DNA of 64,000 bases, taken from assembly GCF_016863655.1 (NCBI RefSeq), contig NZ_BOPH01000009.1, forward strand, positions 1-64,000, in the 5' to 3' direction. This document shows, one piece after another, positions 1 through 64,000 of the stretch (positions within the stretch are counted from its first letter, which is position 1; each line of letters starts with the position of its first letter). The position numbers and the translations under genes are program-made. The stretch is from Virgisporangium ochraceum. GTDB lineage: Bacteria; Actinomycetota; Actinomycetes; Mycobacteriales; Micromonosporaceae. The notes beneath the pieces were generated by a model. That model was not told where the DNA came from. It made no database searches and saw nothing but the letters and a program-made list of their open reading frames with translations.

Positions 1-130
1 TGCAAGATCGACGCGGGGCTCGACCATGGCGCGGCGGGGATCGACAGGCGCGGCAGCGGCCGGTGCCCAGACGGTTGGGGCCACGACACACTACGAGAAC
101 CCGACCACGCGCTGCTCGGCGTACGCCGAC

Positions 131-199
131 ACATGAACGACGCTCTATCCGGTGCGGGCATTCGCCGCGCCACTGCACTGGATAGAGCGTCGTTTATGT
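131..199. repeat. Long inverted repeat downstream of pgm
   Basis: Two 20-nt arms at 131-150 and 180-199 are reverse complements at 19 of 20 positions (arm sequence ACATRAACGACGCTCTATCC), separated by a 29-nt loop. It lies 17 nt beyond the pgm stop codon. The arms are long and only moderately GC-rich, and there is no T-run on the pgm side, so it does not look like a classical intrinsic terminator. A bidirectional terminator, a MITE-like element or a recombinase site are all possible. I saw no second copy in the window. Confidence 0.6.
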
Positions 200-216
200 C
201 GAAAAGCACAAGCGGG

Positions 217-1839
217 TCACGCCGTCAGTGCCGCCGATACCACGCCGCGGGCCTCGTCCTGGATCTGCGCCAGGTGCTCCGGCCCGCGGAAGGACTCCGC
301 GTAGATCTTGTACACGTCCTCCGTGCCGGAGGGCCTCGCCGCGAACCAGCCGTTCTCCGTGGTGACCTTCAGGCCACCGATCGAGGCGCCGTTGCCGGGT
401 GCCGAGGTCAGGGTCGCGGTGATCTTCTCGCCAGCCAGGCTGGTGGCGGTGACCTGCGAGGGCGACAGCTTCCCCAGCACCGCCTTCTCCTCGCGGGTGG
501 CCGGCACGTCGATGCGGGCGTACGCGGGCTCGCCGTGCTCGGCGACCAGGTCGCGGTAGTGCTCGCTCGGCGACCGCCCGGTCACGGCGAGGATCTCCGA
601 CGCCAGCAGGCACAGCAGGATGCCGTCCTTGTCGGTGGTCCAGGTGCTGCCGTCGCGGCGGAGGAACGACGCACCGGCGCTCTCCTCGCCACCGAAGCCG
701 ACCGAGCCGTCGAGCAGGCCGGACACGAACCACTTGAAGCCGACCGGCACCTCCAGCAGGGTGCGGCCCAACGAGGCGGCCACCCGGTCGATCATCGACG
801 ACGAGACCAGCGTCTTGCCGATCGCGGTCGAAGACGGCCAGGACGAGCGGTTGGTGAACAGGTACCGGATCGCCACCGCGAGGAAGTGGTTGGGGTTCAT
901 GAGACCGGCGTCGGGCGTGACGATGCCGTGCCGGTCGGCGTCGGCGTCGTTGCCGGTGGTGATCTGGTAGGCGGACTTGTTCTCGATGAGCGACGCCATC
1001 GCGTAGGGAGACGAGCAGTCCATGCGGATCTTGCCGTCCCAGTCGAGCGTCATGAACGGCCAGGCCGGATCGACGGTGTCGTTGACCACCGTGAGGTCGA
1101 GGTCGTGCCGGGCGGCGATCTCGCCCCAGTAGGCGACGCTCGCACCGCCCAGCGGGTCGGCACCGATGCGCACCCCGGCCCGCCGGATCGCCTCGATGTC
1201 GAGCACCGACGGCAGGTCGTCGACGTAGCTGCCGAGGAAGTCGTAGGTGCCGGGGCGGTCCGAGCTGCGCTTCACGCCGGACAGGCCGGCGGCGATCAGC
1301 TGGTTCGCCCGGTCTTGAATCCACTTCGTGGCCGACGTGTCGGCCGGGCCGCCGTTGGGCGGGTTGTACTTGAAGCCGCCGTCGGCCGGCGGGTTGTGCG
1401 ACGGGGTCACCACGATGCCGTCGGCGGTGTCGGACCGGCCCGACCGGTTGTAGGTGAGAATCGCGTGCGACAGCGCCGGCGTGGGCACGAACCCGTCGCG
1501 GCTGTCGACGAGCACGGTGACGCCGTTGGCGACGAGCACCTCGACCGCGGTCCGGGTCGCCGGTCCGGACAGCGCGTGCGGGTCGGCGCCGAGGAACAGC
1601 GGACCGGTGATGCCCTGGTCACGCCGGTACTCGGCGATCGCGAGGCTGATCGCGACGATGTGGTCCTCGTTGAACGCCGTGTTCAGCGACGACCCCCGGT
1701 GCCCGGAGGTTCCGAAGGCGACCTGCTCGGCGACGTTCGACGGGTCGGGATGCCGGTCGAAGTAGGCGGCGCGGACGGCGGCCGGGTCGATGAGGTCGCC
1801 CGGTTCCGCGCGTTGACCGGCGCGAGGGTGGACCGACAT
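217..1839 (-). CDS. pgm: Phosphoglucomutase (alpha-D-glucose phosphate-specific)
   Basis: Interconverts glucose-1-phosphate and glucose-6-phosphate in the cytoplasm, linking glycogen, trehalose and nucleotide-sugar metabolism to glycolysis. The 540-aa protein has the family signature: FGTSGHRG (residues 42-49), the phosphoserine loop TPSHNP with Ser147, the metal loop GNDADADRHG, the sugar-binding GGEESAGASF and the phosphate-binding RPSGTEDVYK near the C-terminus. Length is normal for the Pgm family. The ATG at 1839 was chosen because GGGAGG lies 5 nt upstream; a longer in-frame start at 1875 has no such site. It stands alone on the minus strand, preceded by two hairpins and a small ORF. Its product fits the sugar-phosphate cassette at 36.7-39.9 kb. 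Confidence 0.96.
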   Translation of the reverse strand: MSVHPRAGQRAEPGDLIDPAAVRAAYFDRHPDPSNVAEQVAFGTSGHRGSSLNTAFNEDHIVAISLAIAEYRRDQGITGPLFLGADPHALSGPATRTAVEVLVANGVTVLVDSRDGFVPTPALSHAILTYNRSGRSDTADGIVVTPSHNPPADGGFKYNPPNGGPADTSATKWIQDRANQLIAAGLSGVKRSSDRPGTYDFLGSYVDDLPSVLDIEAIRRAGVRIGADPLGGASVAYWGEIAARHDLDLTVVNDTVDPAWPFMTLDWDGKIRMDCSSPYAMASLIENKSAYQITTGNDADADRHGIVTPDAGLMNPNHFLAVAIRYLFTNRSSWPSSTAIGKTLVSSSMIDRVAASLGRTLLEVPVGFKWFVSGLLDGSVGFGGEESAGASFLRRDGSTWTTDKDGILLCLLASEILAVTGRSPSEHYRDLVAEHGEPAYARIDVPATREEKAVLGKLSPSQVTATSLAGEKITATLTSAPGNGASIGGLKVTTENGWFAARPSGTEDVYKIYAESFRGPEHLAQIQDEARGVVSAALTA

Positions 1840-1917
1840 GGGGAGCCTCCCGGGTGCTAGGAACGTGATGCTCATGCTCCCACCACCCGGCAGGCAGTTC
1901 CCTTTGAAGGGTCGTTC

Positions 1918-1950
1918 GGACCCGGCTGAACCCCCCGGTCAGCCGGGTCC
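1918..1950. terminator. Perfect 12-bp hairpin upstream of pgm
   Basis: GGACCCGGCTGA (1918-1929) and TCAGCCGGGTCC (1939-1950) are exact reverse complements around a 9-nt C-rich loop. It sits between the small ORF ending at 1995 and the pgm start at 1839, on the minus-strand reading path. No U-tract follows on the minus strand, so it may end transcripts in a factor-assisted way or act as a leader structure for pgm. Confidence 0.6.
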
Positions 1951-1960
1951 GGTCCTGTGG

Positions 1961-1983
1961 CGGCCCGATCTCCCCCCGGGCCG
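1961..1983. repeat. Second hairpin in the pgm leader
   Basis: CGGCCCG (1961-1967) and CGGGCCG (1977-1983) form a perfect 7-bp stem with a 9-nt loop. It lies 11 nt upstream (on the minus strand) of the longer hairpin at 1918-1950 and 11 nt after the stop codon of the 18-codon ORF. Together they make a tandem structured leader. Confidence 0.45.
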
Positions 1984-1994
1984 CCGGCCGGTTA

Positions 1995-2051
1995 CTACGT
2001 AGGCCCGGCCCAGGCGTGGCGTGTCGGTCCGGCCCAGAACGTGTGCGTCAT
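1995..2051 (-). CDS. 18-codon small ORF with a WAGPT repeat, possible leader peptide
   Basis: On the minus strand, GAGGAG lies 6 nt upstream of an ATG that opens an 18-codon frame ending TAG. The peptide reads MTHTFWAGPTRHAWAGPT, with the pentapeptide WAGPT present twice; the underlying DNA is also a direct repeat. A -10-like TATATG lies at 2101-2106 with a loose TTGCCG/CTTGCC about 15-16 nt upstream of it, so the ORF could be transcribed separately from the thioesterase gene. It is followed by two hairpins and then pgm. I know no family for it. It could be a regulatory leader peptide; the repeat may also be an accident of low-complexity DNA. The ribosome-binding site is the best evidence for translation. 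Confidence 0.4.
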   Translation of the reverse strand: MTHTFWAGPTRHAWAGPT

Positions 2052-2139
2052 GGTGCGCTCCTCAACATCGTTGGATCTTGAGCACGAGCTGCAGACTCGA
2101 CATATAGGAGCCCTGACGGACCGGCAAGATACAAGCGAT

Positions 2140-2589
2140 TTACGCCGGCAGCACCACCTGGGTGCACCGGCTGGCGGCCAGGGTCGTGCCCTCGGCGTCC
2201 AGGAGTTCGGCCGAACAGAAGACGACCCGGCTGGTCCGGCGCTCCACCGCGCCCACCGCGCGCAGCGTGCCCGGCCTCGTCGGACGGAAGAACTCGACCC
2301 GCAGGTCAGCCGTGAGGAACACCTCGTGGTTGTTCAGCGTGGTCCAGCAGGCGCCGCCCATGGCCGAGTCCAGGATCGCCGTCACCAGGCCGCCCTGGAT
2401 CACGGGCCCGGACGGCGTGGAGAAACCGTAGTCGACGGTCGCGTCCCATTCGACGGTTGACGATCCGGGCCCCCACGCGGTACGCCGGAACCCGAGGGTG
2501 CGCCAGAGATTCGGCCCGTCGGCTCCGCGCTTGCTGAACGAGTCGAGATCGGCGAACCGCTCACCAGCGGTGATCGGGCTGTTCGGCAT
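2140..2589 (-). CDS. PaaI-type hotdog thioesterase
   Basis: A 149-aa single-domain hotdog protein, probably an acyl-CoA thioesterase. The central segment GPVIQGGLVTAILDSAMGGA is the usual hotdog helix region with G-G-x-x-A-x-x-D, followed by LRVEFFRPTRPGTLRAVG, the family's second conserved strand. The ATG at 2589 is preceded by GGAGG at good spacing; longer in-frame readings run into the divergent gene. It is transcribed divergently from the acyl-CoA synthetase at 2671, so the two may form a functional pair, one making and one hydrolysing a CoA thioester. The substrate cannot be told from sequence. Confidence 0.85.
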   Translation of the reverse strand: MPNSPITAGERFADLDSFSKRGADGPNLWRTLGFRRTAWGPGSSTVEWDATVDYGFSTPSGPVIQGGLVTAILDSAMGGACWTTLNNHEVFLTADLRVEFFRPTRPGTLRAVGAVERRTSRVVFCSAELLDAEGTTLAASRCTQVVLPA

Positions 2590-2604
2590 GAGGCCTCCTG
2601 GTAG

Positions 2605-2634
2605 TTGACACCGCTGCGGGTATTGGCATAGGCA
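2605..2634 (+). promoter_or_regulatory. Sigma70-type promoter for the acyl-CoA synthetase
   Basis: TTGACA (2605-2610) is an exact -35 match and TAGGCA (2629-2634) a reasonable -10 with an 18-nt spacer. This places a transcript start near 2641, about 30 nt before the ATG at 2671. Confidence 0.5.
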
Positions 2635-2670
2635 GTGTAAAAACCCCCACCCCCGAACGGGAGCCGCCGG

Positions 2671-4176
2671 ATGGAAACCAATCTCGCCCGCCTCGCAGAG
2701 TTGGCCCACGATCGGCTGGGCGACCATCCGTCGCTGTTCTTCGAGGGCACCTGGCACTCGTCCCACCGGATGCACGAACGGAGCCAGCACCTCGCGCACG
2801 GCCTGGTGCGGCTCGGCATCGCCCCCGGCGACCGGGTGGTGGTCATCATGGCGAACGCCCCCGAGGTCACCATCCTGTACCACGCGATCTGGCGGGCCGG
2901 CGCCGCCGTCACGCCGGTCGTCTTCCTGGTCACCGCCCCCGAGCTGCGGCACATCATCGACGACTCCGGTGCCACGGCCGTCTTCACCACCCCGGAGATC
3001 CTGCCGAAGGTCGTGGAGGCGTTGGAGGGCCGGTCACTGCCCGTCGTGGTCCTGGGAGAAGCCGATGGGACCCACGTGAGCTTCGCCGATCTGGAGAAGG
3101 ACACCGAGGTCCTCCCGATCGTCGACCGGTCCCCCGACGACCTCGCCGCCCTGATGTACACGGGCGGCACCACCGGCCGGAGCAAGGGCGTCGCGCTCTC
3201 GCACGAGAACCTCGCCTACTCGGGCAAGGCGTCGCGGGCGCGCAGCCACGTCGACGGGATCACCCGGGGGCAGATCTCGCTGCCGCTGTCGCACGCGTTC
3301 GGACTGCTGGTGACCGTCGGCGCGATGCACGTCCCGGAAGCGGGTTCGACGGTGCTGCAGCGCTGGTTCGAGCCGAAGTCGTTCCTCGACCTGGCCGTGG
3401 AGCACCGGAGCCAGACGTTCGCGGTCGTGCCGTCGATGCTCGCGATGATGCTGCAGTTCCCACTTGAGGAGCTGGACCTCAGCGAGCTGCGGTACGTCTA
3501 CTCGGGAGCCGCACCACTGTCGCCGGCCGTCCGGGAGGACTTCGAGCGGCGCGTCCCGTCGGTCACCGTGATGGAGGGGTACGGCTGCACCGAGACCGGC
3601 GGCATCGTCAGCGGCACGCCGCCGCTGGAGCCGCGGCCGGGCACGGTGGGCAAGGTCGTCGACGACGTCGAGCTGCGCATAGTGGGTCCCGACGGCACCG
3701 ACGTGCCGGCCGGCGAGGACGGCGAGATCGTGGTGCGCGGGCCGAACGTCATGCGCGGGTACTGGCGGGGTGAGCCGCTCGGCGACGGCGGCTGGTTCCA
3801 CACCGGTGACGTGGGCCGCCTCGACAGCGACGGCTATCTCACGATCGTCGACCGTATCAAGGACCTGATCATCCGCGGCGGTTACAACGTGTATCCGCGC
3901 GACGTCGAGGACGCGCTCCTCGCCCACCCGCAGGTGTCGATGGCCGCCGTGGTCGGCCGGCCCGACCCGCGCCTCGGCGAGGAGGTCGTCGCGTTCGTCT
4001 CGCTCGCCGAGGGCGCTTCGGTGGGTGAGGAGGAGCTGATCGCGTTCACGAAGGAGCGGCTGGCGGCGCACAAGTACCCGCGCAGCGTCACGATCGTGCC
4101 GGCGATCCCGCTCACGTCGGTCGGAAAGCTCGACCGCAAGCGGCTGCGGGCGACGGTCAAGGCCGACGCCGACTGA
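2671..4176 (+). CDS. Acyl-CoA synthetase (AMP-binding enzyme)
   Basis: A 501-aa ANL-superfamily ligase that would activate a carboxylic acid, probably a fatty or aryl acid, to its CoA ester via an acyl-adenylate. Visible core motifs: the P-loop A3 YTGGTTGRSKG (residues 163-173), the A5 segment EGYGCTE, the hinge DRIKDLIIRGGYNVYP with the A8 pattern, and the A10 lysine in PLTSVGKLDRKRLR. Full family length. A GGGAG element lies 7 nt before the ATG. It diverges from a thioesterase and converges with the solute-binding gene, six bases apart. Acid substrate unknown; the short N-terminus and absence of extra domains fit medium/long-chain or aryl ligases. Confidence 0.9.
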   Translation: METNLARLAELAHDRLGDHPSLFFEGTWHSSHRMHERSQHLAHGLVRLGIAPGDRVVVIMANAPEVTILYHAIWRAGAAVTPVVFLVTAPELRHIIDDSGATAVFTTPEILPKVVEALEGRSLPVVVLGEADGTHVSFADLEKDTEVLPIVDRSPDDLAALMYTGGTTGRSKGVALSHENLAYSGKASRARSHVDGITRGQISLPLSHAFGLLVTVGAMHVPEAGSTVLQRWFEPKSFLDLAVEHRSQTFAVVPSMLAMMLQFPLEELDLSELRYVYSGAAPLSPAVREDFERRVPSVTVMEGYGCTETGGIVSGTPPLEPRPGTVGKVVDDVELRIVGPDGTDVPAGEDGEIVVRGPNVMRGYWRGEPLGDGGWFHTGDVGRLDSDGYLTIVDRIKDLIIRGGYNVYPRDVEDALLAHPQVSMAAVVGRPDPRLGEEVVAFVSLAEGASVGEEELIAFTKERLAAHKYPRSVTIVPAIPLTSVGKLDRKRLRATVKADAD

Positions 4177-4182
4177 CGGGCC

Positions 4183-5190
4183 TCAGGCCGTCGGCACCAG
4201 GTCGAACGCCGCGATCCGGTCCGGGGTGAGCCCGGGCCGGACCAGGCCGATGCTCTGCACCACCGCGATGCAGCGGGCCATCCGGGCCTCATCGAGGTGG
4301 CCGAGCACGGGTGCGCCGCCGCGCACGTAGGTGACGGTCTGCCGCACCTCCGCGGCGGCGACCTCGGCCCGGTAGGTCGGGTTGTGCTTCGCCATGACCC
4401 GACCCGCCGCGTCGGGGTTGTCGAGGGTCCATCGCATTCCGCGCAGCGACGCGTCCCGGAACCGGCGTACCAGGCCGGGGTTCCGCTCGATGAGGCTCGT
4501 CGACGCGCCGATCGCATTGCCGTACAGGTCCCGCATGACGTCGGAGTACGGCAGCATCGTCACCGACTGCTTCGCGGCCGCCTCCAGCGCGGGCCGGCCC
4601 ACCACGATCTCGGTCGACGCGTCGAGCTGTCCGCTGAGCAGCGCCGGCCGGATCAGCGGCGGCGCCAGCGACACCCACCTGACCGTCGCCTCGTCGAGGC
4701 CCGCGAGGCGGGCGTAGGCCGGGAAGATCGTCTTGTTGACGCCGCCCTCCGAGTAGCCGATCCGCTTGCCGGCCAGGTCGCGTGGCGAGGCGATGTTCGC
4801 CGCCGGCAACGCGACGATGCACGACACCGTGAGCTGGTAGATCGCGGCGAACACCCGGAAGTCGGTCAGCCTGCCGCCGTCGATCTCGAGCAGCCCGCCG
4901 GTGATGTCGATCGTCGCGAACTGGGCCGTGTCGCGGGCCAGGTACTGGAGGTTGCCGCGGGTGCCGACCCCGGGCACCACCGTGACGTTCAGCCCCGCGT
5001 CGCGGTAGAAGCCGTTCTCGATCGCGGCGAACACGTACGAGTCCTGACCGGTGATGTTGAACCCGGTCACGAACGTGACGTCCTCGACCTTCCCGGTGCC
5101 GGGCTTCGGCCTGTTCTCCTCCTTGCCGCACCCGGCGAGGGTCGCGGCCGCACCGAGGTTGGTCAGCATCGATCGACGGGTGAGCACCAC
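4183..5190 (-). CDS. NMT1/SsuA-type ABC solute-binding lipoprotein, orphan
   Basis: A 335-aa periplasmic-type binding protein of the NMT1/THI5/SsuA fold, which binds small molecules such as sulfonates, nitrate or pyrimidine precursors outside the membrane. Starting at the GTG at 5190 it gives a twin-arginine signal (TRRSML) and the lipobox TLAGC near residue 20, so it is probably a Tat-exported lipoprotein. The domain begins VTFVTGFNITGQDSYVFAAIENGFYRDAGL. It begins two bases after the stop of the methyltransferase gene and so is likely co-transcribed. No permease or ATPase gene is adjacent, which is unusual; it must borrow a transporter encoded elsewhere or act as a sensor. A start at ATG 5169 would lose the twin arginines. 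Confidence 0.82.
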   Translation of the reverse strand: MVLTRRSMLTNLGAAATLAGCGKEENRPKPGTGKVEDVTFVTGFNITGQDSYVFAAIENGFYRDAGLNVTVVPGVGTRGNLQYLARDTAQFATIDITGGLLEIDGGRLTDFRVFAAIYQLTVSCIVALPAANIASPRDLAGKRIGYSEGGVNKTIFPAYARLAGLDEATVRWVSLAPPLIRPALLSGQLDASTEIVVGRPALEAAAKQSVTMLPYSDVMRDLYGNAIGASTSLIERNPGLVRRFRDASLRGMRWTLDNPDAAGRVMAKHNPTYRAEVAAAEVRQTVTYVRGGAPVLGHLDEARMARCIAVVQSIGLVRPGLTPDRIAAFDLVPTA

Positions 5191-5192
5191 GG

Positions 5193-6005
5193 TCAGCCCC
5201 CGACCGTCTTGTGCCCGATGGTCGACCACGTCAGGTTGCCCATCACCACGACCCGCGGATCGCCCAGCTGCTCCCGCAACGCGTCGAGGTCGGCCGGGTC
5301 GAGGCCGTGCCCGACGAGCTGCTCCCGGACCTGTCCCGACACCTCGATCGGCAACCGGCACCCGGCCGTGCCGCCGGTCCACGACCGCGCCCGCACGACC
5401 GTGCGCACGTCGGCGAGCCTCGCGGCGGCCATCGCCGCGTGCACCCGCACCGACCACGTCGGGTCGTTGCCGGCGGAGCCGAACATGGCCACCAACGCCG
5501 TCTGGTACCGCCGGTACAGCTCCGCGGTCTCCGGCCACGGAGACGACAGCACCACACCGGGACCGGCGGCACCCCACTCCTCGACGACCAGCGCCCCGCC
5601 GGGCGCCAGCAGCCCGGCCAACGCCGGGACCAGGGCGTCGCGGTTGCCCAGGTGCGCGAGCAGCAGCCGGGCGTGCACGAGGTCGAACGGGCCCTCCGGC
5701 AGCGGATCGGTCCGCAGGTCCCGCCGCAGCACCTGCACCTGTTGCCGTGATCGCACCTCGGCCCGCACGAGTCCGGGATCGAGGTCGACGGCCACCACCC
5801 GGCCCCCGGTACCGACCGCGTCGGCGAGCCACCGGGCCACGCTTCCGTTCCCCGCGCCCAGTTCCAGGCAGTGCGCGCCGAGCTGAACCAGTGGTGCGAT
5901 CAGCTCCACAGTGGACTGGTCGAGAACCGCCGACAGGCAGTCGAGCATGCCGCCGGCACCCGGCCGGCCGTTGTCAAGGGTGTATGAGCTAGTAGCTGTT
6001 GTCAT
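5193..6005 (-). CDS. Class I SAM-dependent methyltransferase
   Basis: A 270-aa Rossmann-fold methyltransferase. Motif I LELGAGNGSVA sits around residues 48-58, an acidic ribose-binding residue follows in VVAVDLD, and FDLVHARLLLAHL is motif IV/post-IV. The C-terminal half has no recognisable substrate domain. GGAG lies 9 nt before the ATG. It is the first gene of a two-gene operon with the solute-binding lipoprotein and is divergent from the XRE regulator at 6288, sharing a 282-bp, AT-richer intergenic region. The acceptor is unknown. Confidence 0.85.
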   Translation of the reverse strand: MTTATSSYTLDNGRPGAGGMLDCLSAVLDQSTVELIAPLVQLGAHCLELGAGNGSVARWLADAVGTGGRVVAVDLDPGLVRAEVRSRQQVQVLRRDLRTDPLPEGPFDLVHARLLLAHLGNRDALVPALAGLLAPGGALVVEEWGAAGPGVVLSSPWPETAELYRRYQTALVAMFGSAGNDPTWSVRVHAAMAAARLADVRTVVRARSWTGGTAGCRLPIEVSGQVREQLVGHGLDPADLDALREQLGDPRVVVMGNLTWSTIGHKTVGG

Positions 6006-6244
6006 TTGCTAGTACTCCGTTTCGACGACGACCCGGATCCGGTGACAAAAACAACCCGCGCCGGCCTCGGGGCAGCAAGAAACCCCACGTAGCAGTTCTG
6101 ACGAACCACACGCCGGCGCGATCACCACGCTCGATCAGCGTTGTCGCACCCACCACAAGCATCAACGTTGATTTTTGGAATACAACAGCAGCCGATGGTT
6201 CCTGATCAAAGAAATCTAACGACAACCACCCTTTGCCGTTAAGG

Positions 6245-6270
6245 ATGGAAACCAACACTTCGGTTTCCAT
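6245..6270. promoter_or_regulatory. 9-bp inverted repeat, likely XRE operator
   Basis: ATGGAAACC (6245-6253) and GGTTTCCAT (6262-6270) are exact reverse complements around 8 nt, centred 30 bp before the XRE start codon. Size and position fit a dimer-binding operator for autoregulation and perhaps control of the divergent methyltransferase operon. The rest of the 6006-6287 gap is AT-richer promoter-like sequence without a convincing ORF. Confidence 0.5.
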
Positions 6271-6287
6271 GACGGGCGGGGGAAGCA

Positions 6288-7109
6288 ATGCCCTTGGTAG
6301 GTTCGACCGTTGCGCGCCGGCAGCTGGGCCGGCACCTGCGGCGGCTGCGGCACGGCGCGGGCAAGACCGAGGCCGACGTCGAGGAGGCCAACATCGCGTC
6401 CCGCGTGAAGCTGTGGCGCATCGAGACCGGCAAGGTGGCGGTGAAGGTCGGCGACGTGCGCGGGCTGTGCTGGCTCTACGGCACCGACGCGAAGACCACC
6501 GACACGCTGTCGATGCTCGCCCTGGGCACCCGCGAACACGACTGGTGGGAGGACTACGGCGAGAAGTGGTTCAGCATGCGGCACGGGCTCGAGGAGATCG
6601 CCGACGAGCTGCGGACATACAACACCGAGCTCGTCCACGACCTGCTGCAGACGCCCGACTACACGCGCGCCATCTGCCTGACGACGCACCCCGACGTGAC
6701 CGACGAGCACGCGCGCGGCCAGGTGAAGCTGCAGGTCGAGCGCCAGCAGGTCTTCCTCACGCGCATTCCGCGGCCGCGGCTCGCGGCGGTGCTCGGTGCC
6801 GGGGCGTTGACGCGTCCGGTCGGCGGGCCGGCCGTCATGGCCGACCAGCTCGCGCGCCTGCGCGCCCTGAACCGGCGCGACCACATCGACATCCGCGTCC
6901 TTCCCTGGGACGCCGGCCCGCACCCCGCGATGCGCCTCGGTGCGTTCACGATCCTCGACTTCCACCACGACGACGACCCGGCCGTGGTGCACGCCGAGAC
7001 CCACACCGGCGCGCGCTACCTCGAGAAGCCCGACGAGCTCGCCGAGTACCGGCGGATCTTCGACCTCATCTACCGGAAGACGATGCCGATCGAGAGCTAT
7101 CGAGCCTGA
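6288..7109 (+). CDS. XRE-family regulator with DUF5753 domain
   Basis: A 273-aa DNA-binding protein: an N-terminal helix-turn-helix (residues about 8-60, GRHLRRLRHGAGKTEADVEE) followed by the DUF5753 ligand/partner domain (EHDWWEDYGEKW onward, with ARGQVKLQVERQQVF and HPAMRLGAFTILDF). This architecture is an actinomycete speciality and is usually followed by a small DUF397 partner; none is encoded here. GGGGGAAG precedes the ATG. The last 44 bp overlap the convergent ArsR-type gene. Likely controls itself and the divergent methyltransferase/lipoprotein operon. Confidence 0.88.
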   Translation: MPLVGSTVARRQLGRHLRRLRHGAGKTEADVEEANIASRVKLWRIETGKVAVKVGDVRGLCWLYGTDAKTTDTLSMLALGTREHDWWEDYGEKWFSMRHGLEEIADELRTYNTELVHDLLQTPDYTRAICLTTHPDVTDEHARGQVKLQVERQQVFLTRIPRPRLAAVLGAGALTRPVGGPAVMADQLARLRALNRRDHIDIRVLPWDAGPHPAMRLGAFTILDFHHDDDPAVVHAETHTGARYLEKPDELAEYRRIFDLIYRKTMPIESYRA

Positions 7110-7806
7110 GGTCAGGGCCGAGGTCGAGGCCGAGCAGCTCGCGCAGCGCCCGCTCTCCCGCCGGGGTGGGACGCACCGCCCGGCCGGTGCCCACCCGCGT
7201 GAGCCAGCCCCGGCCCAGGAACGTCTCGCAGATCAGGGCGCCGGCCCGACCGGCGAGGTGCGGCCGGCGCTCGGTCCAGTCGAGGCACTCGCGTACCAGC
7301 GGTCGGCTGCCGTTCAGGCGGTCCGGCGCGATGCCGAGGTCGGTGGTCAGCCACGCGCGTCCGGCCGGGGTGAGCGAGAGGCCCGCCGTCCGGTCGAGAA
7401 GGCCATGGGACGCGAGGGCGTCGGTCACGGCGATACCGAGCCGGCCGGCGAGGTGGTCGTAGCAGGTGCGGCCGCGTTCCAGCGCGGCGGCGGCGTTCGA
7501 CGCCTTCAGCGTGCGCGGCGGCTCGGGCGGGGTCGTAGCGGCCAGCAGCGTCTCGACCACGTGGGCGACGCCCTCGCCGGCCAGCTCGACGTACCGGTGG
7601 CGGCCCTGCCGGCGCTCGGCCACCAGGCCACCGGCGAGCAGCCGGTCGAGGTGCTCCGACGCGGTGGGCGCCGTGACACCGGCCAGCCGGGCCAGCTCGC
7701 CCGCGGTCCAGGCGCGCCGGTCGAGCAGCGCCAGGCAGAACGCCGCCCTCGTGGGGTCGGCGAGCAGGCCGGCGAACCCGGCCAGCGCCTTCGCGGCACG
7801 CGGCAT
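7066..7806 (-). CDS. ArsR-family winged-helix regulator
   Basis: A 246-aa regulator with an N-terminal ArsR winged helix (residues 1-75: LADPTRAAFCLALLDRR, then ELARLAGVTAPTASEHLDRLLAGGLV) and a C-terminal helical region with a second wing-like segment. No metal-binding cysteine pair is evident in the recognition region, so it probably senses an organic ligand or protein. It is divergent from the short P450-like gene with 64 bp between them, and that gap contains a 15-bp inverted repeat that is the obvious operator. Its 3' end overlaps the XRE gene by 44 bp. Confidence 0.85.
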   Translation of the reverse strand: MPRAAKALAGFAGLLADPTRAAFCLALLDRRAWTAGELARLAGVTAPTASEHLDRLLAGGLVAERRQGRHRYVELAGEGVAHVVETLLAATTPPEPPRTLKASNAAAALERGRTCYDHLAGRLGIAVTDALASHGLLDRTAGLSLTPAGRAWLTTDLGIAPDRLNGSRPLVRECLDWTERRPHLAGRAGALICETFLGRGWLTRVGTGRAVRPTPAGERALRELLGLDLGPDLRLDSSRSASSSGR

Positions 7807-7822
7807 CCGCCCATCGTGCCAG

Positions 7823-7854
7823 CCCGACGGTTCGGCGGGCGCCGAACGGTCGGG
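7823..7854. promoter_or_regulatory. ArsR operator (15-bp inverted repeat)
   Basis: Arms 7823-7837 and 7840-7854 match at 14 of 15 positions around two central bases (core TTCGGCG-GG-CGCCGAA). It lies 17 bp before the ArsR start and just upstream of the -10-like TAGCGT (7859-7864) of the divergent gene, a good position for repression of both. Confidence 0.65.
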
Positions 7855-7870
7855 CGCCTAGCGTCGGCAC

Positions 7871-8596
7871 ATGATCGAGGTTCTCGCCGACGACGAGCGG
7901 TACCGGATGCCGCCGGTACCACCGGCTCCGTCAGGCATCGGATGGTTGCGGGCCAGCGTGGCCCGGTTCAGTGACGGGCCGGCGCACCGGCGTCGCCGCG
8001 CGTACGCGGTCGCGATGCTCGACCGGCTCGACCCGGCGGCGCTCGCCCGGGACGCGGCCGCCGAGACCGGCGCGGTGCTGGAACGCATCGCCGCGGCGGG
8101 CACCGGCCGGGAACCGGTGGATCTGATGTCGGCCGTTGCCCGGCCGGTGCCGGTCGCCGTGCTCGGCCGCGCTCTCGCGGTCCCGGACGACGATCTGACA
8201 GCACGGGTCGCGGCGGCGGCGCGGGCCTACCAGCCCGACCACGACGGTGGCCGGGACGCCGCCCGGCGCGCCGACGCGGCCGTGGACGCGCTCGCGGCCG
8301 GCGACCGGAGCGAGGGGTCGGCGGCGCGGATCGGGCTGCTGGTGCAGGCGTGCGAGGCGACCGCGGCGCTGGTGCGCAACGGGCTGCGGCACGGATCGGT
8401 GCAGGCCGCGCTGCGCGACGACCCGCCGGTGCCGCGGACCCGGCGGGTGCGGAACGGGGCGGTCGTGCCGGTCGAGCTCCGCGGACATCCGTTCGGAGCC
8501 GGCCCGCACGAGTGCCCGGGACGGGCGCACGCGGTCGCCATTGCATCGGTTATGGTCGATTTACTATGGCCACGGGCCTTTTTCTTCCGTTACTGA
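7871..8596 (+). CDS. Short cytochrome P450-like protein
   Basis: A 241-aa protein with the P450 heme-thiolate loop FGAGPHECPGRAHAVAIA near its C-terminus (consensus FGxGxHxCxG) and an I-helix-like LLVQACEATAALVRNGL upstream. Ordinary P450s are about 400 aa. Here the N-terminal half is mostly missing, and the K-helix ExxR motif expected between the I-helix and the cysteine is absent: after the I-helix comes VQAALRDDPPVPRTRRV, directly joined to the region before the heme loop. Reading frame and codon use look intact, so it is not a recent pseudogene. TAGCGT at 7859-7864 suggests a leaderless mRNA starting at the ATG. It may bind heme without being a normal monooxygenase. The ArsR gene upstream is its likely regulator. 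Confidence 0.7.
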   Translation: MIEVLADDERYRMPPVPPAPSGIGWLRASVARFSDGPAHRRRRAYAVAMLDRLDPAALARDAAAETGAVLERIAAAGTGREPVDLMSAVARPVPVAVLGRALAVPDDDLTARVAAAARAYQPDHDGGRDAARRADAAVDALAAGDRSEGSAARIGLLVQACEATAALVRNGLRHGSVQAALRDDPPVPRTRRVRNGAVVPVELRGHPFGAGPHECPGRAHAVAIASVMVDLLWPRAFFFRY

Positions 8597-8614
8597 TCGG
8601 TTAACTTACGGGGC

Positions 8615-11188
8615 ATGGTTGTGACAGCGACCATGCAAAAAGTCCCGATCCGTGGGCGCGCGGCCGACCAGCGCGTGCTCGACGCCCTCCTGCGCCGCGC
8701 GGCCGGCGGACGCGGTGGAGCGCTGCTGATCCGCGGCGAGCCCGGCACGGGAAAGTCGACCCTCCTGCGGCACGTCGCCGGCGCCGCCACCGGCACCGTG
8801 CTGCGCACCGCCGGCCTCGCCGACGAGGCGGCACTGCCCTACGCCGCGCTGCACCGGCTGCTCCAGCCGCTGTCCGACCGCCCGCCCGACCTGGTCGAGC
8901 GGGCCATCTCGGGCGGCGGCTGCCCGCCCGAGGACCGGGTGCGGCTGTCGATGGCCGTGCTGGACCTGCTCGCCTCGTCGGCACCCGTGGTCTGCTGTGT
9001 CGACGACGCGCACCTGCTCGACCCCGCCTCCGCCGACACGCTCGGGTTCGTCGCGCGACGGGTCGGCCCGCACCGCGTCGCGGTCGTGTTCACCGCCGGG
9101 GGTGACGGCGCGGCCGACGACCCGGTGCCCGGGGTCCCGTGCCGGTGGATCTCCGGGCTGGCCCAACCCGACAGCCGCGCCCTGCTCGGCGACGTCGTGC
9201 CGGGCGGGCTGCCCACCGACGTGGCCGGCGCGCTCGTCGACCTCGCCCGGGGCAACCCGCAGGCGCTCGTCGACCTGGCGCGGTCGCTGACTCCAGCCCA
9301 GTGCCGCGGCGAGGCGCCGCTGCCCCGCGGCCTGCCGCTCGACAGCCCGCTGCGCCGCGCCTACCGCGCGCAACTGGCACTGCTCCCGGCCGACACCCGC
9401 TGGCTGCTGCTGCTCGCGGCGGCCGACGACCACCTCGACGCCACCGAACTGGTACGGGCCGCGCGCGCCAGCGGCACCGACCTCACCGCGCTCGCGGCGG
9501 CCGAACTGTGCGGCGTGCTGCGCGTCCACGGCGACCGCCTGACGTTCCCGCGGCCGCTCGCCCGCACGGTGACCTACGACGAGGCCCCGATGGGTCAGCG
9601 GCAGGCCGCCCACCGGCTGCTGGCCGCGACGCTCGACCCGGTCCGGCACCGGCTGCGGGTCGCGCTGCACCGGGTCGCCGGCGCCACCGAACCCACGGCC
9701 GCCGACGCCGACGACCTGGCCGCCTGCGGCAGCGGCTCGGTCGAGGCGCTGGAGCGGTCCGCCGACCTGACCACCGATCCCGCGCTGGCGTCGGCGCGTC
9801 TGGTCGCCGCGGCCCGGCACGCGTGGACCGCCGGCCAGCCGCACCGCGCCCGGATGCTGCTGCGCCGGACCGCCCAGGGTGGGGCGGCCGACCTCCTCGC
9901 CGGCGAGATCGAACTGCGGTCCGGTCCGCCGGCCAGCGCGCTGCGCACGCTCCTGACCGCCGCCGACCGGCTGCCACCGGCGCTCGCGGCGCGGGCGCTG
10001 GCGTTCGCCGGCGACGCGTTGTGCTACGCGGGCAACCACGCCCGCCTGCCCGGCCTGGCCCGGCGCGCCGCGGCCCTGCCCGCGGAGCTGCCCGCGGAGC
10101 TGCCCGTGCGGTACCTGGCGGGGATGGCCGCGATGCTGCGCGGCCGGCACCGCGACGCGGTGACCGACCTGCGGCGGGTGGTGGAGCTGGGCTCCCCGTC
10201 GAACGACCCGACCGAGCTCATCTGGGCCGCCACCGCCTGCCTGCTCCTCGCCGACGACGCCGGCGCCGACCACCTCGCCGGGCGTGCCGCCGAGGCCGGT
10301 GACGTCTCCGCGCGGCCGCGGGCGCTGGAGATCCGCGCGTACGCCGAGTACTGGCTGGGCCGGCTCGACGCCGCGCAGACCACCGCGCTCGACGGGATGC
10401 GCGAAGCGGAAGCGGCCGCGCAGGACAACGTCGCCGACACGTTCGCCGGGCTGCTCGCCATGATGGCGGCGCGGCGGGGTGACGGGGCGGCCTGCCGCCG
10501 GTACGCGGCCCTGGCGACCCGCCGGCCCAGCGCCGACCTGATGAACCGGCCGCACGCGCTGAGCGAGTGGGCGCTCGCGCTGCTCGACCTCGCCGCCGAC
10601 CGCCCCGCCGACGCCGCCGCGCGCATCACGACGATCGCCGACCCGCGGACCGGGCGCGGCCAGCTCGTCGTGTACATGATGGCCACCCCCGACCTGGCCG
10701 AGGCCGCACCGGTCGACGTCGGCGCGTTCACAGAATGGGCCGAGGGCACGGGCGACCCGCTGCGGCGCGCCCTCGCCGCCCGGTGCCGTGCGCTGGCCCA
10801 CCGCGGAGACGGACCGGAGACGCACTTCCGTGAGGCGCTGCGGCTGCACCGGGCCACCGGCAACGACTTCGAACGGGCCCGTACCGAAATGCTGTCCCGC
10901 GGGCGCACCCAGGTTCGCAGTGCCCTTGCCACGTTCGAGCGGCTGGGGCTCGACGCGTGGGCGGCCCGCGCCCGCGACGCGCTGCGCGCCGCCGACGAGG
11001 ACCCGACGACGGGCACCCTCACCGCGCAGCAGTTGCAGATCGCGCGCATGGTGGCGGCCGGCGCGACCAACCGGGAGGTCGCCGCGCAGCTCTACCTGAG
11101 CACCCGCACCGTCGACCACCACATGCGCAACATCTTCGTCCGGCTGGGGATCCGGTCGCGGATCGAGCTCGCGAAGCTGTTCTCCTAA
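8615..11188 (+). CDS. Large ATP-binding LuxR-family regulator (LAL type)
   Basis: An 857-aa regulator: AAA/NTPase module at the N-terminus with Walker [10 protein letters not shown] (residues 41-49) and Walker B-like VVCCVDDAH (about 126-134), a long TPR-like helical middle, and a C-terminal LuxR helix-turn-helix ([36 protein letters not shown], split here only by position). Such regulators activate catabolic or secondary-metabolite genes in response to an unknown ligand. The stop codon TAA (11186-11188) overlaps the stop of the convergent aceB. Its target cannot be named; nearest candidates are the P450-like gene upstream and the glc operon. Confidence 0.88.
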
Positions 11189-12759
11189 CCCAGCTTGTCG
11201 TAGGCGACCAGCGTGAGGAACTCCGGCAGCTCGTCACCCAGCGCGACCTTCTCGAACACCTCGCGGGTCTCGGCGGGACGGCCCTTCTCCCAGGTCTCGT
11301 CGCCCACCTCGGCCCGGATCTTCGCCAGCTCCTCGTCGAGGTAGCGGACCACGAGCTCGCGGGTCACGGTCTCGCCGTTGTCCAATGTGGACCCGTGGCG
11401 GATCCACTGCCAGATCTGCGACCGCGAGATCTCCGCGGTGGCCGCGTCCTCCATGAGGTTGTTGATGCCGGCGGCGCCGCGGCCGCTGAGCCAGAACGAG
11501 ATGTACTGGAACGCCACGGCGAGGTTGCTCCGCAGCCCGGCCTCGGTGACGGCGCCCGGCGTGGCGCCGGCGTCGAGCAGGTCGGCGGCGGCCACCGTGA
11601 CGTCGGGCCGCTGCCGGTCGATCTGGTTCGGCTGGTCGCCGAGCACGTCGTCGAACGCCGCCAACGCGACCGACACCACGTCGGGGTGCGCGACCCAGGT
11701 GCCGTCGAACCCGGCACCGGCCTCGCGCCGCTTGTCCTCCGCGACCGCGTCGATCGCGCGCTGGTTGGCCTCGGGGTCCTTACGCGACGGGATGAGCGCG
11801 GCCATGCCGCCCATCGCGAACGCGCCCCGGCGGTGGCAGGTGGCCACGAGCAGTTCGGTGTAGGCGCGCATGAACGGTACCGTCATCTTGACGTCGGTGC
11901 GGTCGGGCAGCACGAAGCCCGGCTCGTTCCGGTACGACTTGATCATCGAGAAGATGTAGTCCCAGCGGCCGGCGTTCAGCCCGTACGAGTGCTCGCGCAG
12001 CTCGAACAGGATCTCCTCCATCTGGAACGCGGCCGGCAGCGTCTCGATGAGCACTGTGGCCCGGATCGAGCCGCGCTCGATGCCCAACGTGTCCTCGGTG
12101 AACGAGAAGACCTCGTTCCACAGCCGGGCCTCGAGGTGGTGCTCCAGCTTCGGCAGGTAGAAGTACGGCGCCGATCCCTTGGCCAGCAACCGCTTCGCGT
12201 TGTGGTAGGCGTAGAGCCCGAAGTCCATGAACGCGCCGGCGATGGGTCGGTCGTCCACGGTGAGGTGGTTCTCGGGCAGGTGCCAGCCGCGCGGGCGCAC
12301 CAGCAGCGTGGCCGGGTTGTCGCCGAGCGCGTAGTGCTTTCCCTCCGAGGACTCGTAGGTGATCGTGCCCTCGATCGCGTCGATGAGGTTGACGTGGCCC
12401 TCGGCCTGGTTCTTCCACGTGGGGCTGTTGGCGTCCTCGAAGTCGGCCATGAAGCCCTTCGCGCCCGAGTTCAGCGCGTTGATGACGAGCTTGCGGTCGG
12501 TCGGTCCGGTGATCTCGACGCGCCGGTCGGCGTAGTCGGGCCGGGGCGGCGCCACCTGCCAGTCGGCCTCCCGCACGTCACGCGTCTCGAGGAGGAAGTC
12601 CTCCGGCGCCATTCGTTCCCGGCGGGCGGCGAGCAGCTCCCTGCGGCGGGCGTCGAACCGGCCGTGCAGCTCGCCGAGGAACGCCAACGCGTCGGGCGTC
12701 AGCACCTCGGTGCGGGTGCGCTCGTCGAGCTCGGGGTGAGGCGTGTAGTTGACGGTCAC
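11185..12759 (-). CDS. aceB: Malate synthase A
   Basis: Condenses glyoxylate with acetyl-CoA to malate. The 524-aa protein has the malate synthase A hallmarks: [68 protein letters not shown] and the C-terminal [12 protein letters not shown]. It starts at GTG 12759, whose GTGA overlaps the glcF stop codon, with GAGGAG 7 nt upstream: translational coupling as last gene of glcDEF-aceB. It converges with the LuxR gene so closely that the two stop codons overlap. Being with glcDEF rather than isocitrate lyase implies a role in glycolate use. Confidence 0.96.
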
Positions 12760-14039
12760 GGTTGCACTCCTCGGATCGACGCGTCGAGCAGGGTCATCGG
12801 ATGGTAGACCGGCACCGCCTCGGCCAGATGTGCGGAGATCTGCAACGCGCAGCCGGGGTTCGCGGCCGCGATCGCCTGTGCGTTCGTCGCCGCGAGGTTG
12901 GCGGCCTTGCGCGCGCCGAGCTTCGCCGCGGCCTCCGGCTGGGTCAGGTTGTAGATGCCGGCCGAGCCGCAGCACATCTCCCACTCCTTCGGCTCCACGA
13001 GCGTCAGGCCGGGGATGCCTTTCAGCAGCGCGCGCGGCGGCTGCCGGATGCCCTGCGCGTGTGCGAGGTGACAGGCGTCGTGGTACGCGACCGCGAGCTC
13101 GATCGGGTGCCGCTTCGCCTGCGGCTGCGCCGAGGCGAGCAGCTCGTGCACGTCCTTCACCTTGGCGGAGAACGCCTTGGCCCGCTCGCTCCACTGTGGA
13201 TCGTCGGCGAGCAGGTGCCCGTAGTCCTTCATCGCCGAGCCGCAGCCGGCCACGTTCACCGCGATCGCGTCGAACCCCTCGTATTTCGCGATCGTCTCCT
13301 TCGCGAGCCCGAGCGCCTCGGGTTCGAACCCGCTGTGCAGTTGCAGCGCGCCGCAGCACCTCGGCTGGCGGGGCGCGTGCACCTCGTAGCCCTCCGCGGC
13401 GAGAACCCGGACGGTGGCCGCGTTCACGTCGCCGAACAGCACACGGTTGATGCAGCCCTGCATCAGGGCGATCCGCCCGCGCTTCTCGGTTCCCTTTGCC
13501 GGCCGGGTGAGCGGTGCGAGGCGTCTCGTGGCCGCGCTCACCGGCACGCGCGGCGCCAGCGACATGAGGGCCTTCAGCTTGGACGCGGGGAAGCGCCGCC
13601 CGATCAGCTTCGCGAGCCGGCGCCCCGCCCCCAGCCGGCTGTCGACGGCGAGCGCCGGCACCACCGCGCGCAGCCGCCCGGGGTGGGTGAACAACGCGAA
13701 GATGGCTCTGCGGTACCGACGCTCCGCCGGCGTGCGGGGCCCGTTGCGCTCCAACTGCGGACGGACCTGCTCGATGAGGCGGTCGTACTGCACGCCCGAC
13801 GGGCACGCGGTGACGCACGCCATGCACCCGAGGCACCGGTCGAAGTGGTTGAGCATCGGCAGCGAGAGCTTCTCGCCCTCCTCGTGCCCGACCCGCATGA
13901 GCAGGATCCGGCCCCGCGGCGAGTCCATCTCCTCGCCGAACGCCGCGTAGCTTGGGCACGTCGGCAGGCAGAATCCACAGTGGACGCAGTCCTTGATGAG
14001 CTCGGGCGAGGGCGGCCGTTGGGTGTCCCAGGCGGTCAT
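12756..14039 (-). CDS. glcF: Glycolate oxidase, iron-sulfur subunit
   Basis: A 427-aa electron-transfer subunit passing electrons from GlcD/GlcE to the membrane quinone pool. Two 4Fe-4S ferredoxin motifs are visible at the N-terminus ([12 protein letters not shown] and [12 protein letters not shown]), followed by two cysteine-rich CCG domains ([12 protein letters not shown] and [11 protein letters not shown]) of the heterodisulfide-reductase type. Length is normal. The start ATG at 14039 overlaps the glcE stop (TGATG) and its own stop overlaps the aceB start. Confidence 0.95.
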
Positions 14040-15112
14040 CAGATCCCTCCCACGAACGCGCCGGGCCGGAACACCCGGGCCGGGTCGAAGCGGGCCTTGA
14101 CCCGGCGCATCACCTCGAGCGCGCCCCGGTCGGGCGCGGGCCACGGGTCGACGCCGGCCGGCGCCGCACCGTCGACGATGGAGCACGCACGTGGCGTGAG
14201 GGCGGCGCGGACGTCGGCCACCCACTCCGCCTCGGCCGGGCCGCGCACCCAGTACAGGCCGAGACCGGCCCGGCCGACGACGGGTTCCCCTCGCGCGAGC
14301 ACCTTCTCGAGGTCGGTGGGCCGGCCGGAGACCTTCAGCGTCACCCCGTCCGGGTGGCGCTGGCTTTGCCGTTGCGCGGCCCAGATCGCGTCATCGTCGG
14401 TGCTGACGGTGACGTCGTCGAGGCCGTCGAGCAGTGGCCGGGCCGCCTCGGCGCGCTCGGCGGCGGTGTGGCCGCCGAACCGCACCAGGACCTGTCCACT
14501 GTGGCCGGTCCAGGCGATGTCGAGGCAGTTCGCCTCCAGCGGGCGGCTGTTGAGCTTCCGTACCGCGGCCTGCAGCCGCCCCGGATCGGCGGAGGCGCCG
14601 GTGAGCGTCGCGGTGCGCAGCGGCAACGGGTGCAGCCGCACGGCCACCTCGGCGATCAGCCCGAGCGTGCCGTACGAGCCGGCGAACAGCTTCGCCAGGT
14701 CGTAGCCGGCGACGTTCTTGATGACCTTCCCGCCCGCGCGGGCCACGGTGCCGTCGGAGAGCACGACGGTGATCCCGATGACGAGGTCACGCACGCCGCC
14801 GTAGCGGTGCCGCGCCGGACCGGAGTCGGCCGTGGCGACCAGACCGCCGATCGTTCCGCCGGCGGGCGGGTCGAGCGCGAGCCACTGGCCGGCCTTCGCG
14901 AACGCCTCCTGCGCCTCGGCCAGGGGCACACCGGCTTCCAGCACCGCCGTGAAGTCGCCGGGGTTGTGCTCGAGGATGCGGTTGAGCTTCCCCGTGCTGA
15001 GCGTGTCGCCGACGGCCGGTACCCCGTGGGATCCTGCGCCGGTCGGATGCACCGGGCCGTCGAGCGTCTTGATGGCGGCGGCCGCCTCGTCCACTGTGGA
15101 TGGTTCGAGCAT
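14039..15112 (-). CDS. glcE: Glycolate oxidase, FAD-binding subunit
   Basis: A 357-aa FAD-linked subunit of glycolate oxidase, smaller than GlcD and sharing its PCMH-type FAD fold: [10 protein letters not shown] near the N-terminus and [29 protein letters not shown] for the FAD-binding core, followed by [27 protein letters not shown], a GlcE-type stretch. Overlaps glcD upstream and glcF downstream by one base each (TGATG). Confidence 0.94.
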
Positions 15113-16557
15113 CAGAACCGCTCCGCCAGTCCGGCCTTCTCCAGCGGGTGCTGCCGGTACGGCCCCGGGACCTCGCCGCACAGCCGGGGCGTCGGCATCA
15201 CCTTGCCCGGGTTGGCCAGCCCGGCCGGGTCGAAGGCGCACCGCAGCCGCTGGAACGCGTCGAGGTCGGCCTCGGCGAACATCTTCGTCATGTGCTTCTT
15301 CTTGTCCACGCCCACCCCGTGCTCGCCGGTGATCGAGCCGCCGGCCTCCAGGCAGGCGTCGAGGATGCGGCCGGACAGCTCTTCGGCCCGCTCGGCCTCG
15401 CCCTCGACGCGGCCGTCGTAGCAGACCAGCGGGTGCAGGTTGCCGTCGCCGGCGTGGAAGACGTTGGCGACGGTGAGGCCGTACCCCTTCGCCAGCTCGT
15501 CGATGCGGGTCAGCACGTCGGGCAGCTTGGTGCGGGGGATCACGCCGTCCTGCACGAAGTAGTTGGGCGCCATGCGTCCCATCGCGGGGAACGCGGCCTT
15601 GCGCGTCTTCCAGAAGAGCGCGCGCTCGGCCTCGTCGCGGCTGACCCGCACGTCGTCGGACCCGCACCGCCGGCAGATCGCCACCACCTCGTCGAACTGG
15701 GCGACGCACTCCCGCTCGGAGCCGTCGAGCTCCACGAGCAGGGCTGCGCCCCGGCCCACCGGGTAGCCGGCGTTGGCCATCGCCTCGGTGGCCGCGATCG
15801 TCACCGCGTCCATCATCTCGATCGCGCCGGGCACGACGCCCGCCTGCACGATCTCCGACACGGCCTCGCCGGCCTGCCTCGTGCTGTCGAAGAACGCGAC
15901 GAGCGTGCGCGTCGACTCGGGCACCGGCACCACGCGGAGCCAGACCTTCGTCGCGATGCCGAGCGTGCCCTCGGCGCCCACGAACGCGCCGAGGAGGTCG
16001 TAGCCCGGTGCGTCCAGCTCGGGGCCGCCGAGCTCGATGACCTCGCCGTCGGCGAGCACCACCTCGAGGCCCGTGACGTAGTTCGTGGTGAAGCCGTACT
16101 TGAAGCAGTGCGCGCCACCCGAGTTCTCGGCCACGTTGCCGCCGATCGAGCAGACGATCTGGCTCGACGGGTCGGGCGGGTAGAAGAAGTCGGGCGCCAC
16201 GGCGGCCGACACGGAGACGTTGGTGACCCCGGGCTCGACGCACACGCGCCCGTTCTCGAGGTCGACCTCGAGCACCCGGGTGAGCCGCGAGAGCACGATG
16301 AGCACGCCGTCGGCCACCGGCAGCGCGCCACCCGACAGGCCCGAGCCGGCTCCCCGGGGCACCCACGGGACGTTGGCGTCGCGGCACGCTTCGACGATGG
16401 CGCGCACCTGCTCCCCGTCCCCCGGAAGAACGGCCACGGCGGGCAGGGCGTGGTACTGGAGCAGGCCGTCGCTCTCGTACGTGCGGAGCTGGTGCTCATG
16501 CGTGAACACCCACTCGTCGCCGACGATGTCGCGCAGCCGCTGGATGAGAGGTTCCAT
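15112..16557 (-). CDS. glcD: Glycolate oxidase, catalytic FAD subunit
   Basis: Oxidises glycolate (or a related 2-hydroxy acid) to glyoxylate. The 481-aa protein carries the FAD motifs VPRGAGSGLSGGALP, IGGNVAENSGGAHCFKYG and AEGTLGIATKVWLRV, and the C-terminal substrate signature NVFHAGDGNLHPL plus SITGEHGVGVDKK. The ATG at 16557 was chosen over upstream in-frame codons because GGAGGG stands 3 nt before it and the promoter and operator lie just upstream. First gene of glcDEF-aceB. D-lactate dehydrogenases are close relatives, but the company of glcE, glcF and malate synthase favours glycolate. Confidence 0.94.
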   Translation of the reverse strand: MEPLIQRLRDIVGDEWVFTHEHQLRTYESDGLLQYHALPAVAVLPGDGEQVRAIVEACRDANVPWVPRGAGSGLSGGALPVADGVLIVLSRLTRVLEVDLENGRVCVEPGVTNVSVSAAVAPDFFYPPDPSSQIVCSIGGNVAENSGGAHCFKYGFTTNYVTGLEVVLADGEVIELGGPELDAPGYDLLGAFVGAEGTLGIATKVWLRVVPVPESTRTLVAFFDSTRQAGEAVSEIVQAGVVPGAIEMMDAVTIAATEAMANAGYPVGRGAALLVELDGSERECVAQFDEVVAICRRCGSDDVRVSRDEAERALFWKTRKAAFPAMGRMAPNYFVQDGVIPRTKLPDVLTRIDELAKGYGLTVANVFHAGDGNLHPLVCYDGRVEGEAERAEELSGRILDACLEAGGSITGEHGVGVDKKKHMTKMFAEADLDAFQRLRCAFDPAGLANPGKVMPTPRLCGEVPGPYRQHPLEKAGLAERF

Positions 16558-16594
16558 CGGCCCTCCGCTCCCCTCCGCTCCGGGATGGCGGCAT

Positions 16595-16605
16595 TGGTCT
16601 GACCA
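16595..16605. promoter_or_regulatory. FCD/GntR operator of the glc operon
   Basis: TGGTCTGACCA is a perfect palindrome and fits the TNGTNNNACNA consensus of FadR/FCD-type GntR regulators. A wider TTGGTC...GACCAA dyad (16594-16614) surrounds it. It overlaps the -10 of the glcD promoter and lies 50 bp upstream of the divergent GntR gene, so binding would block glcD transcription. Confidence 0.7.
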
Positions 16606-16631
16606 TAGGACCAAGGCGGTTGGAGGGTCAA
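16602..16631 (-). promoter_or_regulatory. Promoter of glcDEF-aceB
   Basis: On the minus strand TTGACC (16626-16631) and TATGGT (16602-16607) are separated by 18 nt, a good sigma70-type promoter. The -10 is embedded in the operator TGGTCAGACCA. Confidence 0.6.
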
Positions 16632-16654
16632 CACTTCGTTGTACCCTCGCCTGG

Positions 16655-17374
16655 ATGTCGCTACCCGCGTTTCGGCCGGTCAGCACGCCGCGCGCCTTCG
16701 AGGCGATCCTTCTTCAACTGAAGGAGGCCATCTCGGCGGGCACGCTGCGCGCCGGCTCGCGCCTCCCCTCGGAACGCGACCTGGCGGTGCAGTTCGGGGT
16801 GTCGCGGGCCTCGGTGCGCGAGGCGCTGCGGGTGCTGGAGGCGCTCGGCCTGGTGGGCACGAGGCGCGGCGCCGACAACGGGGCGGTGCTGCTGAACGAG
16901 CCGGGCAACGCGTTCACCACGGTGCTCGACCTGCTGGTGGCCCTGCGGCACGTCCCCCTGGCCGACGTCGTCGAGTTCCGCGTGATGCTGGAGACCAACG
17001 CCGTCCGTCGCCTCGCCTCCAACCACGGCTCCGACCTGGAGACGCTGCGGTCACTGCTCGACCGCATGGCCGACCCACTCCTCGACCAGGCCTCGTTCCA
17101 CCAGTTGGACGCGAGCTTCCACGTGACCCTGGTGCGCTCCGCCGGCAACCGGTTGGTGAACCTGGTCGAGACAGCGGCGGACAGCACGCTGCGGGCGCTG
17201 GTCGCGGACGTGGCACTGGTGGCGAACGACTGGGTCTCGGTGCGGCCCCGGCTGATCGCGGAGCACCAGGCCATCTACGACGCGGTCGCGGGCGCCGATC
17301 CCGCCCTGGCGGAGGAGCGAACGGCCGCCCACATCCGTTTCTGGGGCGAAGCGGTCATCGCGGCATCACCGTAG
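16655..17374 (+). CDS. GntR-family (FCD) regulator, GlcC-like
   Basis: A 239-aa regulator with an N-terminal GntR winged helix (residues about 10-75: AGSRLPSERDLAVQFGVSRASVREALRVLEALGLV) and a C-terminal FCD ligand domain whose metal/acid-binding histidines and acid appear in DASFHVTLVRSAGNRLV and EHQAIYDAV. No good ribosome site precedes the ATG; TACCCT at 16642-16647 suggests a leaderless transcript. It is divergent from glcD across one operator, as glcC is from glcD in E. coli, so it probably senses glycolate. Confidence 0.88.
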   Translation: MSLPAFRPVSTPRAFEAILLQLKEAISAGTLRAGSRLPSERDLAVQFGVSRASVREALRVLEALGLVGTRRGADNGAVLLNEPGNAFTTVLDLLVALRHVPLADVVEFRVMLETNAVRRLASNHGSDLETLRSLLDRMADPLLDQASFHQLDASFHVTLVRSAGNRLVNLVETAADSTLRALVADVALVANDWVSVRPRLIAEHQAIYDAVAGADPALAEERTAAHIRFWGEAVIAASP

Positions 17375-17467
17375 TCGCCTGGCTACACTCGGCTGAGAGA
17401 GTTCGGCCGACGTCGATGTTGCTCCGCTTGCCTCGGGTTCCCACCTCGCCGTCGCGACGAGGAGGCG

Positions 17468-18604
17468 GTGGGCGCACGGATGCTGAGTCCGGAGCGCGGT
17501 ACGGCTTTGGTATTCGCGGTGAGCGGAGCGGTCCAGGCGTCCTGGGTGTCACGGCTGCCGGCGGTCCAGGAGCGGTTGCGGCTGGGCGTCGACGAACTGG
17601 GGCTGGCCCTCGGCGCCTTGGGGATGGGCACGATCGCGGGCATGTTCGTCACGGGACGCCTGTCGACGCGGCTCGGCAGCCGCCGGGTGATCCTGGCCTC
17701 GGCCTTGGGCACGGCCGCCACTCTCGTCGTGGCCGCGCTCGCTCCCACCGCATTGACGTTGGTCGGCGCGTCGTTCACGTTCGGCATGACGATCGGTGCC
17801 TGGGACGCGGCGATGAACATCCAGGGTGTCGCCGTGGCGCAGGAACTCGGTGGCCATCTGATGGCCCGGTTCCACGGCTTCTGGAGCATCGGAACGGTCG
17901 TGGGAGCGGGAACGGGCGCGATCGCGGCGCGCGGCGGCGTACCGGTCGGGGTTCAGTGCGTCGTGGTCGCCGGAGCGGCGACGTACCTGGTATGGCTCGG
18001 TTCCCGCGTCCCGGTCGGCGACCCACCGGCGGACGACCGTAAACCGGTACGGGTCACCGGCCGGCTGGCACTGCTCGGTTCGCTGATCCTCGCTGGCGGC
18101 TTCATCGAGGGCGCGGCGAACGACTGGCTCGCGGTGATGCTGGCCGACGAGCGCGGTTTCTCCCATGCCAGGGCGGCCGTGGCGTACGCGGTCTTCGTCG
18201 CGGCGATGACCGCCGGGCGGTTCGCGGCAGCACGGCTGTACCGGCGGGTCACCCCCGACCGGCTCGTGCGGGCGGGAGCGTTGCTGGCGGGAGCGGGCGT
18301 CATCGCGACCGTGCTCGCCCCGCTCGATGCGATCGTGTACGCGGGCGCGGCGGTGTGGGGACTCGGAATCTGCGTGGTGTTCCCGGTCGTCGTCACCGCC
18401 GGTGGCACGGAACCCGGTGCCGACCAGGTGGTCGGCGCGTTGACGACGATCGGCTACGGGGCCGGGTTCGTCGGTCCGCTCGCTCTCGGCCCGCTGGCTG
18501 AACGGACCGGGCTCGGAGTGGCGTTGCTGGCGGTTCCGGTTCTGGCTCTCGGGGTCGCCGGTTGCGCGTCGGCGGTCAGACCGATGCGAAACAATCCGCC
18601 TTAG
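17468..18604 (+). CDS. MFS transporter, YbjJ-like
   Basis: A 378-aa inner-membrane protein with about 11-12 hydrophobic segments in two halves joined by the hydrophilic stretch VPVGDPPADDRKPVR. The loop motif GRLSTRLGSRR between TM2 and TM3 is the MFS signature, and GASFTFGMTIGAWDAAMNIQG resembles the fucose permease/YbjJ group. Substrate unknown. Start uncertain: GTG 17468 is very close to its GGAGG, while ATG 17480 is 14 nt away. A TACACT -10-like element near 17390 could drive it. It overlaps the convergent glycosyltransferase gene by 29 bp. Confidence 0.85.
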   Translation: MGARMLSPERGTALVFAVSGAVQASWVSRLPAVQERLRLGVDELGLALGALGMGTIAGMFVTGRLSTRLGSRRVILASALGTAATLVVAALAPTALTLVGASFTFGMTIGAWDAAMNIQGVAVAQELGGHLMARFHGFWSIGTVVGAGTGAIAARGGVPVGVQCVVVAGAATYLVWLGSRVPVGDPPADDRKPVRVTGRLALLGSLILAGGFIEGAANDWLAVMLADERGFSHARAAVAYAVFVAAMTAGRFAAARLYRRVTPDRLVRAGALLAGAGVIATVLAPLDAIVYAGAAVWGLGICVVFPVVVTAGGTEPGADQVVGALTTIGYGAGFVGPLALGPLAERTGLGVALLAVPVLALGVAGCASAVRPMRNNPP

Positions 18605-19706
18605 CGGGCTCCGCGCATGTGAGACCGAAATAGCCGAGTGCCTCCTCGACGGTCCGCTTCTTTTCCAGCCGGTCACAGACGTCGATCCAATTGGCGAGAT
18701 CCCGCTGCCAGGCGTGAAGGTATTCCACACACAGTTCCGGGGTAATTCGACTCGTCAGTTGATCCCGGGCGGCGCGCAGAGACCGGGCGACCTTTTTCCG
18801 ATCGGCCCGCCGCACCAGATTGATTCTCAGCTGGGTCCGCTCGATCAGTTCCAGCCGCCGGTCGAGGAAGCCGCGCCAATACTCACGGTCGGCCTCGCCC
18901 AATTCGCCGGCGTCGTCGAGAATGGCGAAAATGCCCTCCGCCATCACGTCTCCGAACTCTTCGAGCCGCGCACGCTCCTCGGTGGCGAACGGGTCGTACG
19001 CGTCCTGCTCCGCCCGTCCCGCGACGGTCACCGGGCGAAGGCGCGACCGGTTCAGGAGAAAGAACCAGTCCTCGTTGTACACGTCCGGGAAGAAGGACAT
19101 CTCGCGTTCGGTCGCGGCCAGGAGCGCGCCGCCGCCGACGAACGTGTCCTGGAAGCCGCCGGTCTCCCGGTTGGCGTGGCACACCACCGAGTTGTCGGGG
19201 AAACCCTCCAACTTCAGCCCCACGGCGTCGTGGCTGCGCAGCAGGCCCGCCGCCACCTTGAGAGACTCCGCCTCGGGGATCCTCATGTCGTCGTCGAGGA
19301 ACAGCACGCGGTGCAGGCCAGCCATCCGGGCGACCGCCAGACCGACGTTGCGCTTCGCGCTGACGTCGGTGGACCGGGCCATGTTCTCGCGGCGCAGGAT
19401 CCCCGACGTCTCGAACACGGGCAGCTTGGCGATCTTCTCCGGCACGTCGACCACGAACAGCTGTCTGAGCTTCAACGGAGCGAGCGTCTCGAGAATCTCC
19501 GCGCCGACGGCGGCACGGCTCGCCAGCACGATCAGGGCGCAGTCGACCTGCCGAGCGAGGTCACCCGCGTGCTCCACGGCACCGGCGGAACGCGCGCTGG
19601 GCACGATGATCGCGTCGAGCCGCGCGCGGCGCCCCCACGGCAGATGGTGACGGAGGAGACCACGGTGCGAATAGTGGTGAGCCGGTGCGGGCTTAGACCT
19701 CGTCAT
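18576..19706 (-). CDS. Glycosyltransferase-like protein (GT-A fold, DxD motif)
   Basis: A 376-aa protein with features of GT-A glycosyltransferases: an N-terminal Rossmann-like part (RLDAIIVPSARSAGAVEHAGDLA), the VLFLDDDMRIPE metal-binding DxD motif, TFVGGGALLA and the acceptor-site-like VYNEDWFFL. The C-terminal third is helical and charged (DRRLELIERTQLRINLVRRADRKKVARSLRAARDQL). No transmembrane segment, so cytosolic. The ATG at 19706 overlaps the upstream XRE gene by 14 nt, so both are translated from one mRNA. Donor and acceptor unknown. Confidence 0.7.
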   Translation of the reverse strand: MTRSKPAPAHHYSHRGLLRHHLPWGRRARLDAIIVPSARSAGAVEHAGDLARQVDCALIVLASRAAVGAEILETLAPLKLRQLFVVDVPEKIAKLPVFETSGILRRENMARSTDVSAKRNVGLAVARMAGLHRVLFLDDDMRIPEAESLKVAAGLLRSHDAVGLKLEGFPDNSVVCHANRETGGFQDTFVGGGALLAATEREMSFFPDVYNEDWFFLLNRSRLRPVTVAGRAEQDAYDPFATEERARLEEFGDVMAEGIFAILDDAGELGEADREYWRGFLDRRLELIERTQLRINLVRRADRKKVARSLRAARDQLTSRITPELCVEYLHAWQRDLANWIDVCDRLEKKRTVEEALGYFGLTCAEPAKADCFASV

Positions 19707-20820
19707 CCATGAGCGGCCAGACATGCAACCGGTTCTCCTCGACGGTCCAATCCGGAGTGACCACCTCACCCTTGGGGGTAATCACAGCACGCGCGAGCAC
19801 GCTGAACTGCTCGAATCCGTTGAACCGATCCCACAGGAACCGCTCGTTCCTGTCTCGGAACCGCACATCGGTGAGAGTGCGCACAGCCGCGTACGTGCCG
19901 CGGGCGAACATACCATCGCACAGGGTCAGGGTGCGCGCCCTGTTATACGGGTTCTGGCCCCTAAAGAAGTGGGCAACGTCCTCGACCAGAATCGGTCGTT
20001 CTCCAGGTGTGGTCTCGTCGAGAATGGGCGCGAAGATCCGACCTTTGTCCGCCCCATCGACGACGGTGAAATGGCCGCCATAAAGATCTTCGCTGGTCCG
20101 GGTGCCCGGCAGCACGGGCATGTTCGAGCGGCGCTGAATGTCCGCCGTCACCGGATTCCAGTCGGTGCCGCCGAGGAGCACGAGGTGCGTCGTGTAGTCG
20201 TCCTCCTCCAGGACGTCGGCGGTGCGGATGTTCACCGCGATGGTCGGGTTGACCGCCCGGACATGCCCGTAAAGCTCGATGAGGGCGTCATTGTCCGCAT
20301 AACTGAACGAACGGATGTAGTCCGGATCCCGCGGATCGGTGTAGGGGAGCTCGGCACGTAGTTCGGCCGGCAGCCGCGAGCACACGATCGTGACCGGCTT
20401 CTGGTCCACGAAGTGGAACGGCCCACCACCGATCTCGTCTCCCGGTGCGGCGAGCGGTCGCCGCACCACGGCCGGCTCCGAGCCGTCTTCCGGATACCGC
20501 AGCCGTGACAGCTCCTCGTACAGGACGTCGCGCTCGACGCGTTCCGCCGGGGTCAGCTCGCCTTCCGTCAGGAGACGCGCACGCGCGCCCGACACCGAGC
20601 GCCTCGTCGCGAAGAAGATCGAATACTGGTTCAGCCGGTGAACGGGCGGCAGAGCGGCACTGCGGGTCGACTCCCAGGACGAGATCAGCGACAGGCTCAG
20701 CGGCTTCTCACCGCCGAACGCTTCAGCCAGGTGAAACTGGGTGACTCGCAGATCGGGCCAGCGTGATTCGCGCAGGGCCCGGAGCCGCAGCGCCAATGGG
20801 TGGCCATCCGCCGGTTGCAC
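19693..20820 (-). CDS. XRE-type HTH protein with uncharacterised C-terminal domain
   Basis: A 375-aa protein. Residues 1-70 are a helix-turn-helix (LRALRESRWPDLRVTQFHLAEAF, LISSWESTRS), followed by a linker and a C-terminal domain of about 230 residues that I cannot assign. Conserved-looking blocks there are THLVLLGGTDWNPVT, FFRGQNPYNRARTLTLCDG and ARGTYAAVRTLTD, an alpha/beta pattern with glycine loops that resembles a nucleotide- or sugar-binding sensor. It shares an mRNA with the downstream glycosyltransferase. Two related palindromes in its promoter region are its probable binding sites. Confidence 0.7.
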   Translation of the reverse strand: MQPADGHPLALRLRALRESRWPDLRVTQFHLAEAFGGEKPLSLSLISSWESTRSAALPPVHRLNQYSIFFATRRSVSGARARLLTEGELTPAERVERDVLYEELSRLRYPEDGSEPAVVRRPLAAPGDEIGGGPFHFVDQKPVTIVCSRLPAELRAELPYTDPRDPDYIRSFSYADNDALIELYGHVRAVNPTIAVNIRTADVLEEDDYTTHLVLLGGTDWNPVTADIQRRSNMPVLPGTRTSEDLYGGHFTVVDGADKGRIFAPILDETTPGERPILVEDVAHFFRGQNPYNRARTLTLCDGMFARGTYAAVRTLTDVRFRDRNERFLWDRFNGFEQFSVLARAVITPKGEVVTPDWTVEENRLHVWPLMDDEV

Positions 20821-20838
20821 GAATCTTCACTCCCGACG

Positions 20839-20855
20839 ACTGAAATTTCAGTGAA
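20839..20855. promoter_or_regulatory. Operator-like palindrome 1 of the XRE gene
   Basis: ACTGAAATTTCAGT (20839-20852) is a perfect 14-bp palindrome and contains the 10-mer TTTCAGTGAA (20846-20855) that recurs at 21044. It is 19 bp before the XRE start codon. Confidence 0.5.
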
Positions 20856-21036
20856 CCGATGTGCCGTACACCATACGACCACCGCCGAGTCAATTGCAAT
20901 CCTATTGGCCTGCGCAAATGGAGATCAATTCAGGAATGTGATCTCCGCCGAGGGCACCGGACCACCGGATATTCAGGAAAGTGAGACTGAAGCCGCATTG
21001 CCTCAACTGCATTCACGGACCTACCATCCCCTTACC

Positions 21037-21055
21037 GCTTCACTTTCAGTGAAGC
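21037..21055. promoter_or_regulatory. Operator-like palindrome 2
   Basis: GCTTCACT (21037-21044) and AGTGAAGC (21048-21055) form a perfect 8-bp dyad with a 3-nt centre and share TTTCAGTGAA with palindrome 1, 198 bp away. It lies between the divergent XRE gene and the membrane lipoprotein gene. The rest of the 417-bp gap (20821-21237) is AT-richer; the frame open through it has no ribosome site or protein-like composition. Confidence 0.5.
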
Positions 21056-21237
21056 TCTCCACCGCCGTGGAGGGGAGGTCAGGCGTACAGGACTCTCGAC
21101 AACGAGAACAGCGCGGCCTCAACCCAGAACCTGCGTCCAGAAGCCGCGCTGAAAGAGATCCCGATTCGCCGTCGAGATCTCTATCGAGGTTCCCGTTGTC
21201 GGCTCGCAAGCTTGGGCATCGCAAGGGGGGAACCGAC

Positions 21238-21579
21238 GTGTCCAATCTACGACCGGGCCTACGAAGAAGACAACCGGCAGTTCTCGCGGCTCTTCTCGCC
21301 GTAGCCACGGTCGTCGCGCTCGGGGGGTGCGCGACGGCCACCACAGACAACGCCACCACTGCCGCAGGGGGCGGCACCGGTAGCGCCTACCTCATTGTCA
21401 TGGCCGGATTCGCGATCGTATTCGTGGTGACAATGAAGGCCACCGCGGTCATGGCCGCGGCCCTCGCCGATCTCATGGCCATCCTCCGCCGGGTGGTCGC
21501 CGCTCTCGCCATGTTCGCCAGCGCCGCCGCCGTCACGGGGGCGGGCATGGCACTCGTCGCCTGGGTCACGCTCAGCTGA
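21238..21579 (+). CDS. Small membrane lipoprotein, unknown function
   Basis: A 113-aa protein starting at GTG 21238 with GGGGGG 7 nt upstream. An arginine-rich N-terminus precedes a hydrophobic signal ending in ALGGC, a good lipobox. Two further hydrophobic segments follow (YLIVMAGFAIVFVVTM and the C-terminal AALAMFASAAAVTGAGMALVAW). Divergent from the XRE/glycosyltransferase operon across the two palindromes, it may be a target of that regulator. No family recognised. Confidence 0.6.
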   Translation: MSNLRPGLRRRQPAVLAALLAVATVVALGGCATATTDNATTAAGGGTGSAYLIVMAGFAIVFVVTMKATAVMAAALADLMAILRRVVAALAMFASAAAVTGAGMALVAWVTLS

Positions 21580-21651
21580 CGTCGACCGAACCGGAGCGCC
21601 GTCCTGACGGGGCGGCGCTCGCACTGCGACGCTCGAACTGCGACGCTGCCG

Positions 21652-21663
21652 GAAACCGGTTAC
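21652..21663. promoter_or_regulatory. LacI-type operator before GH39
   Basis: GAAACCGGTTAC with the palindromic centre AACCGGTT, 37 bp before the GH39 start codon. The identical 12-mer occurs at 31484-31495 in front of the LacI-family gene, so both sites are likely bound by that regulator. Confidence 0.7.
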
Positions 21664-21700
21664 CGTGCGATGGAGACAGCCCGATACGAGGAGGTCCCCG

Positions 21701-23506
21701 GTGACGCACGCTGCCGAGAGTTCCACTGCCCGCGCCGACTGGGAGCAGCGGATCGCGTTGCGCGACAACGTCGCCGGCGCTTTCTTACCCGAGCTCGAAC
21801 CGCCCACCGGGCTGACGGCAGACCCCGGTACCGGGCACGTTCGCCTGTCGTGGAAGGCGGTTCCCGGGGCCGTCGGGTATCTGGTACACCGCGCGGAGTC
21901 CGGGGCCGAGGCCGAGCTTGAGCCGGTGAACCACCTCGGCGGCGACGTCCTGTCGGTGCCCGACACCTGGTACGTCGACACCACCGGCACGCCCGGAACG
22001 ACGTACACGTACGCGGTTGCGGCCGTGCCCGAGGTCACCGCCGTGGGCCCGCTGAGCGCGACCGTCACCGCCGCGTCACGCGACGGCCGCGACGCGACCG
22101 TCCACTTGAGACTGGACGCCGACGCGGCCGGCCGACCGCTGCACCGGCCGTGGAAGCCGATGATCGGCAGCGAGCGCCTCTCGCAACTGCTCTGCCGCGA
22201 CGAGAGCGGCGGCCGGGAGATCGGCACCGAACTGCTCGCCGCGTTGAGGCGCATCCGAGCCGAGGTGGGCGTGGAAACCGTGCGCGCCCACTCGATCCTG
22301 CACGACGACCTCGCCGTCTACACCGAGGTCGACGGTGAGCCGGTGCACGACTTCACCACGGTCGACCGCGTGTACGACCTGCTCCTGGAGACGGGGCTGC
22401 GGCCCGTCGTCGAGATCGGGTTCATGCCGCGCGACCTGGCGAGCGACCCGGACCGGACCGTGTTCGGGTACTGCGGCATCATCTCGCCACCCAAGGACTG
22501 GGACCGGTGGGCGGACCTCGTGCGCGCGCTCGTCACCCACCTGCTCGACCGGTACGGCGACGAGGTGCTGTCGTGGGACTTCGAGGTCTGGAACGAAGCC
22601 AACCTCGAGGTGTTCTGGTCGGGCACCCGCGAGGAGTGGATGCGGCTCTACGACGTCACCGCGAAAGCCGTGAAGGACGTCGACCCGCGCATGCCGGTCG
22701 GTGGTCCGTCGTCGGCGGCGGCGGGATGGGTCGACGCGTTGCTGGAGCACGCGCGCCACAGCGGGGCACCGGTCGACTTCGTCTCGACGCACACGTACGG
22801 CAGCCCGCCGCTCGACCTGCGACCGACGCTGGAGCGGTACGGCCGCCCGGACGCCCGCATCCTGTGGACCGAGTGGGGCGTGACGCCCACCCACTTCAAC
22901 CCGGTGAACGACGGCGTCTCCGCGGCCACGTTCCTGCTCACCGGCATGCGGTCGGCCGCCGGCCGGGTCGACGCGCTGTCCTACTGGGTGGCCAGCGACC
23001 ACTTCGAGGAACTCGGACGTCCACCACGCCTGCTGCACGGCGGCTTCGGCCTCATCAGCGTCGGCGGGATCGCGAAGCCGCGGTACCACGCCCTGCGGCT
23101 GCTCGCCGCGCTCGGCGACACCGAGCTACCGGTGGAGGCGAGCGGCGACGGCGCCAACGGGCTCGTGCAGACGTGGGCCAGCCGCCACCGCGACGGTCGC
23201 CTCGCGGTCCTCGTCTGGGTGTCCACATTGGACCAGTCCAAGCGCGACGGCGACCCGGCGCTGGCGCGGCGCGTCACCCTCACCGTGACCGGCGCCGAAG
23301 GCCGCGCCGCCACGGTGACCCGCCTCGACCGCGACCACGGTGACCTGACGACGCTGGCCGCGCGGCTCGGCATCGGGGACTGGCCGCGCGACGACCAGTG
23401 GGACGCGCTCCGCGCGGCCGACACCCTGCACGCCGAGCCCGTGGCACACGATGGCGTCCTGGAACTCGACATTCCGCAGCCAGGAGCGGTGCTCATCGAG
23501 CTGTAG
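21701..23506 (+). CDS. Glycoside hydrolase family 39 (beta-xylosidase-like) with FN3 domain
   Basis: A 601-aa enzyme without signal peptide, so intracellular. An N-terminal fibronectin-III-like domain (residues about 35-130, PPTGLTADPGTGHVRLSWKAVPGAVGYLVHR in outline) precedes a GH39-type (beta/alpha)8 barrel. Probable acid/base is Glu299 in VWNEAN and nucleophile Glu391 in LWTEWG. GH39 enzymes are retaining beta-xylosidases or iduronidases; a xylosidase acting on imported oligosaccharides fits the island. GAGGAGG precedes the GTG at 21701. The LacI operator immediately upstream ties it to the transporter and GH35 genes 10 kb away. Confidence 0.86.
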   Translation: MTHAAESSTARADWEQRIALRDNVAGAFLPELEPPTGLTADPGTGHVRLSWKAVPGAVGYLVHRAESGAEAELEPVNHLGGDVLSVPDTWYVDTTGTPGTTYTYAVAAVPEVTAVGPLSATVTAASRDGRDATVHLRLDADAAGRPLHRPWKPMIGSERLSQLLCRDESGGREIGTELLAALRRIRAEVGVETVRAHSILHDDLAVYTEVDGEPVHDFTTVDRVYDLLLETGLRPVVEIGFMPRDLASDPDRTVFGYCGIISPPKDWDRWADLVRALVTHLLDRYGDEVLSWDFEVWNEANLEVFWSGTREEWMRLYDVTAKAVKDVDPRMPVGGPSSAAAGWVDALLEHARHSGAPVDFVSTHTYGSPPLDLRPTLERYGRPDARILWTEWGVTPTHFNPVNDGVSAATFLLTGMRSAAGRVDALSYWVASDHFEELGRPPRLLHGGFGLISVGGIAKPRYHALRLLAALGDTELPVEASGDGANGLVQTWASRHRDGRLAVLVWVSTLDQSKRDGDPALARRVTLTVTGAEGRAATVTRLDRDHGDLTTLAARLGIGDWPRDDQWDALRAADTLHAEPVAHDGVLELDIPQPGAVLIEL

Positions 23507-23511
23507 GCACC

Positions 23512-23544
23512 CTATGTAGACAGGCGAGCAAGGGGCTATGTAGA
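23512..23544 (+). promoter_or_regulatory. Direct repeats CTATGTAGA before padR
   Basis: CTATGTAGA occurs at 23512-23520 and 23536-23544, starts 24 bp apart, the second ending 9 nt before the PadR ATG. TATGTA also serves as a -10 that would give a nearly leaderless mRNA. Similar ATGTA half-sites are typical of PadR operators, so this is probably its autoregulatory site. Confidence 0.5.
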
Positions 23545-23553
23545 GTGCCGAGC

Positions 23554-23877
23554 ATGCCCATCAAGCTGACGGTACCGGTGGCGAAGGTGCTCGCCGCCCT
23601 CCTCGCGGATCCGACCGGCGAGCACTACGGCCTGCAGCTCATGCAGCAGACCGGTATCGCCAGCGGCACCCTGTACCCGGTCCTCACCCGGCTGCAGAAC
23701 GCCGGCTGGCTCACCGCCCGCTGGGAGGACGAGGACCCCTCCGACGCCGGCCGGCCCGTCCGCCGGTACTACCAGCTCACCGCGGAGGGCGCCGAGCAGG
23801 CGCGCACCGCGCTGGCCGAACTGCGGGCGCAGACCGCCGTCGGTACGCCGATGAACAGCACGAGGCCGGCATGGTGA
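23554..23877 (+). CDS. PadR-family transcriptional regulator
   Basis: A 107-aa winged-helix protein of the short PadR type (PadR-s2): KVLAALLADPTGEHYGLQLMQQTGIASGTLYPVLTRLQNAGWLTARW is the DNA-binding domain and VRRYYQLTAEGAEQARTALAEL the dimerisation helix. Followed, with a 7-nt overlap, by a membrane-protein gene; this PadR plus membrane protein arrangement is common in actinomycetes and usually means the pair is co-regulated. No clear SD, consistent with a leaderless start. Confidence 0.88.
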   Translation: MPIKLTVPVAKVLAALLADPTGEHYGLQLMQQTGIASGTLYPVLTRLQNAGWLTARWEDEDPSDAGRPVRRYYQLTAEGAEQARTALAELRAQTAVGTPMNSTRPAW

Positions 23878-24884
23878 CCCGGACGGCGTTGTGGCTTATC
23901 CGCGTCGCGGCCGACCGGTGGCCGGTGGAGCTCCGCGAGGAGCTGCTGCGCGAGTGGACGGCCGAGGTCCACACGATCGCGCGTGACCCGAGCCTGTCGG
24001 CGTTCCAGCGGGCCCGGATCATGCTGGGCTTCAGCGTCAGCCTCGCGGCCGCCCGGCCCGGCGGGGAACCGGCGCTCGGCTGGAAGCGGGGCGCGGGTGT
24101 GGTCGCGATCGCCTCGGCGTACCTGCTGGTGCTCGCGACGATCCAGCAGGGCTGGTCGTGGGTCTACCAGTCGATGAACGAAGGTGAGCGCCCGGTCATC
24201 GACGACAGCGGCCTGTGGGCCCGGCTGGTGCAGGCCGCCGTCGCGCTGCTTCCGGTGCTGCTGGCCGCGGTTGCCGGGTGGTGGCTGGGTCGGCGGTACT
24301 CAGACCGGCGGGTGCGGTCGACGCCGCTCGGGCTGTGCCTCATCGCGGTGGTCGCCGCGTGCGTCGGACTGGGGTTCCTCGCGGAGCGACTGCTGCACGA
24401 GTACATCGCGTTCCCGACCGGCGCCCCGCTGCCGCCGACCATGAGCTACCACTTCGGCAGCCAGCCGTACGGCATGGTGACGAGCTGGGTGGTGTGGCTG
24501 GTCGCCTTCGTGCTCCTCGCGTGGGTCGTCCGCCGGCTGGCCCTCAAGCGGCCGGTGCTGGCCGTGGCCGGCGTCAGCACGCTGATCGCCGGCCTGGCCG
24601 TCACCGTCGCCACGTTCGTCCAGTTCGGACCGTCGACGGCGCCGCGCACCGAGATGTGGAAGTGGTTCGCGCAGTGGCTCGTGCCGCCGGACCCGTTCGA
24701 GTCCGCCGTCGACACCGGCGCGGCGAGCTTCCACTCGGCCCGGAACATCTACTTCTTCGTCAGCTCCTATCCGCACGTACTGCTGGCGGTCGCCGCGTTC
24801 GGGGTCGCCTTCCTCGTGGCCAACTCCCGTCAGCGGGCCCTGGCGAACGGGTTGGGGATCGACTCCAGCAGCAGCCGCGTGTAG
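23871..24884 (+). CDS. Integral membrane protein co-encoded with PadR
   Basis: A 337-aa protein with a soluble N-terminus of about 60 residues (RVAADRWPVELREELLREWTAEV), resembling the cytoplasmic prefix of PadR-linked permease-like proteins, and five or six hydrophobic segments. A large non-membrane loop (VQFGPSTAPRTEMWKWFAQWLVPPDPFES) precedes the last segment. Function unknown. The ATG overlaps the padR stop. Its last 55 bp overlap the 3' end of the convergent ABC ATPase gene. Confidence 0.75.
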   Translation: MVTRTALWLIRVAADRWPVELREELLREWTAEVHTIARDPSLSAFQRARIMLGFSVSLAAARPGGEPALGWKRGAGVVAIASAYLLVLATIQQGWSWVYQSMNEGERPVIDDSGLWARLVQAAVALLPVLLAAVAGWWLGRRYSDRRVRSTPLGLCLIAVVAACVGLGFLAERLLHEYIAFPTGAPLPPTMSYHFGSQPYGMVTSWVVWLVAFVLLAWVVRRLALKRPVLAVAGVSTLIAGLAVTVATFVQFGPSTAPRTEMWKWFAQWLVPPDPFESAVDTGAASFHSARNIYFFVSSYPHVLLAVAAFGVAFLVANSRQRALANGLGIDSSSSRV

Positions 24885-26668
24885 TCGTCCTGCGCCGACC
24901 CGATGACGTCGAGCGTGGCGCCGCTCTCGACCAGCCGGCCCTTGTTCAGCACCAGCACCTCGTCGGCGAGCAGGCGCGCGCTCAGCAGGTCGTGGGTGAT
25001 GTAGAGCATCGCCAGCCGGCGGGTGCGCGCCAGGTCGCCGAGCAGTTCGAGGATCTCGGCCCGGATCGACACGTCGAGCATCGAGATCGGCTCGTCGGCG
25101 ATCAGGATCTCCGGTTCGGGGGCCAGCGCCCGCGCGGTCACCACGCGTTGGCGCTGCCCGCCGGAGAGCTGATGCGGCAGCTTGTCGAGGAACTGCCCGG
25201 CCGGCGAGAGTCCCACGCTCTCGAGCAGTTCGGCGGCGCGGTCGCGGACCGCGCCGCCGCGCAACCCGCGGTAGTTGACGAGGGGACGCGAGAGCGCGTA
25301 CGCGACGGTGCGGGTCGGGTTCAGCGCGCTGAACGGGTCCTGGAACACCATCTGCACGTGACGGCGGTAGTTGCGCAGGGCGCGTCCACGGAGCTTGTCG
25401 ACGCGGGTCTCTCCGAAGCTGACGGTTCCCGAGGTCGGCCGCTCCACACCGGTGACGAGCCGCGCGATCGTCGACTTGCCGCTGCCGCTCTGCCCGACGA
25501 GCGCCGTCACCCGCCCGCCGAACAGCGCCAACGACACGTCGCGCACCGCCTCGGTCGAGCTGGTCCGTAGCCCGCGGCGCGTCCGGTAGGTCATCGACAC
25601 GTTCTCGACCGTGAGCACCGGACGCACCTCGACCTCGGCGGTGTCGGAGGCCGGGGACACCGTGGAGAACGCGCCGATCGGCGCCGCGCCCTCGACCGCG
25701 CCCGGCGGCGTGTCGGGCAGCCGCTCCTGCTGCGCGACGTGGCACCGCACCAGGCCGCCATGGTTCTCGAGCAGGTCCGGATGGGTCTCCCGGCACTGGT
25801 CCTCGGCGTACGGGCAGCGGGCCGTGAACAGGCAGCCCCGGTGCTCGCGGCTGAGGTCCGGCGGCCGGCCCGGGATGTAGCTGACCTTCACCTCGGCCAG
25901 CCGCGGGTCGGCGTACGAGCCCAGCAGCCCGCGCGTGTACGGGTGCCGCGGGTCGCGCAGCATCTCCGCCGCCGGCCGGTCCTCGACGAGCTCGCCGCCA
26001 TACATCACCATCACCCGGTCGGCCAGCTCGAGCACCGTGCCGAGGTCGTGGCTGATGAAGATGACCGCGAACCCGAGCCGCTCGCGCAGCGTCCGCAGCT
26101 CGTCGAGGATGCTGCGTTGCACGACGACGTCGAGCCCGGTGGTCGGCTCGTCGAGCAGCACGAGCTTGGGACGCAACGCGAGCGCGAGAGCCAGCGCGAC
26201 CCGCTGCTTCATGCCGCCGGAGAGCTCGTGCGGGAACGCCTTGAGTACGTGCGGTTCCAGCGACACCATCCGTAGCAGCTCGGCGGGGTCGGTGCGTGGC
26301 GCCTCCCGGTGCGCCTCGAACGTGTCCTCGAACTGGTCCTCGACGCGGATCACCGGGTTCAGCGAGTTCATGCTGCTCTGGAACACCGTCGACAGGTCGA
26401 CCCAGCGCATGTCGCGCAGCTCGTCCTGGCTCGCCGTGGTGATGTCGCGCCCGTTGAACTCGACCGTGCCGCCGCTGATCCGCGCCGGCGGGGTGAGCAG
26501 CCGCAGGATCGCGTTGCCCAATGTGGACTTTCCGCAGCCCGACTCGCCGAGGAGCCCGACGAACTCGTTGTCGTCGACGGTGAAGCTCACGTCGTGCACG
26601 GCCCGCACGGCCGCGTGGTCACGCGGGGTGTAGGTCACCGACAGGTTCTGAACCGACAACAGCGTCAT
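24830..26668 (-). CDS. Dpp/Opp-type ABC transporter, fused tandem ATPase
   Basis: A 612-aa protein joining the DppD- and DppF-type ATPases in one chain. Two Walker A motifs (GESGCGKST near residue 42 and GQSGSGKST in the second half), two LSGG signatures (HELSGGMKQR, HQLSGGQRQR) and two Walker B segments (LVLLDEPTTGLD, ILIADEPISMLD) are intact. The first half ends with the oligopeptide-transporter C-terminal motif (GCLFTARCPYAEDQC). It powers the two permeases encoded upstream, 3 nt away. Despite the family name, the neighbours suggest oligosaccharide import. Confidence 0.93.
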   Translation of the reverse strand: MTLLSVQNLSVTYTPRDHAAVRAVHDVSFTVDDNEFVGLLGESGCGKSTLGNAILRLLTPPARISGGTVEFNGRDITTASQDELRDMRWVDLSTVFQSSMNSLNPVIRVEDQFEDTFEAHREAPRTDPAELLRMVSLEPHVLKAFPHELSGGMKQRVALALALALRPKLVLLDEPTTGLDVVVQRSILDELRTLRERLGFAVIFISHDLGTVLELADRVMVMYGGELVEDRPAAEMLRDPRHPYTRGLLGSYADPRLAEVKVSYIPGRPPDLSREHRGCLFTARCPYAEDQCRETHPDLLENHGGLVRCHVAQQERLPDTPPGAVEGAAPIGAFSTVSPASDTAEVEVRPVLTVENVSMTYRTRRGLRTSSTEAVRDVSLALFGGRVTALVGQSGSGKSTIARLVTGVERPTSGTVSFGETRVDKLRGRALRNYRRHVQMVFQDPFSALNPTRTVAYALSRPLVNYRGLRGGAVRDRAAELLESVGLSPAGQFLDKLPHQLSGGQRQRVVTARALAPEPEILIADEPISMLDVSIRAEILELLGDLARTRRLAMLYITHDLLSARLLADEVLVLNKGRLVESGATLDVIGSAQDDYTRLLLESIPNPFARAR

Positions 26669-26671
26669 CTC

Positions 26672-27598
26672 TCAGTCCTCCCGGAGGTGCGGGTTGCTCA
26701 ACGCGTCGATGCCGAAGTTGATGAGCGTGAACGACAGGATCAGCAACGACAGCGCGAGACCGGGCGCGATCAGCCAGGCCCACTGCCCGGTGAGCATTGC
26801 CCCACCGAGGCTGGCCTGGTGCAGCATCGTGCCCCAGCTGACCGTCTGCGGGTCACCGAGCCCGAGGAACGCGAGGCCCGCCTCGCCGCCGATCGCGCCG
26901 AGCGCCGCACCCATGAACCCCACCACGATCAGCGAGGTCATGTTCGGCACGATCTCGCGGAAGATGATGCGCCACGTGCCGTCGCCGGCGAACCGCGCCG
27001 CGGTGATGTAGTCGCGCGTCCGCAGCGTGATGATCTGGGACCGCTTGATGCGCGCACCGTACGCCCACCCGGTGATGCTGATGACGATGATGATGAGCCA
27101 CAGCCCGCGCACCGGAGCGTAGGCGGCCAGCGTGATCATCAGTGGCAGCGCCGGGATCACGAGGCCCAGGTTGATGAAGAAGGACAGGATCTCGTCGGTC
27201 CAGCCCTGCTTGTAACCGGCCAGCAGACCGATCACCAGCCCGACCACCGTGGAGATGGCACCCGCCACCACCCCGACGATCAGGGAGGCGCGCGCGCCGT
27301 AGACGAGCTGCGACCACACGTCCTCGCCCTGTGCCGTGGTGCCGAGCCAGTGGTCGGCCGACGGGCCGGCCGACCGGGCGAAGTCGTCGTAACGCGGGTC
27401 CGCCGGCGTGATCACCGGTGCCAGCAGCGCCGCCAGCACGAACACCGCGAGCATGACGAGACCGACGCGGCACTTGCGGTTGCGCCACAGGATCACGAAC
27501 CAGCCGGGGACCCACCTGCGGCGGATCTCGGCGGACTCGGCCTGCAGCCCCTCGGTCTGCACCGCGTGGGTCGGTGCGGCCTGTACCGGAGTGCTCAT
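26672..27598 (-). CDS. Dpp/Opp-type ABC transporter permease (DppC-like)
   Basis: A 308-aa inner-membrane subunit with six membrane segments. The N-terminal OppC_N region (VILWRNRKCRVGLVMLAVFVLAALLAP), the DHWLGTTAQGEDVWSQLVYGAR stretch and the EAA loop (GGEAGLAFLGLGDPQTVSWG) mark the DppC/OppC branch. ATGA overlaps the stop of the upstream permease (27595-27598), so the two subunits are translated together. Confidence 0.93.
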   Translation of the reverse strand: MSTPVQAAPTHAVQTEGLQAESAEIRRRWVPGWFVILWRNRKCRVGLVMLAVFVLAALLAPVITPADPRYDDFARSAGPSADHWLGTTAQGEDVWSQLVYGARASLIVGVVAGAISTVVGLVIGLLAGYKQGWTDEILSFFINLGLVIPALPLMITLAAYAPVRGLWLIIIVISITGWAYGARIKRSQIITLRTRDYITAARFAGDGTWRIIFREIVPNMTSLIVVGFMGAALGAIGGEAGLAFLGLGDPQTVSWGTMLHQASLGGAMLTGQWAWLIAPGLALSLLILSFTLINFGIDALSNPHLRED

Positions 27599-28590
27599 GT
27601 GTGCGCGCCCTTTCTCACCCGCGGATCCAGGAAGCCGTAGAGGAGGTCGGCGCCGAAGTTGGCGATCAGCACCCCGACGGTGGTGAACAGGAAGATGGCC
27701 TGCATCAGCGGGAAGTCGCGGTTGCTCACCGCTTCCAGCAGCAGCCGCCCGAGCCCCGGGTAGTTGAACACCGTCTCCACCAGCACGGTGCCACCGAGAA
27801 TGCTGCCCAGCGCGATCGCGAACCCCGTGACGTTCGGCAGGATCGCGATCCGGCCGCCGTAGGTGAACGCGATGCGCCGTCCCTTCAGGCCCTTCGCCAT
27901 CGCGAGCCGGGTGTAGTCCTCACCAAGGCTCTGCACCATGTTGTTGCGCATACCGATGATCCAGCCGATCGGACCGGTGATGAGCAGCGCCACCGCCGGC
28001 AGCACGCTGTGCTGGATCGCGTCGGAGATGAACACCCAGTTCCACCCGGGCGAGCTGCCGGGCCCGTGTCCGCCGTCGGCGGGGAACCACGGCAACGTGA
28101 ACGCGAACGTGTAGATGAGCAGCATCGCGATCCAGAAGAACGGCAACGTGCCGACGAACGTGGACCCGAGCGTGATGACGGAGTCGAGCCGGCTGTTGCG
28201 CCGGTAGGCCGCCCACGTCCCCAGCAGGTTGCCGATCACGAAAGCCAGGATCTGCGTGACCCCCACCAGGATCACCGTCCACGGCAGGGTCTCCCCGATC
28301 ATGTGGGTGACCGTGTACGGGAAGTACGTGTAGGAGACCCCGAAGTCCCCCCGGAACAGCGCACCCAGGTACTGGAAGTACTGCTCCAGGAGGTTTCCGT
28401 CGGGCGTGCCGAGCATCGTGCGGATGGCTTCGACCTGAGCCGGGTCGACCGACCCGCCCTTGCCGACCAGCCGCTGCACGATCGCGTCGGCGGGGTCGCC
28501 GGGCTGCAGCCGCGGAATGAGGAAGTTCAGGGTCACCGCGGCCCATAGAGTGCCGATGAAGAAGAGGAATCGTCTGGCGAAGTAGGCCAC
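27595..28590 (-). CDS. Dpp/Opp-type ABC transporter permease (DppB-like)
   Basis: A 331-aa inner-membrane subunit with six membrane segments. The N-terminus RRFLFFIGTLWAAVTLNFLIPRLQPGDPAD and the C-terminal ALGSILGGTVLVETVFNYPGLGRLLLEAV (EAA loop) are DppB/OppB hallmarks. Second gene of the importer operon, 40 bp after the binding-protein gene. Confidence 0.93.
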   Translation of the reverse strand: MAYFARRFLFFIGTLWAAVTLNFLIPRLQPGDPADAIVQRLVGKGGSVDPAQVEAIRTMLGTPDGNLLEQYFQYLGALFRGDFGVSYTYFPYTVTHMIGETLPWTVILVGVTQILAFVIGNLLGTWAAYRRNSRLDSVITLGSTFVGTLPFFWIAMLLIYTFAFTLPWFPADGGHGPGSSPGWNWVFISDAIQHSVLPAVALLITGPIGWIIGMRNNMVQSLGEDYTRLAMAKGLKGRRIAFTYGGRIAILPNVTGFAIALGSILGGTVLVETVFNYPGLGRLLLEAVSNRDFPLMQAIFLFTTVGVLIANFGADLLYGFLDPRVRKGAHT

Positions 28591-28630
28591 GGCGTGAGCT
28601 CCTTCCGTGGATAGAGACCGGGCGGGGGAC

Positions 28631-30298
28631 CTACCCCGCGGCCGGCTTCAGGTTGGTGATCCAGAGCAGGTTGTCCGTGGGCATGGCGAACGGTTCCTTC
28701 TCGTTGGGCCAGCCCGTGGCCTTCTTCGTCGAGTACTGGAACCACCGGGCCCCGTACCAGAGCGGGATCACCGGCACCTGGTCCATCATGATCTTCGCCA
28801 GGTCGGCGACGATCGGCTTCTGCGCGTTCTTGTCCTGCGCACCGAACAGCTTGTCGATCAGCTCGTCGGTGCGGGGATCGTTCCAACGCACGAAGTTGCT
28901 CGTGGCCTTCTGTCCGACCGGTGCCGACACGTCGCTCGACAGCGCCTCCTGGAAGTTGCGGAACATGTTGCAGGTTCCGCCGTACACGCCGAGCACCGCG
29001 TCGAAGTTGCCGATCGCGCGGTCGTTCTCGTACGCCGGGAACGCCGGTCCGTCCTGGGTGATGCTGAAGCCGAGCGCGCTCAGGTTCTCGATGATGATCC
29101 GCTGGGCGGCCACCCAGTCGCTCCAGTCGCCGGGCACCGCGAACTTGAACGCGATCGGCTTGCCGCTCTTGTCGAGCCGCTTGCCGTCGGCGCCCTTGTT
29201 GTAGCCGGCGGCGGTGAGCGCCGCGTCGGCCTTCGCGCTGTCGAACTTCTGCACGCCCTTGTCGGCGATGTCCGACGGGATGAAGTCCTCCTGGTTGGGC
29301 ATCCGGATGCCGGTCTGGCTGGCCGGTTTCACGTAGCCGAGCTGCGCCTTGTCGGCGATCTCCTGGCGGTTGATCGCGGTGAGCAGCGCCTTGCGGAACG
29401 CCACGTCGTTGAACGGCGCCTTGGTGAGGTTCATGTAGAACGCGATCGTGCCCTCGGCCGGGTACCAGTAGTGGTTGTTCTTCGGATCCCGGTCGACGTA
29501 GGTCTTCTGGATGTCGGGCACGAACATGGCGTTGTGGTCGAACTCGCCGCGGCTCAGCTTGAGCTGGTTGACCTGCGAGTCACCCTGGTCGCTGTTGAAG
29601 CGGACCTCGTCGACCTTCACCTTGTCGGCCTGCCAGTAGGTGGGGTTGCGCGCGATCACCAACTGCTGGCCGTTGAACGACTTCACCGTGAACGGCCCGG
29701 TGCCCACCGGGTTGTCGGCGTTGACGAACGTCACCGGGTCGGACTGCTTCTCCCAGATGTGCTTGGGAACGATCCGCACGTCGTCGATCTCGGTGAACGC
29801 GGCGGCTCCGGGACCGTTGAACGTGAACTGTGCGGTCTTGTCGTCGGGCGCGGTGACCGCGGACAGGTAGCGCCACAGGCCACGGAGGTCGAGCGCCTTG
29901 TGCTGCTTGAGCATGTTGAACGTGAACTCGACGTCCTTGGCGGTGAACGCCTGGCCGTCGTTCCACTTCACGTTGTCGCGCATCGTGAAGACGAGCGTCG
30001 ACGCGTCCTTCCACTCCCACTTGGTGGCGAGCCACGGCTTGGCTTCACAGGCGTAGTTGTCGAACTGCATCAGCGGCTCGAACAGATACCCGTAGGCCTC
30101 CAGCCGGGTGGCTTCGAGGTACGGGTTGTAGTTCGGCTGCGGGTTGCTGCCGCCGCCGAAGCCGCCGAAGTTCAGGTAGTCGATCCTGTCTCCGGAGCTG
30201 GTGCCGCTCTGGCCTTCGGTTCCGGTGCAGCCGGCGGACACCACGAGTGCGGCGGCGGTGGCTATGACGGCGATCCGGAAGCGCTTTCCGCGTCTCAC
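28631..30298 (-). CDS. ABC solute-binding lipoprotein (SBP family 5)
   Basis: A 555-aa lipoprotein of the DppA/OppA fold that would capture the substrate outside the membrane. The GTG at 30298 has GGAGG 9 nt upstream and gives an arginine-rich signal with lipobox VSAGC. Family signatures include WKDASTLVFTMRDNVKWNDGQAFTAKDVEFTF and the NPTYWQ motif. The mature N-terminus begins with a glycine/asparagine-rich stretch (FGGFGGGSNPQPNYNPY). In Actinobacteria and Thermotogae this fold also binds cello-, xylo- and mannooligosaccharides; flanking LacI, GH35 and GH39 genes favour that here. It lies 119 bp downstream of the LacI gene on the same strand. Confidence 0.92.
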   Translation of the reverse strand: MRRGKRFRIAVIATAAALVVSAGCTGTEGQSGTSSGDRIDYLNFGGFGGGSNPQPNYNPYLEATRLEAYGYLFEPLMQFDNYACEAKPWLATKWEWKDASTLVFTMRDNVKWNDGQAFTAKDVEFTFNMLKQHKALDLRGLWRYLSAVTAPDDKTAQFTFNGPGAAAFTEIDDVRIVPKHIWEKQSDPVTFVNADNPVGTGPFTVKSFNGQQLVIARNPTYWQADKVKVDEVRFNSDQGDSQVNQLKLSRGEFDHNAMFVPDIQKTYVDRDPKNNHYWYPAEGTIAFYMNLTKAPFNDVAFRKALLTAINRQEIADKAQLGYVKPASQTGIRMPNQEDFIPSDIADKGVQKFDSAKADAALTAAGYNKGADGKRLDKSGKPIAFKFAVPGDWSDWVAAQRIIIENLSALGFSITQDGPAFPAYENDRAIGNFDAVLGVYGGTCNMFRNFQEALSSDVSAPVGQKATSNFVRWNDPRTDELIDKLFGAQDKNAQKPIVADLAKIMMDQVPVIPLWYGARWFQYSTKKATGWPNEKEPFAMPTDNLLWITNLKPAAG

Positions 30299-30417
30299 GT
30301 TGCGCGACCTCCTGATTGCGACGCCCGACGGGCGCCAGACGGTTCGGGGGTGTAGGGCATCGCACCCGCGGCCGCCGGCCTCGGATGTGGTGCGTTTCGG
30401 GTCTGAGAGAGGTGTGT

Positions 30418-31452
30418 TTACGGGTCCCGGCGGGCGGGATCCCCCGTGGTGTTCCTTGCTCCGGCGCAGCCGCAGCTGCGGCGGATCACAAGCTCGGTGG
30501 GGAGCAGCCGGCTCTGCGGCGGGTCGGTGCTGGCCCGCAGCAGCTGCCGCGCGGTCTCGGCCGCGAGCTCCCGGATCGGCTGCCGCACGGTGGTCAGCGC
30601 CGGTGCGACCAGGCCGGCCATCTGCACGTCGTCGAACCCGGTGATGACAACGTCCTCGGGCACGCGCACGCCGGCGCCCAGCAGGCCGACGAGCACACCG
30701 AGCGCGGTCTCGTCGTTGGCGCAGACGATCGCCTGCGGGAGCGGGCCGCGCTTCAGGAGCTGGGTCGCCACCTGCACGCCGTCCTCCTGCCGGAGCGCCG
30801 CGCGGACGGGCCGCCGCCGCTGCGCGCGGCCGGTGTCGCGGTGCGCGGCGCGGAAGCCGTCCCACCGCTCGCTGATGTCGGGTGAGCCGTCGGGGCTGCC
30901 GACGAAGATGAGGTCGCGCAGCCCGTGCGTCTCCAGGAGATGCGTCGTGAGCGCGCGCATCGCGTCGTGGTTCTCGGCGCGGATCGACGGCACCGCTCCG
31001 GGACCCTTACCGGCGAGCACGACCACCGGCAGCGCGCCGGCCAGCCGCAGCACGGCGTCGTCGGACACCGTGCCGCCGAGCACGGCGAGCCCGTCGACGC
31101 GCCGGGCCATCTCGATGACCTGCTCGTCGGAGTCGCTGCGCATGTGGGTGCACAGGATGTGCACGGCGGCCTGCGACTGCACCACTTCCAGCTCGAAGCC
31201 CTGGATCAGCTCGCCGAAGTACGGCCCGGCGAGGCCCGGGAACACCAGTCCGATCGCGTTGTGGCGGCGGGCGGCCAGCGCCCGGCCCCGGTGGTCGGGC
31301 TGGTAGCCGTGCGCCTTGATGGACTCCAGGACCCGCTGCCGCATCTCCTCCGACACCTGCCCGGTGCCGTTGAAGACGCGGGACACCGTCGCCACCGACA
31401 CGCCTGCCAGGCGCGCCATCTCGCGGACGGTCATCCGGTGGGAGTTGCTCAA
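30418..31452 (-). CDS. LacI-family transcriptional regulator of the glycan island
   Basis: A regulator of about 344 aa with the LacI helix-turn-helix (VREMARLAGVSVATVSRVFNGTGQVSEEMR, then hinge helix ALAARR) and a periplasmic-binding-protein-like sugar sensor. The C-terminus has a cysteine pair (RRSCGCAG). Start: TTG 31452 is preceded by GAGGG at 5 nt; ATG 31434 also begins just before the HTH. It is divergent from GH35 and upstream of the importer operon. The operator GAAACCGGTTAC lies 31 bp upstream of its own start and again before GH39, so it probably controls all of these genes. Confidence 0.9.
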   Translation of the reverse strand: MSNSHRMTVREMARLAGVSVATVSRVFNGTGQVSEEMRQRVLESIKAHGYQPDHRGRALAARRHNAIGLVFPGLAGPYFGELIQGFELEVVQSQAAVHILCTHMRSDSDEQVIEMARRVDGLAVLGGTVSDDAVLRLAGALPVVVLAGKGPGAVPSIRAENHDAMRALTTHLLETHGLRDLIFVGSPDGSPDISERWDGFRAAHRDTGRAQRRRPVRAALRQEDGVQVATQLLKRGPLPQAIVCANDETALGVLVGLLGAGVRVPEDVVITGFDDVQMAGLVAPALTTVRQPIRELAAETARQLLRASTDPPQSRLLPTELVIRRSCGCAGARNTTGDPARRDP

Positions 31453-31483
31453 GACATCCCTCTTCCGTAACGTGCGTTTCACA

Positions 31484-31495
31484 GAAACCGGTTAC
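31484..31495. promoter_or_regulatory. LacI-type operator between lacI and GH35
   Basis: GAAACCGGTTAC, identical to the site at 21652-21663. It is 31 bp from the TTG of the regulator and 77 bp before the GH35 ATG, so it can control both directions. Confidence 0.7.
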
Positions 31496-31571
31496 AGGAA
31501 CCATAAGCAGGCCCCGAGAACTCCGCAACAGATGCGCCCGCTATGTCTGATCGACATATGGAAGGCCCCGG

Positions 31572-33830
31572 ATGTCCCAGGTTGAACTGCGCCGCCGCCG
31601 GATCCTGATCGACGGGCGGCCGCAGCTCGTGCTCTCCGGCGAGGTCCACTACTTCCGGCTGGACCCGGGCGACTGGAGCGACCGGCTCGACAAGCTGCGC
31701 GAGGCCGGCTGCGACACGGTCGCCACCTACATCCCGTGGCTGTGGCACGAGCTGCCCGACCGCGGCGTCGACCTCACCGGGCGCACCCACCCGCGGCGCG
31801 ACGTCGCCGGCTTCCTCGATCTGGCGCACGGCAAGGGACTGCGCGCGATCGCCCGGCCCGGACCGTTCGTCATGGCCGAGCTCAAGAACGAGGGCGTGCC
31901 CTACCGCCTGTACACCGATACGCCGCATCTGCAACCCACCACCTGGGATGGTGGGGTTGTACCCACCAGGACGCTGGATTATCTGGCGGCCGACTTCCTC
32001 GCGGCCGCCGAGGGCTGGTACGCGGCGGTCATGCCGATGCTCGCGGCGCGGCTCGCGCCCCGTGGCGGCCCGGTGATCGGCGTCCAGCTCGACAACGAGA
32101 TCGGCATGCTGTCGTGGGTCTCGAACTCCCCCGACCTCCCCGACGAACGTTTCCACCACCCGACCGAGGACCGCTCGCTGGCGGTACACGACGAGCTCGG
32201 CCGCTACATGCGCGACCGCTACCGCCGCTACGTCGCGTTCCTGCGCGACGCTGCGATCAGGCAGGGGGTCGACGGCGTTCCGTTTCTCATCAACGTGCAC
32301 GGCACCGACGAGGGCCGCGGCCGCACGTTCCCGATCGGCATCAGCCAGCTCTTCGAGAGCTACCGCGGTGTGCCGCAGCTGACCGCCGGCTCCGACCACT
32401 ACCTCGGCGACCTCACCGTCGGGAACGCGCCGGACCTCTACACCTCCAACGCGTTCCTGGCCGCGTCGCTGGACGCCGACCAGCCGCTGACGTCCCTGGA
32501 GTTCGAGGCGGGCTCCGGCGACTACGCCGAGGACCTGTCGCAGCTGGTTCCACCGCAGGCCGTCGACCTGAAGACGCGCATGTGCGTGGCCCAGGGCAAC
32601 CGGCTGCTCAACCTGTACCTGTTCACCGGTGGCCGCAACCCGTTGCTGGACAGGCCCGTCGGCGACGGCAACGACCGCATCGCGTTCACCGGCGAGCGGC
32701 ACGGGTTCGCGGCCCCGGTCGATCCGGAGGGCCGGTGCGGCGCGGCGTTCAGCGCCGTCCGCGACGCGTTCGCCGCCGTGCGCGGGGCGTCGGAGCTTCT
32801 GGCGGACGGCGACGAGGAGGACGACGGCTTCGCGCTGGCCTTCGTACCCGACCACTACCTGACCGAGTACCACCACCCGGCGTCGTCAGCGCGGGCCGAG
32901 CAGGTGGCCGACCTCGCCCGGTTCCGCGGCATGGGCCCGCGCGACATCCTGGCCCGCTCGCTGCTGCTGGCCGGGTACTCGTTCCCGGCCGTCGACGTGC
33001 AGTCCCCGGGCGCTCTTCCGCCCGTGCTGGTGCTGGCGAGCGCGTCGACGCTGGGACGCGCGGTGCAGGAGCGGCTGGCCGCCTACGTGTCCGACGGCGG
33101 GCGGCTGCTGCTGAACGGCGTCCTCCCGCGGTACGACGCCGACGGCGCACCGTGCACGGCGTTGGCCGACGCGCTCGGCGTCCGCGTGACGGGCCGGGTC
33201 GACGGCACGCCGCACTACTTCCCGTCGGTCGTCGCCGACGGACGGCCGGAGGTGCGGGTCGGCTACGCCCAGTACCTCGCCGGCGGCGACCCGGTGCTCC
33301 GCGTGGCCGGATCCGAGGCCGTGTGCGGGGTCCGGGTGCACCACGGCGCCGGCGTCGCGCTGCTGGTCGCCACCGACTACCCGGCCCATCTGGACTTCTG
33401 GCGTACCTGCATGGCCACGCTGGGCGTCACCCCGCGCCTGCGCCACGACGCGGCCGAACCCGGCCTGCTGCTGACGTCCACAGTGGACACCTCCGGCCAG
33501 CGGCTGCTGCACGTCCTGAACCTCGGCCCGAGCGACGCCGACTTCGCCCTGTCCTACCGCGACCGTCCCGTGCTGACCGGACGGCGGCTGCACGTTCCCG
33601 CCCGCGCCGGCGTGATGCTGCCGTACGGCGTCGGCGTGGGTACGGCCACCCTCCTGGAGACCACGTGCGAGCTGGTCGCCCGCACGGGCGACGAGGTGGT
33701 GCTCCGGCCGACCCAGGGGCCCCATGGCGACCTCGCGGTCTTCGACCGCGACCCGGCCGACGTCGACGGCGGGACAGCGGACGGCCCCGTCGTGACGGCC
33801 ACCGACGCCCGCGTCCGGGTCCGCTTCTAG
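31572..33830 (+). CDS. Glycoside hydrolase family 35 (beta-galactosidase)
   Basis: A 752-aa enzyme that would release terminal beta-galactose. GH35 signatures: LSGEVHYFRLDPGDWSDRL and DTVATYIPWLWHE near the N-terminus, ARPGPFVMAELKNEG, the acid/base Glu176 in QLDNEIG and the likely nucleophile Glu310 in SLEFEAGSG. C-terminal beta domains follow. There is no signal peptide, so it acts on imported oligosaccharides. It is divergent from the LacI gene across the shared operator. Galactose released could enter metabolism with help from galE at 35.6 kb. Confidence 0.88.
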   Translation: MSQVELRRRRILIDGRPQLVLSGEVHYFRLDPGDWSDRLDKLREAGCDTVATYIPWLWHELPDRGVDLTGRTHPRRDVAGFLDLAHGKGLRAIARPGPFVMAELKNEGVPYRLYTDTPHLQPTTWDGGVVPTRTLDYLAADFLAAAEGWYAAVMPMLAARLAPRGGPVIGVQLDNEIGMLSWVSNSPDLPDERFHHPTEDRSLAVHDELGRYMRDRYRRYVAFLRDAAIRQGVDGVPFLINVHGTDEGRGRTFPIGISQLFESYRGVPQLTAGSDHYLGDLTVGNAPDLYTSNAFLAASLDADQPLTSLEFEAGSGDYAEDLSQLVPPQAVDLKTRMCVAQGNRLLNLYLFTGGRNPLLDRPVGDGNDRIAFTGERHGFAAPVDPEGRCGAAFSAVRDAFAAVRGASELLADGDEEDDGFALAFVPDHYLTEYHHPASSARAEQVADLARFRGMGPRDILARSLLLAGYSFPAVDVQSPGALPPVLVLASASTLGRAVQERLAAYVSDGGRLLLNGVLPRYDADGAPCTALADALGVRVTGRVDGTPHYFPSVVADGRPEVRVGYAQYLAGGDPVLRVAGSEAVCGVRVHHGAGVALLVATDYPAHLDFWRTCMATLGVTPRLRHDAAEPGLLLTSTVDTSGQRLLHVLNLGPSDADFALSYRDRPVLTGRRLHVPARAGVMLPYGVGVGTATLLETTCELVARTGDEVVLRPTQGPHGDLAVFDRDPADVDGGTADGPVVTATDARVRVRF

Positions 33831-33834
33831 AACG

Positions 33835-34902
33835 TCAGCGGATGCTCAGGTGGACGTGGTTGGTGTGGTCGCTGCTGGGGTCGCCGCGGCCGCGGGTGTA
33901 GGCGCGCCAGCCGCTCGACGGTAGCCAGATGCGCTTGAACCAGATCACGTAGAGCACGCCCAGGCGCCGGGAGTTGTCGATGAAGTAGACCGACAGGTTG
34001 TCGCCGTAGGTGCGGTCGCCGCCGGACGCCACACCGCCGAAGCCGTTCTTCTGCGCGGCGAAGTCGCAGGCCCGGCCGCGGGGATGCTCGCCGCCGTCCT
34101 CCTGGGACCGGTAGCAGCCGACGTGCCGGGTGAAGCCGGCCGACTGGGCCTGCTTCAGCGCGTGGAGCGTGCGCGGGGTCAGGCAGCCGTTGGTGGTGGG
34201 GTCGTCGGCGGAGCAGCGCTCGGCCGGGAAGGTGCCGTTCCCCGGGGCCGGCTGTGCGGGCGGCGGCTTGCCACCGCCGGACGAGCCGCCACCGGACGAG
34301 CCGCCGGAGGAGCCGGAAGAGCCGGAGCCGGCCGGAGGCTGTGCCGGCGCCGTGGGACCGTCGGTGGCGCCGCCGCCGTAGTTGGCCAGCGCGCGCTCGG
34401 CGTCGGCCTTCCTCTTGGCCATCACGGCTACCTGCTGCTCCTGGAGCTTGACCTCGGCGTCGATCGCGGCCTTGGCGGCGGCCAGCTGCCGGCGCGACTC
34501 GGTCAGGTCCCGCAGCAGGCGCTCATTGCGGGCGGCGACCACCCGCAGGCTCGCGGCCCGGTCGACGAAGCCGCCCGCCGAGCCGGCACCGAGCAGCAGC
34601 GACGCGGCGCTGGCCGTTCCGCCCGTGCGGTAGGTGGCCGCGAGGATCTCGTTCGCCTGCGGCTGGGCGGCGGCCACCTTCGCCTCGGCGGCGGCCAGCC
34701 TCGACGCGAGGTCGGCCTGCCGCTTGCGGGAGTCGGCCAGCTTCGCCTCGGCGTCGAGGTAGCCGCGGCTGGCGGCCTCGAGCTGGCTCTGCAGGTCGGC
34801 CGCCAGGTCCTCACCCGGGTCGGCATGGGCGGGAGCGGCGACCCCGAACAGGCACGCCGCCACGAGGACGAGACCTGCGACCGCGGACCGGACGAGCACC
34901 AT
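33835..34902 (-). CDS. Secreted coiled-coil protein with M15-like C-terminal domain
   Basis: A 355-aa exported protein. A signal peptide (ending about APAHA) is followed by a long coiled coil rich in Ala, Gln and Lys (residues about 30-175), a low-complexity Gly/Ser/Pro linker, and a C-terminal domain with GEHPRGRACDFAA and SSDHTNHVHLS. The histidine and aspartate pattern matches the D-Ala-D-Ala carboxypeptidase-like (ARB_07466-type) domain seen in many actinomycete cell-wall proteins. Probably involved in peptidoglycan remodelling. ATG 34902 is preceded by GGGG; GTG 34908 is also possible. Confidence 0.83.
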   Translation of the reverse strand: MVLVRSAVAGLVLVAACLFGVAAPAHADPGEDLAADLQSQLEAASRGYLDAEAKLADSRKRQADLASRLAAAEAKVAAAQPQANEILAATYRTGGTASAASLLLGAGSAGGFVDRAASLRVVAARNERLLRDLTESRRQLAAAKAAIDAEVKLQEQQVAVMAKRKADAERALANYGGGATDGPTAPAQPPAGSGSSGSSGGSSGGGSSGGGKPPPAQPAPGNGTFPAERCSADDPTTNGCLTPRTLHALKQAQSAGFTRHVGCYRSQEDGGEHPRGRACDFAAQKNGFGGVASGGDRTYGDNLSVYFIDNSRRLGVLYVIWFKRIWLPSSGWRAYTRGRGDPSSDHTNHVHLSIR

Positions 34903-35031
34903 GATCACCCCAACCGAACGTAAACCTCACGTACAGGTACGTCACCGATTGATAACGGGTTCCCGGGTCGGGTGGACCGGGCGCTCCCGGTAGCGTGGTT
35001 CGTGATTCGCACCTGCCTGAAGGAGCCCGCC

Positions 35032-35565
35032 ATGAGCCTCGACCGCGGCACCGCGCCCGACCCGTTCGACCTTCTGCCGGCCAAGCCCACCTTCGAGCTG
35101 ACCAGCAACGACTTCAGCGAGGGCCAACCGCTGGACAAGCGGCACGCGCACGACAGCGCCGGCGGCGACAACGCCAGCCCGCACCTGCGCTGGTCGGGCT
35201 TCCCCGCGGAGACGAAGAGCTTCGCCGTGACCTGCTACGACCCCGACGCGCCCACCGGCAGCGGCTTCTGGCACTGGGTGCTCGTCGGGATCCCCGCCGA
35301 CACCACCGAGCTGCTCACCGACGCCGCCCGCTCCGGCCCGCTGCCCGGCGGCGCGTTCCACGCCCGCAACGACTACGGGCAGGCCGGCTACGGCGGATGC
35401 GCGCCACCGGAGGGTGACATCGTGCACCGGTACGTGTTCGCCGTGCACGCGCTCGACGTCGAGGACCTCGGCCTCGACTCGTCGGCGACGCCCGCCTACG
35501 TCGGGTTCAACCTCACGTTCCACACGCTCGCCCGCGGCATCCTCCGCGGGACGTACCAGCGCTGA
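35032..35565 (+). CDS. YbhB/YbcL-family PEBP (Raf kinase inhibitor-like) protein
   Basis: A 177-aa soluble protein of the phosphatidylethanolamine-binding protein fold. The signature CYDPDAPTGSGFWHWVLVGIP contains the conserved D-P-D-A-P and H-W, and GYGGCAPPEGDIVHRYVFAVHALD is the second ligand-site motif. AAGGAG lies 7 nt before the ATG at 35032. Function in bacteria is poorly known. It converges with galE, 4 bp between stops. Confidence 0.92.
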   Translation: MSLDRGTAPDPFDLLPAKPTFELTSNDFSEGQPLDKRHAHDSAGGDNASPHLRWSGFPAETKSFAVTCYDPDAPTGSGFWHWVLVGIPADTTELLTDAARSGPLPGGAFHARNDYGQAGYGGCAPPEGDIVHRYVFAVHALDVEDLGLDSSATPAYVGFNLTFHTLARGILRGTYQR

Positions 35566-35569
35566 CAGC

Positions 35570-36556
35570 TCACGCGCGCTCGTTGTCGAGGGTCCGCCAC
35601 TCCAACGAGTGGCGGATCCCGTCTTCGATGCTGAACTCGGCCGCCCACTCCAGCAACGTGGCCGCGCGCGACGAGCGCGTGAACGCCCCCGCCGCGTCGC
35701 CCAACCGGGGCGGCGCCTCGGCCACCGGCAGCTCGCCGCCGATCACCGCGTTGAACGCCGCCACCAGTTCGCGCACGGTCGTGCCGTTGCCGGTGCCCAG
35801 GTTGATCGCCCGGTAGCCGGGCTCCGGCAGGATCTCGTCGAACCGCACGACGGCCTGCACGTGGGCCAGGGCCAGGTCCCAGACGTGGATGTAGTCGCGG
35901 ATGCCCGTGCCGTCGCGGGTCGGCCAGTCGACCCCCGTGATGGTGAACGTCTCGCCGGCCTCCCAGGCCACGATCATCCTGCCCAGGGCGTGGGACGGGT
36001 TGCGCGTCTGCAGGCCGGTGCGCATCTTCGGGTCGGCGCCGATCGGGTTGAAGTAGCGCAACGAGATCGCGCGGAGCTGCCCCGCCCCTGCGACGTCCCC
36101 TAGGATTCCCTCGACCATGAACTTGGTCCGCGCGTACGGACTGGTCGGCTCGATCGCCGCGGATTCGTCGACAGCGAAGTCCTCGCCGGGCTTGTACATC
36201 GACGCCGATGAACTGAAAAGGACCCTCTCGCAGCCATTACGGCGAAGATGCTCGAGCAGGTCGACGGTCTTGGAGACGTTCTCGCGGTAGTAGCGCAGCG
36301 GGTTGTCGACCGACTCGGGTACCACTATGAGGGCGGCACAGTGGATGGCCACCCCGGTCTCGGGGTGCGCCGCGAAGATCTCGTCGACAAGGGCGCCGTC
36401 GGCGATGTCACCCCTATAGAAGACGCGGCCCTCGGTGAACTGCTCGCGACCGGTGACGAGGTTGTCGAGGATGACCGGCTGGATCCCCCGATCGAGCAGG
36501 GCCGAACACACAGTGCTGCCGATGTAACCCGCCCCACCGGTGACCAGAACCTTCAT
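35570..36556 (-). CDS. galE: UDP-glucose 4-epimerase
   Basis: Interconverts UDP-galactose and UDP-glucose (Leloir pathway). The 328-aa extended SDR protein has the NAD motif TGGAGYIGS, the catalytic Ser in SSSASMY and the YxxxK pair in YARTK, plus the typical RYFNPIGAD and [10 protein letters not shown]. The ATG at 36556 has GAGGAG at 5 nt, better than the upstream GTG. It fits with the GH35 galactosidase to the left and the sugar-phosphate genes to the right, from which it is divergent. Confidence 0.93.
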
Positions 36557-36712
36557 CTGCACTCCTCGACGACGCTGAATTCCTTCGAACCGAAGGAGAA
36601 CGAGCCCTCACGATCCCCCTATCGGAACCGCGCCATTGTGCCACGGAGAGTTGCGGCCGCCTTAGTTTCAGACCGGTGGGTGACATTGGTTACCGGCATG
36701 TACATTCTCTCC

Positions 36713-37462
36713 GTGCTAGGCCTGCCAACCACCGTCAAAGCATGCTTGTTCGACCTCGACGGCGTGCTTACCCACACCGCTGCCGTTCACAATGCGGCAT
36801 GGCGGGCGACGTTCGACGAGTTCCTGAAGGACCGTTCAGACGAGACCGGGGAACCGTTCGTTCCGTTCGATACAGAGGCTGACTACAACCGTTACGTCGA
36901 CGGCCGCCCGCGGGCCGACGGCGTCCGAACCTTCCTCGCTTCGCGTGGCATCACGCTGCCCGAGGGGACCCCGGAGGACCCGCCCGGCGCCGACACCGTC
37001 AACGGCCTGGGCAACAAGAAGAACGAACTGCTGCTGAAGACCATCCGCGAACAGGGCGTCGACGTGTTCGAGGGCTCGGTCTCCTACCTCCGTGCCGCCG
37101 AAGCCGCCGGTCTCCGCCGGGCCGTCGTCTCCGCCAGCGCCAACGCCCGTGACGTGCTGCGCACCACCGGCCTCGACCGGTACATCGAGCACATCGTCGA
37201 CGGCATCGTCGCGCGCCAGGAGGGTCTGCGCGGCAAGCCGGAGCCCGACACGTTCCTCGCCGCCGCACGCCACCTGGGCGTCGCGCCGTCCGAGGCCGTC
37301 GTGTTCGAGGACGCGCTGGCCGGCGTCGCCGCGGGCCGCGCCGGCGACTTCGGCTACGTCGTGGGCGTCGACCGGGTCGGGCAGGCGGCGGAGCTGAGCG
37401 AACAGGGTGCCGACATCGTCGTGCGCGATCTTTCAGAGCTATTGGACGAGGACGCGAAGTGA
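36713..37462 (+). CDS. HAD-family beta-phosphoglucomutase-like phosphatase/mutase
   Basis: A 249-aa HAD hydrolase of the beta-phosphoglucomutase group: [17 protein letters not shown] with nucleophile and general-acid Asps, [12 protein letters not shown] (motif II), RGKPEPDTF (motif III Lys) and [12 protein letters not shown] (motif IV). The cap is slightly larger than usual. Start is uncertain: TACATT at 36701-36706 would give a leaderless mRNA from GTG 36713; ATG 36698 is in frame and adds five residues. It overlaps the GH65 gene by GTGA, so the pair probably works in sequence: a GH65 phosphorylase releases beta-glucose-1-phosphate and this enzyme isomerises it to glucose-6-phosphate. Confidence 0.88.
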
Positions 37463-39897
37463 CCGAGTACGTCCAGACTCCCGACGAGTACGTCCAGGGC
37501 GACGACTACGTCCAGGTCGTCGACGTCGAGGCGGGTCCCCGCCCGGAGTACGAGATCGAGCCGTGGGCCGTCCGGGAGAAGAACCTGGACCTGGAGCAGC
37601 TGGCCTGGTCGGAGTCGATCTTCGCCCTGTCGAACGGGCACATCGGCCTGCGCGGCAACCTCGACGAGGGTGAACCGCACGGCCTGCCGGGCACCTACCT
37701 GAACTCGTTCTACGAGCTGCGCCCGTTGCCGTACGCGGAGGCCGGCTACGGGTTCCCGGAGTCCGGCCAGTCGATCATCAACGTCACCAACGGCAAGCCG
37801 ATCCGGCTGCTGGTCGACGACGAGCCGTTCGACGTGCGCTACGGCGACCTGCGCTGCCACGACCGGGTCCTCGACCTGCGGGCCGGCACCCTGCACCGCG
37901 AGCTGGAGTGGGCGTCACCGGCGGGTGACACCGTGCGGGTGAACTCCACCCGGCTGGTGTCGTTCACGCACCGGGCCATCGCCGCGATCTGCTACGAGGT
38001 CGAGGCGGTCGACGAGACGCTGCGGCTGATCGTCCAGTCGGAACTGGTGGCGAACGAGCAGCTGCCGACGACGCGGGCCGACCCCCGCGTGGAGAAGGCC
38101 CTGGAAGCGCCGCTTGTGTCGGAGGAGCACCTGGTCACCGGCAACTCCGGCGGCCTGCTCGTGCACCAGACGCGGGCCAGCGGGCTGCGCATGGCCGCGG
38201 CCATGGACCACATCGTCGAGTGCCCGGGCAAGGTCGACGTGAAGACGGAGGCGTTCCCCGACTGGGTGCGCACCACCGTCGCGTGCGTGCTCAAGCCGGG
38301 CGAGAAGCTGCGCATCGTCAAGATGGTGGGGTACGGCTGGTCGAGCCGGCGGTCGCTGCCGGCGCTGCGCGACCAGGTCGGCGCCGCGATCACCAGTGCC
38401 CGGTACGCCGGCTGGGACGGCCTGTGCCGCGAGCAACGCGAGTACCTCGACGTCTTCTGGGACGCCTCCGACGTGCAGCTCGACGGCGACCCGGAGATCC
38501 AGCAGGCGGTGCGGCTGGCGCTGTTCCACCTGCTGCAGAGCGGTGCCCGTTCGGAGAACCGGTCGATCCCGGCGAAGGGCCTGTCGGGCCCCGGCTACGA
38601 CGGCCACATCTTCTGGGACACCGAGATGTTCATGCTGCCGGCGCTGACCTACACCCATCCGGACGTGGTCGCGCACGTGTTGCGCTGGCGGCAGAGCACG
38701 CTCGACCTGGCCAGGGAGCGCGCGCAGACGCTCGGGCTCAACGGTGCCGCGTTCCCGTGGCGCACGGTGCGCGGCCAGGAGTGCTCGGCCTACTGGCCGG
38801 CCGGTACGGCGGCGTTCCACAACAACGCGGGAATCGCGTCGGCGGTGGTGCGCTACGTCAACGCCACCGGCGACCTCGACTTCGAGCGCGACACCGGCCT
38901 GGAACTGCTGGTGGAGACCGCGCGGCTGTGGCACTCGCTCGGGCACCACGACCGGCACGGGAAGTTCCACATCGACGGGGTCACCGGCCCCGACGAGTAC
39001 ACCGCCGTGGTCAACGACAACCTCTACACGAACCTGATGGCCCAGCGGAACCTGGTGTGCGCGGCCGACGCGGCCAACCGGCACCCGGAGAAGGCCGCCG
39101 AGCTCGACGTCAGTGAAGAGGAGACCAAGGCGTGGCGGGTCGCGGCCGCGGCCATGCACCTGCCGTACGACGAGGAGCTGCGGGTCCACCAGCAGCACGG
39201 GGGCTTCACCCGGCTGCAGGAGTGGGACTTCGAGAACACGCCGCAGGAGAAGTACCCCCTGCTGCTGAACTTCCCGTACTTCGACATCTACCGCAAGAAG
39301 GTCATCAAGCAGCCCGACCTCGTGCTCGCGCTGCACTGGTGCGGCGACTCCTTCACGTTCGAGGAGAAGCAGCGCAACTTCGTGCACTACGAGCAGTTCA
39401 CGGTGCGCGACTCGTCGCTGTCGGCGTGCACGCTGTCGGTGCTGGCGGCCGAGGTCGGCTACCTGAAGCTGGCGCACGACTACCTCGCCGAGGCCGCGCT
39501 GGTCGACCTGCACAACCTGGCCGGCAACACCGGCGACGGTCTGCACGTCGCGGCGCTGGCCGGCTCGTGGCTGGCGCTCGTGTGCGGCTTCGGCGGCATG
39601 CGCGACCACGGCGGCGAGCTGTCGTTCGCCCCGCGGCTGCCGGAGCACCTGGAGCGGATGGAGTTCTCGCTGCTGTGGCGGGGCCTGCGGATCCGCCTGG
39701 AGGTCCGGCCCACCGAGGTGACGTACTCGCTGCGCAACGGCAGCCACGACAGCACGCTGTCGATCCATCACCACGGTGAGCTGGTCACGATCACCAGCGG
39801 CCAGCCGACCGTGATGCAGATCCCGCCGCTGCCGCAGAACCGGCCGCCGGTGCACCAGCCCCACGGCCGCGCACCGGTGAAGCGCGCACCCAGGTAG
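37459..39897 (+). CDS. Glycoside hydrolase family 65 (disaccharide phosphorylase or trehalase)
   Basis: An 812-aa protein with the three-part GH65 layout: N-terminal beta-sandwich, a linker, and an (alpha/alpha)6 catalytic barrel with the general acid Glu513 in [12 protein letters not shown], then C-terminal beta sheets. [18 protein letters not shown] and YDIYRKKV-like [13 protein letters not shown] are family blocks. Substrates of the family include trehalose, maltose and kojibiose. The adjacent beta-phosphoglucomutase favours phosphorolysis, but phosphate-dependent trehalases look similar. The first 20 residues contain YVQ three times, a small repeat-derived extension before the domain starts. 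Confidence 0.9.
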
Positions 39898-39910
39898 TTC
39901 GACAAGTGGA

Positions 39911-39934
39911 GGAGCCCGGCTGAACCCGGGCTCC
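39911..39934. terminator. Bidirectional terminator hairpin
   Basis: GGAGCCCGG (39911-39919) pairs perfectly with CCGGGCTCC (39926-39934) over a 6-nt loop, between the convergent stops of GH65 (39897) and the NAD(P)-binding protein gene (39941). Confidence 0.65.
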
Positions 39935-39940
39935 ATCCCT

Positions 39941-40606
39941 TCAGGAAGCGATCCCCACCGTCCTACCCACCGACTCCGGTTCGATGAGCGACCGCAGCAT
40001 GTAGTGGGCCACGTCTGCGCGCGAGGCGTTGAGGCCGCCGCGCAGGTTGCGGCCGTAGGCGGTTCGATAGGACGCGGTGAGCGCCTTGTCGGTGAGCTTG
40101 GGCGGGCGGACGATCGTCCAGTCGAGGCCGCTGTTCCGGATCACGTCCTCCATCCGGGCCAGGTCGGCGTAGTTGGCCCGGAACACGCGTTTCACGATCG
40201 GCGTGAGCAGGTACCGCATCACCACGCCCTCGCCGGGGTCGTGGCGGGGCGGGTGCGGCCGGTCCGGTGAGGCGACGGTGCCGATCGGCGCGGCGCTGAC
40301 CACGACGAGCCGGCGCACGCCGGTCTCCTTCATCGCGTCGACGACCGCCCGCGTGCCGCGCTCGGCCACCCCGGAGTCCGACCGCGCCCGGGCGCCCGCG
40401 GCCGACAGCACGGCGTCGGCGCCGGCCACCGCGTCGGCGAGCGCGGCCGGGTCGGGCGCGGTGAGATCCACCTTCACCGTCCGGAGGTCAGCCCGGACCG
40501 CGGCCGGGTTCCGGACGACCGCGGTGACCGTGTGGCCGGCCGCCAGGGCCTGGGTCACGAGCTGCCGGCCGATGCCGCCGGTGGCGGCGACGATTGTCAG
40601 GTTCAC
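39941..40606 (-). CDS. NAD(P)-binding SDR-like oxidoreductase, ECF41 partner
   Basis: A 221-aa atypical short-chain dehydrogenase of the NAD(P)H-binding (NmrA/YwnB-like) group: nucleotide motif VAATGGIGRQLV at the N-terminus, GADAVLSAAGA after strand 4, and DWTIVRPPKL. The canonical YxxxK active site is not evident. GTG start at 40606 with GAGGAG at 6 nt. It is divergent from the ECF41-type sigma factor; genes for carboxymuconolactone decarboxylases, oxidoreductases or epimerases in this place are the known targets of ECF41 factors. Confidence 0.82.
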   Translation of the reverse strand: MNLTIVAATGGIGRQLVTQALAAGHTVTAVVRNPAAVRADLRTVKVDLTAPDPAALADAVAGADAVLSAAGARARSDSGVAERGTRAVVDAMKETGVRRLVVVSAAPIGTVASPDRPHPPRHDPGEGVVMRYLLTPIVKRVFRANYADLARMEDVIRNSGLDWTIVRPPKLTDKALTASYRTAYGRNLRGGLNASRADVAHYMLRSLIEPESVGRTVGIAS

Positions 40607-40640
40607 TGGAGACTCCTCGTCAGGTTTGCGGGCGCTGATC

Positions 40641-40656
40641 CGTCACCTTGATGACG
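40641..40656. promoter_or_regulatory. CGTCA dyad in the ECF41/SDR intergenic region
   Basis: CGTCA-CCTTGA-TGACG (40641-40656) lies in the 73-bp gap between the divergent SDR and sigma-factor genes. It could be a regulatory site or part of an ECF-type promoter, but it is not a full match to the ECF41 consensus I know. Confidence 0.3.
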
Positions 40657-40679
40657 CACCCCGACGGAGGAACCTGACC

Positions 40680-41513
40680 GTGGACTTCGAGACCCACCGG
40701 CCCCGGCTGCGGGCCGTGGCATACCGGATGCTCGGCTCGCTCACCGAGGCCGACGACGCCGTGCAGGAGACCTGGCTGCGGGCCAGCCGCGCCGACACCG
40801 GCGACGTCGCCAACGTCGCCGGCTGGCTGACGACGATCACCGCGCGGGTCTGCCTCGACCAGCTGCGCCGGCGCGCCGCGCGTCCCGAAGAGCCGTTGCC
40901 CGACCCCGTGGTCACCGCCCCCGACGGGCTCGACCCCGAACACGAGGTGCTCCTCGCCGACGCCGTCGGGCTGGCCCTGCTCGTGGTGCTCGACACGCTG
41001 ACCCCGGCCGAGCGGCTCGCGTTCGTGCTGCACGACACGCTCGGCGTGCCGTTCGACGACATCGGCCGGCTGGTCGGCCGGTCGCCCAACGCCGCCGCGC
41101 AGCTGGCCAGCCGGGCCCGGCGGCGGATCCGCGACGCCGCGGTGCAGCCCGACGCCGACCTGACCCGCCAGTGGAAGGTCGCCGACGCGTTCCTGGCGGC
41201 CGCCCGGGCGGGTGACTTCACGGCGCTGGTCGAGGTGCTGGCCCCCGACGTCGTGCTGCGGGCCGACGCGGGGACGCCGGTGGCGCTCCGGGGCGCCGAC
41301 GACGTGGCGCCGCAGGTGCTGAGCTACGCGCGGATGGCGCCGTTCGCCCGGCGGGTGCTGGTCAACGGCGCGGTCGGGTTCGTGCCGGCACCCGGCGGCC
41401 AGCCGTTCGCGGTGATCGCGCTGACCGTGCGCGGCGACCGGGTGACGGCGATCCACATCCTCGCCGACCCCGACCGGCTGGCCGGGCTGAGCCTTCCGTC
41501 AAGCCTGCCGTAG
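40680..41513 (+). CDS. ECF41-type sigma factor with SnoaL-like C-terminal extension (SigJ-like)
   Basis: A 277-aa extracytoplasmic-function sigma factor. Region 2 (RPRLRAVAYRMLGSLTEADDAVQETWLRASR) and region 4 (LTPAERLAFVLHDTLGVPFDDIGRLVGRSPNAAAQLASRARRRI) occupy the first 165 residues. A SnoaL/NTF2-like domain follows (VADAFLAAARAGDFTALVEVLAPDVVLRADAG), the mark of ECF41/SigJ factors, which controls activity in place of an anti-sigma factor. GGAGGA precedes the GTG at 40680. Its 3' end overlaps the YjbR gene by 15 bp. Confidence 0.92.
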   Translation: MDFETHRPRLRAVAYRMLGSLTEADDAVQETWLRASRADTGDVANVAGWLTTITARVCLDQLRRRAARPEEPLPDPVVTAPDGLDPEHEVLLADAVGLALLVVLDTLTPAERLAFVLHDTLGVPFDDIGRLVGRSPNAAAQLASRARRRIRDAAVQPDADLTRQWKVADAFLAAARAGDFTALVEVLAPDVVLRADAGTPVALRGADDVAPQVLSYARMAPFARRVLVNGAVGFVPAPGGQPFAVIALTVRGDRVTAIHILADPDRLAGLSLPSSLP

Positions 41514-41858
41514 GCGCTTCGGGGCCTGCACGTACCAGGCGTCCCGGAGGATCTCGGCCAGCTCGTCGACGCCGATCTCGCCGAGCCGCACCAGCACGGC
41601 CGGGTAGCCGTTGAAGTGCGGCGTCGTGAAGTAGATGTGCGGGCTGTCGGCGAGCAGCGTCTCCTTCGGGCCGATGCCGTCGGTGCGCACGCCGAGAATG
41701 GGACCGTCGGGGGCCGCGTCGCCGAGGTCCTGGAGGTCCTTCCTGCGGAGCGGGCGCTCCCAGGCGAACGCCTTGCCCCGCACCTTCCAGCTCATGCCGT
41801 CTTCGGTGGTCTCGGGCAGCGCCAGCGCGAGCCGGCGCACGTCGTCCCAGGTCGCCAT
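41499..41858 (-). CDS. MmcQ/YjbR-family protein
   Basis: A 119-aa single-domain protein of the MmcQ/YjbR (CyaY-like DNA-binding) family: WDDVRRLALALPETTEDGMSWKVRGKAFAW at the N-terminus, FNGYPAVLVRLGEIGVDEL and RDAWYVQAPKRL at the end. Biological role unknown. Convergent with, and overlapping, the sigma factor gene by 15 bp. Confidence 0.88.
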   Translation of the reverse strand: MATWDDVRRLALALPETTEDGMSWKVRGKAFAWERPLRRKDLQDLGDAAPDGPILGVRTDGIGPKETLLADSPHIYFTTPHFNGYPAVLVRLGEIGVDELAEILRDAWYVQAPKRLRQA

Positions 41859-41903
41859 GTCTGTCAGCGTAGGCCGGCCGTCTTGTACCTTTCGGCCCGC
41901 GCG

Positions 41904-42593
41904 CTACTGCACCAGGAACGCCGGCGACCGGCCGATCATCGGCTCGCGGCGACCGGTGGGCAACGTGGTGACCACGACATCGAGCCAGAAGACGTACCAG
42001 TTTCCTCTGGTCAGGCCGGTGACGGTGGCGTTCATTTGCTGGCAGCCGTTGGGTTTGGGAACGGTGGTCCAGGTGGCCGGCGGCACCGAGCCACCCGGAC
42101 GGTTCTGCAGCACCGCAGCGATCTTGTACTCGACGATGCGCGGGTCGCCGAGGCTCATCCAGCTGACGCTGGCCTGTCCGACCCCGGGCGTGGCGTTGAG
42201 CCAGTACATGGTGTCGGCGCGCAGGCGGCCCAGGCAGTACGGGCGGCCGCTGTAGGGCGGCTGGGCGGGGGTGCCCGGAACGGTGACGGTGATGGGGCCG
42301 CCCGTCGTGGGCGCCGGCAGCGCGGGCGCGGCCGGTGAGGCTGCCCGCTGGCCCTGCTGGTACCAGAACCACTCGGCGCCCTCGCCGGCGATCGTGCTGC
42401 CGTCCTGACCACCCGACGAGTCCGACTCCCCGTCGGAGCCGAGCCCGAGCAGCGAGCAGCCGCCCAGCACGGTCGCCAGGGCAACCGCGAGCGACACGAC
42501 GAACATCCGGTCGCGCGGGCGCGGCGCGGGCTCGTCGGGCGCGGGGCGCTCGGGCCGGGGCGCGGACCGCCGCAGCCGAGGGGCATTGCTCAC
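41904..42593 (-). CDS. Putative lipoprotein with fibronectin-like domain
   Basis: A 229-aa protein from GTG 42593. After a proline/arginine-rich 29-residue N-terminus comes the hydrophobic MFVVSLAVALATVLGGC with lipobox LGGC, a Ser/Gly/Pro-rich linker, and a C-terminal domain of about 110 residues (LRADTMYWLNATPGVGQASVSW, GCQQMNATVTGLTRGNWYVFWLDVVV) with the beta pattern of an FN3-like fold. The long pre-signal segment is unusual; a start at the internal Met is possible. Function unknown. It lies downstream of the two-component system genes on the same strand, 58 bp after the response-regulator stop. Confidence 0.65.
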   Translation of the reverse strand: MSNAPRLRRSAPRPERPAPDEPAPRPRDRMFVVSLAVALATVLGGCSLLGLGSDGESDSSGGQDGSTIAGEGAEWFWYQQGQRAASPAAPALPAPTTGGPITVTVPGTPAQPPYSGRPYCLGRLRADTMYWLNATPGVGQASVSWMSLGDPRIVEYKIAAVLQNRPGGSVPPATWTTVPKPNGCQQMNATVTGLTRGNWYVFWLDVVVTTLPTGRREPMIGRSPAFLVQ

Positions 42594-42651
42594 ACGGGAC
42601 CCATCGGCGTACCGGACGACGGGCTGAGCGGCTGCAACCAACCGGCTACCG

Positions 42652-43293
42652 CTACTGCCCCAGGCCCGCCTCCCGGGCCCGGACAATGGCCTCCGCCCGG
42701 TCGGCCACCTGCAGCTTCGCGAACACGTTCGAGACGGTGTTGCGCACCGTCTTCGGCGAGAGGTACAGGGTGGCGGCGATCTGACCGTTCGACCGGCCGG
42801 CCGCCAACAGGTCCAATATCTCCCGCTCACGCGCCGTGAGCTGCGGAAACGGCTCGGCCACCGCCGACGCCGGCGCCCCGGCGAAGAACTCCGCGACGCG
42901 CATCGCCAACGCCGCGCCGAACACCACCCCGCCCGACGCGACCGTGGTGATCGCCCGCACGATCTCCTCCTGCTCGGCGCCTTTGACCAGGTAGCCGCGG
43001 GCGCCGGCCCGCACGGCCGCGAACACGGTGCCGTCGTCCTCCGACATCGTGAGCACCAGGATCCCGACCTCGGGCGCCTCGGCGACCAGGCGACGGGTCG
43101 CGTCGACGCCGTTCAGCTCGGGCATCTGCACGTCCATCACGACCACGTCCGGGCGCAGCTCGACCGCTGATGCGACGGCCGCGACCCCGTTGGCGGCCGT
43201 GCCGACCACCTCGAAACCGTCGACCGACCCCAGCAGCATCGCCAGCCCGTCACGGAACACCGGGTGGTCGTCGGCGACCAGGACCTTGATCAT
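42652..43293 (-). CDS. NarL/FixJ-family response regulator
   Basis: A 213-aa two-component regulator: receiver domain with acidic pocket DDHP, phospho-acceptor in VVVMDVQMPELNG and Lys in YLVKG, then a LuxR helix-turn-helix (LTAREREILDLLAAGRSNGQIAATLYLSPKTVRNTVSNVF). The ATG at 43293 overlaps the histidine-kinase stop by 4 nt. Likely targets include the divergent membrane protein at 45465. Confidence 0.94.
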   Translation of the reverse strand: MIKVLVADDHPVFRDGLAMLLGSVDGFEVVGTAANGVAAVASAVELRPDVVVMDVQMPELNGVDATRRLVAEAPEVGILVLTMSEDDGTVFAAVRAGARGYLVKGAEQEEIVRAITTVASGGVVFGAALAMRVAEFFAGAPASAVAEPFPQLTAREREILDLLAAGRSNGQIAATLYLSPKTVRNTVSNVFAKLQVADRAEAIVRAREAGLGQ

Positions 43294-45299
43294 GTGGGTA
43301 CGACCTCCAGCATCGGCAGCACCGCGCGCACCACGGTCCCGTGCTCGCCCGGGCACTCTATCCGGCAGTGTCCGCCCAGCTCAGCGACGCGTTCGCGGAT
43401 CGACACCAGCCCCACGCCGGCCGGGGTGTCGGCGCGGATGCCGACGCCGTCGTCGGTCACCTCGACCACCAGCTCGTCGCCCTCGACGGCCAGGCGCACC
43501 GCGCACGACGACGCCGACGCGTGCTTGACCACGTTCGCCAGCGCCTCCGACACGATCCGGTACGCGGCCACCTCCACCGCCGCCGGCAACCGGTCGAGGC
43601 CCTCGCCGTCGACCCGCACGGTCAGGCCGGCCGGCATCCGGGCCGCCTGCTGACGCACCGCGCCCAGCAGGCCGACGTCGTCGAGCGCCGGTGGGCGCAG
43701 GTCGTGCACCAGCCGCCGCACGTCGGCCAGCGCCGCCCGCGCGTCCTCCCGGGCCTGCACCAGCATCTCGTCGCCACGGGCCGCGTCCCTGCGGAGCACG
43801 TTGCGGGCCGCGTCGATGCGCAGCGCGACCGCGCCCAGGCTCGGACCCAGCCCGTCGTGCAGGTCGCGGCGCAGCCGCCGGCGCTCCTCCTCCCGCGCCG
43901 TGACGATCGCGTGCCGGCTGCGCTGCAGCTCCTCCGCGAGGTGCCCGGCCCGTGCGGCCGCGGCCGCCTGGCGCACCACGTCCGACAGCAGCCTTTCGTC
44001 GCGCGCGGACAGCGACCGGAGCCGACCGGACCGCCCGAGCACCAGCCGGCCGACCGCCTCACCGCGGTAGGTGACCGGCAGCACCTGGGTGCGCTCCGGA
44101 CGGGTCCCGTACGACGCCACCAACGACGCCGAACCGGCGCGGTCGACCTCGACCGCGACGAACGGCGACCGGAACGCCTCGGCGACCGTCCGCGCGACCG
44201 CGAGCAGCTGCTCCTCCGGCGCCGGCGACCGTTCGAGCTGCTCGGCCAGGCTCGCGACCACCCCGTACCGGTCGTGCCGGCGACCGAACAGCACCCGCCG
44301 GGCCAGCAGCCACAGGCGGTGCCGCAGCGGACCGTAGACCGCCGTGACCAGCAGCAGCGCGAGCACCGCCGCGTCGCGCTCGGCCACCGCGCTGGTGACC
44401 GCGAGCACGAGCGCGTCGACGGCCACCACCGCGAACGCCAGCGCGCCGTACCGGAGCGTGCCGTTGAGCAGCTCGTCGACGTCGGTGACATCGGGCCGCA
44501 CGATCCCGATCGTCACCGCGACCCCGGTGACGCACACCGCGACGGTCAGCCCGGGCGAGGTGAACGCGCCGGGCAGCACCAGCGTCGAGAGCATCACCAG
44601 CAGGTCGACGACCGCCGCCCAGAGCAGCCAGCGCATCCGGTTGCGGTCCTGCCGGTACTTCCGCACGACGACGGCGAACGGCACGAGCAGGCTCAGCGGA
44701 GCCAGGGCGAGCGAGACCGCGAACGCCGGCTGCCAGAAGCTCTCCCGCAGCGCGACCGTGGTCAGGTCGAGGTCCAGGGCGGCGAACTGCGGCGGCAGCG
44801 CCTCGCCGGTCTGCTGCTCCTGCGCGATGCCCGCCGGCACCAGCAGCAGCACCAGCGGGAACGACGCCGTCGCGGCCAGGCTGGCGAGCGCCGCCGTGCG
44901 CCACCACCGTCCGGCCGGCAGGCGTCCGTCGGGATAGAACAACAGGACCAGCGGGAGCGCGAGCAGGAGACTGGCACCGAGCCGCTGGTAGGCCCAGAAC
45001 GCGAGCTCGGCACCGGGCTTCGCGGGCGTGTCGAGGGTGGCGTAGGCCAGCCAGCTCGACGCGAAGCCGTCGAGGCTCCAGTGCAGACCGGTGACGCACA
45101 GGATCCAGCCGACCGGGTGGCGCGGCATCCGTCCGAGCAGCAGCGCGCCGGGAACCGCGAGCGCCACACCCGGAATGCCGGCGAGCCACCCCGCCTCCAG
45201 GTCGAGCAACCGGCGGTGCGCGCCCGGCACCTGGAGGTCGAGGACGGCCGCGGCCACCGTCGCCGCGACGGCCACGGCGATCACCGCTATGTGCTTCAC
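43290..45299 (-). CDS. Membrane sensor histidine kinase (HisKA_3 family)
   Basis: A 669-aa kinase: about nine or ten membrane segments in the first 320 residues, a GAF-like region (PAPEEQLLAVARTVAEAFRSPFVAVEV), the HisKA_3 dimerisation domain with phospho-His in RRDLHDGLGPSLG, and a HATPase_c domain (EALANVVKHASAS, VTDDGVGI, GVGLVSIRERV). This 7TM/MASE-like arrangement is typical of actinomycete NarL-partner kinases that sense membrane-borne or lipophilic signals. Co-translated with the response regulator (ATGA overlap). Confidence 0.93.
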   Translation of the reverse strand: MKHIAVIAVAVAATVAAAVLDLQVPGAHRRLLDLEAGWLAGIPGVALAVPGALLLGRMPRHPVGWILCVTGLHWSLDGFASSWLAYATLDTPAKPGAELAFWAYQRLGASLLLALPLVLLFYPDGRLPAGRWWRTAALASLAATASFPLVLLLVPAGIAQEQQTGEALPPQFAALDLDLTTVALRESFWQPAFAVSLALAPLSLLVPFAVVVRKYRQDRNRMRWLLWAAVVDLLVMLSTLVLPGAFTSPGLTVAVCVTGVAVTIGIVRPDVTDVDELLNGTLRYGALAFAVVAVDALVLAVTSAVAERDAAVLALLLVTAVYGPLRHRLWLLARRVLFGRRHDRYGVVASLAEQLERSPAPEEQLLAVARTVAEAFRSPFVAVEVDRAGSASLVASYGTRPERTQVLPVTYRGEAVGRLVLGRSGRLRSLSARDERLLSDVVRQAAAAARAGHLAEELQRSRHAIVTAREEERRRLRRDLHDGLGPSLGAVALRIDAARNVLRRDAARGDEMLVQAREDARAALADVRRLVHDLRPPALDDVGLLGAVRQQAARMPAGLTVRVDGEGLDRLPAAVEVAAYRIVSEALANVVKHASASSCAVRLAVEGDELVVEVTDDGVGIRADTPAGVGLVSIRERVAELGGHCRIECPGEHGTVVRAVLPMLEVVPT

Positions 45300-45335
45300 A
45301 TACGGATCGTCGCAGGTCAGCAGTCCCGCAGTCGT

Positions 45336-45351
45336 CGGGACAACGGTCCCG
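45336..45351. promoter_or_regulatory. Inverted repeat in kinase/membrane-protein promoter region
   Basis: CGGGAC-AACG-GTCCCG forms a perfect 6-bp dyad between the divergent histidine kinase (45299) and membrane protein (45465). Further GGGAC/GTCCC half-sites follow to about 45395. It is a plausible binding site for the NarL-type regulator. Confidence 0.4.
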
Positions 45352-45464
45352 TCCGGGTCGGGACACCGGGCGGGACCCGATCCGGGATCGCGGGCCCTGC
45401 CGGCCCGGGACGCGGTTCTCCGAGAGTTCTCGGTGTCACCACGACCTCTTCCGAAGGACCTGAC

Positions 45465-46124
45465 ATGAGCATCTCGACCAACCCCGCTCCGGCCCGCACC
45501 GACGTCCCGCTCGCCTCCTCCCCGGCCACCGCTGAGGCCTCCGCCGCCTCGGCGGCCGCGACCGACCGCACGGTGCGCCGGGCCGGCATCATGGTCGCCG
45601 CCGGCACGCTCAGCTGGGTGACCGGGCTGGCGCTGGTCGGCAACACCCCGGAGTCCTCGATCGGCATCACGATCGGCGACCTCAGCGCCCTACCGTTCCA
45701 GATCGGCCTGTTCGCGCTCGTCGGCGCTCAGCTGAAGACGCGGGCCACGGGCGTGTCGAAGATCGCCCGCGGCATGCTGCGGGTCGAGTACGTCCTGCTG
45801 ACCCTCGCCACCGTCTGGACCGTGCTGCACGGCGCCGTCCCCGCCTTCCGGGACGACCTGTGGCTGGCCATCCTCGACGCGTTCTGGCCGCTGTCGATGC
45901 TCGGCATGGCGATCATCGGCGTGAAGGTGGCGATCACCGGCCGGTGGCGCGGGCCGGCCCGCGGCTGGCCGATGGTGGCGGAGAGCTGGGCGCCGGTGAC
46001 CGTTCCGGTGTTCGTGGCGGTCGGTGGGACCGTCGCGCTGGTGGTCGCGATCGGTCACCTGCTGGTCGGCTACCTCGCGCTCGGCCTGATCCTGGCCTTC
46101 CGCCCGGAGCTCACGCGTCGGTGA
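45465..46124 (+). CDS. Hypothetical membrane protein, likely target of the two-component system
   Basis: A 219-aa protein with an Ala/Ser/Thr/Pro-rich N-terminus of about 38 residues and five or six hydrophobic segments (AGIMVAAGTLSWVTGLALVG through HLLVGYLALGLILAF). AAGGA lies 7 nt before the ATG. It is divergent from the sensor kinase operon. No family recognised. The VOC-protein gene overlaps its 3' end by 14 bp. Confidence 0.7.
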   Translation: MSISTNPAPARTDVPLASSPATAEASAASAAATDRTVRRAGIMVAAGTLSWVTGLALVGNTPESSIGITIGDLSALPFQIGLFALVGAQLKTRATGVSKIARGMLRVEYVLLTLATVWTVLHGAVPAFRDDLWLAILDAFWPLSMLGMAIIGVKVAITGRWRGPARGWPMVAESWAPVTVPVFVAVGGTVALVVAIGHLLVGYLALGLILAFRPELTRR

Positions 46125-46545
46125 AGTCAGCCGGTGTGAAGGCCTTCTTCTCGACCAGCACGATCCAGTTTCCGGAAATGTCGCGCATGACCGCCTCTAC
46201 GCCGTAGGGGCGGTCAGCCGGTTCCTGGATGAACGTGACGCCCTTGGCGACCAGCTCCTCGTAGGTCTTGCGGCAGTCGTCGACCTGCAGGCCCAGGCCG
46301 CCCTTCTCACCCTTCTCCAGCTGCCGGCGGTAGAACGCGGCGGCTTCCTCGTTGAGCGGCGGGCCGGGGACCATGAGCGTGATCTCGAGCTCGGGCTGGC
46401 TGGCCTGCTTGAGGGTCACCCACCGGAACCCTTCACCCATGGTGATGTCGACGCCGACCTCGAAGCCCATCACGTCGACGTAGAAGTTCTTGGCTTCTTC
46501 CTGGTCGAGACAGTACAGCGTGACCAGGGAAACGTTTGTGATCAT
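46111..46545 (-). CDS. VOC-family (glyoxalase/bleomycin-resistance fold) protein
   Basis: A 144-aa protein with two beta-alpha-beta-beta-beta repeats: VSLVTLYCLDQEEAKNFYVDVMGFEVGVD and GLGLQVDDCRKTYEELVAKGVTF, ending RDISGNWIVLVE. Could be a dioxygenase-fold or glyoxalase-like enzyme; substrate unknown. The start at 46545 omits a longer N-terminal reading that overlaps the AraC gene. Ten bp downstream of an AraC regulator, a common pairing. Confidence 0.86.
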   Translation of the reverse strand: MITNVSLVTLYCLDQEEAKNFYVDVMGFEVGVDITMGEGFRWVTLKQASQPELEITLMVPGPPLNEEAAAFYRRQLEKGEKGGLGLQVDDCRKTYEELVAKGVTFIQEPADRPYGVEAVMRDISGNWIVLVEKKAFTPADFTDA

Positions 46546-46555
46546 GTCGCTGACG

Positions 46556-47023
46556 CTACTCGCGCTGTTGCTCTGTGTGCTTCTCCGAGGTTGCTGAACT
46601 CGTGCCTGTACTTGTACCGCCGTGGTCCCGTACACCGCGCATGAAGAGCCAGCAGCCCGGCACGTGGGCCGCTCCGCGGGCGGCCCACCGGTCGCGGTAG
46701 GCGGTCGGGCTCTCCCCCACCAGTTGGGTGAACCTCGACGAGAACGAGCCGAGGCTCGCGAACCCGACCATCATGCAGATCTCGGTGACGGTCAGGTTGG
46801 CGTGCCGGAGGAGGTCCTGTGCCCGTTCGATGCGACGGCGGGTCAGGTAGCGGATGGGCGGCTCGCCGTACGCGGCCTCGAAGCTGCGCACGAAGTGGTA
46901 CTTCGACACGCCCGCCACCCTGGCGAGCGAGTCGAGGTCGAGCGGCTCGGCGTAGTGCCGGTCGATGTGATCGCGGGCGCGGCGCAGGTGCGCGAGCAAC
47001 TGCACGGCCACGGAGTGGGTCAC
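46556..47023 (-). CDS. AraC-family transcriptional regulator
   Basis: A 155-aa regulator consisting almost only of the AraC DNA-binding domain (residues 10-110: DLDSLARVAGVSKYHFVRSFEAAYGEPPIRYLTRRRIERAQDLL and the second HTH ICMMVGFASLGSFSSRFTQLVGESP), with a short polar tail. No effector domain, so the signal input is unclear. It probably regulates the VOC gene that follows. Starts at GTG 47023. Confidence 0.88.
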   Translation of the reverse strand: MTHSVAVQLLAHLRRARDHIDRHYAEPLDLDSLARVAGVSKYHFVRSFEAAYGEPPIRYLTRRRIERAQDLLRHANLTVTEICMMVGFASLGSFSSRFTQLVGESPTAYRDRWAARGAAHVPGCWLFMRGVRDHGGTSTGTSSATSEKHTEQQRE

Positions 47024-47083
47024 GTCCGTCAGGCTAATATTCGTGCGGCCGGGTCAGGGGATAGCTTCGGGGAGGCACAGCGG

Positions 47084-47737
47084 ATGTCCGATCCGGTGCG
47101 GGTCGTGGTGTTCGGCGCCACCGGCACCGCCGGCTCGGCTGTCGTCGCCAGGTGCCTGGCCGACGAGCGCGTCGCCGAGGTTCGGGCGATCACCCGCCGG
47201 CCGATCGGCGTCAAGCACCCGCGGCTGGTCGACATCCACTGTCACGACTTCAGCCACCCCGAGTCGCTGGCCCACCAGTTGACCGGCGTGGGTGCGTGCT
47301 TCTTCTGTCTGGGCACGTCACGCCGGCGGGCGGGCAGCGCCGTCGCCTACCGCGAGGTGACGCTCACCTATCCGTTGGCCGCGGCCGACATCCTCCGCGA
47401 ACGCAGTCCGGAGCACACGTTCGTGCACCTGAGTGCAGCCGGCGCCGGTCGGCTGCCGCTCCCCTACGCCCGGGTGAAGGCCGAGGCCGAGCGGCAGCTG
47501 GGCGGCAACGGGCTGCGAAGGCTGTTCATCGCGCGTCCGGGCTACATCCGGCCCGCCGGGGACCGCGCCGGTGCGTTCACGCGCGCGGTGTTCCCGGTGC
47601 TGAACGCGACCACGCCCGGCCTGGCCATCACCGCCGACGAGCTCGCGCGGGGCCTGATCGAAGCCGCTCTCGGCGACGCCGAGGGCGGCATCCTCCGCAC
47701 GAGGGACCTGAAGCGGCTCGCTACCCCGGACGGGTGA
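47084..47737 (+). CDS. NAD(P)-binding oxidoreductase-like protein (HTATIP2-type atypical SDR)
   Basis: A 217-aa Rossmann protein: VVVFGATGTAGSAVV at the N-terminus, CFFCLGTSRRRAGSAVAYREV in the middle and PYARVKAEAERQL carrying the YxxxK-like active site, with LFIARPGYI after it. These match the HTATIP2/YwnB-type atypical short-chain dehydrogenases. GGGAGG lies 8 nt before the ATG. Divergent from the AraC gene; its 3' end overlaps the methyltransferase gene by 17 bp. Confidence 0.85.
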   Translation: MSDPVRVVVFGATGTAGSAVVARCLADERVAEVRAITRRPIGVKHPRLVDIHCHDFSHPESLAHQLTGVGACFFCLGTSRRRAGSAVAYREVTLTYPLAAADILRERSPEHTFVHLSAAGAGRLPLPYARVKAEAERQLGGNGLRRLFIARPGYIRPAGDRAGAFTRAVFPVLNATTPGLAITADELARGLIEAALGDAEGGILRTRDLKRLATPDG

Positions 47738-48428
47738 ACTCGGCCTGCCAGGTTGCCAGCTCCGGGTGGCCCGGCTCGGGGATTTGCGTCACCGTCACCG
47801 GTTCAAGGGCGAAAAGCTCGAGATCGGACCGCGTGAGCGGCCACGGCGGCCCCGGACGCTCCACGGCCGGGTCGCGGTAGGTGGCGTGGACGATCAGCGT
47901 GCCGCCCGGCGCGACGGTGGCCGCCACGGCCGCGATCGCCCGCTCACGCAGTCCCACCGGAAGGGACTGCACGGTGAAGTTCTCGACCACGAGGTCGAAC
48001 CGCCAGTCCGCCGGCAGGTCGAGCAGGTCGGCCACCTCGTACCGCACCGTGGAGTCCGGGAACCGCCGTCGCGCCCGCTCGACCGCGCTGGGCGCCACGT
48101 CGAACGCCACCGTGTCGAAGCCGAGCCCGGCGACGAACTCCGCGTCGTCACCCAGCCCGGCTCCGATCACCAGCGCGGTCAGGCCAGCGGGCCGCGAGCG
48201 GGCGAAGCGCACTTCTTCGCCCGCGGTCAAGCGGCCCGCCGAGTTACCGCTGCCGTCAAGGTTGCGGTCGGCCGCCCACCTGACCAGGAACGGGTCGGGC
48301 CCGCCCTGGTGCCAGGGGACGGTCTGGTCGCCGCGGTAGAGCCGCTCGAACCAGCCGGTCGGGTCGTCGGCCGCCAGTGCCTCCGCGGCCAGCCGGCGGG
48401 CCCGGTCGCCGGGCGAGGGTGCCTCCAT
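47721..48428 (-). CDS. SAM methyltransferase, thiopurine-methyltransferase-like
   Basis: A 235-aa class I methyltransferase. The early DPTGWFERLYRGDQTVPWHQGGPDPFLVRW resembles the substrate-side start of TPMT/TehB-type enzymes; motif I is ALVIGAGLGDDAEFVA and motif IV is FDLVVENFTVQSL. Length agrees. Possibly detoxifies small thiol or metalloid compounds. Last gene of a minus-strand run after the SPFH and 96-aa genes, 11 bp downstream. Confidence 0.85.
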   Translation of the reverse strand: MEAPSPGDRARRLAAEALAADDPTGWFERLYRGDQTVPWHQGGPDPFLVRWAADRNLDGSGNSAGRLTAGEEVRFARSRPAGLTALVIGAGLGDDAEFVAGLGFDTVAFDVAPSAVERARRRFPDSTVRYEVADLLDLPADWRFDLVVENFTVQSLPVGLRERAIAAVAATVAPGGTLIVHATYRDPAVERPGPPWPLTRSDLELFALEPVTVTQIPEPGHPELATWQAEFTRPG

Positions 48429-48439
48429 GCACGGCGACG

Positions 48440-48730
48440 TTACCTCGCGCCGTTCATGCGCATCGCTCGTCCTTCGGCTTCGAGGTGGGCCTGCAGGAGG
48501 TGGCGCTGCCGGTCGTAGGCGTCGCCGGGGACGGCGGCCACCAGGTGCTCGTCGACGACCGTCCCGGCGCGGTCGACCAGGCGCAGGAGCACGAGCGTGC
48601 GGTCGCGGTCGGTGTACGAGGCCACCTCCCACGTCGGGCGGCGCCCGCGGTAGCGCAGCACCGCCTCGCGTCCCCAGATCACCAGCAGCTCCAGGAGCAC
48701 GACCACCACGGCGAGCAGGGCGGTTCTCAT
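48440..48730 (-). CDS. Small membrane-anchored protein, unknown
   Basis: A 96-aa protein with one N-terminal hydrophobic segment (LLAVVVVLLELLVIWG) and a charged, soluble tail rich in Arg and Asp. ATGA overlaps the SPFH stop codon, so it is likely a partner of that membrane protein. No family recognised. Confidence 0.65.
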   Translation of the reverse strand: MRTALLAVVVVLLELLVIWGREAVLRYRGRRPTWEVASYTDRDRTLVLLRLVDRAGTVVDEHLVAAVPGDAYDRQRHLLQAHLEAEGRAMRMNGAR

Positions 48731-49698
48731 TGCCCGACCGCCACGCCGCTGCCCGGGGCGTACGTGGTGACGCCGGGCGGAAGCGCCTTGATCATGTCGA
48801 TCTGCGCGCAGGCGGGGCAGGCGTTGTAGCCCTCCTGCCGCTTCTTGTTCGCCTCGGCCTCGGCCTGCGCCTGCGCGACCCGCGCCTGCGCCTCGCTCAC
48901 CGCGGCGAACGCGGCCTGCGCCTTGGTGACCGCCTCCTGCACCGGACCGGGCAGCGTGACCCGCACCAGGTTGAACCGGATGTTCTGCAGGAACGGGCCG
49001 CCGAGGTTGCGTTCGATGTCCTTGGCCAGCGTCTCGTTCAGCGCCGCCTCGATCTTCGAGATGTTGGCGTTGTTCTGCGCGCCCGCCGCCGCGACCGTGG
49101 GCGTCGACGCCGGCACCGTGCCGTTGGCACCGAACTGCACGAGCGCGCACGACGACACCAGTTCCGCGCACGTCACCGTGCTCAGCTGGAACCGCAGCGC
49201 GTTGTCGATCACGGGACGCACCGCGCCGTCGAAGAAGGCGTTCCACCCGTCGACGCCGTCCCAGGCGTACAGCAGGTCGTCCTTGCCGTAGCGGAACTGG
49301 CGGGTGCCGTACTTGTCGTCGAAGGTGCGCAGCACCTGCGCGTCGAGGTTCAACGTGAAGTACATCGTCGCCTCGATGCCCATCTCCACGCCGTCGCCCG
49401 ACGGCGAGCGGGCCAGGTCGATGCCGGGCCGGCCGCCGCGCTCGGGGTCGGCGGTCATCGTGTAGTAGCGCTGCTGCGCCGGGTACCGGTGGACCTTCGA
49501 CCACATGCCCACCCACGTGAGCCCGGAGGCGGGCTGGATCACCTGGCGGATCCGGTTGTCGTCGAACCAGCCGCCGTTGCGGACCACGGCGACCTCGCCG
49601 CCGTCGGTCTTCGCGAACCCGGCCCACAGGCCGACGACCGACCCCACCAGGGCGATGACGAGCGCGACGCCCAACGCGCCGAAGCTGAACCCCCGCAT
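48727..49698 (-). CDS. SPFH/band-7 domain membrane protein
   Basis: A 323-aa protein with an N-terminal membrane anchor and an SPFH domain (GGEVAVVRNGGWFDDNRIRQVI..., ATMYFTLN), then a coiled-coil-like Ala/Gln-rich helix (EAQARVAQAQAEAEANKKRQEG) and a C-terminal segment with a CPAC motif. SPFH proteins organise membrane microdomains or chaperone membrane proteases. One base separates it from the MHS transporter upstream, and it overlaps the 96-aa gene downstream. Confidence 0.85.
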   Translation of the reverse strand: MRGFSFGALGVALVIALVGSVVGLWAGFAKTDGGEVAVVRNGGWFDDNRIRQVIQPASGLTWVGMWSKVHRYPAQQRYYTMTADPERGGRPGIDLARSPSGDGVEMGIEATMYFTLNLDAQVLRTFDDKYGTRQFRYGKDDLLYAWDGVDGWNAFFDGAVRPVIDNALRFQLSTVTCAELVSSCALVQFGANGTVPASTPTVAAAGAQNNANISKIEAALNETLAKDIERNLGGPFLQNIRFNLVRVTLPGPVQEAVTKAQAAFAAVSEAQARVAQAQAEAEANKKRQEGYNACPACAQIDMIKALPPGVTTYAPGSGVAVGQ

Positions 49699-49699
49699 G

Positions 49700-51031
49700 T
49701 CAGGCCGCCACCCCTTCGCGCGCGGCCGGCTCCGTCGCGGCGCGTTCGGACACGTGGGCGGTCTCCGGCGCGAACCACAGCGCCACGCCGGTGATCATCA
49801 GTGCCACCAGCACGTACACCGACACCGAGAGCGCGGATCCCGTCGTCTGCACCAGTTTCACCGAGATGATCGGCGCCAGCGCGCCGCCGAGGATGCCGGC
49901 CACCTGGTATCCCATCGACGCGCCCGAGTAGCGCAGCCGCGTGGAGAACATCTCCGCGACGAACGCGGCCTGCGGCCCGTACATCGCCGCGTGGGTCATC
50001 AGCGCGACCACCACCGCGAGCACGATCACCAGGCGGTTGCCGGTGTCGAGCAGCGGGAAGAACGCGAACGCCCAGGCCGCCGCCGCCACGGCACCGGCCG
50101 CGTACACCGGCCGCCGGCCGACGCGGTCGGACAGCGCGCCGAAGAACGGGATCAGGAACAGTTGCAGACCCGAGCCGACGAGCACCGCGGTGAGCCCGGC
50201 CTGCCGCGGCAGGCCGACGGTGGTCGTCACGTACGTCAGCAGGTACAGCGTGAACACGTAGAACGCCACGTCGGTGCCGATGCGGGCGGCCATCGCGGTG
50301 AGCAGGCCGCGCGGGTGCGTGCGCAGCACCTCGAACAGCGGGACCTTCGCGGTGCCCTGCTCGCTCTTCATCGCCTCGAACTGGGGGGACTCGGTGACGG
50401 CGACCCGGATCCACAGGCCCACCAGCAGCAGCACGCCCGACAGCAGGAACGGCACCCGCCAGCCCCAGGACAGGAACGCGGCGTCGGTGAGCGCGAAGTT
50501 CATGACCCAGAGGACGCCCGCCGACAGCAGGTTCCCGGCCGGCACGCCGACCTGGGGCCACGCGGCGGCCCGTCCCCTCTTGTTCTCTTCGCCGTGTTCG
50601 AGCGTCATGACGACGGCGCCGCCCCACTCGCCGCCGAGGCCGAGGCCCTGCAGGAACCGCAGCACGACCAGCGCGACCGGCGCGGCCACGCCCCACTGCG
50701 CGTAGGTGGGCAGCACGCCGATGAGCATCGTGGCGGTGCCCATGAGCACCAGCGTCGCGACCAGCACCCCGCGGCGGCCGACCCGGTCGCCGAAGTGTCC
50801 GAAGACGATGCCACCGAGCGGACGCGCGACGAACGCGACCGCGTGGGTCGCGAATGCGAGGAGGGTGCCGGTGACGGGGTCGAACGTCGGGAAGAACAGC
50901 TTGCCGAAGACCAGGGCCGCGGCCGAGGAGTAGAGGAAGAAGTCGTACCACTCCAGTGAGGTACCGATGAGGCTCGCGACGATCACCCGTCGCCGACTGC
51001 TGTGTGCCCCTGCCTTGACGTGCTGAGTCAT
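49700..51031 (-). CDS. MFS transporter, metabolite:H+ symporter (MHS) family
   Basis: A 443-aa twelve-segment permease of the MHS branch (ProP, ShiA, KgtP relatives): VIVASLIGTSLEWYDFFLYS at the start, FGHFGDRVGRRGVL, FLQGLGLGGEWGGAVVM and GALSDRVGRRPVY. MHS transporters import organic acids, betaines or shikimate. GGGAGG precedes the ATG at 51031. Its promoter holds an FCD-type operator (51091-51101) within the -35/-10 spacer, so the GntR gene just upstream probably controls it. Confidence 0.92.
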   Translation of the reverse strand: MTQHVKAGAHSSRRRVIVASLIGTSLEWYDFFLYSSAAALVFGKLFFPTFDPVTGTLLAFATHAVAFVARPLGGIVFGHFGDRVGRRGVLVATLVLMGTATMLIGVLPTYAQWGVAAPVALVVLRFLQGLGLGGEWGGAVVMTLEHGEENKRGRAAAWPQVGVPAGNLLSAGVLWVMNFALTDAAFLSWGWRVPFLLSGVLLLVGLWIRVAVTESPQFEAMKSEQGTAKVPLFEVLRTHPRGLLTAMAARIGTDVAFYVFTLYLLTYVTTTVGLPRQAGLTAVLVGSGLQLFLIPFFGALSDRVGRRPVYAAGAVAAAAWAFAFFPLLDTGNRLVIVLAVVVALMTHAAMYGPQAAFVAEMFSTRLRYSGASMGYQVAGILGGALAPIISVKLVQTTGSALSVSVYVLVALMITGVALWFAPETAHVSERAATEPAAREGVAA

Positions 51032-51090
51032 GCTGCCTACCTCCCGTGCTTGAACCGCCTCCGCGTGGTCGTTGCCGTCCTACAATTCTT

Positions 51091-51101
51091 TTGTTCAACA
51101 A
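51091..51101. promoter_or_regulatory. FCD/GntR operator before the MHS transporter
   Basis: TTGTTCAACAA fits the TNGTNNNACNA consensus and is almost identical to the site at 53175-53185. On the minus strand it sits between TTGACC (-35) and AAGAAT (-10) of the transporter promoter, a position for repression. Confidence 0.65.
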
Positions 51102-51176
51102 GCCGATCGGTCAAGAGGGAAGAGCAAGATCTTCTATGGGACGCGCGTGCGGGCTGCTCCGCCACGTCCGCTTTCC

Positions 51177-51878
51177 CTACGAGCGCTGCTTCGCGTAAGC
51201 GGTGAGGAGCTGGGTCTCGGCGGTGTCGAAGTACTGCGCGAACGCCACCTCGGCGCCGGCGACGTCGCCCGCGGCGAGCATCTCGTACAGTTCCCGGTTC
51301 GACTTCAGGTACGGCTCGTGGAACTCGCGCAGGTCGTCCATGACGACGAACACCAGCCGGAGCTCGGCCAGCACCCGCCGCAGGGCCTCGCGCACCCGGT
51401 GGCTGCCGGCCAGCTCCGCGACGGCCTGGTGGAACCGCATGTTCGCGCTGCCCACCCCGCCCCAGTCGGACCGGGCGGCCGCCTCCTCGGCGGTCTCCAC
51501 CGCCAGCCGGATCTCGTCGAGCGCACCGGCCGGCGCGTTCGGCAGGTTGCGCACCGAGGCCAGTTCGAGGATGCGGCGCATCGTGTAGATGTCGCGGACG
51601 TCGTCGATGCTCAGCGTGCGGACGAAGACGCCCCGGCCGAACTCGTGCACGAGCACGCCCTCCTGGGCGAGCTGGCGGAACGCCTCCCGCAGCGTGTTGC
51701 GGGAGACGCTGAGCGCCTCGCTCAACGCCTCCTCGCTCAGCCGCTCGCCGGGCCGGAACACGCCTTCGGTGATGCGTTGGCGCAGCTTCCCGGCGAGCAG
51801 CTGGGAGCGGCTGCCACCGGTGAGCGCGACCCGGTCCTCGGCCAGCCGTTCGGCCCAGGTGTCTTCGCCGCGGGCCAT
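51177..51878 (-). CDS. GntR-family (FCD) regulator
   Basis: A 233-aa regulator with a GntR winged helix (residues about 25-85: LRQRITEGVFRPGERLSEEALSEALSVSRNTLREAFRQLAQEGVLV) and an FCD domain (RILELASVRNL..., NMRFHQAVAELAGSHRV, SNRELYEML). Its ATG overlaps the stop of the ProA-like gene (TGATG). Both that gene and the MHS transporter have near-identical operators in their promoters, so it probably governs uptake and conversion of one substrate. Confidence 0.9.
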   Translation of the reverse strand: MARGEDTWAERLAEDRVALTGGSRSQLLAGKLRQRITEGVFRPGERLSEEALSEALSVSRNTLREAFRQLAQEGVLVHEFGRGVFVRTLSIDDVRDIYTMRRILELASVRNLPNAPAGALDEIRLAVETAEEAAARSDWGGVGSANMRFHQAVAELAGSHRVREALRRVLAELRLVFVVMDDLREFHEPYLKSNRELYEMLAAGDVAGAEVAFAQYFDTAETQLLTAYAKQRS

Positions 51879-53143
51879 CAGCCCAGCGTCCGGTCTTCCG
51901 GCACCACCACGTACTGCCGGAGGTAGAGGTCGCGGAACGTCACCGGTCCGCGCGGGCCGGGCACCCGGTCGACGTTGATGCCCGTCTCGGGGACGCCGAG
52001 CAGCTTGAACCCGTCGAGCCGGCGGGTCGAGGCGTTCCAGAACGCGCCGGTGCCCACGTATGCCTTGAGGAAGCGGCTTGCGGCCTGTGCGTCTTCGGTG
52101 ACGATCGTCGCGGCCAGGCCGGAGGTCTCCCGGTTGGCGATGTCGGCCGCGTCGAGCTCGCCGTCGGCCGGTGCGATCGTCACGGTGGCCTCGTTGTCGT
52201 CGTCGAGCGCCCATTCGTAGCCGACCACGTGCTGGTGCGGCGGCAGCGACGCGGCGATCTTCGGCTCGCGGGCGGCGAGCGCGTCGACGACTCGCGGCAC
52301 CGTCTCGTCCCAGATCGCCCTGTCGACCAGGAGCAGGTTGAGCCGGTTGCAGACGCCGAGGCGGTCGAGGCCGTCGTCGATGAGCCGGTCGGCGAGCGTC
52401 CGGTCGGCGGCGGGGTGGATGTAGAGGACGCCGCCGCCGTCGGCGTGGGCCAGCGTCTTGACCCCGGCCAGCGCCGCCCGGGCGGCCAGCGTGCGCGTGC
52501 TCTCGCCGCTGCCGCGCAGGATCACCAGGGGAATCTTCGTCGGCTCGGTGACCAGCGCCTCGGCCGACTCGCGTCCGGGCACGCGGAGCAGCTGCACCGC
52601 GTCTCCCGGCAGGCCCGCCTCGGTGAGCGCCGGAGCGACGACCAGGTCGACCAGCGCGGCGGCCGACCCGATCGCCGCCGAGCCGGTGCGCAGCACCCCC
52701 GCGTTCCGCGACTTGATCAGCTGCGACGCGACGTCGACCGCGACGTTGGGACGGGCCTCGAAGTTCGCCCCGATGACGCCCACCGGGCGGCGCCACTCCT
52801 CGACGAGGAGTCCGCCGTCGAGCGTCCGTACCTTCTGCCGGGTCGGCAGCGCCTCGGTGTCGGCGAGCTGGCGTAGCTGGCCGGCCATGTCGGTGAGGCG
52901 GGCCGGGGTCAGCCGGAGGCGATCGAGCAGCCCGCCGGCCATGCCGGCTTCCTTGGCCGTGGCGCAGTCGACCTGGTTGGCCTCGAGGACCGTGGCTGTC
53001 ACCCCGGCGTCGGAGAGCCGGTCGGCCATGGCGCGGATGGCGGTGTCGATCTGCTCCTGGCCCGCGGCGGCGAGCGCGGGGCTGGCGGCCGAGGCGCGGG
53101 CAGCGGCGTCCGCCACGGCGCGAGCAGCGTCGGTCGGGGTCAT
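51878..53143 (-). CDS. proA: ProA-family gamma-glutamyl phosphate reductase, divergent paralogue
   Basis: A 421-aa aldehyde-dehydrogenase-fold protein of the ProA family: RRPVGVIGANFEARPNVAVDVA, LPGDAVQLLRVPGRESAEAL, the catalytic Cys in LGVCNRLN and the C-terminal GAFWNASTRRLDGF. It departs from typical ProA at the glycine-rich segment before the cysteine (KTLAHADGGGVLYIHP replaces the usual ETGVGNCHVYVD type) and at the C-terminus. No proB is adjacent; instead it is operonic with a GntR regulator and near an MHS transporter. It may serve proline synthesis or reduce another acyl phosphate. Confidence 0.8.
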   Translation of the reverse strand: MTPTDAARAVADAAARASAASPALAAAGQEQIDTAIRAMADRLSDAGVTATVLEANQVDCATAKEAGMAGGLLDRLRLTPARLTDMAGQLRQLADTEALPTRQKVRTLDGGLLVEEWRRPVGVIGANFEARPNVAVDVASQLIKSRNAGVLRTGSAAIGSAAALVDLVVAPALTEAGLPGDAVQLLRVPGRESAEALVTEPTKIPLVILRGSGESTRTLAARAALAGVKTLAHADGGGVLYIHPAADRTLADRLIDDGLDRLGVCNRLNLLLVDRAIWDETVPRVVDALAAREPKIAASLPPHQHVVGYEWALDDDNEATVTIAPADGELDAADIANRETSGLAATIVTEDAQAASRFLKAYVGTGAFWNASTRRLDGFKLLGVPETGINVDRVPGPRGPVTFRDLYLRQYVVVPEDRTLG

Positions 53144-53174
53144 GGGCAGGCTCCGGTGAAGTGCGACTGGCGGA

Positions 53175-53185
53175 TTGTTCTACAA
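53175..53185. promoter_or_regulatory. FCD/GntR operator before the ProA-like gene
   Basis: TTGTTCTACAA fits TNGTNNNACNA and differs by one base from the site at 51091-51101. It is 31 bp upstream of the ATG and overlaps the likely -10 (a TTGACT -35 lies about 18 nt upstream on the minus strand). Confidence 0.65.
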
Positions 53186-53216
53186 AACCACCAGCCGCAC
53201 TTCGGAGTCAAGCCGA

Positions 53217-55979
53217 CTACACCGTGATGAGCCCGGCCAGGTCGTTCGCCGGGTCCGGGTACCGCGTGAGGAGCGCCCGCAGGTCGCCGAGCCCGTCCTG
53301 ATCCTGCTCCTGCCAGCCGCCGGTGCAACCGAGCACGGCCGCGAGGGTCTCGACCGGTTCCGGGTGGGCCCGGAGCAGGTCGGTCGCGGGTCCACCGGCC
53401 GGCGCCTTCTTCGGTGCCGCCGCCGTGCTGCCCTCCCACGGCGGGGTCCAGGCGTCGATCGCCGGCAGGGTCGCCGGGAACGTGCGGGCGGCCTCGCGGA
53501 TCAGCACCGGCACCAGCTCGCCGGCCTGGTCCTTGAACGTGGTGATCAGCGTGGGGAGCCAGGGCAGCAGCACCCGGTCGGGCAGCCGGGCGAACGCCTT
53601 CGACAGCAGCTCCACCACGAACGCGCTGAGCGTCGGCGCCGGCTCCAGCGCCTGCACGAACCCGCTGAGGTACTGCGGGAACGCCGGCACCACCAGCGGG
53701 TTGCCGAGCAGGTCGTCGCAGCGCTCCCGCAGCTGGGGCAGCGGCAGCAGCCCGAGCTGGTGGTGGGCGGCCCACAGCAGCGCGACCTTCGCCGGCGCCT
53801 CCGGGTGCGACTGCTTCACGGCCAGCTCCAGCTGCGACCGGTCGCAGCCGAGGGACAACGCGAGGCTCTCCATCGAGAAGAGGAACCCGAGCATCGCGGC
53901 GACCTGACGCACGCCGGTGTCCTCGTCGACGAACGACGTCGGCAGCAGCGTGCAGTAGTGGGCGTAGCCCTGTTTGACGAACTGCTCGCACCAGGCCGGC
54001 AGCGCCGGCTCGGTCGCCCGGTAGTGCGCGAGCAGGCGCCGGATCCGTTTGAGCACCTCGGGCGCGTCGTCGACGGTCCGCTCGCTGGAGAGCAGGTCGA
54101 CGGCCCGCGCGCCCAGCTCGTCGGTGAACCTCCGGCTGTCGAGGAACACCGTCGCGTCTTCGACGGCCTTGAGCGCGACGGCGGCCGTGGCCTTGGGTTT
54201 CCAGACCTCGCGACGCAGGCGCTGTTCGAGCACCTGCTCCACGGTGACGCCCTCGTACCCGAGCTCGATGATCTGCCGCTGGTGGCGGGCGATGTCGAGG
54301 TCCCAGGACTCCTGGATCGACCGTTCGCCGAGCCCGCGCGAACCCATGATCGGACGTACCGCGTACTCGGGCAGCAGGTAGCGCAGCATCCACAGCAGGT
54401 CGGAGACCGGTCGCAGCTGCGGGTCGGCGTTGAAGTCGAGCAGGGCCCTGCGCAGCGTGCGCTGCTGAAGGTTCAGGTTGAGCGGGCCGAGCCGGTCGTA
54501 GACGTCCTTCGCCAGCGGCGGCAGCGCGTCGTACCCGACCTGCCCGACGCGGTCGCCGCCGAGCAGGATCTCGCACAGCCGCCGCACGTCGCGCCGCCCC
54601 GGTACGACGTCCTTCTCGATGCAGGTGATCGCCGCGTCCTGGAAGTCGTACGGGGTCGGTCGGGCGCGCCCCCGCATGCCGGCGAGCAGGATCGAGGTCT
54701 CGAACACCGCGATCGCGTCGGCGGTGCTGGCGAGGTAGCCGTTCTTCCGGGCCAGCCGCACGATCTCGACCGACCAGCCGAGCAGCTCCTCCTCGTCGAG
54801 CTGGTCGAGCACCGGTGGCGACTGGAGGAAGCCGGTCAGCTCGTCCTTGGCCGGCGTGTCCTGTACCGGCGGCGGCAGTTTCGGTGTCTTTCCCTGTTGG
54901 CCGGCGAGGCGGAACGGCTTGAGCTTGCCGCGGGTCACCGACTTCGCGTACGAGGCCGCCGCGATCGACACGGAACCGGAGGCCAACCCGAACTGCGCCT
55001 CGATCGCGGAGTAGCTCGACGGGATCAGCCCGTAGAGCCACCGCGTCTTCGTACGCGGCGTGATGGTCCACTGTGGACTCTGTTCCGTCGTGCCGAACTC
55101 CTCCACCCGGCTGGCGGCGTGGTACGCGCCGCACACGTAGAGGCAGTCGGACCTGTCCACACCCGACTGCGCCAGGTGTTCGCGCATGCGGGTCCACATG
55201 TACCGTTCGCGGTCCTCGTCGACGCGGACCTTGCCCGGGCGGTCGGTGCCCAGCCGGCGGAACAGGCTGCCGATGAGCACCATCGCCTGCCGGTAGGTGG
55301 CGTAGTCGGCGCCGCCGAGCGGCTGCTCGACGTACTGGTCCCACCACTCCGACCAGTGCCGCACCTTGCCGTGCCGCAGCAGGTGCTCCTCCAGCGCGGC
55401 GAAGCCGGGCCGCAGGTCTCCGATCTCGACGCCGACGGCGTCGCCGTGCAGGGCGGCCTCCTCGTCGTCGGGCGTCTCCTCCTTCTCCTCCTTCCGCGGC
55501 TCCCACTGGAAGACGTGGTCGACGGACCGGTCGACCAGCACCAGCTCGACCCCGGGTGTGTCGAGCGCGTACGCGATCGCCTGGTACTCGGCCGACGCCT
55601 CGGTGATCGGAGCCACGACACTCAGCGGTGACCAGTCCTTCGGGAACTGGTCGAGGTCGGACGCGAACGCCTGCACCGCCACGGGGAGGCGGCAGTTGCG
55701 CAGCTCGTCGAGCAGCGGACGGAGGTCTTCGCACAGCTCCAGGTAGATGACCTTCGGTTGTTTCTCGCGCAGCCGGCGCACCATCGCCAGCGCCGATGCC
55801 GGCGAGTGGTGGCAGACCGGGAAGATCTCGAGCTCCTCCCGGAGCGCCCGGTCGACGTCGTCGACGATGCCGGTGAGGATGCTGTCGAGGGCCGCCGGCG
55901 TGCCGGTGAAGGCGGCCGCGGCGTCGAGCAGTTGGGTGCGCAGCGCGTCGAACGGCGCGGCGCTACCGGGACCGCTCAT
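53217..55979 (-). CDS. DUF5682-type protein (YehM-like), possible TraB/ChaN-fold effector
   Basis: A 920-aa cytoplasmic protein. The N-terminal third has three spaced motifs: FPVCHHSPAS (residues 53-62), VIYLELCEDLRP (77-88) and CGAYHAAS (273-280). This His-Glu-His arrangement resembles the EreA/ChaN/TraB superfamily; that is my inference. The long remainder is helical, with DFQDAAITCIEKDVVPGRRDVRRLCEILLGGDRVGQVGYDALPP as a conserved-looking block, and has no known catalytic motif. The ATGA overlap with the AAA+ gene makes co-translation likely. Last gene of the five-gene operon. The E. coli counterpart YehM has no known function. Confidence 0.8.
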   Translation of the reverse strand: MSGPGSAAPFDALRTQLLDAAAAFTGTPAALDSILTGIVDDVDRALREELEIFPVCHHSPASALAMVRRLREKQPKVIYLELCEDLRPLLDELRNCRLPVAVQAFASDLDQFPKDWSPLSVVAPITEASAEYQAIAYALDTPGVELVLVDRSVDHVFQWEPRKEEKEETPDDEEAALHGDAVGVEIGDLRPGFAALEEHLLRHGKVRHWSEWWDQYVEQPLGGADYATYRQAMVLIGSLFRRLGTDRPGKVRVDEDRERYMWTRMREHLAQSGVDRSDCLYVCGAYHAASRVEEFGTTEQSPQWTITPRTKTRWLYGLIPSSYSAIEAQFGLASGSVSIAAASYAKSVTRGKLKPFRLAGQQGKTPKLPPPVQDTPAKDELTGFLQSPPVLDQLDEEELLGWSVEIVRLARKNGYLASTADAIAVFETSILLAGMRGRARPTPYDFQDAAITCIEKDVVPGRRDVRRLCEILLGGDRVGQVGYDALPPLAKDVYDRLGPLNLNLQQRTLRRALLDFNADPQLRPVSDLLWMLRYLLPEYAVRPIMGSRGLGERSIQESWDLDIARHQRQIIELGYEGVTVEQVLEQRLRREVWKPKATAAVALKAVEDATVFLDSRRFTDELGARAVDLLSSERTVDDAPEVLKRIRRLLAHYRATEPALPAWCEQFVKQGYAHYCTLLPTSFVDEDTGVRQVAAMLGFLFSMESLALSLGCDRSQLELAVKQSHPEAPAKVALLWAAHHQLGLLPLPQLRERCDDLLGNPLVVPAFPQYLSGFVQALEPAPTLSAFVVELLSKAFARLPDRVLLPWLPTLITTFKDQAGELVPVLIREAARTFPATLPAIDAWTPPWEGSTAAAPKKAPAGGPATDLLRAHPEPVETLAAVLGCTGGWQEQDQDGLGDLRALLTRYPDPANDLAGLITV

Positions 55980-57088
55980 GACAGGGTGTCGATGGTCTGC
56001 TTGCCGCCGGCCAGGAACCCGGGCCACTCGCCACCGGCGTCCTTGCTGCGGGGCTCGACGACGCCGTGCCAGTACTTGTTCAGGATCGCCAGGTCTTCCG
56101 GGCTGCGCCGGGCCAGCGACCCGACCAGCGAGCTGCCCAGGGTGTCGGCGCGTAGCTGGCGGTCGCCGAAGAACTGGCTGTGCAGGATGGCGTCTTCGAG
56201 CACGCCGATCTGCTCGGCGGTCGACAGCGCTGACTCGAGCTTCTCGTCGTCGCTGGTGGCGGCGTCGGCGGCGGCCCGCAGGTCGGCGAAGCTCTGCAGC
56301 AGGATGTCGAGCAGCGACGGCGGCACCTCAAGCTCGATCTGGTGGCGACGCAGCAGTTCGGTGGTGCGGAACCGGACGATCTCCGCCTCGGCCTTCTTGT
56401 TGGTGACCACCGGGATGCGCACGAAGTTGAACCGCCGCTTCAGCGCCGACGACAGGTCGTTGACCCCACGGTCGCGGCTGTTCGCGGTGGCGATGATGGA
56501 GAAGCCCGGCTGGGCGTAGACGATGTTGTCGTCGTCGAGCTCGGGGATCGAGACGTACTTCTCCGACAGGATCGAGATCAGTGCGTCCTGCACGTCGCTG
56601 GTGGACCGGGTCAGCTCCTCGAACCGGCCCACGACGCCCTTCTCCATCGCGGTCATGATGGGCGACGGGATCATCGACTCGCGGCTCTGCCCCCGCGCGA
56701 TCACCATCGACACGTTCCACGAGTACTTGATGTGGTCTTCGGTGGTACCGGCGGTGCCCTGCACGACGAGCGTGGAGTTGCGGCAGATCGCCGCGGCGAG
56801 CAGCTCGGCGAGCCAGCTCTTGCCGGTGCCGGGGTCGCCGATGAGCAGCAGGCCTCGGTCGGACGCGAGCGTGACGATGCTCCGCTCGACGAAACTCCGG
56901 TCTCCGTACCACTTCTGACCGATCTCGCGGTCGAGGCCGTCGGCCCGCTCGGACCCGAGGACGAAGAGGCGGACCATCTTCGGGCTGAGCCGCCAGGAGA
57001 ACGGTTTCGGGCTGTCGTCGACGGACTCCAGCCAGTCGAGCTCCTCGGCGTACTTCACCTCGGCCGGGGCACGCAGCATCTCAGTCAT
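55976..57088 (-). CDS. MoxR-type AAA+ ATPase, YehL-like
   Basis: A 370-aa AAA+ ATPase. Walker A is GDPGTGKSW (residues 84-92), sensor 1 lies in IIATANSRDRG, and the arginine finger region is SSALKRRFNFVRIP. The Walker B position reads VVGRFEELTR, with a Glu pair instead of the usual DE, and HIKYSWNVSM is a segment seen in YehL-type MoxR proteins. It would remodel or load the neighbouring proteins using ATP. Thirteen bp separate it from the upstream vWA gene; it overlaps the DUF5682-type gene. Confidence 0.9.
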   Translation of the reverse strand: MTEMLRAPAEVKYAEELDWLESVDDSPKPFSWRLSPKMVRLFVLGSERADGLDREIGQKWYGDRSFVERSIVTLASDRGLLLIGDPGTGKSWLAELLAAAICRNSTLVVQGTAGTTEDHIKYSWNVSMVIARGQSRESMIPSPIMTAMEKGVVGRFEELTRSTSDVQDALISILSEKYVSIPELDDDNIVYAQPGFSIIATANSRDRGVNDLSSALKRRFNFVRIPVVTNKKAEAEIVRFRTTELLRRHQIELEVPPSLLDILLQSFADLRAAADAATSDDEKLESALSTAEQIGVLEDAILHSQFFGDRQLRADTLGSSLVGSLARRSPEDLAILNKYWHGVVEPRSKDAGGEWPGFLAGGKQTIDTLS

Positions 57089-57101
57089 GTTCGCCGTTCT
57101 C

Positions 57102-58436
57102 CTAAGCGAGGAAGTTCTTGAGTTCGTGGACGAGCTTCTTGATGTGACCGGAGAGCACGGGCGTCCCCATGTCTTTGAACTTCTGGCGGAACCAGGGGTA
57201 CACGCTCGCCTGGCCGCCGCTGCTGACCGAGCCGACGGGAATCACCTTCACACCCGAGCGGTGCAGGGCCTCCATGCTGGCGAACAGGGGCTCGGGCCGC
57301 CATTCGTAGAAGTCGGAGATCCAGACCAGCACCGTGTTGCGCGGGTCGGTGACCTTCGGCTGGGCCAGCGCCATCGCGACGTTGCCGTCGGTGCCGCCGC
57401 CGAGCTGGGTGCGCAGCAGCACCTCGAACGGGTCGTGCACCCACGGGGTGAGGTCGAGCGCCCTGGTGTCGTAGGCGATCAGGTGGACGTCGACCTTGGG
57501 CAGCCCGGTGAAGATGGATGCCAGGATCGTGCAGTTCACCATCGCGTCGACCATCGAGCCGCTCTGGTCGACCACCACGATCATCTTGGCCGGCGTGGTG
57601 CGCTTCGCGGTCTGCCGGTAGAACAGCTTGTCGACGTACAGCCGCTCGTCGGCCGCGTTCCAGTTGGTGAGGTTCTTCCAGATCGTGCGCTCGATGTCGA
57701 GGTTGCGGAAGACCCGCTTCGGCGGGACCGAGCGGTCGATGGTGCCGGCGCTGCTCTGCTGCACCTGGGTGCGCAGAACCTGCGCCACCTCGTCGATGAA
57801 CCTGCGGATGAGCGCCTTCGCGTTCTTCAGCGCCAGCCCGGACAGGTTGTGCTTGTCGCGCAGGAGCTGCTCGATGAGCGACATGCTCGGGTTCAGCTGG
57901 GCGGCGAGCTTGTTGTCGGCGAGCACCTCACGCAGCCGCATCCGCTTGATGAGGTCGCCTTCGAGGCCGCCGAGCACCACACCGAGACCCTCGTTCTTGC
58001 CCGGACCGGTGCGCAGGTGCCCCGGCTCGCACCCGAGTGCCTGCTCGAACCAGCCCGCGTCCTGCTGCCACCGCGACAGCTGACCGGCGCTCACGTTCCC
58101 CTGCCCGGTGTTGAAGACGTTCAGCAGCAGCTTCGACACGAGCGCCGCCCGCCGCACCTCGTCGTCGCCCGGCCCATCCTCCGAACTGTCTACTATGGAC
58201 GCTCCGGCGTCTGCGCCCTCTTCCGCGAGCAGGCCGCGGAACTCCGCCGCGAGCTCCGGGTAGCGCTGCACGATCGTGTCGACCGACACGCTCGGGTCGA
58301 GCAGGGCCTGGGGCAGCGCGATGTCGTCGACGATGGCGACGCTCGCCGTCTCCAGGCCGGGCTGCTCCTCGGGGTCGAAGAGGCGGGCGATCAGCCGCCA
58401 GTACAGCACCTGCCGTCGGTTGGAGTGCTCGCTCAT
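57102..58436 (-). CDS. vWA-domain protein, YehP-like
   Basis: A 444-aa cytoplasmic protein. The N-terminal 240 residues are helical (SKLLLNVFNTGQGNVSAGQL, NPSMSLIEQLLRDKHNLSGLAL). The C-terminal von Willebrand A domain has an intact metal-binding site: VVVDQSGSMVD, GGGTDG and WISDFYEW supply the DxSxS, Thr and Asp. vWA plus MoxR pairs typically form chaperone-like complexes that assemble or activate a client. ATGA overlaps the stop of the 467-aa gene upstream. The longer open frame to 59441 is rejected because it overlaps that gene. Confidence 0.9.
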   Translation of the reverse strand: MSEHSNRRQVLYWRLIARLFDPEEQPGLETASVAIVDDIALPQALLDPSVSVDTIVQRYPELAAEFRGLLAEEGADAGASIVDSSEDGPGDDEVRRAALVSKLLLNVFNTGQGNVSAGQLSRWQQDAGWFEQALGCEPGHLRTGPGKNEGLGVVLGGLEGDLIKRMRLREVLADNKLAAQLNPSMSLIEQLLRDKHNLSGLALKNAKALIRRFIDEVAQVLRTQVQQSSAGTIDRSVPPKRVFRNLDIERTIWKNLTNWNAADERLYVDKLFYRQTAKRTTPAKMIVVVDQSGSMVDAMVNCTILASIFTGLPKVDVHLIAYDTRALDLTPWVHDPFEVLLRTQLGGGTDGNVAMALAQPKVTDPRNTVLVWISDFYEWRPEPLFASMEALHRSGVKVIPVGSVSSGGQASVYPWFRQKFKDMGTPVLSGHIKKLVHELKNFLA

Positions 58437-59836
58437 TTGCGCAGCAACCGTCCCGCGCGCTCGCGCAGGGTGCCTACGGCGTCGTCCTTCGCGTCGGCCT
58501 TGACCACCTTCGGATCGGGGTGACCCAGTGCCCAGTCGCCGTTGTGGTACTCGACGTCGCCCTTCTTCGACTCGACCCGCACGGCCAGCGGCTGCACCGA
58601 CCACGCGCCCGCGTCCCACCGCAGCAACCCGACGCACGCGTTCGACTTGCGCACCAGGTCGGCCGTCAACGGCCCCGACGACGGCAGCCGGTCGAACGCC
58701 AACCGCACACCCTCCTCCGGACCGCCGTCGCGGTGGAGCAGGTCGTTCTCGACGGAGTAGTGCTCCAGCAGGACTGGCTCGGCGATGCCGATCGGGTGCC
58801 GTTGCAACGGCGGAGCGGCCGGCGCGACCGCCGCCGACAGCATCGTCTTCGCGGTGGTGAACGGGTCGGCCGGCTCGCCCGGCCGGGCCCTGTCGTCGTG
58901 CCAGACCAGGTCGCCACTGGGCAGCAGCGGTATGTCGGTGAGCGTCAGCGAGACGCGCTTGGCCAGCGCCTGGGTGAGCATCGTGTGCTGGGCGAGCAGC
59001 TTCCACACGGCCCGGCCGACGATGGTGTCGACCTTCGCGGCCGACACGCTCGCGCGTACCAGCCGGGCGCCCTCGCCGGTCTCCAGCACCCCGTGCACCT
59101 GGACCTGCACCGCGGTGGCGTGCTCGTGCACGTCGGCACCGAGCACGAGCAGGCGACCGGAGACCGGTGCCGCCACGGGCTCCCCCTGCCCGGGTTGGGA
59201 CAGCAGCAGGGCCCGGCACCACAGGTCGGCCCAGCGCCGCTTCGGCAGCTTGTCCATCGTGGCGATCGGGCTCGCCGCGCGCAGTTCGGCCGCGAGACCG
59301 TCGAGCAGAACGGCGAGCCGTCGACGGGACGGCCCCGACTCCGCGGGCAGGGCGAGCAACGCCGTGACCGTCTGCCCGACCGCCGAGACCAGGTCGTGGT
59401 CGACACCGCGCCAGCCGGCGATCGCCAGCTCCCGCAGCCACGACCGGCTGCCGGCCAGCAGGTTCAGGTGCTCCTCGCCGCCGTCGACCGGCGCGGCCTC
59501 GTACGCCGCGCGCTCCCGTCCCAGCGCCCTGTCGACGCCCGCGACCAGCGCGTCGTGCACCGAGCCGAGCAGCGCCGACCGGGCGGCGGCGAGCGCGACC
59601 AGGTGCTCGTCGGCGATCGACCCGGCGGCCACCTTGTCGACCGCCTCGGCGACCCGTTCACCGAGCGGCGTGACCGCCATCGCGCCCGACAGCGCGGTGA
59701 GCGCACCCACCCGCTCCTCGTTGAGCCTGGCGAACCCGGTGACGAACGCGTCGTCGAACGCGGTGACCAGTTCCAGAGCGGCCGTGACCCCCGCGTCGTC
59801 GAACGCGTGGACCTCGGCCAGCTGCGTACCTCTCAT
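58433..59836 (-). CDS. Unknown 467-aa protein of the AAA+/vWA operon
   Basis: A soluble, largely helical protein I cannot assign. The N-terminal half (residues 1-215) is Ala/Leu-rich helix (LVALAAARSALLGSVHDALVAGVDRALGRERAAYEAAP in outline). The C-terminal half has beta segments: LLVLGADVHEHATAVQVQVHGVLE, VSLTLTDIPLLPSGDLVWHDD and VRVESKKGDVEYHNGDWALGHPDP. Overlaps the SWIM gene upstream and the vWA gene downstream by ATGA. The SWIM protein is short, so the two may correspond to one longer SWIM-containing YehQ-type protein split in two; this is inference. Start ATG 59836. Confidence 0.8.
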   Translation of the reverse strand: MRGTQLAEVHAFDDAGVTAALELVTAFDDAFVTGFARLNEERVGALTALSGAMAVTPLGERVAEAVDKVAAGSIADEHLVALAAARSALLGSVHDALVAGVDRALGRERAAYEAAPVDGGEEHLNLLAGSRSWLRELAIAGWRGVDHDLVSAVGQTVTALLALPAESGPSRRRLAVLLDGLAAELRAASPIATMDKLPKRRWADLWCRALLLSQPGQGEPVAAPVSGRLLVLGADVHEHATAVQVQVHGVLETGEGARLVRASVSAAKVDTIVGRAVWKLLAQHTMLTQALAKRVSLTLTDIPLLPSGDLVWHDDRARPGEPADPFTTAKTMLSAAVAPAAPPLQRHPIGIAEPVLLEHYSVENDLLHRDGGPEEGVRLAFDRLPSSGPLTADLVRKSNACVGLLRWDAGAWSVQPLAVRVESKKGDVEYHNGDWALGHPDPKVVKADAKDDAVGTLRERAGRLLRK

Positions 59837-60330
59837 GAGCCCACTCCCGCCGGGAACCAGTGCAGCTCGGGCAACGGATCGGTGCTGCCCGGCACCTCCA
59901 GGTACGCGAGATGGTGCAGGAACCGGCTGAACACGGTGGCCGCCGGAGCGGACTCCTGGTGCCCGGTCATCGCGCGCAGCAGGTCCCACGTGCTCGCATC
60001 CGGTTCGGCGTCAACGTGCAGGTACCGGATGACGCGCTCGGAGCCGTACTGCAGCACGGCCTCGTCGAGCAGCGTCTGCAGATGTTTGCACGGCGACCCG
60101 CGCAGACCGCCGCACGGGCGGTTGTTGTTGGTACTGCAGCTGTACACGTGCGTCTTGGCGGCGAACGACGAGACGTAGACCCGCTCGATGTCGGACCCGC
60201 TCGACACCACACCCTGCAGTCGGCCGTCGGCCAACTCGACGAACGGCACCTTCGCCAACTTACGTGGCTGCACCGGCGGAACGACCGCCGCAGCACTGCG
60301 CCACTCATAAGATGATTCCCAAGGATCCAT
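59833..60330 (-). CDS. SWIM zinc-finger protein, first gene of the AAA+/vWA operon
   Basis: A 165-aa protein with a SWIM zinc finger: CSTNNNRPCGGLRGSPCKHLQTLL provides the C-x(n)-C-x(n)-CxH ligands (YSCS, RPCG, PCKH). SWIM domains bind DNA or protein partners. The N-terminal LAKVPFVELADGRLQGVVSSGSDIERVYVSSFAAKTHVYSC region is the usual beta lead-in. A perfect AGGAGGT stands 3 nt before the ATG, the best ribosome site in the operon. A 125-bp gap separates it from htpG upstream, with a TAGAAAT -10-like element near 60355. Confidence 0.85.
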   Translation of the reverse strand: MDPWESSYEWRSAAAVVPPVQPRKLAKVPFVELADGRLQGVVSSGSDIERVYVSSFAAKTHVYSCSTNNNRPCGGLRGSPCKHLQTLLDEAVLQYGSERVIRYLHVDAEPDASTWDLLRAMTGHQESAPAATVFSRFLHHLAYLEVPGSTDPLPELHWFPAGVGS

Positions 60331-60398
60331 GCGACCTCCTGGCCTGTCGCCAAGATTTCTATCGCATGGGTGCGACACTTTTCCGCGCCCCACCACAT

Positions 60399-60443
60399 GT
60401 TCGGCCGGCACGACCACATTGGACAGTGGCCGGCCGGCCGAAC
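60399..60443. terminator. Hairpin after htpG
   Basis: GTTCGGCCGGC (60399-60409) and GCCGGCCGAAC (60433-60443) form a perfect 11-bp stem with a 23-nt loop, starting 13 nt beyond the htpG stop. No U-tract follows on the minus strand, so termination may be partial and some readthrough into the SWIM operon is possible. Confidence 0.55.
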
Positions 60444-60455
60444 GGAGAAGAGAGG

Positions 60456-62324
60456 CTACAACGCCGATGCAAGCCGGTCGGCGAGCAGCCTCGTGAACCT
60501 CGCCGGGTCCTTCAGCTCGCCGCCCTCGGCCAGCAGCGCCATGCCGTGCAGCAGTTCCGCGGTCTCCTTGAGGGCCGGGTTCTCCGCGTTCGCGGCGTGG
60601 GCCGCACGCAGACCCGTCACCAGCGGGTGGCCCGGGTTGAGCTCCAGGATGCGCTTGGTGTGCGGCACCTCCTGGCCCATCGCGCGGTACATCTTCTCCA
60701 GCGTCGGGGTCATGTCGTGCTCGTCGCCGACGATGCAGGCGGGCGACGTCGTGAGCCGCGACGACAGGCGCACCTCCTTGACCTCGTCGGTCAGCGTCGC
60801 GGTCATCCACGGCAGGAAGTCGGCGAACTCCTCGCGCGCCGACGCGGTCTCCTCTTCCGATGAACCGAGATCGACCTGGCCCTTCGCGATGGACTGCAAC
60901 GGCTTGCCATCGAACTCGGTGACCCGCTCGACCCAGACCTCGTCGACCGGGTCGGTGAGGATCAGCACCTCGTAACCCTTGGCCCTGAACGCTTCCAGGT
61001 GCGGCGAGTTCTCGATCATCGTGCGGGACTCGCCCGTCACGTAGTAGATGTCCTTCTGGCCGTCCTTCATGCGCTCGACGTACCGCGCCAGCGTCGTCGG
61101 CTCGGCGGCGTCGTGGGTCGAGGCCACCGAGAGGACGCCGAGCAGCGCGTCCTGGTTCTCCGGGTCCTCGAGGAAGCCCTCCTTGATGGCCCGGCCGAAC
61201 TCCTTCCAGATCGTCGCGTACTTCTCGGCGTCGTTGGCCTGGAGGTCCTTGATGGTCGAGAGAACCTTCTTCACGAGGCGCCGGCGCACCACCTGGATCT
61301 GCCGGTCGTGCTGCAGGATCTCGCGGGAGATGTTCAGCGACAGGTCGTGGGCGTCGACCACGCCCTTGACGAAGCGAAGGTAGCTCGGCATCAGCGCTTC
61401 GCAGTCGTCCATGATGAACACGCGCTTCACGTACAGCTGAACGCCGCGCTTGCCGTCGCGCATGTGCAGGTCGAACGGCGCCCGCGACGGAATGAACAGC
61501 AGCGCCTCGTACTCGAAGACACCCTCACCCTTCATGTGGATGGTTTCGAGCGGGTCGGTCCAGTCGTGGCTGATGTGCTTGTAGAACTCGTTGTACTCGC
61601 TCTGCTCGACCTCGCTGCGCGGCCGCGCCCACAGGGCCTTCATGGAGTTCAGGGCATCGGACTCGCCGGAGAGGCGGATCGGGAACGCGATGAAGTCCGA
61701 GTACCTCTTCACGATCTCGCGGATCTTCCAGTCCGCGGTGTAGTCGTAAAGGTGGTCCTCCTGGTCCTCCGCCTTGAGATGGACGGTGACCGCGGTGCCC
61801 TGAGCGGCGTCTTCGACCGTTTCGATGACGTACGTACCCTCGCCGGAGGACTCCCAGCGGGTGCCTTCGGTCTCCCCCGCGCGGCGGGTGACGAGCTCGA
61901 CTTTTGTGGCCACCATGAACGTCGAGTAGAAGCCGACGCCGAACTGGCCGATGAAGTCCTGCCCGATCGAGTCCTGTGAGGTCTCCTTTGACTCCTTCAG
62001 CTTGCGTAGCAGCTCAGCCGTGCCCGACTTCGCGATCGTGCCGATCAGGTCGACCACGTCGTCGCGCGACATGCCGATGCCGTTGTCGCGCACCGTCAGG
62101 GTGCGCGCCTCCTTGTCGACGTCGATCGCGATGTGCAGATCAGACGTGTCGACGTCGAGGTCCTTGTTGCGCATCGACTCGAGGCGCAGCTTGTCGAGTG
62201 CGTCAGACGCGTTGGAGATCAGCTCGCGCAGGAAGATGTCCTTGTTCGAGTAGATCGAATGGACCATCAGTTGCAGCAGCTGGCGAGCCTCGGCCTGGAA
62301 CTCGAGCGTCTCCTGGTTGCTCAC
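60456..62324 (-). CDS. htpG: Molecular chaperone HtpG (Hsp90)
   Basis: A 622-aa Hsp90: N-terminal GHKL ATPase (ELISNASDALDKLR, DNGIGMSRDDVVDLIGTIAKSGT, IGQFGVGFYS), the middle client-binding domain (SDFIAFPIRL, YVKRVFIMDD, SLNISREILQ with catalytic Arg) and the C-terminal dimerisation domain. Folds and stabilises clients under stress. GTG 62324 was chosen because GGAGG is 6 nt upstream; the in-frame ATG at 62330 abuts that site. No CIRCE or HAIR element is visible. It lies directly upstream of the AAA+/vWA operon on the same strand. Confidence 0.97.
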   Translation of the reverse strand: MSNQETLEFQAEARQLLQLMVHSIYSNKDIFLRELISNASDALDKLRLESMRNKDLDVDTSDLHIAIDVDKEARTLTVRDNGIGMSRDDVVDLIGTIAKSGTAELLRKLKESKETSQDSIGQDFIGQFGVGFYSTFMVATKVELVTRRAGETEGTRWESSGEGTYVIETVEDAAQGTAVTVHLKAEDQEDHLYDYTADWKIREIVKRYSDFIAFPIRLSGESDALNSMKALWARPRSEVEQSEYNEFYKHISHDWTDPLETIHMKGEGVFEYEALLFIPSRAPFDLHMRDGKRGVQLYVKRVFIMDDCEALMPSYLRFVKGVVDAHDLSLNISREILQHDRQIQVVRRRLVKKVLSTIKDLQANDAEKYATIWKEFGRAIKEGFLEDPENQDALLGVLSVASTHDAAEPTTLARYVERMKDGQKDIYYVTGESRTMIENSPHLEAFRAKGYEVLILTDPVDEVWVERVTEFDGKPLQSIAKGQVDLGSSEEETASAREEFADFLPWMTATLTDEVKEVRLSSRLTTSPACIVGDEHDMTPTLEKMYRAMGQEVPHTKRILELNPGHPLVTGLRAAHAANAENPALKETAELLHGMALLAEGGELKDPARFTRLLADRLASAL

Positions 62325-62377
62325 TTTCATCCTCCATACACGGCAGCGGACGCTCGGATTTTACGAGGCGTAGGCGA

Positions 62378-63334
62378 TCATGAACGCTCGCACCAGCCCG
62401 GCAGCGGCTCCCGGGCATCGACCCAGGTCGGAGGAACCCCGTTCACCTCCGGGCGCCCGCCCACCGACGTGAACGCGGCCACCACGCCGCCCACGATCGC
62501 CGCCGTGGTGTCGACGTCGCCGCCGGCCTCCACGCACGCGGTGATCGCGGCCGGGTAGTCGTGCAGGTACGTGCCCGCCACCCACATGGCGAAGGGCACG
62601 GTGTCCTGCGCGGTGACCCGGGAACCGTTGCCCAGCTCGTAGGCCGCCTCCTCGACGGAGGGAAGGCCCGAGCGGCCGAGCAGGCGCTCCGCCCGGTCCA
62701 TCCCCCGGGCCAACTGGCCCTCGCCGGCGTATGCGCGAAGCTTTTCGAGAAAGGAAGCCCCGGTTGGGCGTATCCCCGAGATTCTTGCCGAGGCGGCCTG
62801 AGCCGCCGCGACCGCGACGACCACGGCGCCGGCGATGCCTTCCGGATGGGTGTGCGTGACCTCCGCCGAGGCCGTGGCCTGCGCGGCGGCCCGGACGGGG
62901 TCGCCGGCGAAGTAGGCGCCGAGCGGGGCGACCCGCATGGCGGCGCCGTTGCCGCACGAGCCCTCGCCGCCGAAGAGGCGACCGGCGGCCTCGCGCCACG
63001 GCATGCCGTCGCGGATCGCGTGCAGACACACCACGGCGCCGGCTCCGTAGCCGCGGTAGGGCTCGCAGCGGTCGGCGAAGTCGTAGGCGAGGCGGTCCTG
63101 GTCGGCGGGGCTGTCGACGGTGCCGTGATCCCGGAGTTCGGCGGCAAGCGTGCAGGCCATTTCGGTGTCGTCGGTCCAGTCCCAGACCGGAGGAGGTGGG
63201 ATGCCCGCGCGGAGATCGGCGAGTGAACGGCCGACCATGAAGAACTGGGCGCCGAGGGCGTCACCCACGGACAGCCCCGTGAGGCTGTCGTAACAGAGAT
63301 CGAGACGTGCGCGTTCGTAAAGTGTCGGCGACAT
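62378..63334 (-). CDS. ADP-ribosylglycohydrolase family protein
   Basis: A 318-aa DraG-type hydrolase that removes ADP-ribose from proteins or small molecules. The dinuclear magnesium site is visible: WTDDTEMA near residue 52 and GGDVDTTAAIVG near residue 275 supply the aspartates, with GNGAAMRVAPLG between them. TAGGAT 8 nt before the ATG at 63334 suggests a leaderless mRNA. Divergent from the DUF2786 gene with 34 bp between. No ADP-ribosyltransferase is encoded nearby, so its substrate is unknown. Confidence 0.92.
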   Translation of the reverse strand: MSPTLYERARLDLCYDSLTGLSVGDALGAQFFMVGRSLADLRAGIPPPPVWDWTDDTEMACTLAAELRDHGTVDSPADQDRLAYDFADRCEPYRGYGAGAVVCLHAIRDGMPWREAAGRLFGGEGSCGNGAAMRVAPLGAYFAGDPVRAAAQATASAEVTHTHPEGIAGAVVVAVAAAQAASARISGIRPTGASFLEKLRAYAGEGQLARGMDRAERLLGRSGLPSVEEAAYELGNGSRVTAQDTVPFAMWVAGTYLHDYPAAITACVEAGGDVDTTAAIVGGVVAAFTSVGGRPEVNGVPPTWVDAREPLPGWCERS

Positions 63335-63368
63335 GTGTGATCGATCCTACCGGTAGCGTGGCCGGTCA

Positions 63369-64000
63369 TGAGTGCCGCAGAAACGCCGTATGAGTACGCG
63401 GCGGGTGTCGTGTCCGTAGCGTCGTCGGCGGCGGTCGACCCGGCGCTCGCCGCCGTGTACGCGAAGGATCTGGCAACCGGGCTCGGAATGCCGGGTGGCA
63501 CCACGGTGGTCAACCGGGCGCTGCTGGCGGCGCTGGGCGAGGCGGTCGATCCGGTGTGGCGGCAGGGGTGGCAGCCGGTCGACCTCGTCCGGTTCGCGCG
63601 GCGGGAGCACGGCCCGGCCGCGGCCGGTGCCATGGCCGACGGGGTGGCGGCGCGGATGCGCGCCTACTCCGACGCCGTGGTCGATCCGCGCTGGTCGGCG
63701 CAGGTGGCCGAGGTGTGGTGGACCTCCGACGCGGAGTGGCTCGACGGGTTCGGCGCCCGGCTCGGCGTCGACCGGCTGGCGGCTGTGGAGGCGGTGGTGC
63801 TCGTCCTGCGGTTGCTGCGGCAGCTGGGGCCGATCCCGGTACTGATCCCGCCGCCCGGCACCGTCGTGGGCGGGGTCGACCCGCGCGTGCGCGGTGGCCG
63901 TCGGGCGGTTGTTCGACCGGGAGCGTCGGGCGACGGCGTGAACACGCGGACCCTCGACCGCATCCGCGGACTGCTCGCCAAGGCGGAGTCGACGACGTTC
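63369..64000 (+). CDS. DUF2786-domain protein, cut by the window end
   Basis: An open frame of at least 210 codons from ATG 63369 that runs off the window without a stop. The first 155 residues are helical and Ala/Val-rich (VSVASSAAVDPALAAVYAKDL, ARREHGPAAAGAMADGVAARM, VVLVLRLLRQLGPIPVLIPPP). It ends in NTRTLDRIRGLLAKAESTTF, the characteristic start of a DUF2786 domain, which normally continues with an AEAL(T/S)AKAQELM-type helix beyond the edge. Function unknown. Divergent from the ADP-ribosylglycohydrolase gene. Confidence 0.75.

Follow-up and report, generated by a model that had tools for sequence, protein, structure and literature searches.

The window, that is the whole 64,000-nucleotide stretch of DNA that was analysed, carries the gene for a miniature cytochrome P450-like protein (mini-P450), whose ATG frame was found exactly as the initial annotation had described it. 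Divergent to this gene stands one for an ArsR-family regulator, a dyad and a putative promoter lie between the two, and a gene for a large LuxR-type regulator begins shortly behind the mini-P450 stop codon (Table 1).

Table 1. Features of the mini-P450 locus and of two fusion genes (positions in the window, or in the loci L124 and L125 for the fusions; fractions of 40 refer to aligned mini-P450 rows).
Feature	Position	Strand	Evidence
ArsR-family regulator, divergent, 246 aa	7066-7806	-	domain matches; relatives of 44-79% identity beside 25/41 short-family loci
Operator dyad TTCGGCGGGCGCCGAA	7831-7846		same place in 23/24 loci; looser pattern in 14/17 more
-10 box TAGCGT, putative leaderless promoter	7859-7864	+	12 bases past operator; TANNNT at -12/-13 in 23/24
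Mini-P450, 241 aa	7871-8596	+	ATG ORF; PDB matches, relatives, predicted structure, dN/dS
C-helix His39-Arg43 (HxxxR)	7985-7999	+	His39 in 39/40, Arg43 in 40/40
I-helix Gln159-Thr164 (QACEAT)	8345-8362	+	both 40/40; model helix 148-174
ExxR remnant Ala179-Ala-Leu-Arg182	8405-8416	+	Glu at column in 13/40, E and R in 12/40; model helix 177-183
Arg192	8444-8446	+	39/40
Heme loop FGAGPHECPG with Cys215 (codon 8513-8515)	8492-8521	+	Cys215 in 40/40
LuxR-type regulator, large (AAA_16 + GerE)	8615-11188	+	18 bases past mini-P450 stop; where relatives have PEP mutase
L124 fusion	4575-6101	-	PF13714 at 252-481
L125 fusion	3837-5144	-	PF13714 at 188-408

Regulator, operator and promoter

The product of the divergent gene contains an ArsR/SmtB winged helix-turn-helix (HTH_20 with 47.5 bits at a cut-off of 27, HTH_5 with 22.9 bits at a cut-off of 22) and reaches 54.2 bits with the NCBIfam ArsR/SmtB model, just below the cut-off of 55. 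In its N-terminal winged helix it is like ArsR/SmtB-type regulators with a C-terminal extension, and from ArsR/SmtB regulators it differs by its long C-terminal part. The end of the ArsR gene is overlapped by a convergent gene at 6288-7109, which encodes an HTH_31/DUF5753 regulator like the Sco1979 family (187.5 bits at a cut-off of 350).

The operator dyad extends to a wider one around 7838/7839, in which 15 of 18 positions pair, and the ATG of the mini-P450 gene stands six bases beyond TAGCGT, indicating a leaderless start. A regulator, an operator and a leaderless promoter of its own had all been proposed for this gene, and all three were found in an arrangement that recurs among the relatives. 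In 23 of 24 loci (the window counted) a TTCG..CGAA dyad starts 40 or 41 bases and a TANNNT box 12 or 13 bases before the start codon, distances that are partly a matter of choice since start codons were picked with the promoter in view, whereas the 12-base spacer between dyad and box is independent of that choice. The exact form TTCGG-N6-CCGAA is present in 20 of the 24; L007, which lacks both dyad and TANNNT, also lacks an ArsR match. In a second set of loci, for which a looser pattern was applied and the start codons were chosen by that pattern, the operator was found in 14 of 17 and was absent in L118, L125 and L128. Moreover, of 300 genomes belonging to the same family as the window (f1), 134 contain the exact string of operator and promoter, compared with 7 that contain the reversed control pattern when counted from the table. 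It occurs only once in the 11.4-Mb genome to which the window belongs, and a wider regulon in this genome was rejected on that ground.

Of the 41 short-family loci other than that of the window, 25 encode a relative of the ArsR protein (44-64% identity; 79% in L051) within 1.5 kb. At three loci with full-length P450s of other groups (L111-L113) neither an operator match nor a PEP mutase match was found, and L112 has a weak ArsR match of 39% about 2.5 kb off. On plasmids, ArsR relatives adjoin genes for a short PEP mutase, for a flavin reductase, for an MFS transporter or for NIPSNAP, and with neighbours so varied the regulator alone does not reveal the pathway. One such case is a plasmid of Streptomyces sp. 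NBC_00184, where a regulator gene of the same type and a short isocitrate lyase/PEP mutase gene diverge from each other (L129:3378-4645) and the stretch that was read has no annotated P450. Our confidence in the pattern of regulation is high.

Sequence, predicted fold and relatives of the mini-P450

The heme loop FxxGxxxCxG with its proximal cysteine (FGAGPHECPG, Cys215) and an I-helix-like segment (LLVQACEATAAL) are both present, in agreement with the initial annotation. Further residues of the expected heme surroundings are His39 and Arg43 of the C-helix, which we take to be heme-propionate contacts, Arg192, presumably the counterpart of the heme-propionate arginine of P450cam, and Thr164 in the I-helix, to which we assign a role from general P450 background. 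Compared with (A/G)Gx(D/E)T, the ACEAT of the window protein has its acid one place earlier, and Ala163 precedes Thr164; the acid column holds 13 Glu, 13 Asp and 14 other residues in the 40 rows, and Thr164 is present in every row.

Two deletions had been proposed, of the K-helix with its ExxR motif and of the N-terminal half. The ExxR glutamate is indeed absent, being replaced by Ala179 to give AALR, but the K-helix is only shortened, as QAALRDDPPVPRTRR keeps Arg182 and Arg192 and residues 177-183 are helical in the model. Nor is the N-terminal half absent, because the best-matching PDB stretch pairs residues 32-109 with P450 positions 91-169 and thus starts in the C-helix region; in addition, 235 of the 241 residues of the model align with P450BioI. 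The losses are distributed along the whole protein. Aligned with the full-length L004 (394 residues from its Met), it is short of about 52 N-terminal and 20 C-terminal residues, of 27 just before and 19 after the I-helix, and of 12 and 23 in the meander region that precedes the Cys loop. The PDB sequence search returned solved P450s with a best E-value of 3.6e-6, the Cys loop forming a second, weak stretch. No Pfam or NCBIfam model scored above its cut-off with the mini-P450 (PF00067 10.6 bits, cut-off 22.8). Among five other members, single or fused, with any PF00067 line, L064 and L065 lie above the cut-off and L125, L069 and L052 below it.

AlphaFold2 on a 41-row alignment gave the mini-P450 a model with pLDDT 94.3 and pTM 0.91, and the 50 Foldseek matches listed are P450s throughout, as judged from their titles or from general P450 background. 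Superposed on P450BioI by VIA-align, the model gave Z 20.1 and 3.4 A for 235 aligned residues. Structure prediction, one of the checks suggested for this protein, therefore yields a P450 fold, in a model that does not include heme. The 187-residue P450 domain of L125, which is devoid of the ExxR segment, is predicted with similar confidence (pLDDT 93.1), its Z of 13.6 over 186 residues against P450BioI being near the level where helical folds can match by arrangement alone. In predicted fold, Cys loop and C-helix region the mini-P450 thus resembles full-length bacterial P450s such as P450BioI (3ejb), StaP (2z3u) and CYP154C5 (4j6b), whereas it is about 150-170 residues shorter, has no ExxR and has a smaller meander as well as other reduced peripheral parts. 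Its descent and predicted fold make it part of a reduced yet conserved P450 branch in which one recognised motif has been lost; we call it P450-derived and claim no P450 activity by this name.

The initial annotation had made its case depend on homologues of the same short length beside ArsR genes, and such relatives exist. A tblastn search of genome contigs at E <= 1e-3 gave 20 loci. L001 and L002, both from Nocardia, and L007, from an actinomycete MAG, encode short proteins; most others matched in part only, L003 (Nocardia) ends at a contig edge, and L004 is full length. A family profile at E <= 1e-25 found members in 127 of the 300 f1 genomes, the window's included, with possibly longer P450s in seven of them (G001, G014, G049, G063, G101, G138, G289; E 1e-30 to 1e-42). 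Of 396 genomes of the phylum, 23 gave a match at 1e-12. Five loci outside f1 were inspected, and those of G566 and G572 (E 1e-42 and 4e-41; the next 3e-24) are short relatives near ArsR and PEP mutase genes. Two named Embleya plasmids also bear a short relative in unannotated surroundings, with no ArsR match, PEP mutase match or operator in the 4-kb flanks. The short family thus occurs in the window's family, in Nocardia, in Embleya and in a few others, and our confidence that it is real is high.

Gene context was read for 44 loci besides the window. Leaving out the full-length P450s of L111-L113, the partial L003 and the frame-broken L121, 39 loci and the window make up the 40 rows of the conservation set, with L004 as outgroup. 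In L121 (5587-6400) the mini-P450 of G031 shifts frame near residue 175, either a pseudogene or a sequencing error. Members are 187-346 residues long, and 26 of 40 have at most 261 residues compared with the usual 400. At a mean column identity of 25%, Cys215, Thr164, Gln159, Arg43, Phe208 and Gly209 are invariant, and position 213 is His or Arg in all rows. ExxR, by comparison, is complete in 12 of 40; Glu179 is present in 13, five rows have a gap at that column, and all four letters are gone in four. On a tree built without the motif columns the ExxR state changed at least nine times and presence of the motif at least four times, counts taken from a single tree that is resolved in part only, 16 of its 38 inner branches being starred. 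The longest members (L062, L064, L065; 334-346 residues), which kept ExxR and meander, look like an intermediate stage.

Selection was assessed against the 80%-identical sister L051 (genome G055), with a dN/dS of 0.257 for the mini-P450 as compared with 0.336 for ArsR (on an approximate frame in L051) and 0.215 for LuxR. Nine other mini-P450 pairs gave 0.19-0.42, and pairs without an adjacent PEP mutase on either side (window/L051 with 0.257, L058/L059 with 0.270) are not more relaxed. Purifying selection on the mini-P450 is thus supported.

Linkage to a PEP-mutase-superfamily enzyme

In 32 of the 41 short-family loci besides the window a relative of PEP mutase is encoded within 1.5 kb of the mini-P450 (for L003 without a distance test; in L007 upstream). 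This partner belongs to the PEP mutase/isocitrate lyase superfamily (PF13714, E 6.7e-72 for L001), its nearest solved chain being 2ze3 (DFA0005, E 8.8e-36). D81, E83, E111 and R144, presumably active-site and Mg-site positions, are invariant in 21 of 21 rows. Scans of the 300 f1 genomes, in which each first look scored eight candidates, found both genes in 108, the mini-P450 only in 19, the PEP mutase only in 27 and neither in 146 (Fisher p 3e-35, with related genomes counted as independent). Three of the genomes tallied as mini-P450 only at the orthologue cut (G111, G151, G219) nevertheless revealed a partner in other searches. The orthologue lies within 1 kb of the mini-P450 in 99 of the 108 genomes with both, that is in 99 of 127 mini-P450 genomes.

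Moreover, the two proteins are fused in frame in L124 (509 residues) and L125. Both fusion genomes are of one genus (g5), of which a third genome (G082, L061) has two separate genes; an alignment for the L125 fusion (A3) was left out, its single-domain rows being seemingly misplaced (identities 21-27%).

Nine genomes hold the two genes apart. Upstream regions were read for six unlinked PEP mutases above the orthologue cut, those of G021, G044 and G101 lying outside this set, and five have the operator (L165, L168, L170, L171 and L172, with an imperfect left half-site in L170 and L171; not L169). Two unlinked PEP mutases below the cut, L166 and L185, also have it, as compared with 1 of 17 paralogues. 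This one paralogue (L190) is in G024, of the window's genus, and has the family operator about 58 bases upstream of the match; it is perhaps a replacement for the orthologue lost in G024.

The window itself has no PEP mutase match at the mini-P450 locus, and its genome holds two paralogues only (E 3.0e-57 and 5.3e-52), both without the operator. The best match in G055 has 5.2e-57, and the weakest orthologue among the matches listed has 6.5e-88. The orthologue is likewise absent from G024 and G055, of the same genus, and from the one-contig genome G139. In the place of the PEP mutase gene the window has the LuxR gene, which may be co-transcribed with the mini-P450; order and 18-base spacing are kept in G055 (L051), and no LuxR match was found behind the mini-P450 of G024. 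No ferredoxin or reductase was found among the four neighbours scanned.

Function of the mini-P450

What could a P450 of this size do? The initial annotation had offered a heme sensor, a heme-binding partner or a stripped enzyme. A stable, regulated, stripped P450 is what short homologues beside ArsR genes, purifying selection and predicted fold point to; the partner enzyme, which shows itself in relatives only, was missing from that interpretation. From linkage and fusions, the protein is more likely to be one component of an enzyme module of two proteins, in the ancestor at least. The reading that we prefer, and consider somewhat better than even, is that of a regulated miniature heme-thiolate protein under ArsR control that forms a two-protein module with the PEP-mutase-superfamily enzyme in the family and has lost its partner in the window's lineage. 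It builds on homology, conservation, selection, predicted fold, the operator and promoter pattern, linkage, fusion and the shared operator.

Briefly, a full-length cytochrome P450 would have been pared down to the mini-P450 by loss of peripheral elements, while a heme cage of C-helix HxxxR, I-helix Q....T, the TRR segment and the Cys loop was kept, and heme binding by the mini-P450 can be assumed with good confidence. The divergent ArsR would bind the dyad just upstream of the leaderless promoter, which it probably overlaps, and repress, so that mini-P450 is made once the ArsR ligand appears. Throughout the family, mini-P450 and PEP-mutase/isocitrate-lyase-superfamily enzyme would act as a module, probably as a physical complex, in which the mini-P450 catalyses an oxidative or peroxidative reaction of a small compound formed or cleaved by the partner; for catalysis and complex formation our confidence is moderate. 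It could even be imagined that the active site is composite, the PEP-mutase barrel replacing the shed substrate-recognition parts and the bare heme-thiolate core oxidising an alpha-oxy acid or phosphonate that is bound to the partner, a doubtful extension that, if true, would mean a P450 borrowing its substrate pocket from another protein. Counted against the preferred module are the 19 of 127 mini-P450 genomes without PEP mutase at the orthologue level, and the loss of meander residues and the Glu, which would change the side that usually meets the redox partner. The PF00067 score below its cut-off, the displaced acid of the I-helix, the lack of ferredoxin and reductase genes among the neighbours scanned, and L007 with neither operator nor ArsR match likewise speak against it. 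In the window's lineage, with the orthologous partner lost, the protein may work by itself, or together with a partner paralogue or the product of the LuxR gene. That the genome has no orthologue makes any role of a partner in this organism putative, and this weakens the module reading most for the window.

Alternatively, the mini-P450 could be a heme-based sensor or regulatory subunit without catalysis, whose heme ligation or redox state modulates the PEP mutase or the ArsR and LuxR regulators. The fusion to an enzyme, the reduced proximal face and the position 18 bases upstream of a large LuxR-type regulator gene, an order kept in G055, would fit such a role. However, the invariant Gln159 and Thr164 of the distal I-helix suggest work at the distal side, and among the contexts searched with the LuxR protein only the window and L051 have LuxR beside a mini-P450, so that we regard a sensor as unlikely. 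Less probable still is a heme-free scaffold using its cysteine for another purpose: ExxR is dispensable in the family and the window protein and several members fall below the Pfam cut-off, yet Cys215, Arg43, the His or Arg at 213 and, with one exception in 40 rows, Arg192 are kept at so low a mean identity. A decaying P450 fragment or pseudogene, as which P450 surveys would class a short protein without ExxR (such proteins are put aside in PMC9143469 and PMC6408508) and for which the broken frame of L121 could be cited, is very improbable given relatives in 127 of 300 genomes, a dN/dS like that of the neighbours and an operator and promoter held at one spacing, and it is homologues, selection and conserved promoter that exclude a frameshift, of which the initial annotation had seen no sign.

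CYP157 proteins, which are full-length, offer a precedent for the loss of the motif. According to PMC3599690, which cites Rupasinghe et al. (2006), CYP157 P450s are without canonical EXXR, the Arg being absent (EVLW/EQSLW), and are linked to conservons. With this precedent, ExxR is not absolute for P450 membership. Compared by described motif, CYP157 loses the Arg, whereas the mini-P450 family loses the Glu (AALR in the window) and in 4 of 40 rows the whole motif. Since two genome surveys (PMC9143469 and PMC6408508) class short or one-motif P450 matches as fragments or pseudo-P450s and put them aside, such a family can be overlooked by design. In the literature searched, mostly outside subscription journals, no paper on short ArsR- or PEP-mutase-linked P450s was found, nor an operon or fusion of a PEP mutase superfamily enzyme with a P450, and a half-size P450 family has apparently been overlooked so far. 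Its members are natural, conserved P450-derived proteins that display what evolution could strip from a heme-thiolate core, ExxR among it, and the link to PEP mutase makes the role of the mini-P450 testable.
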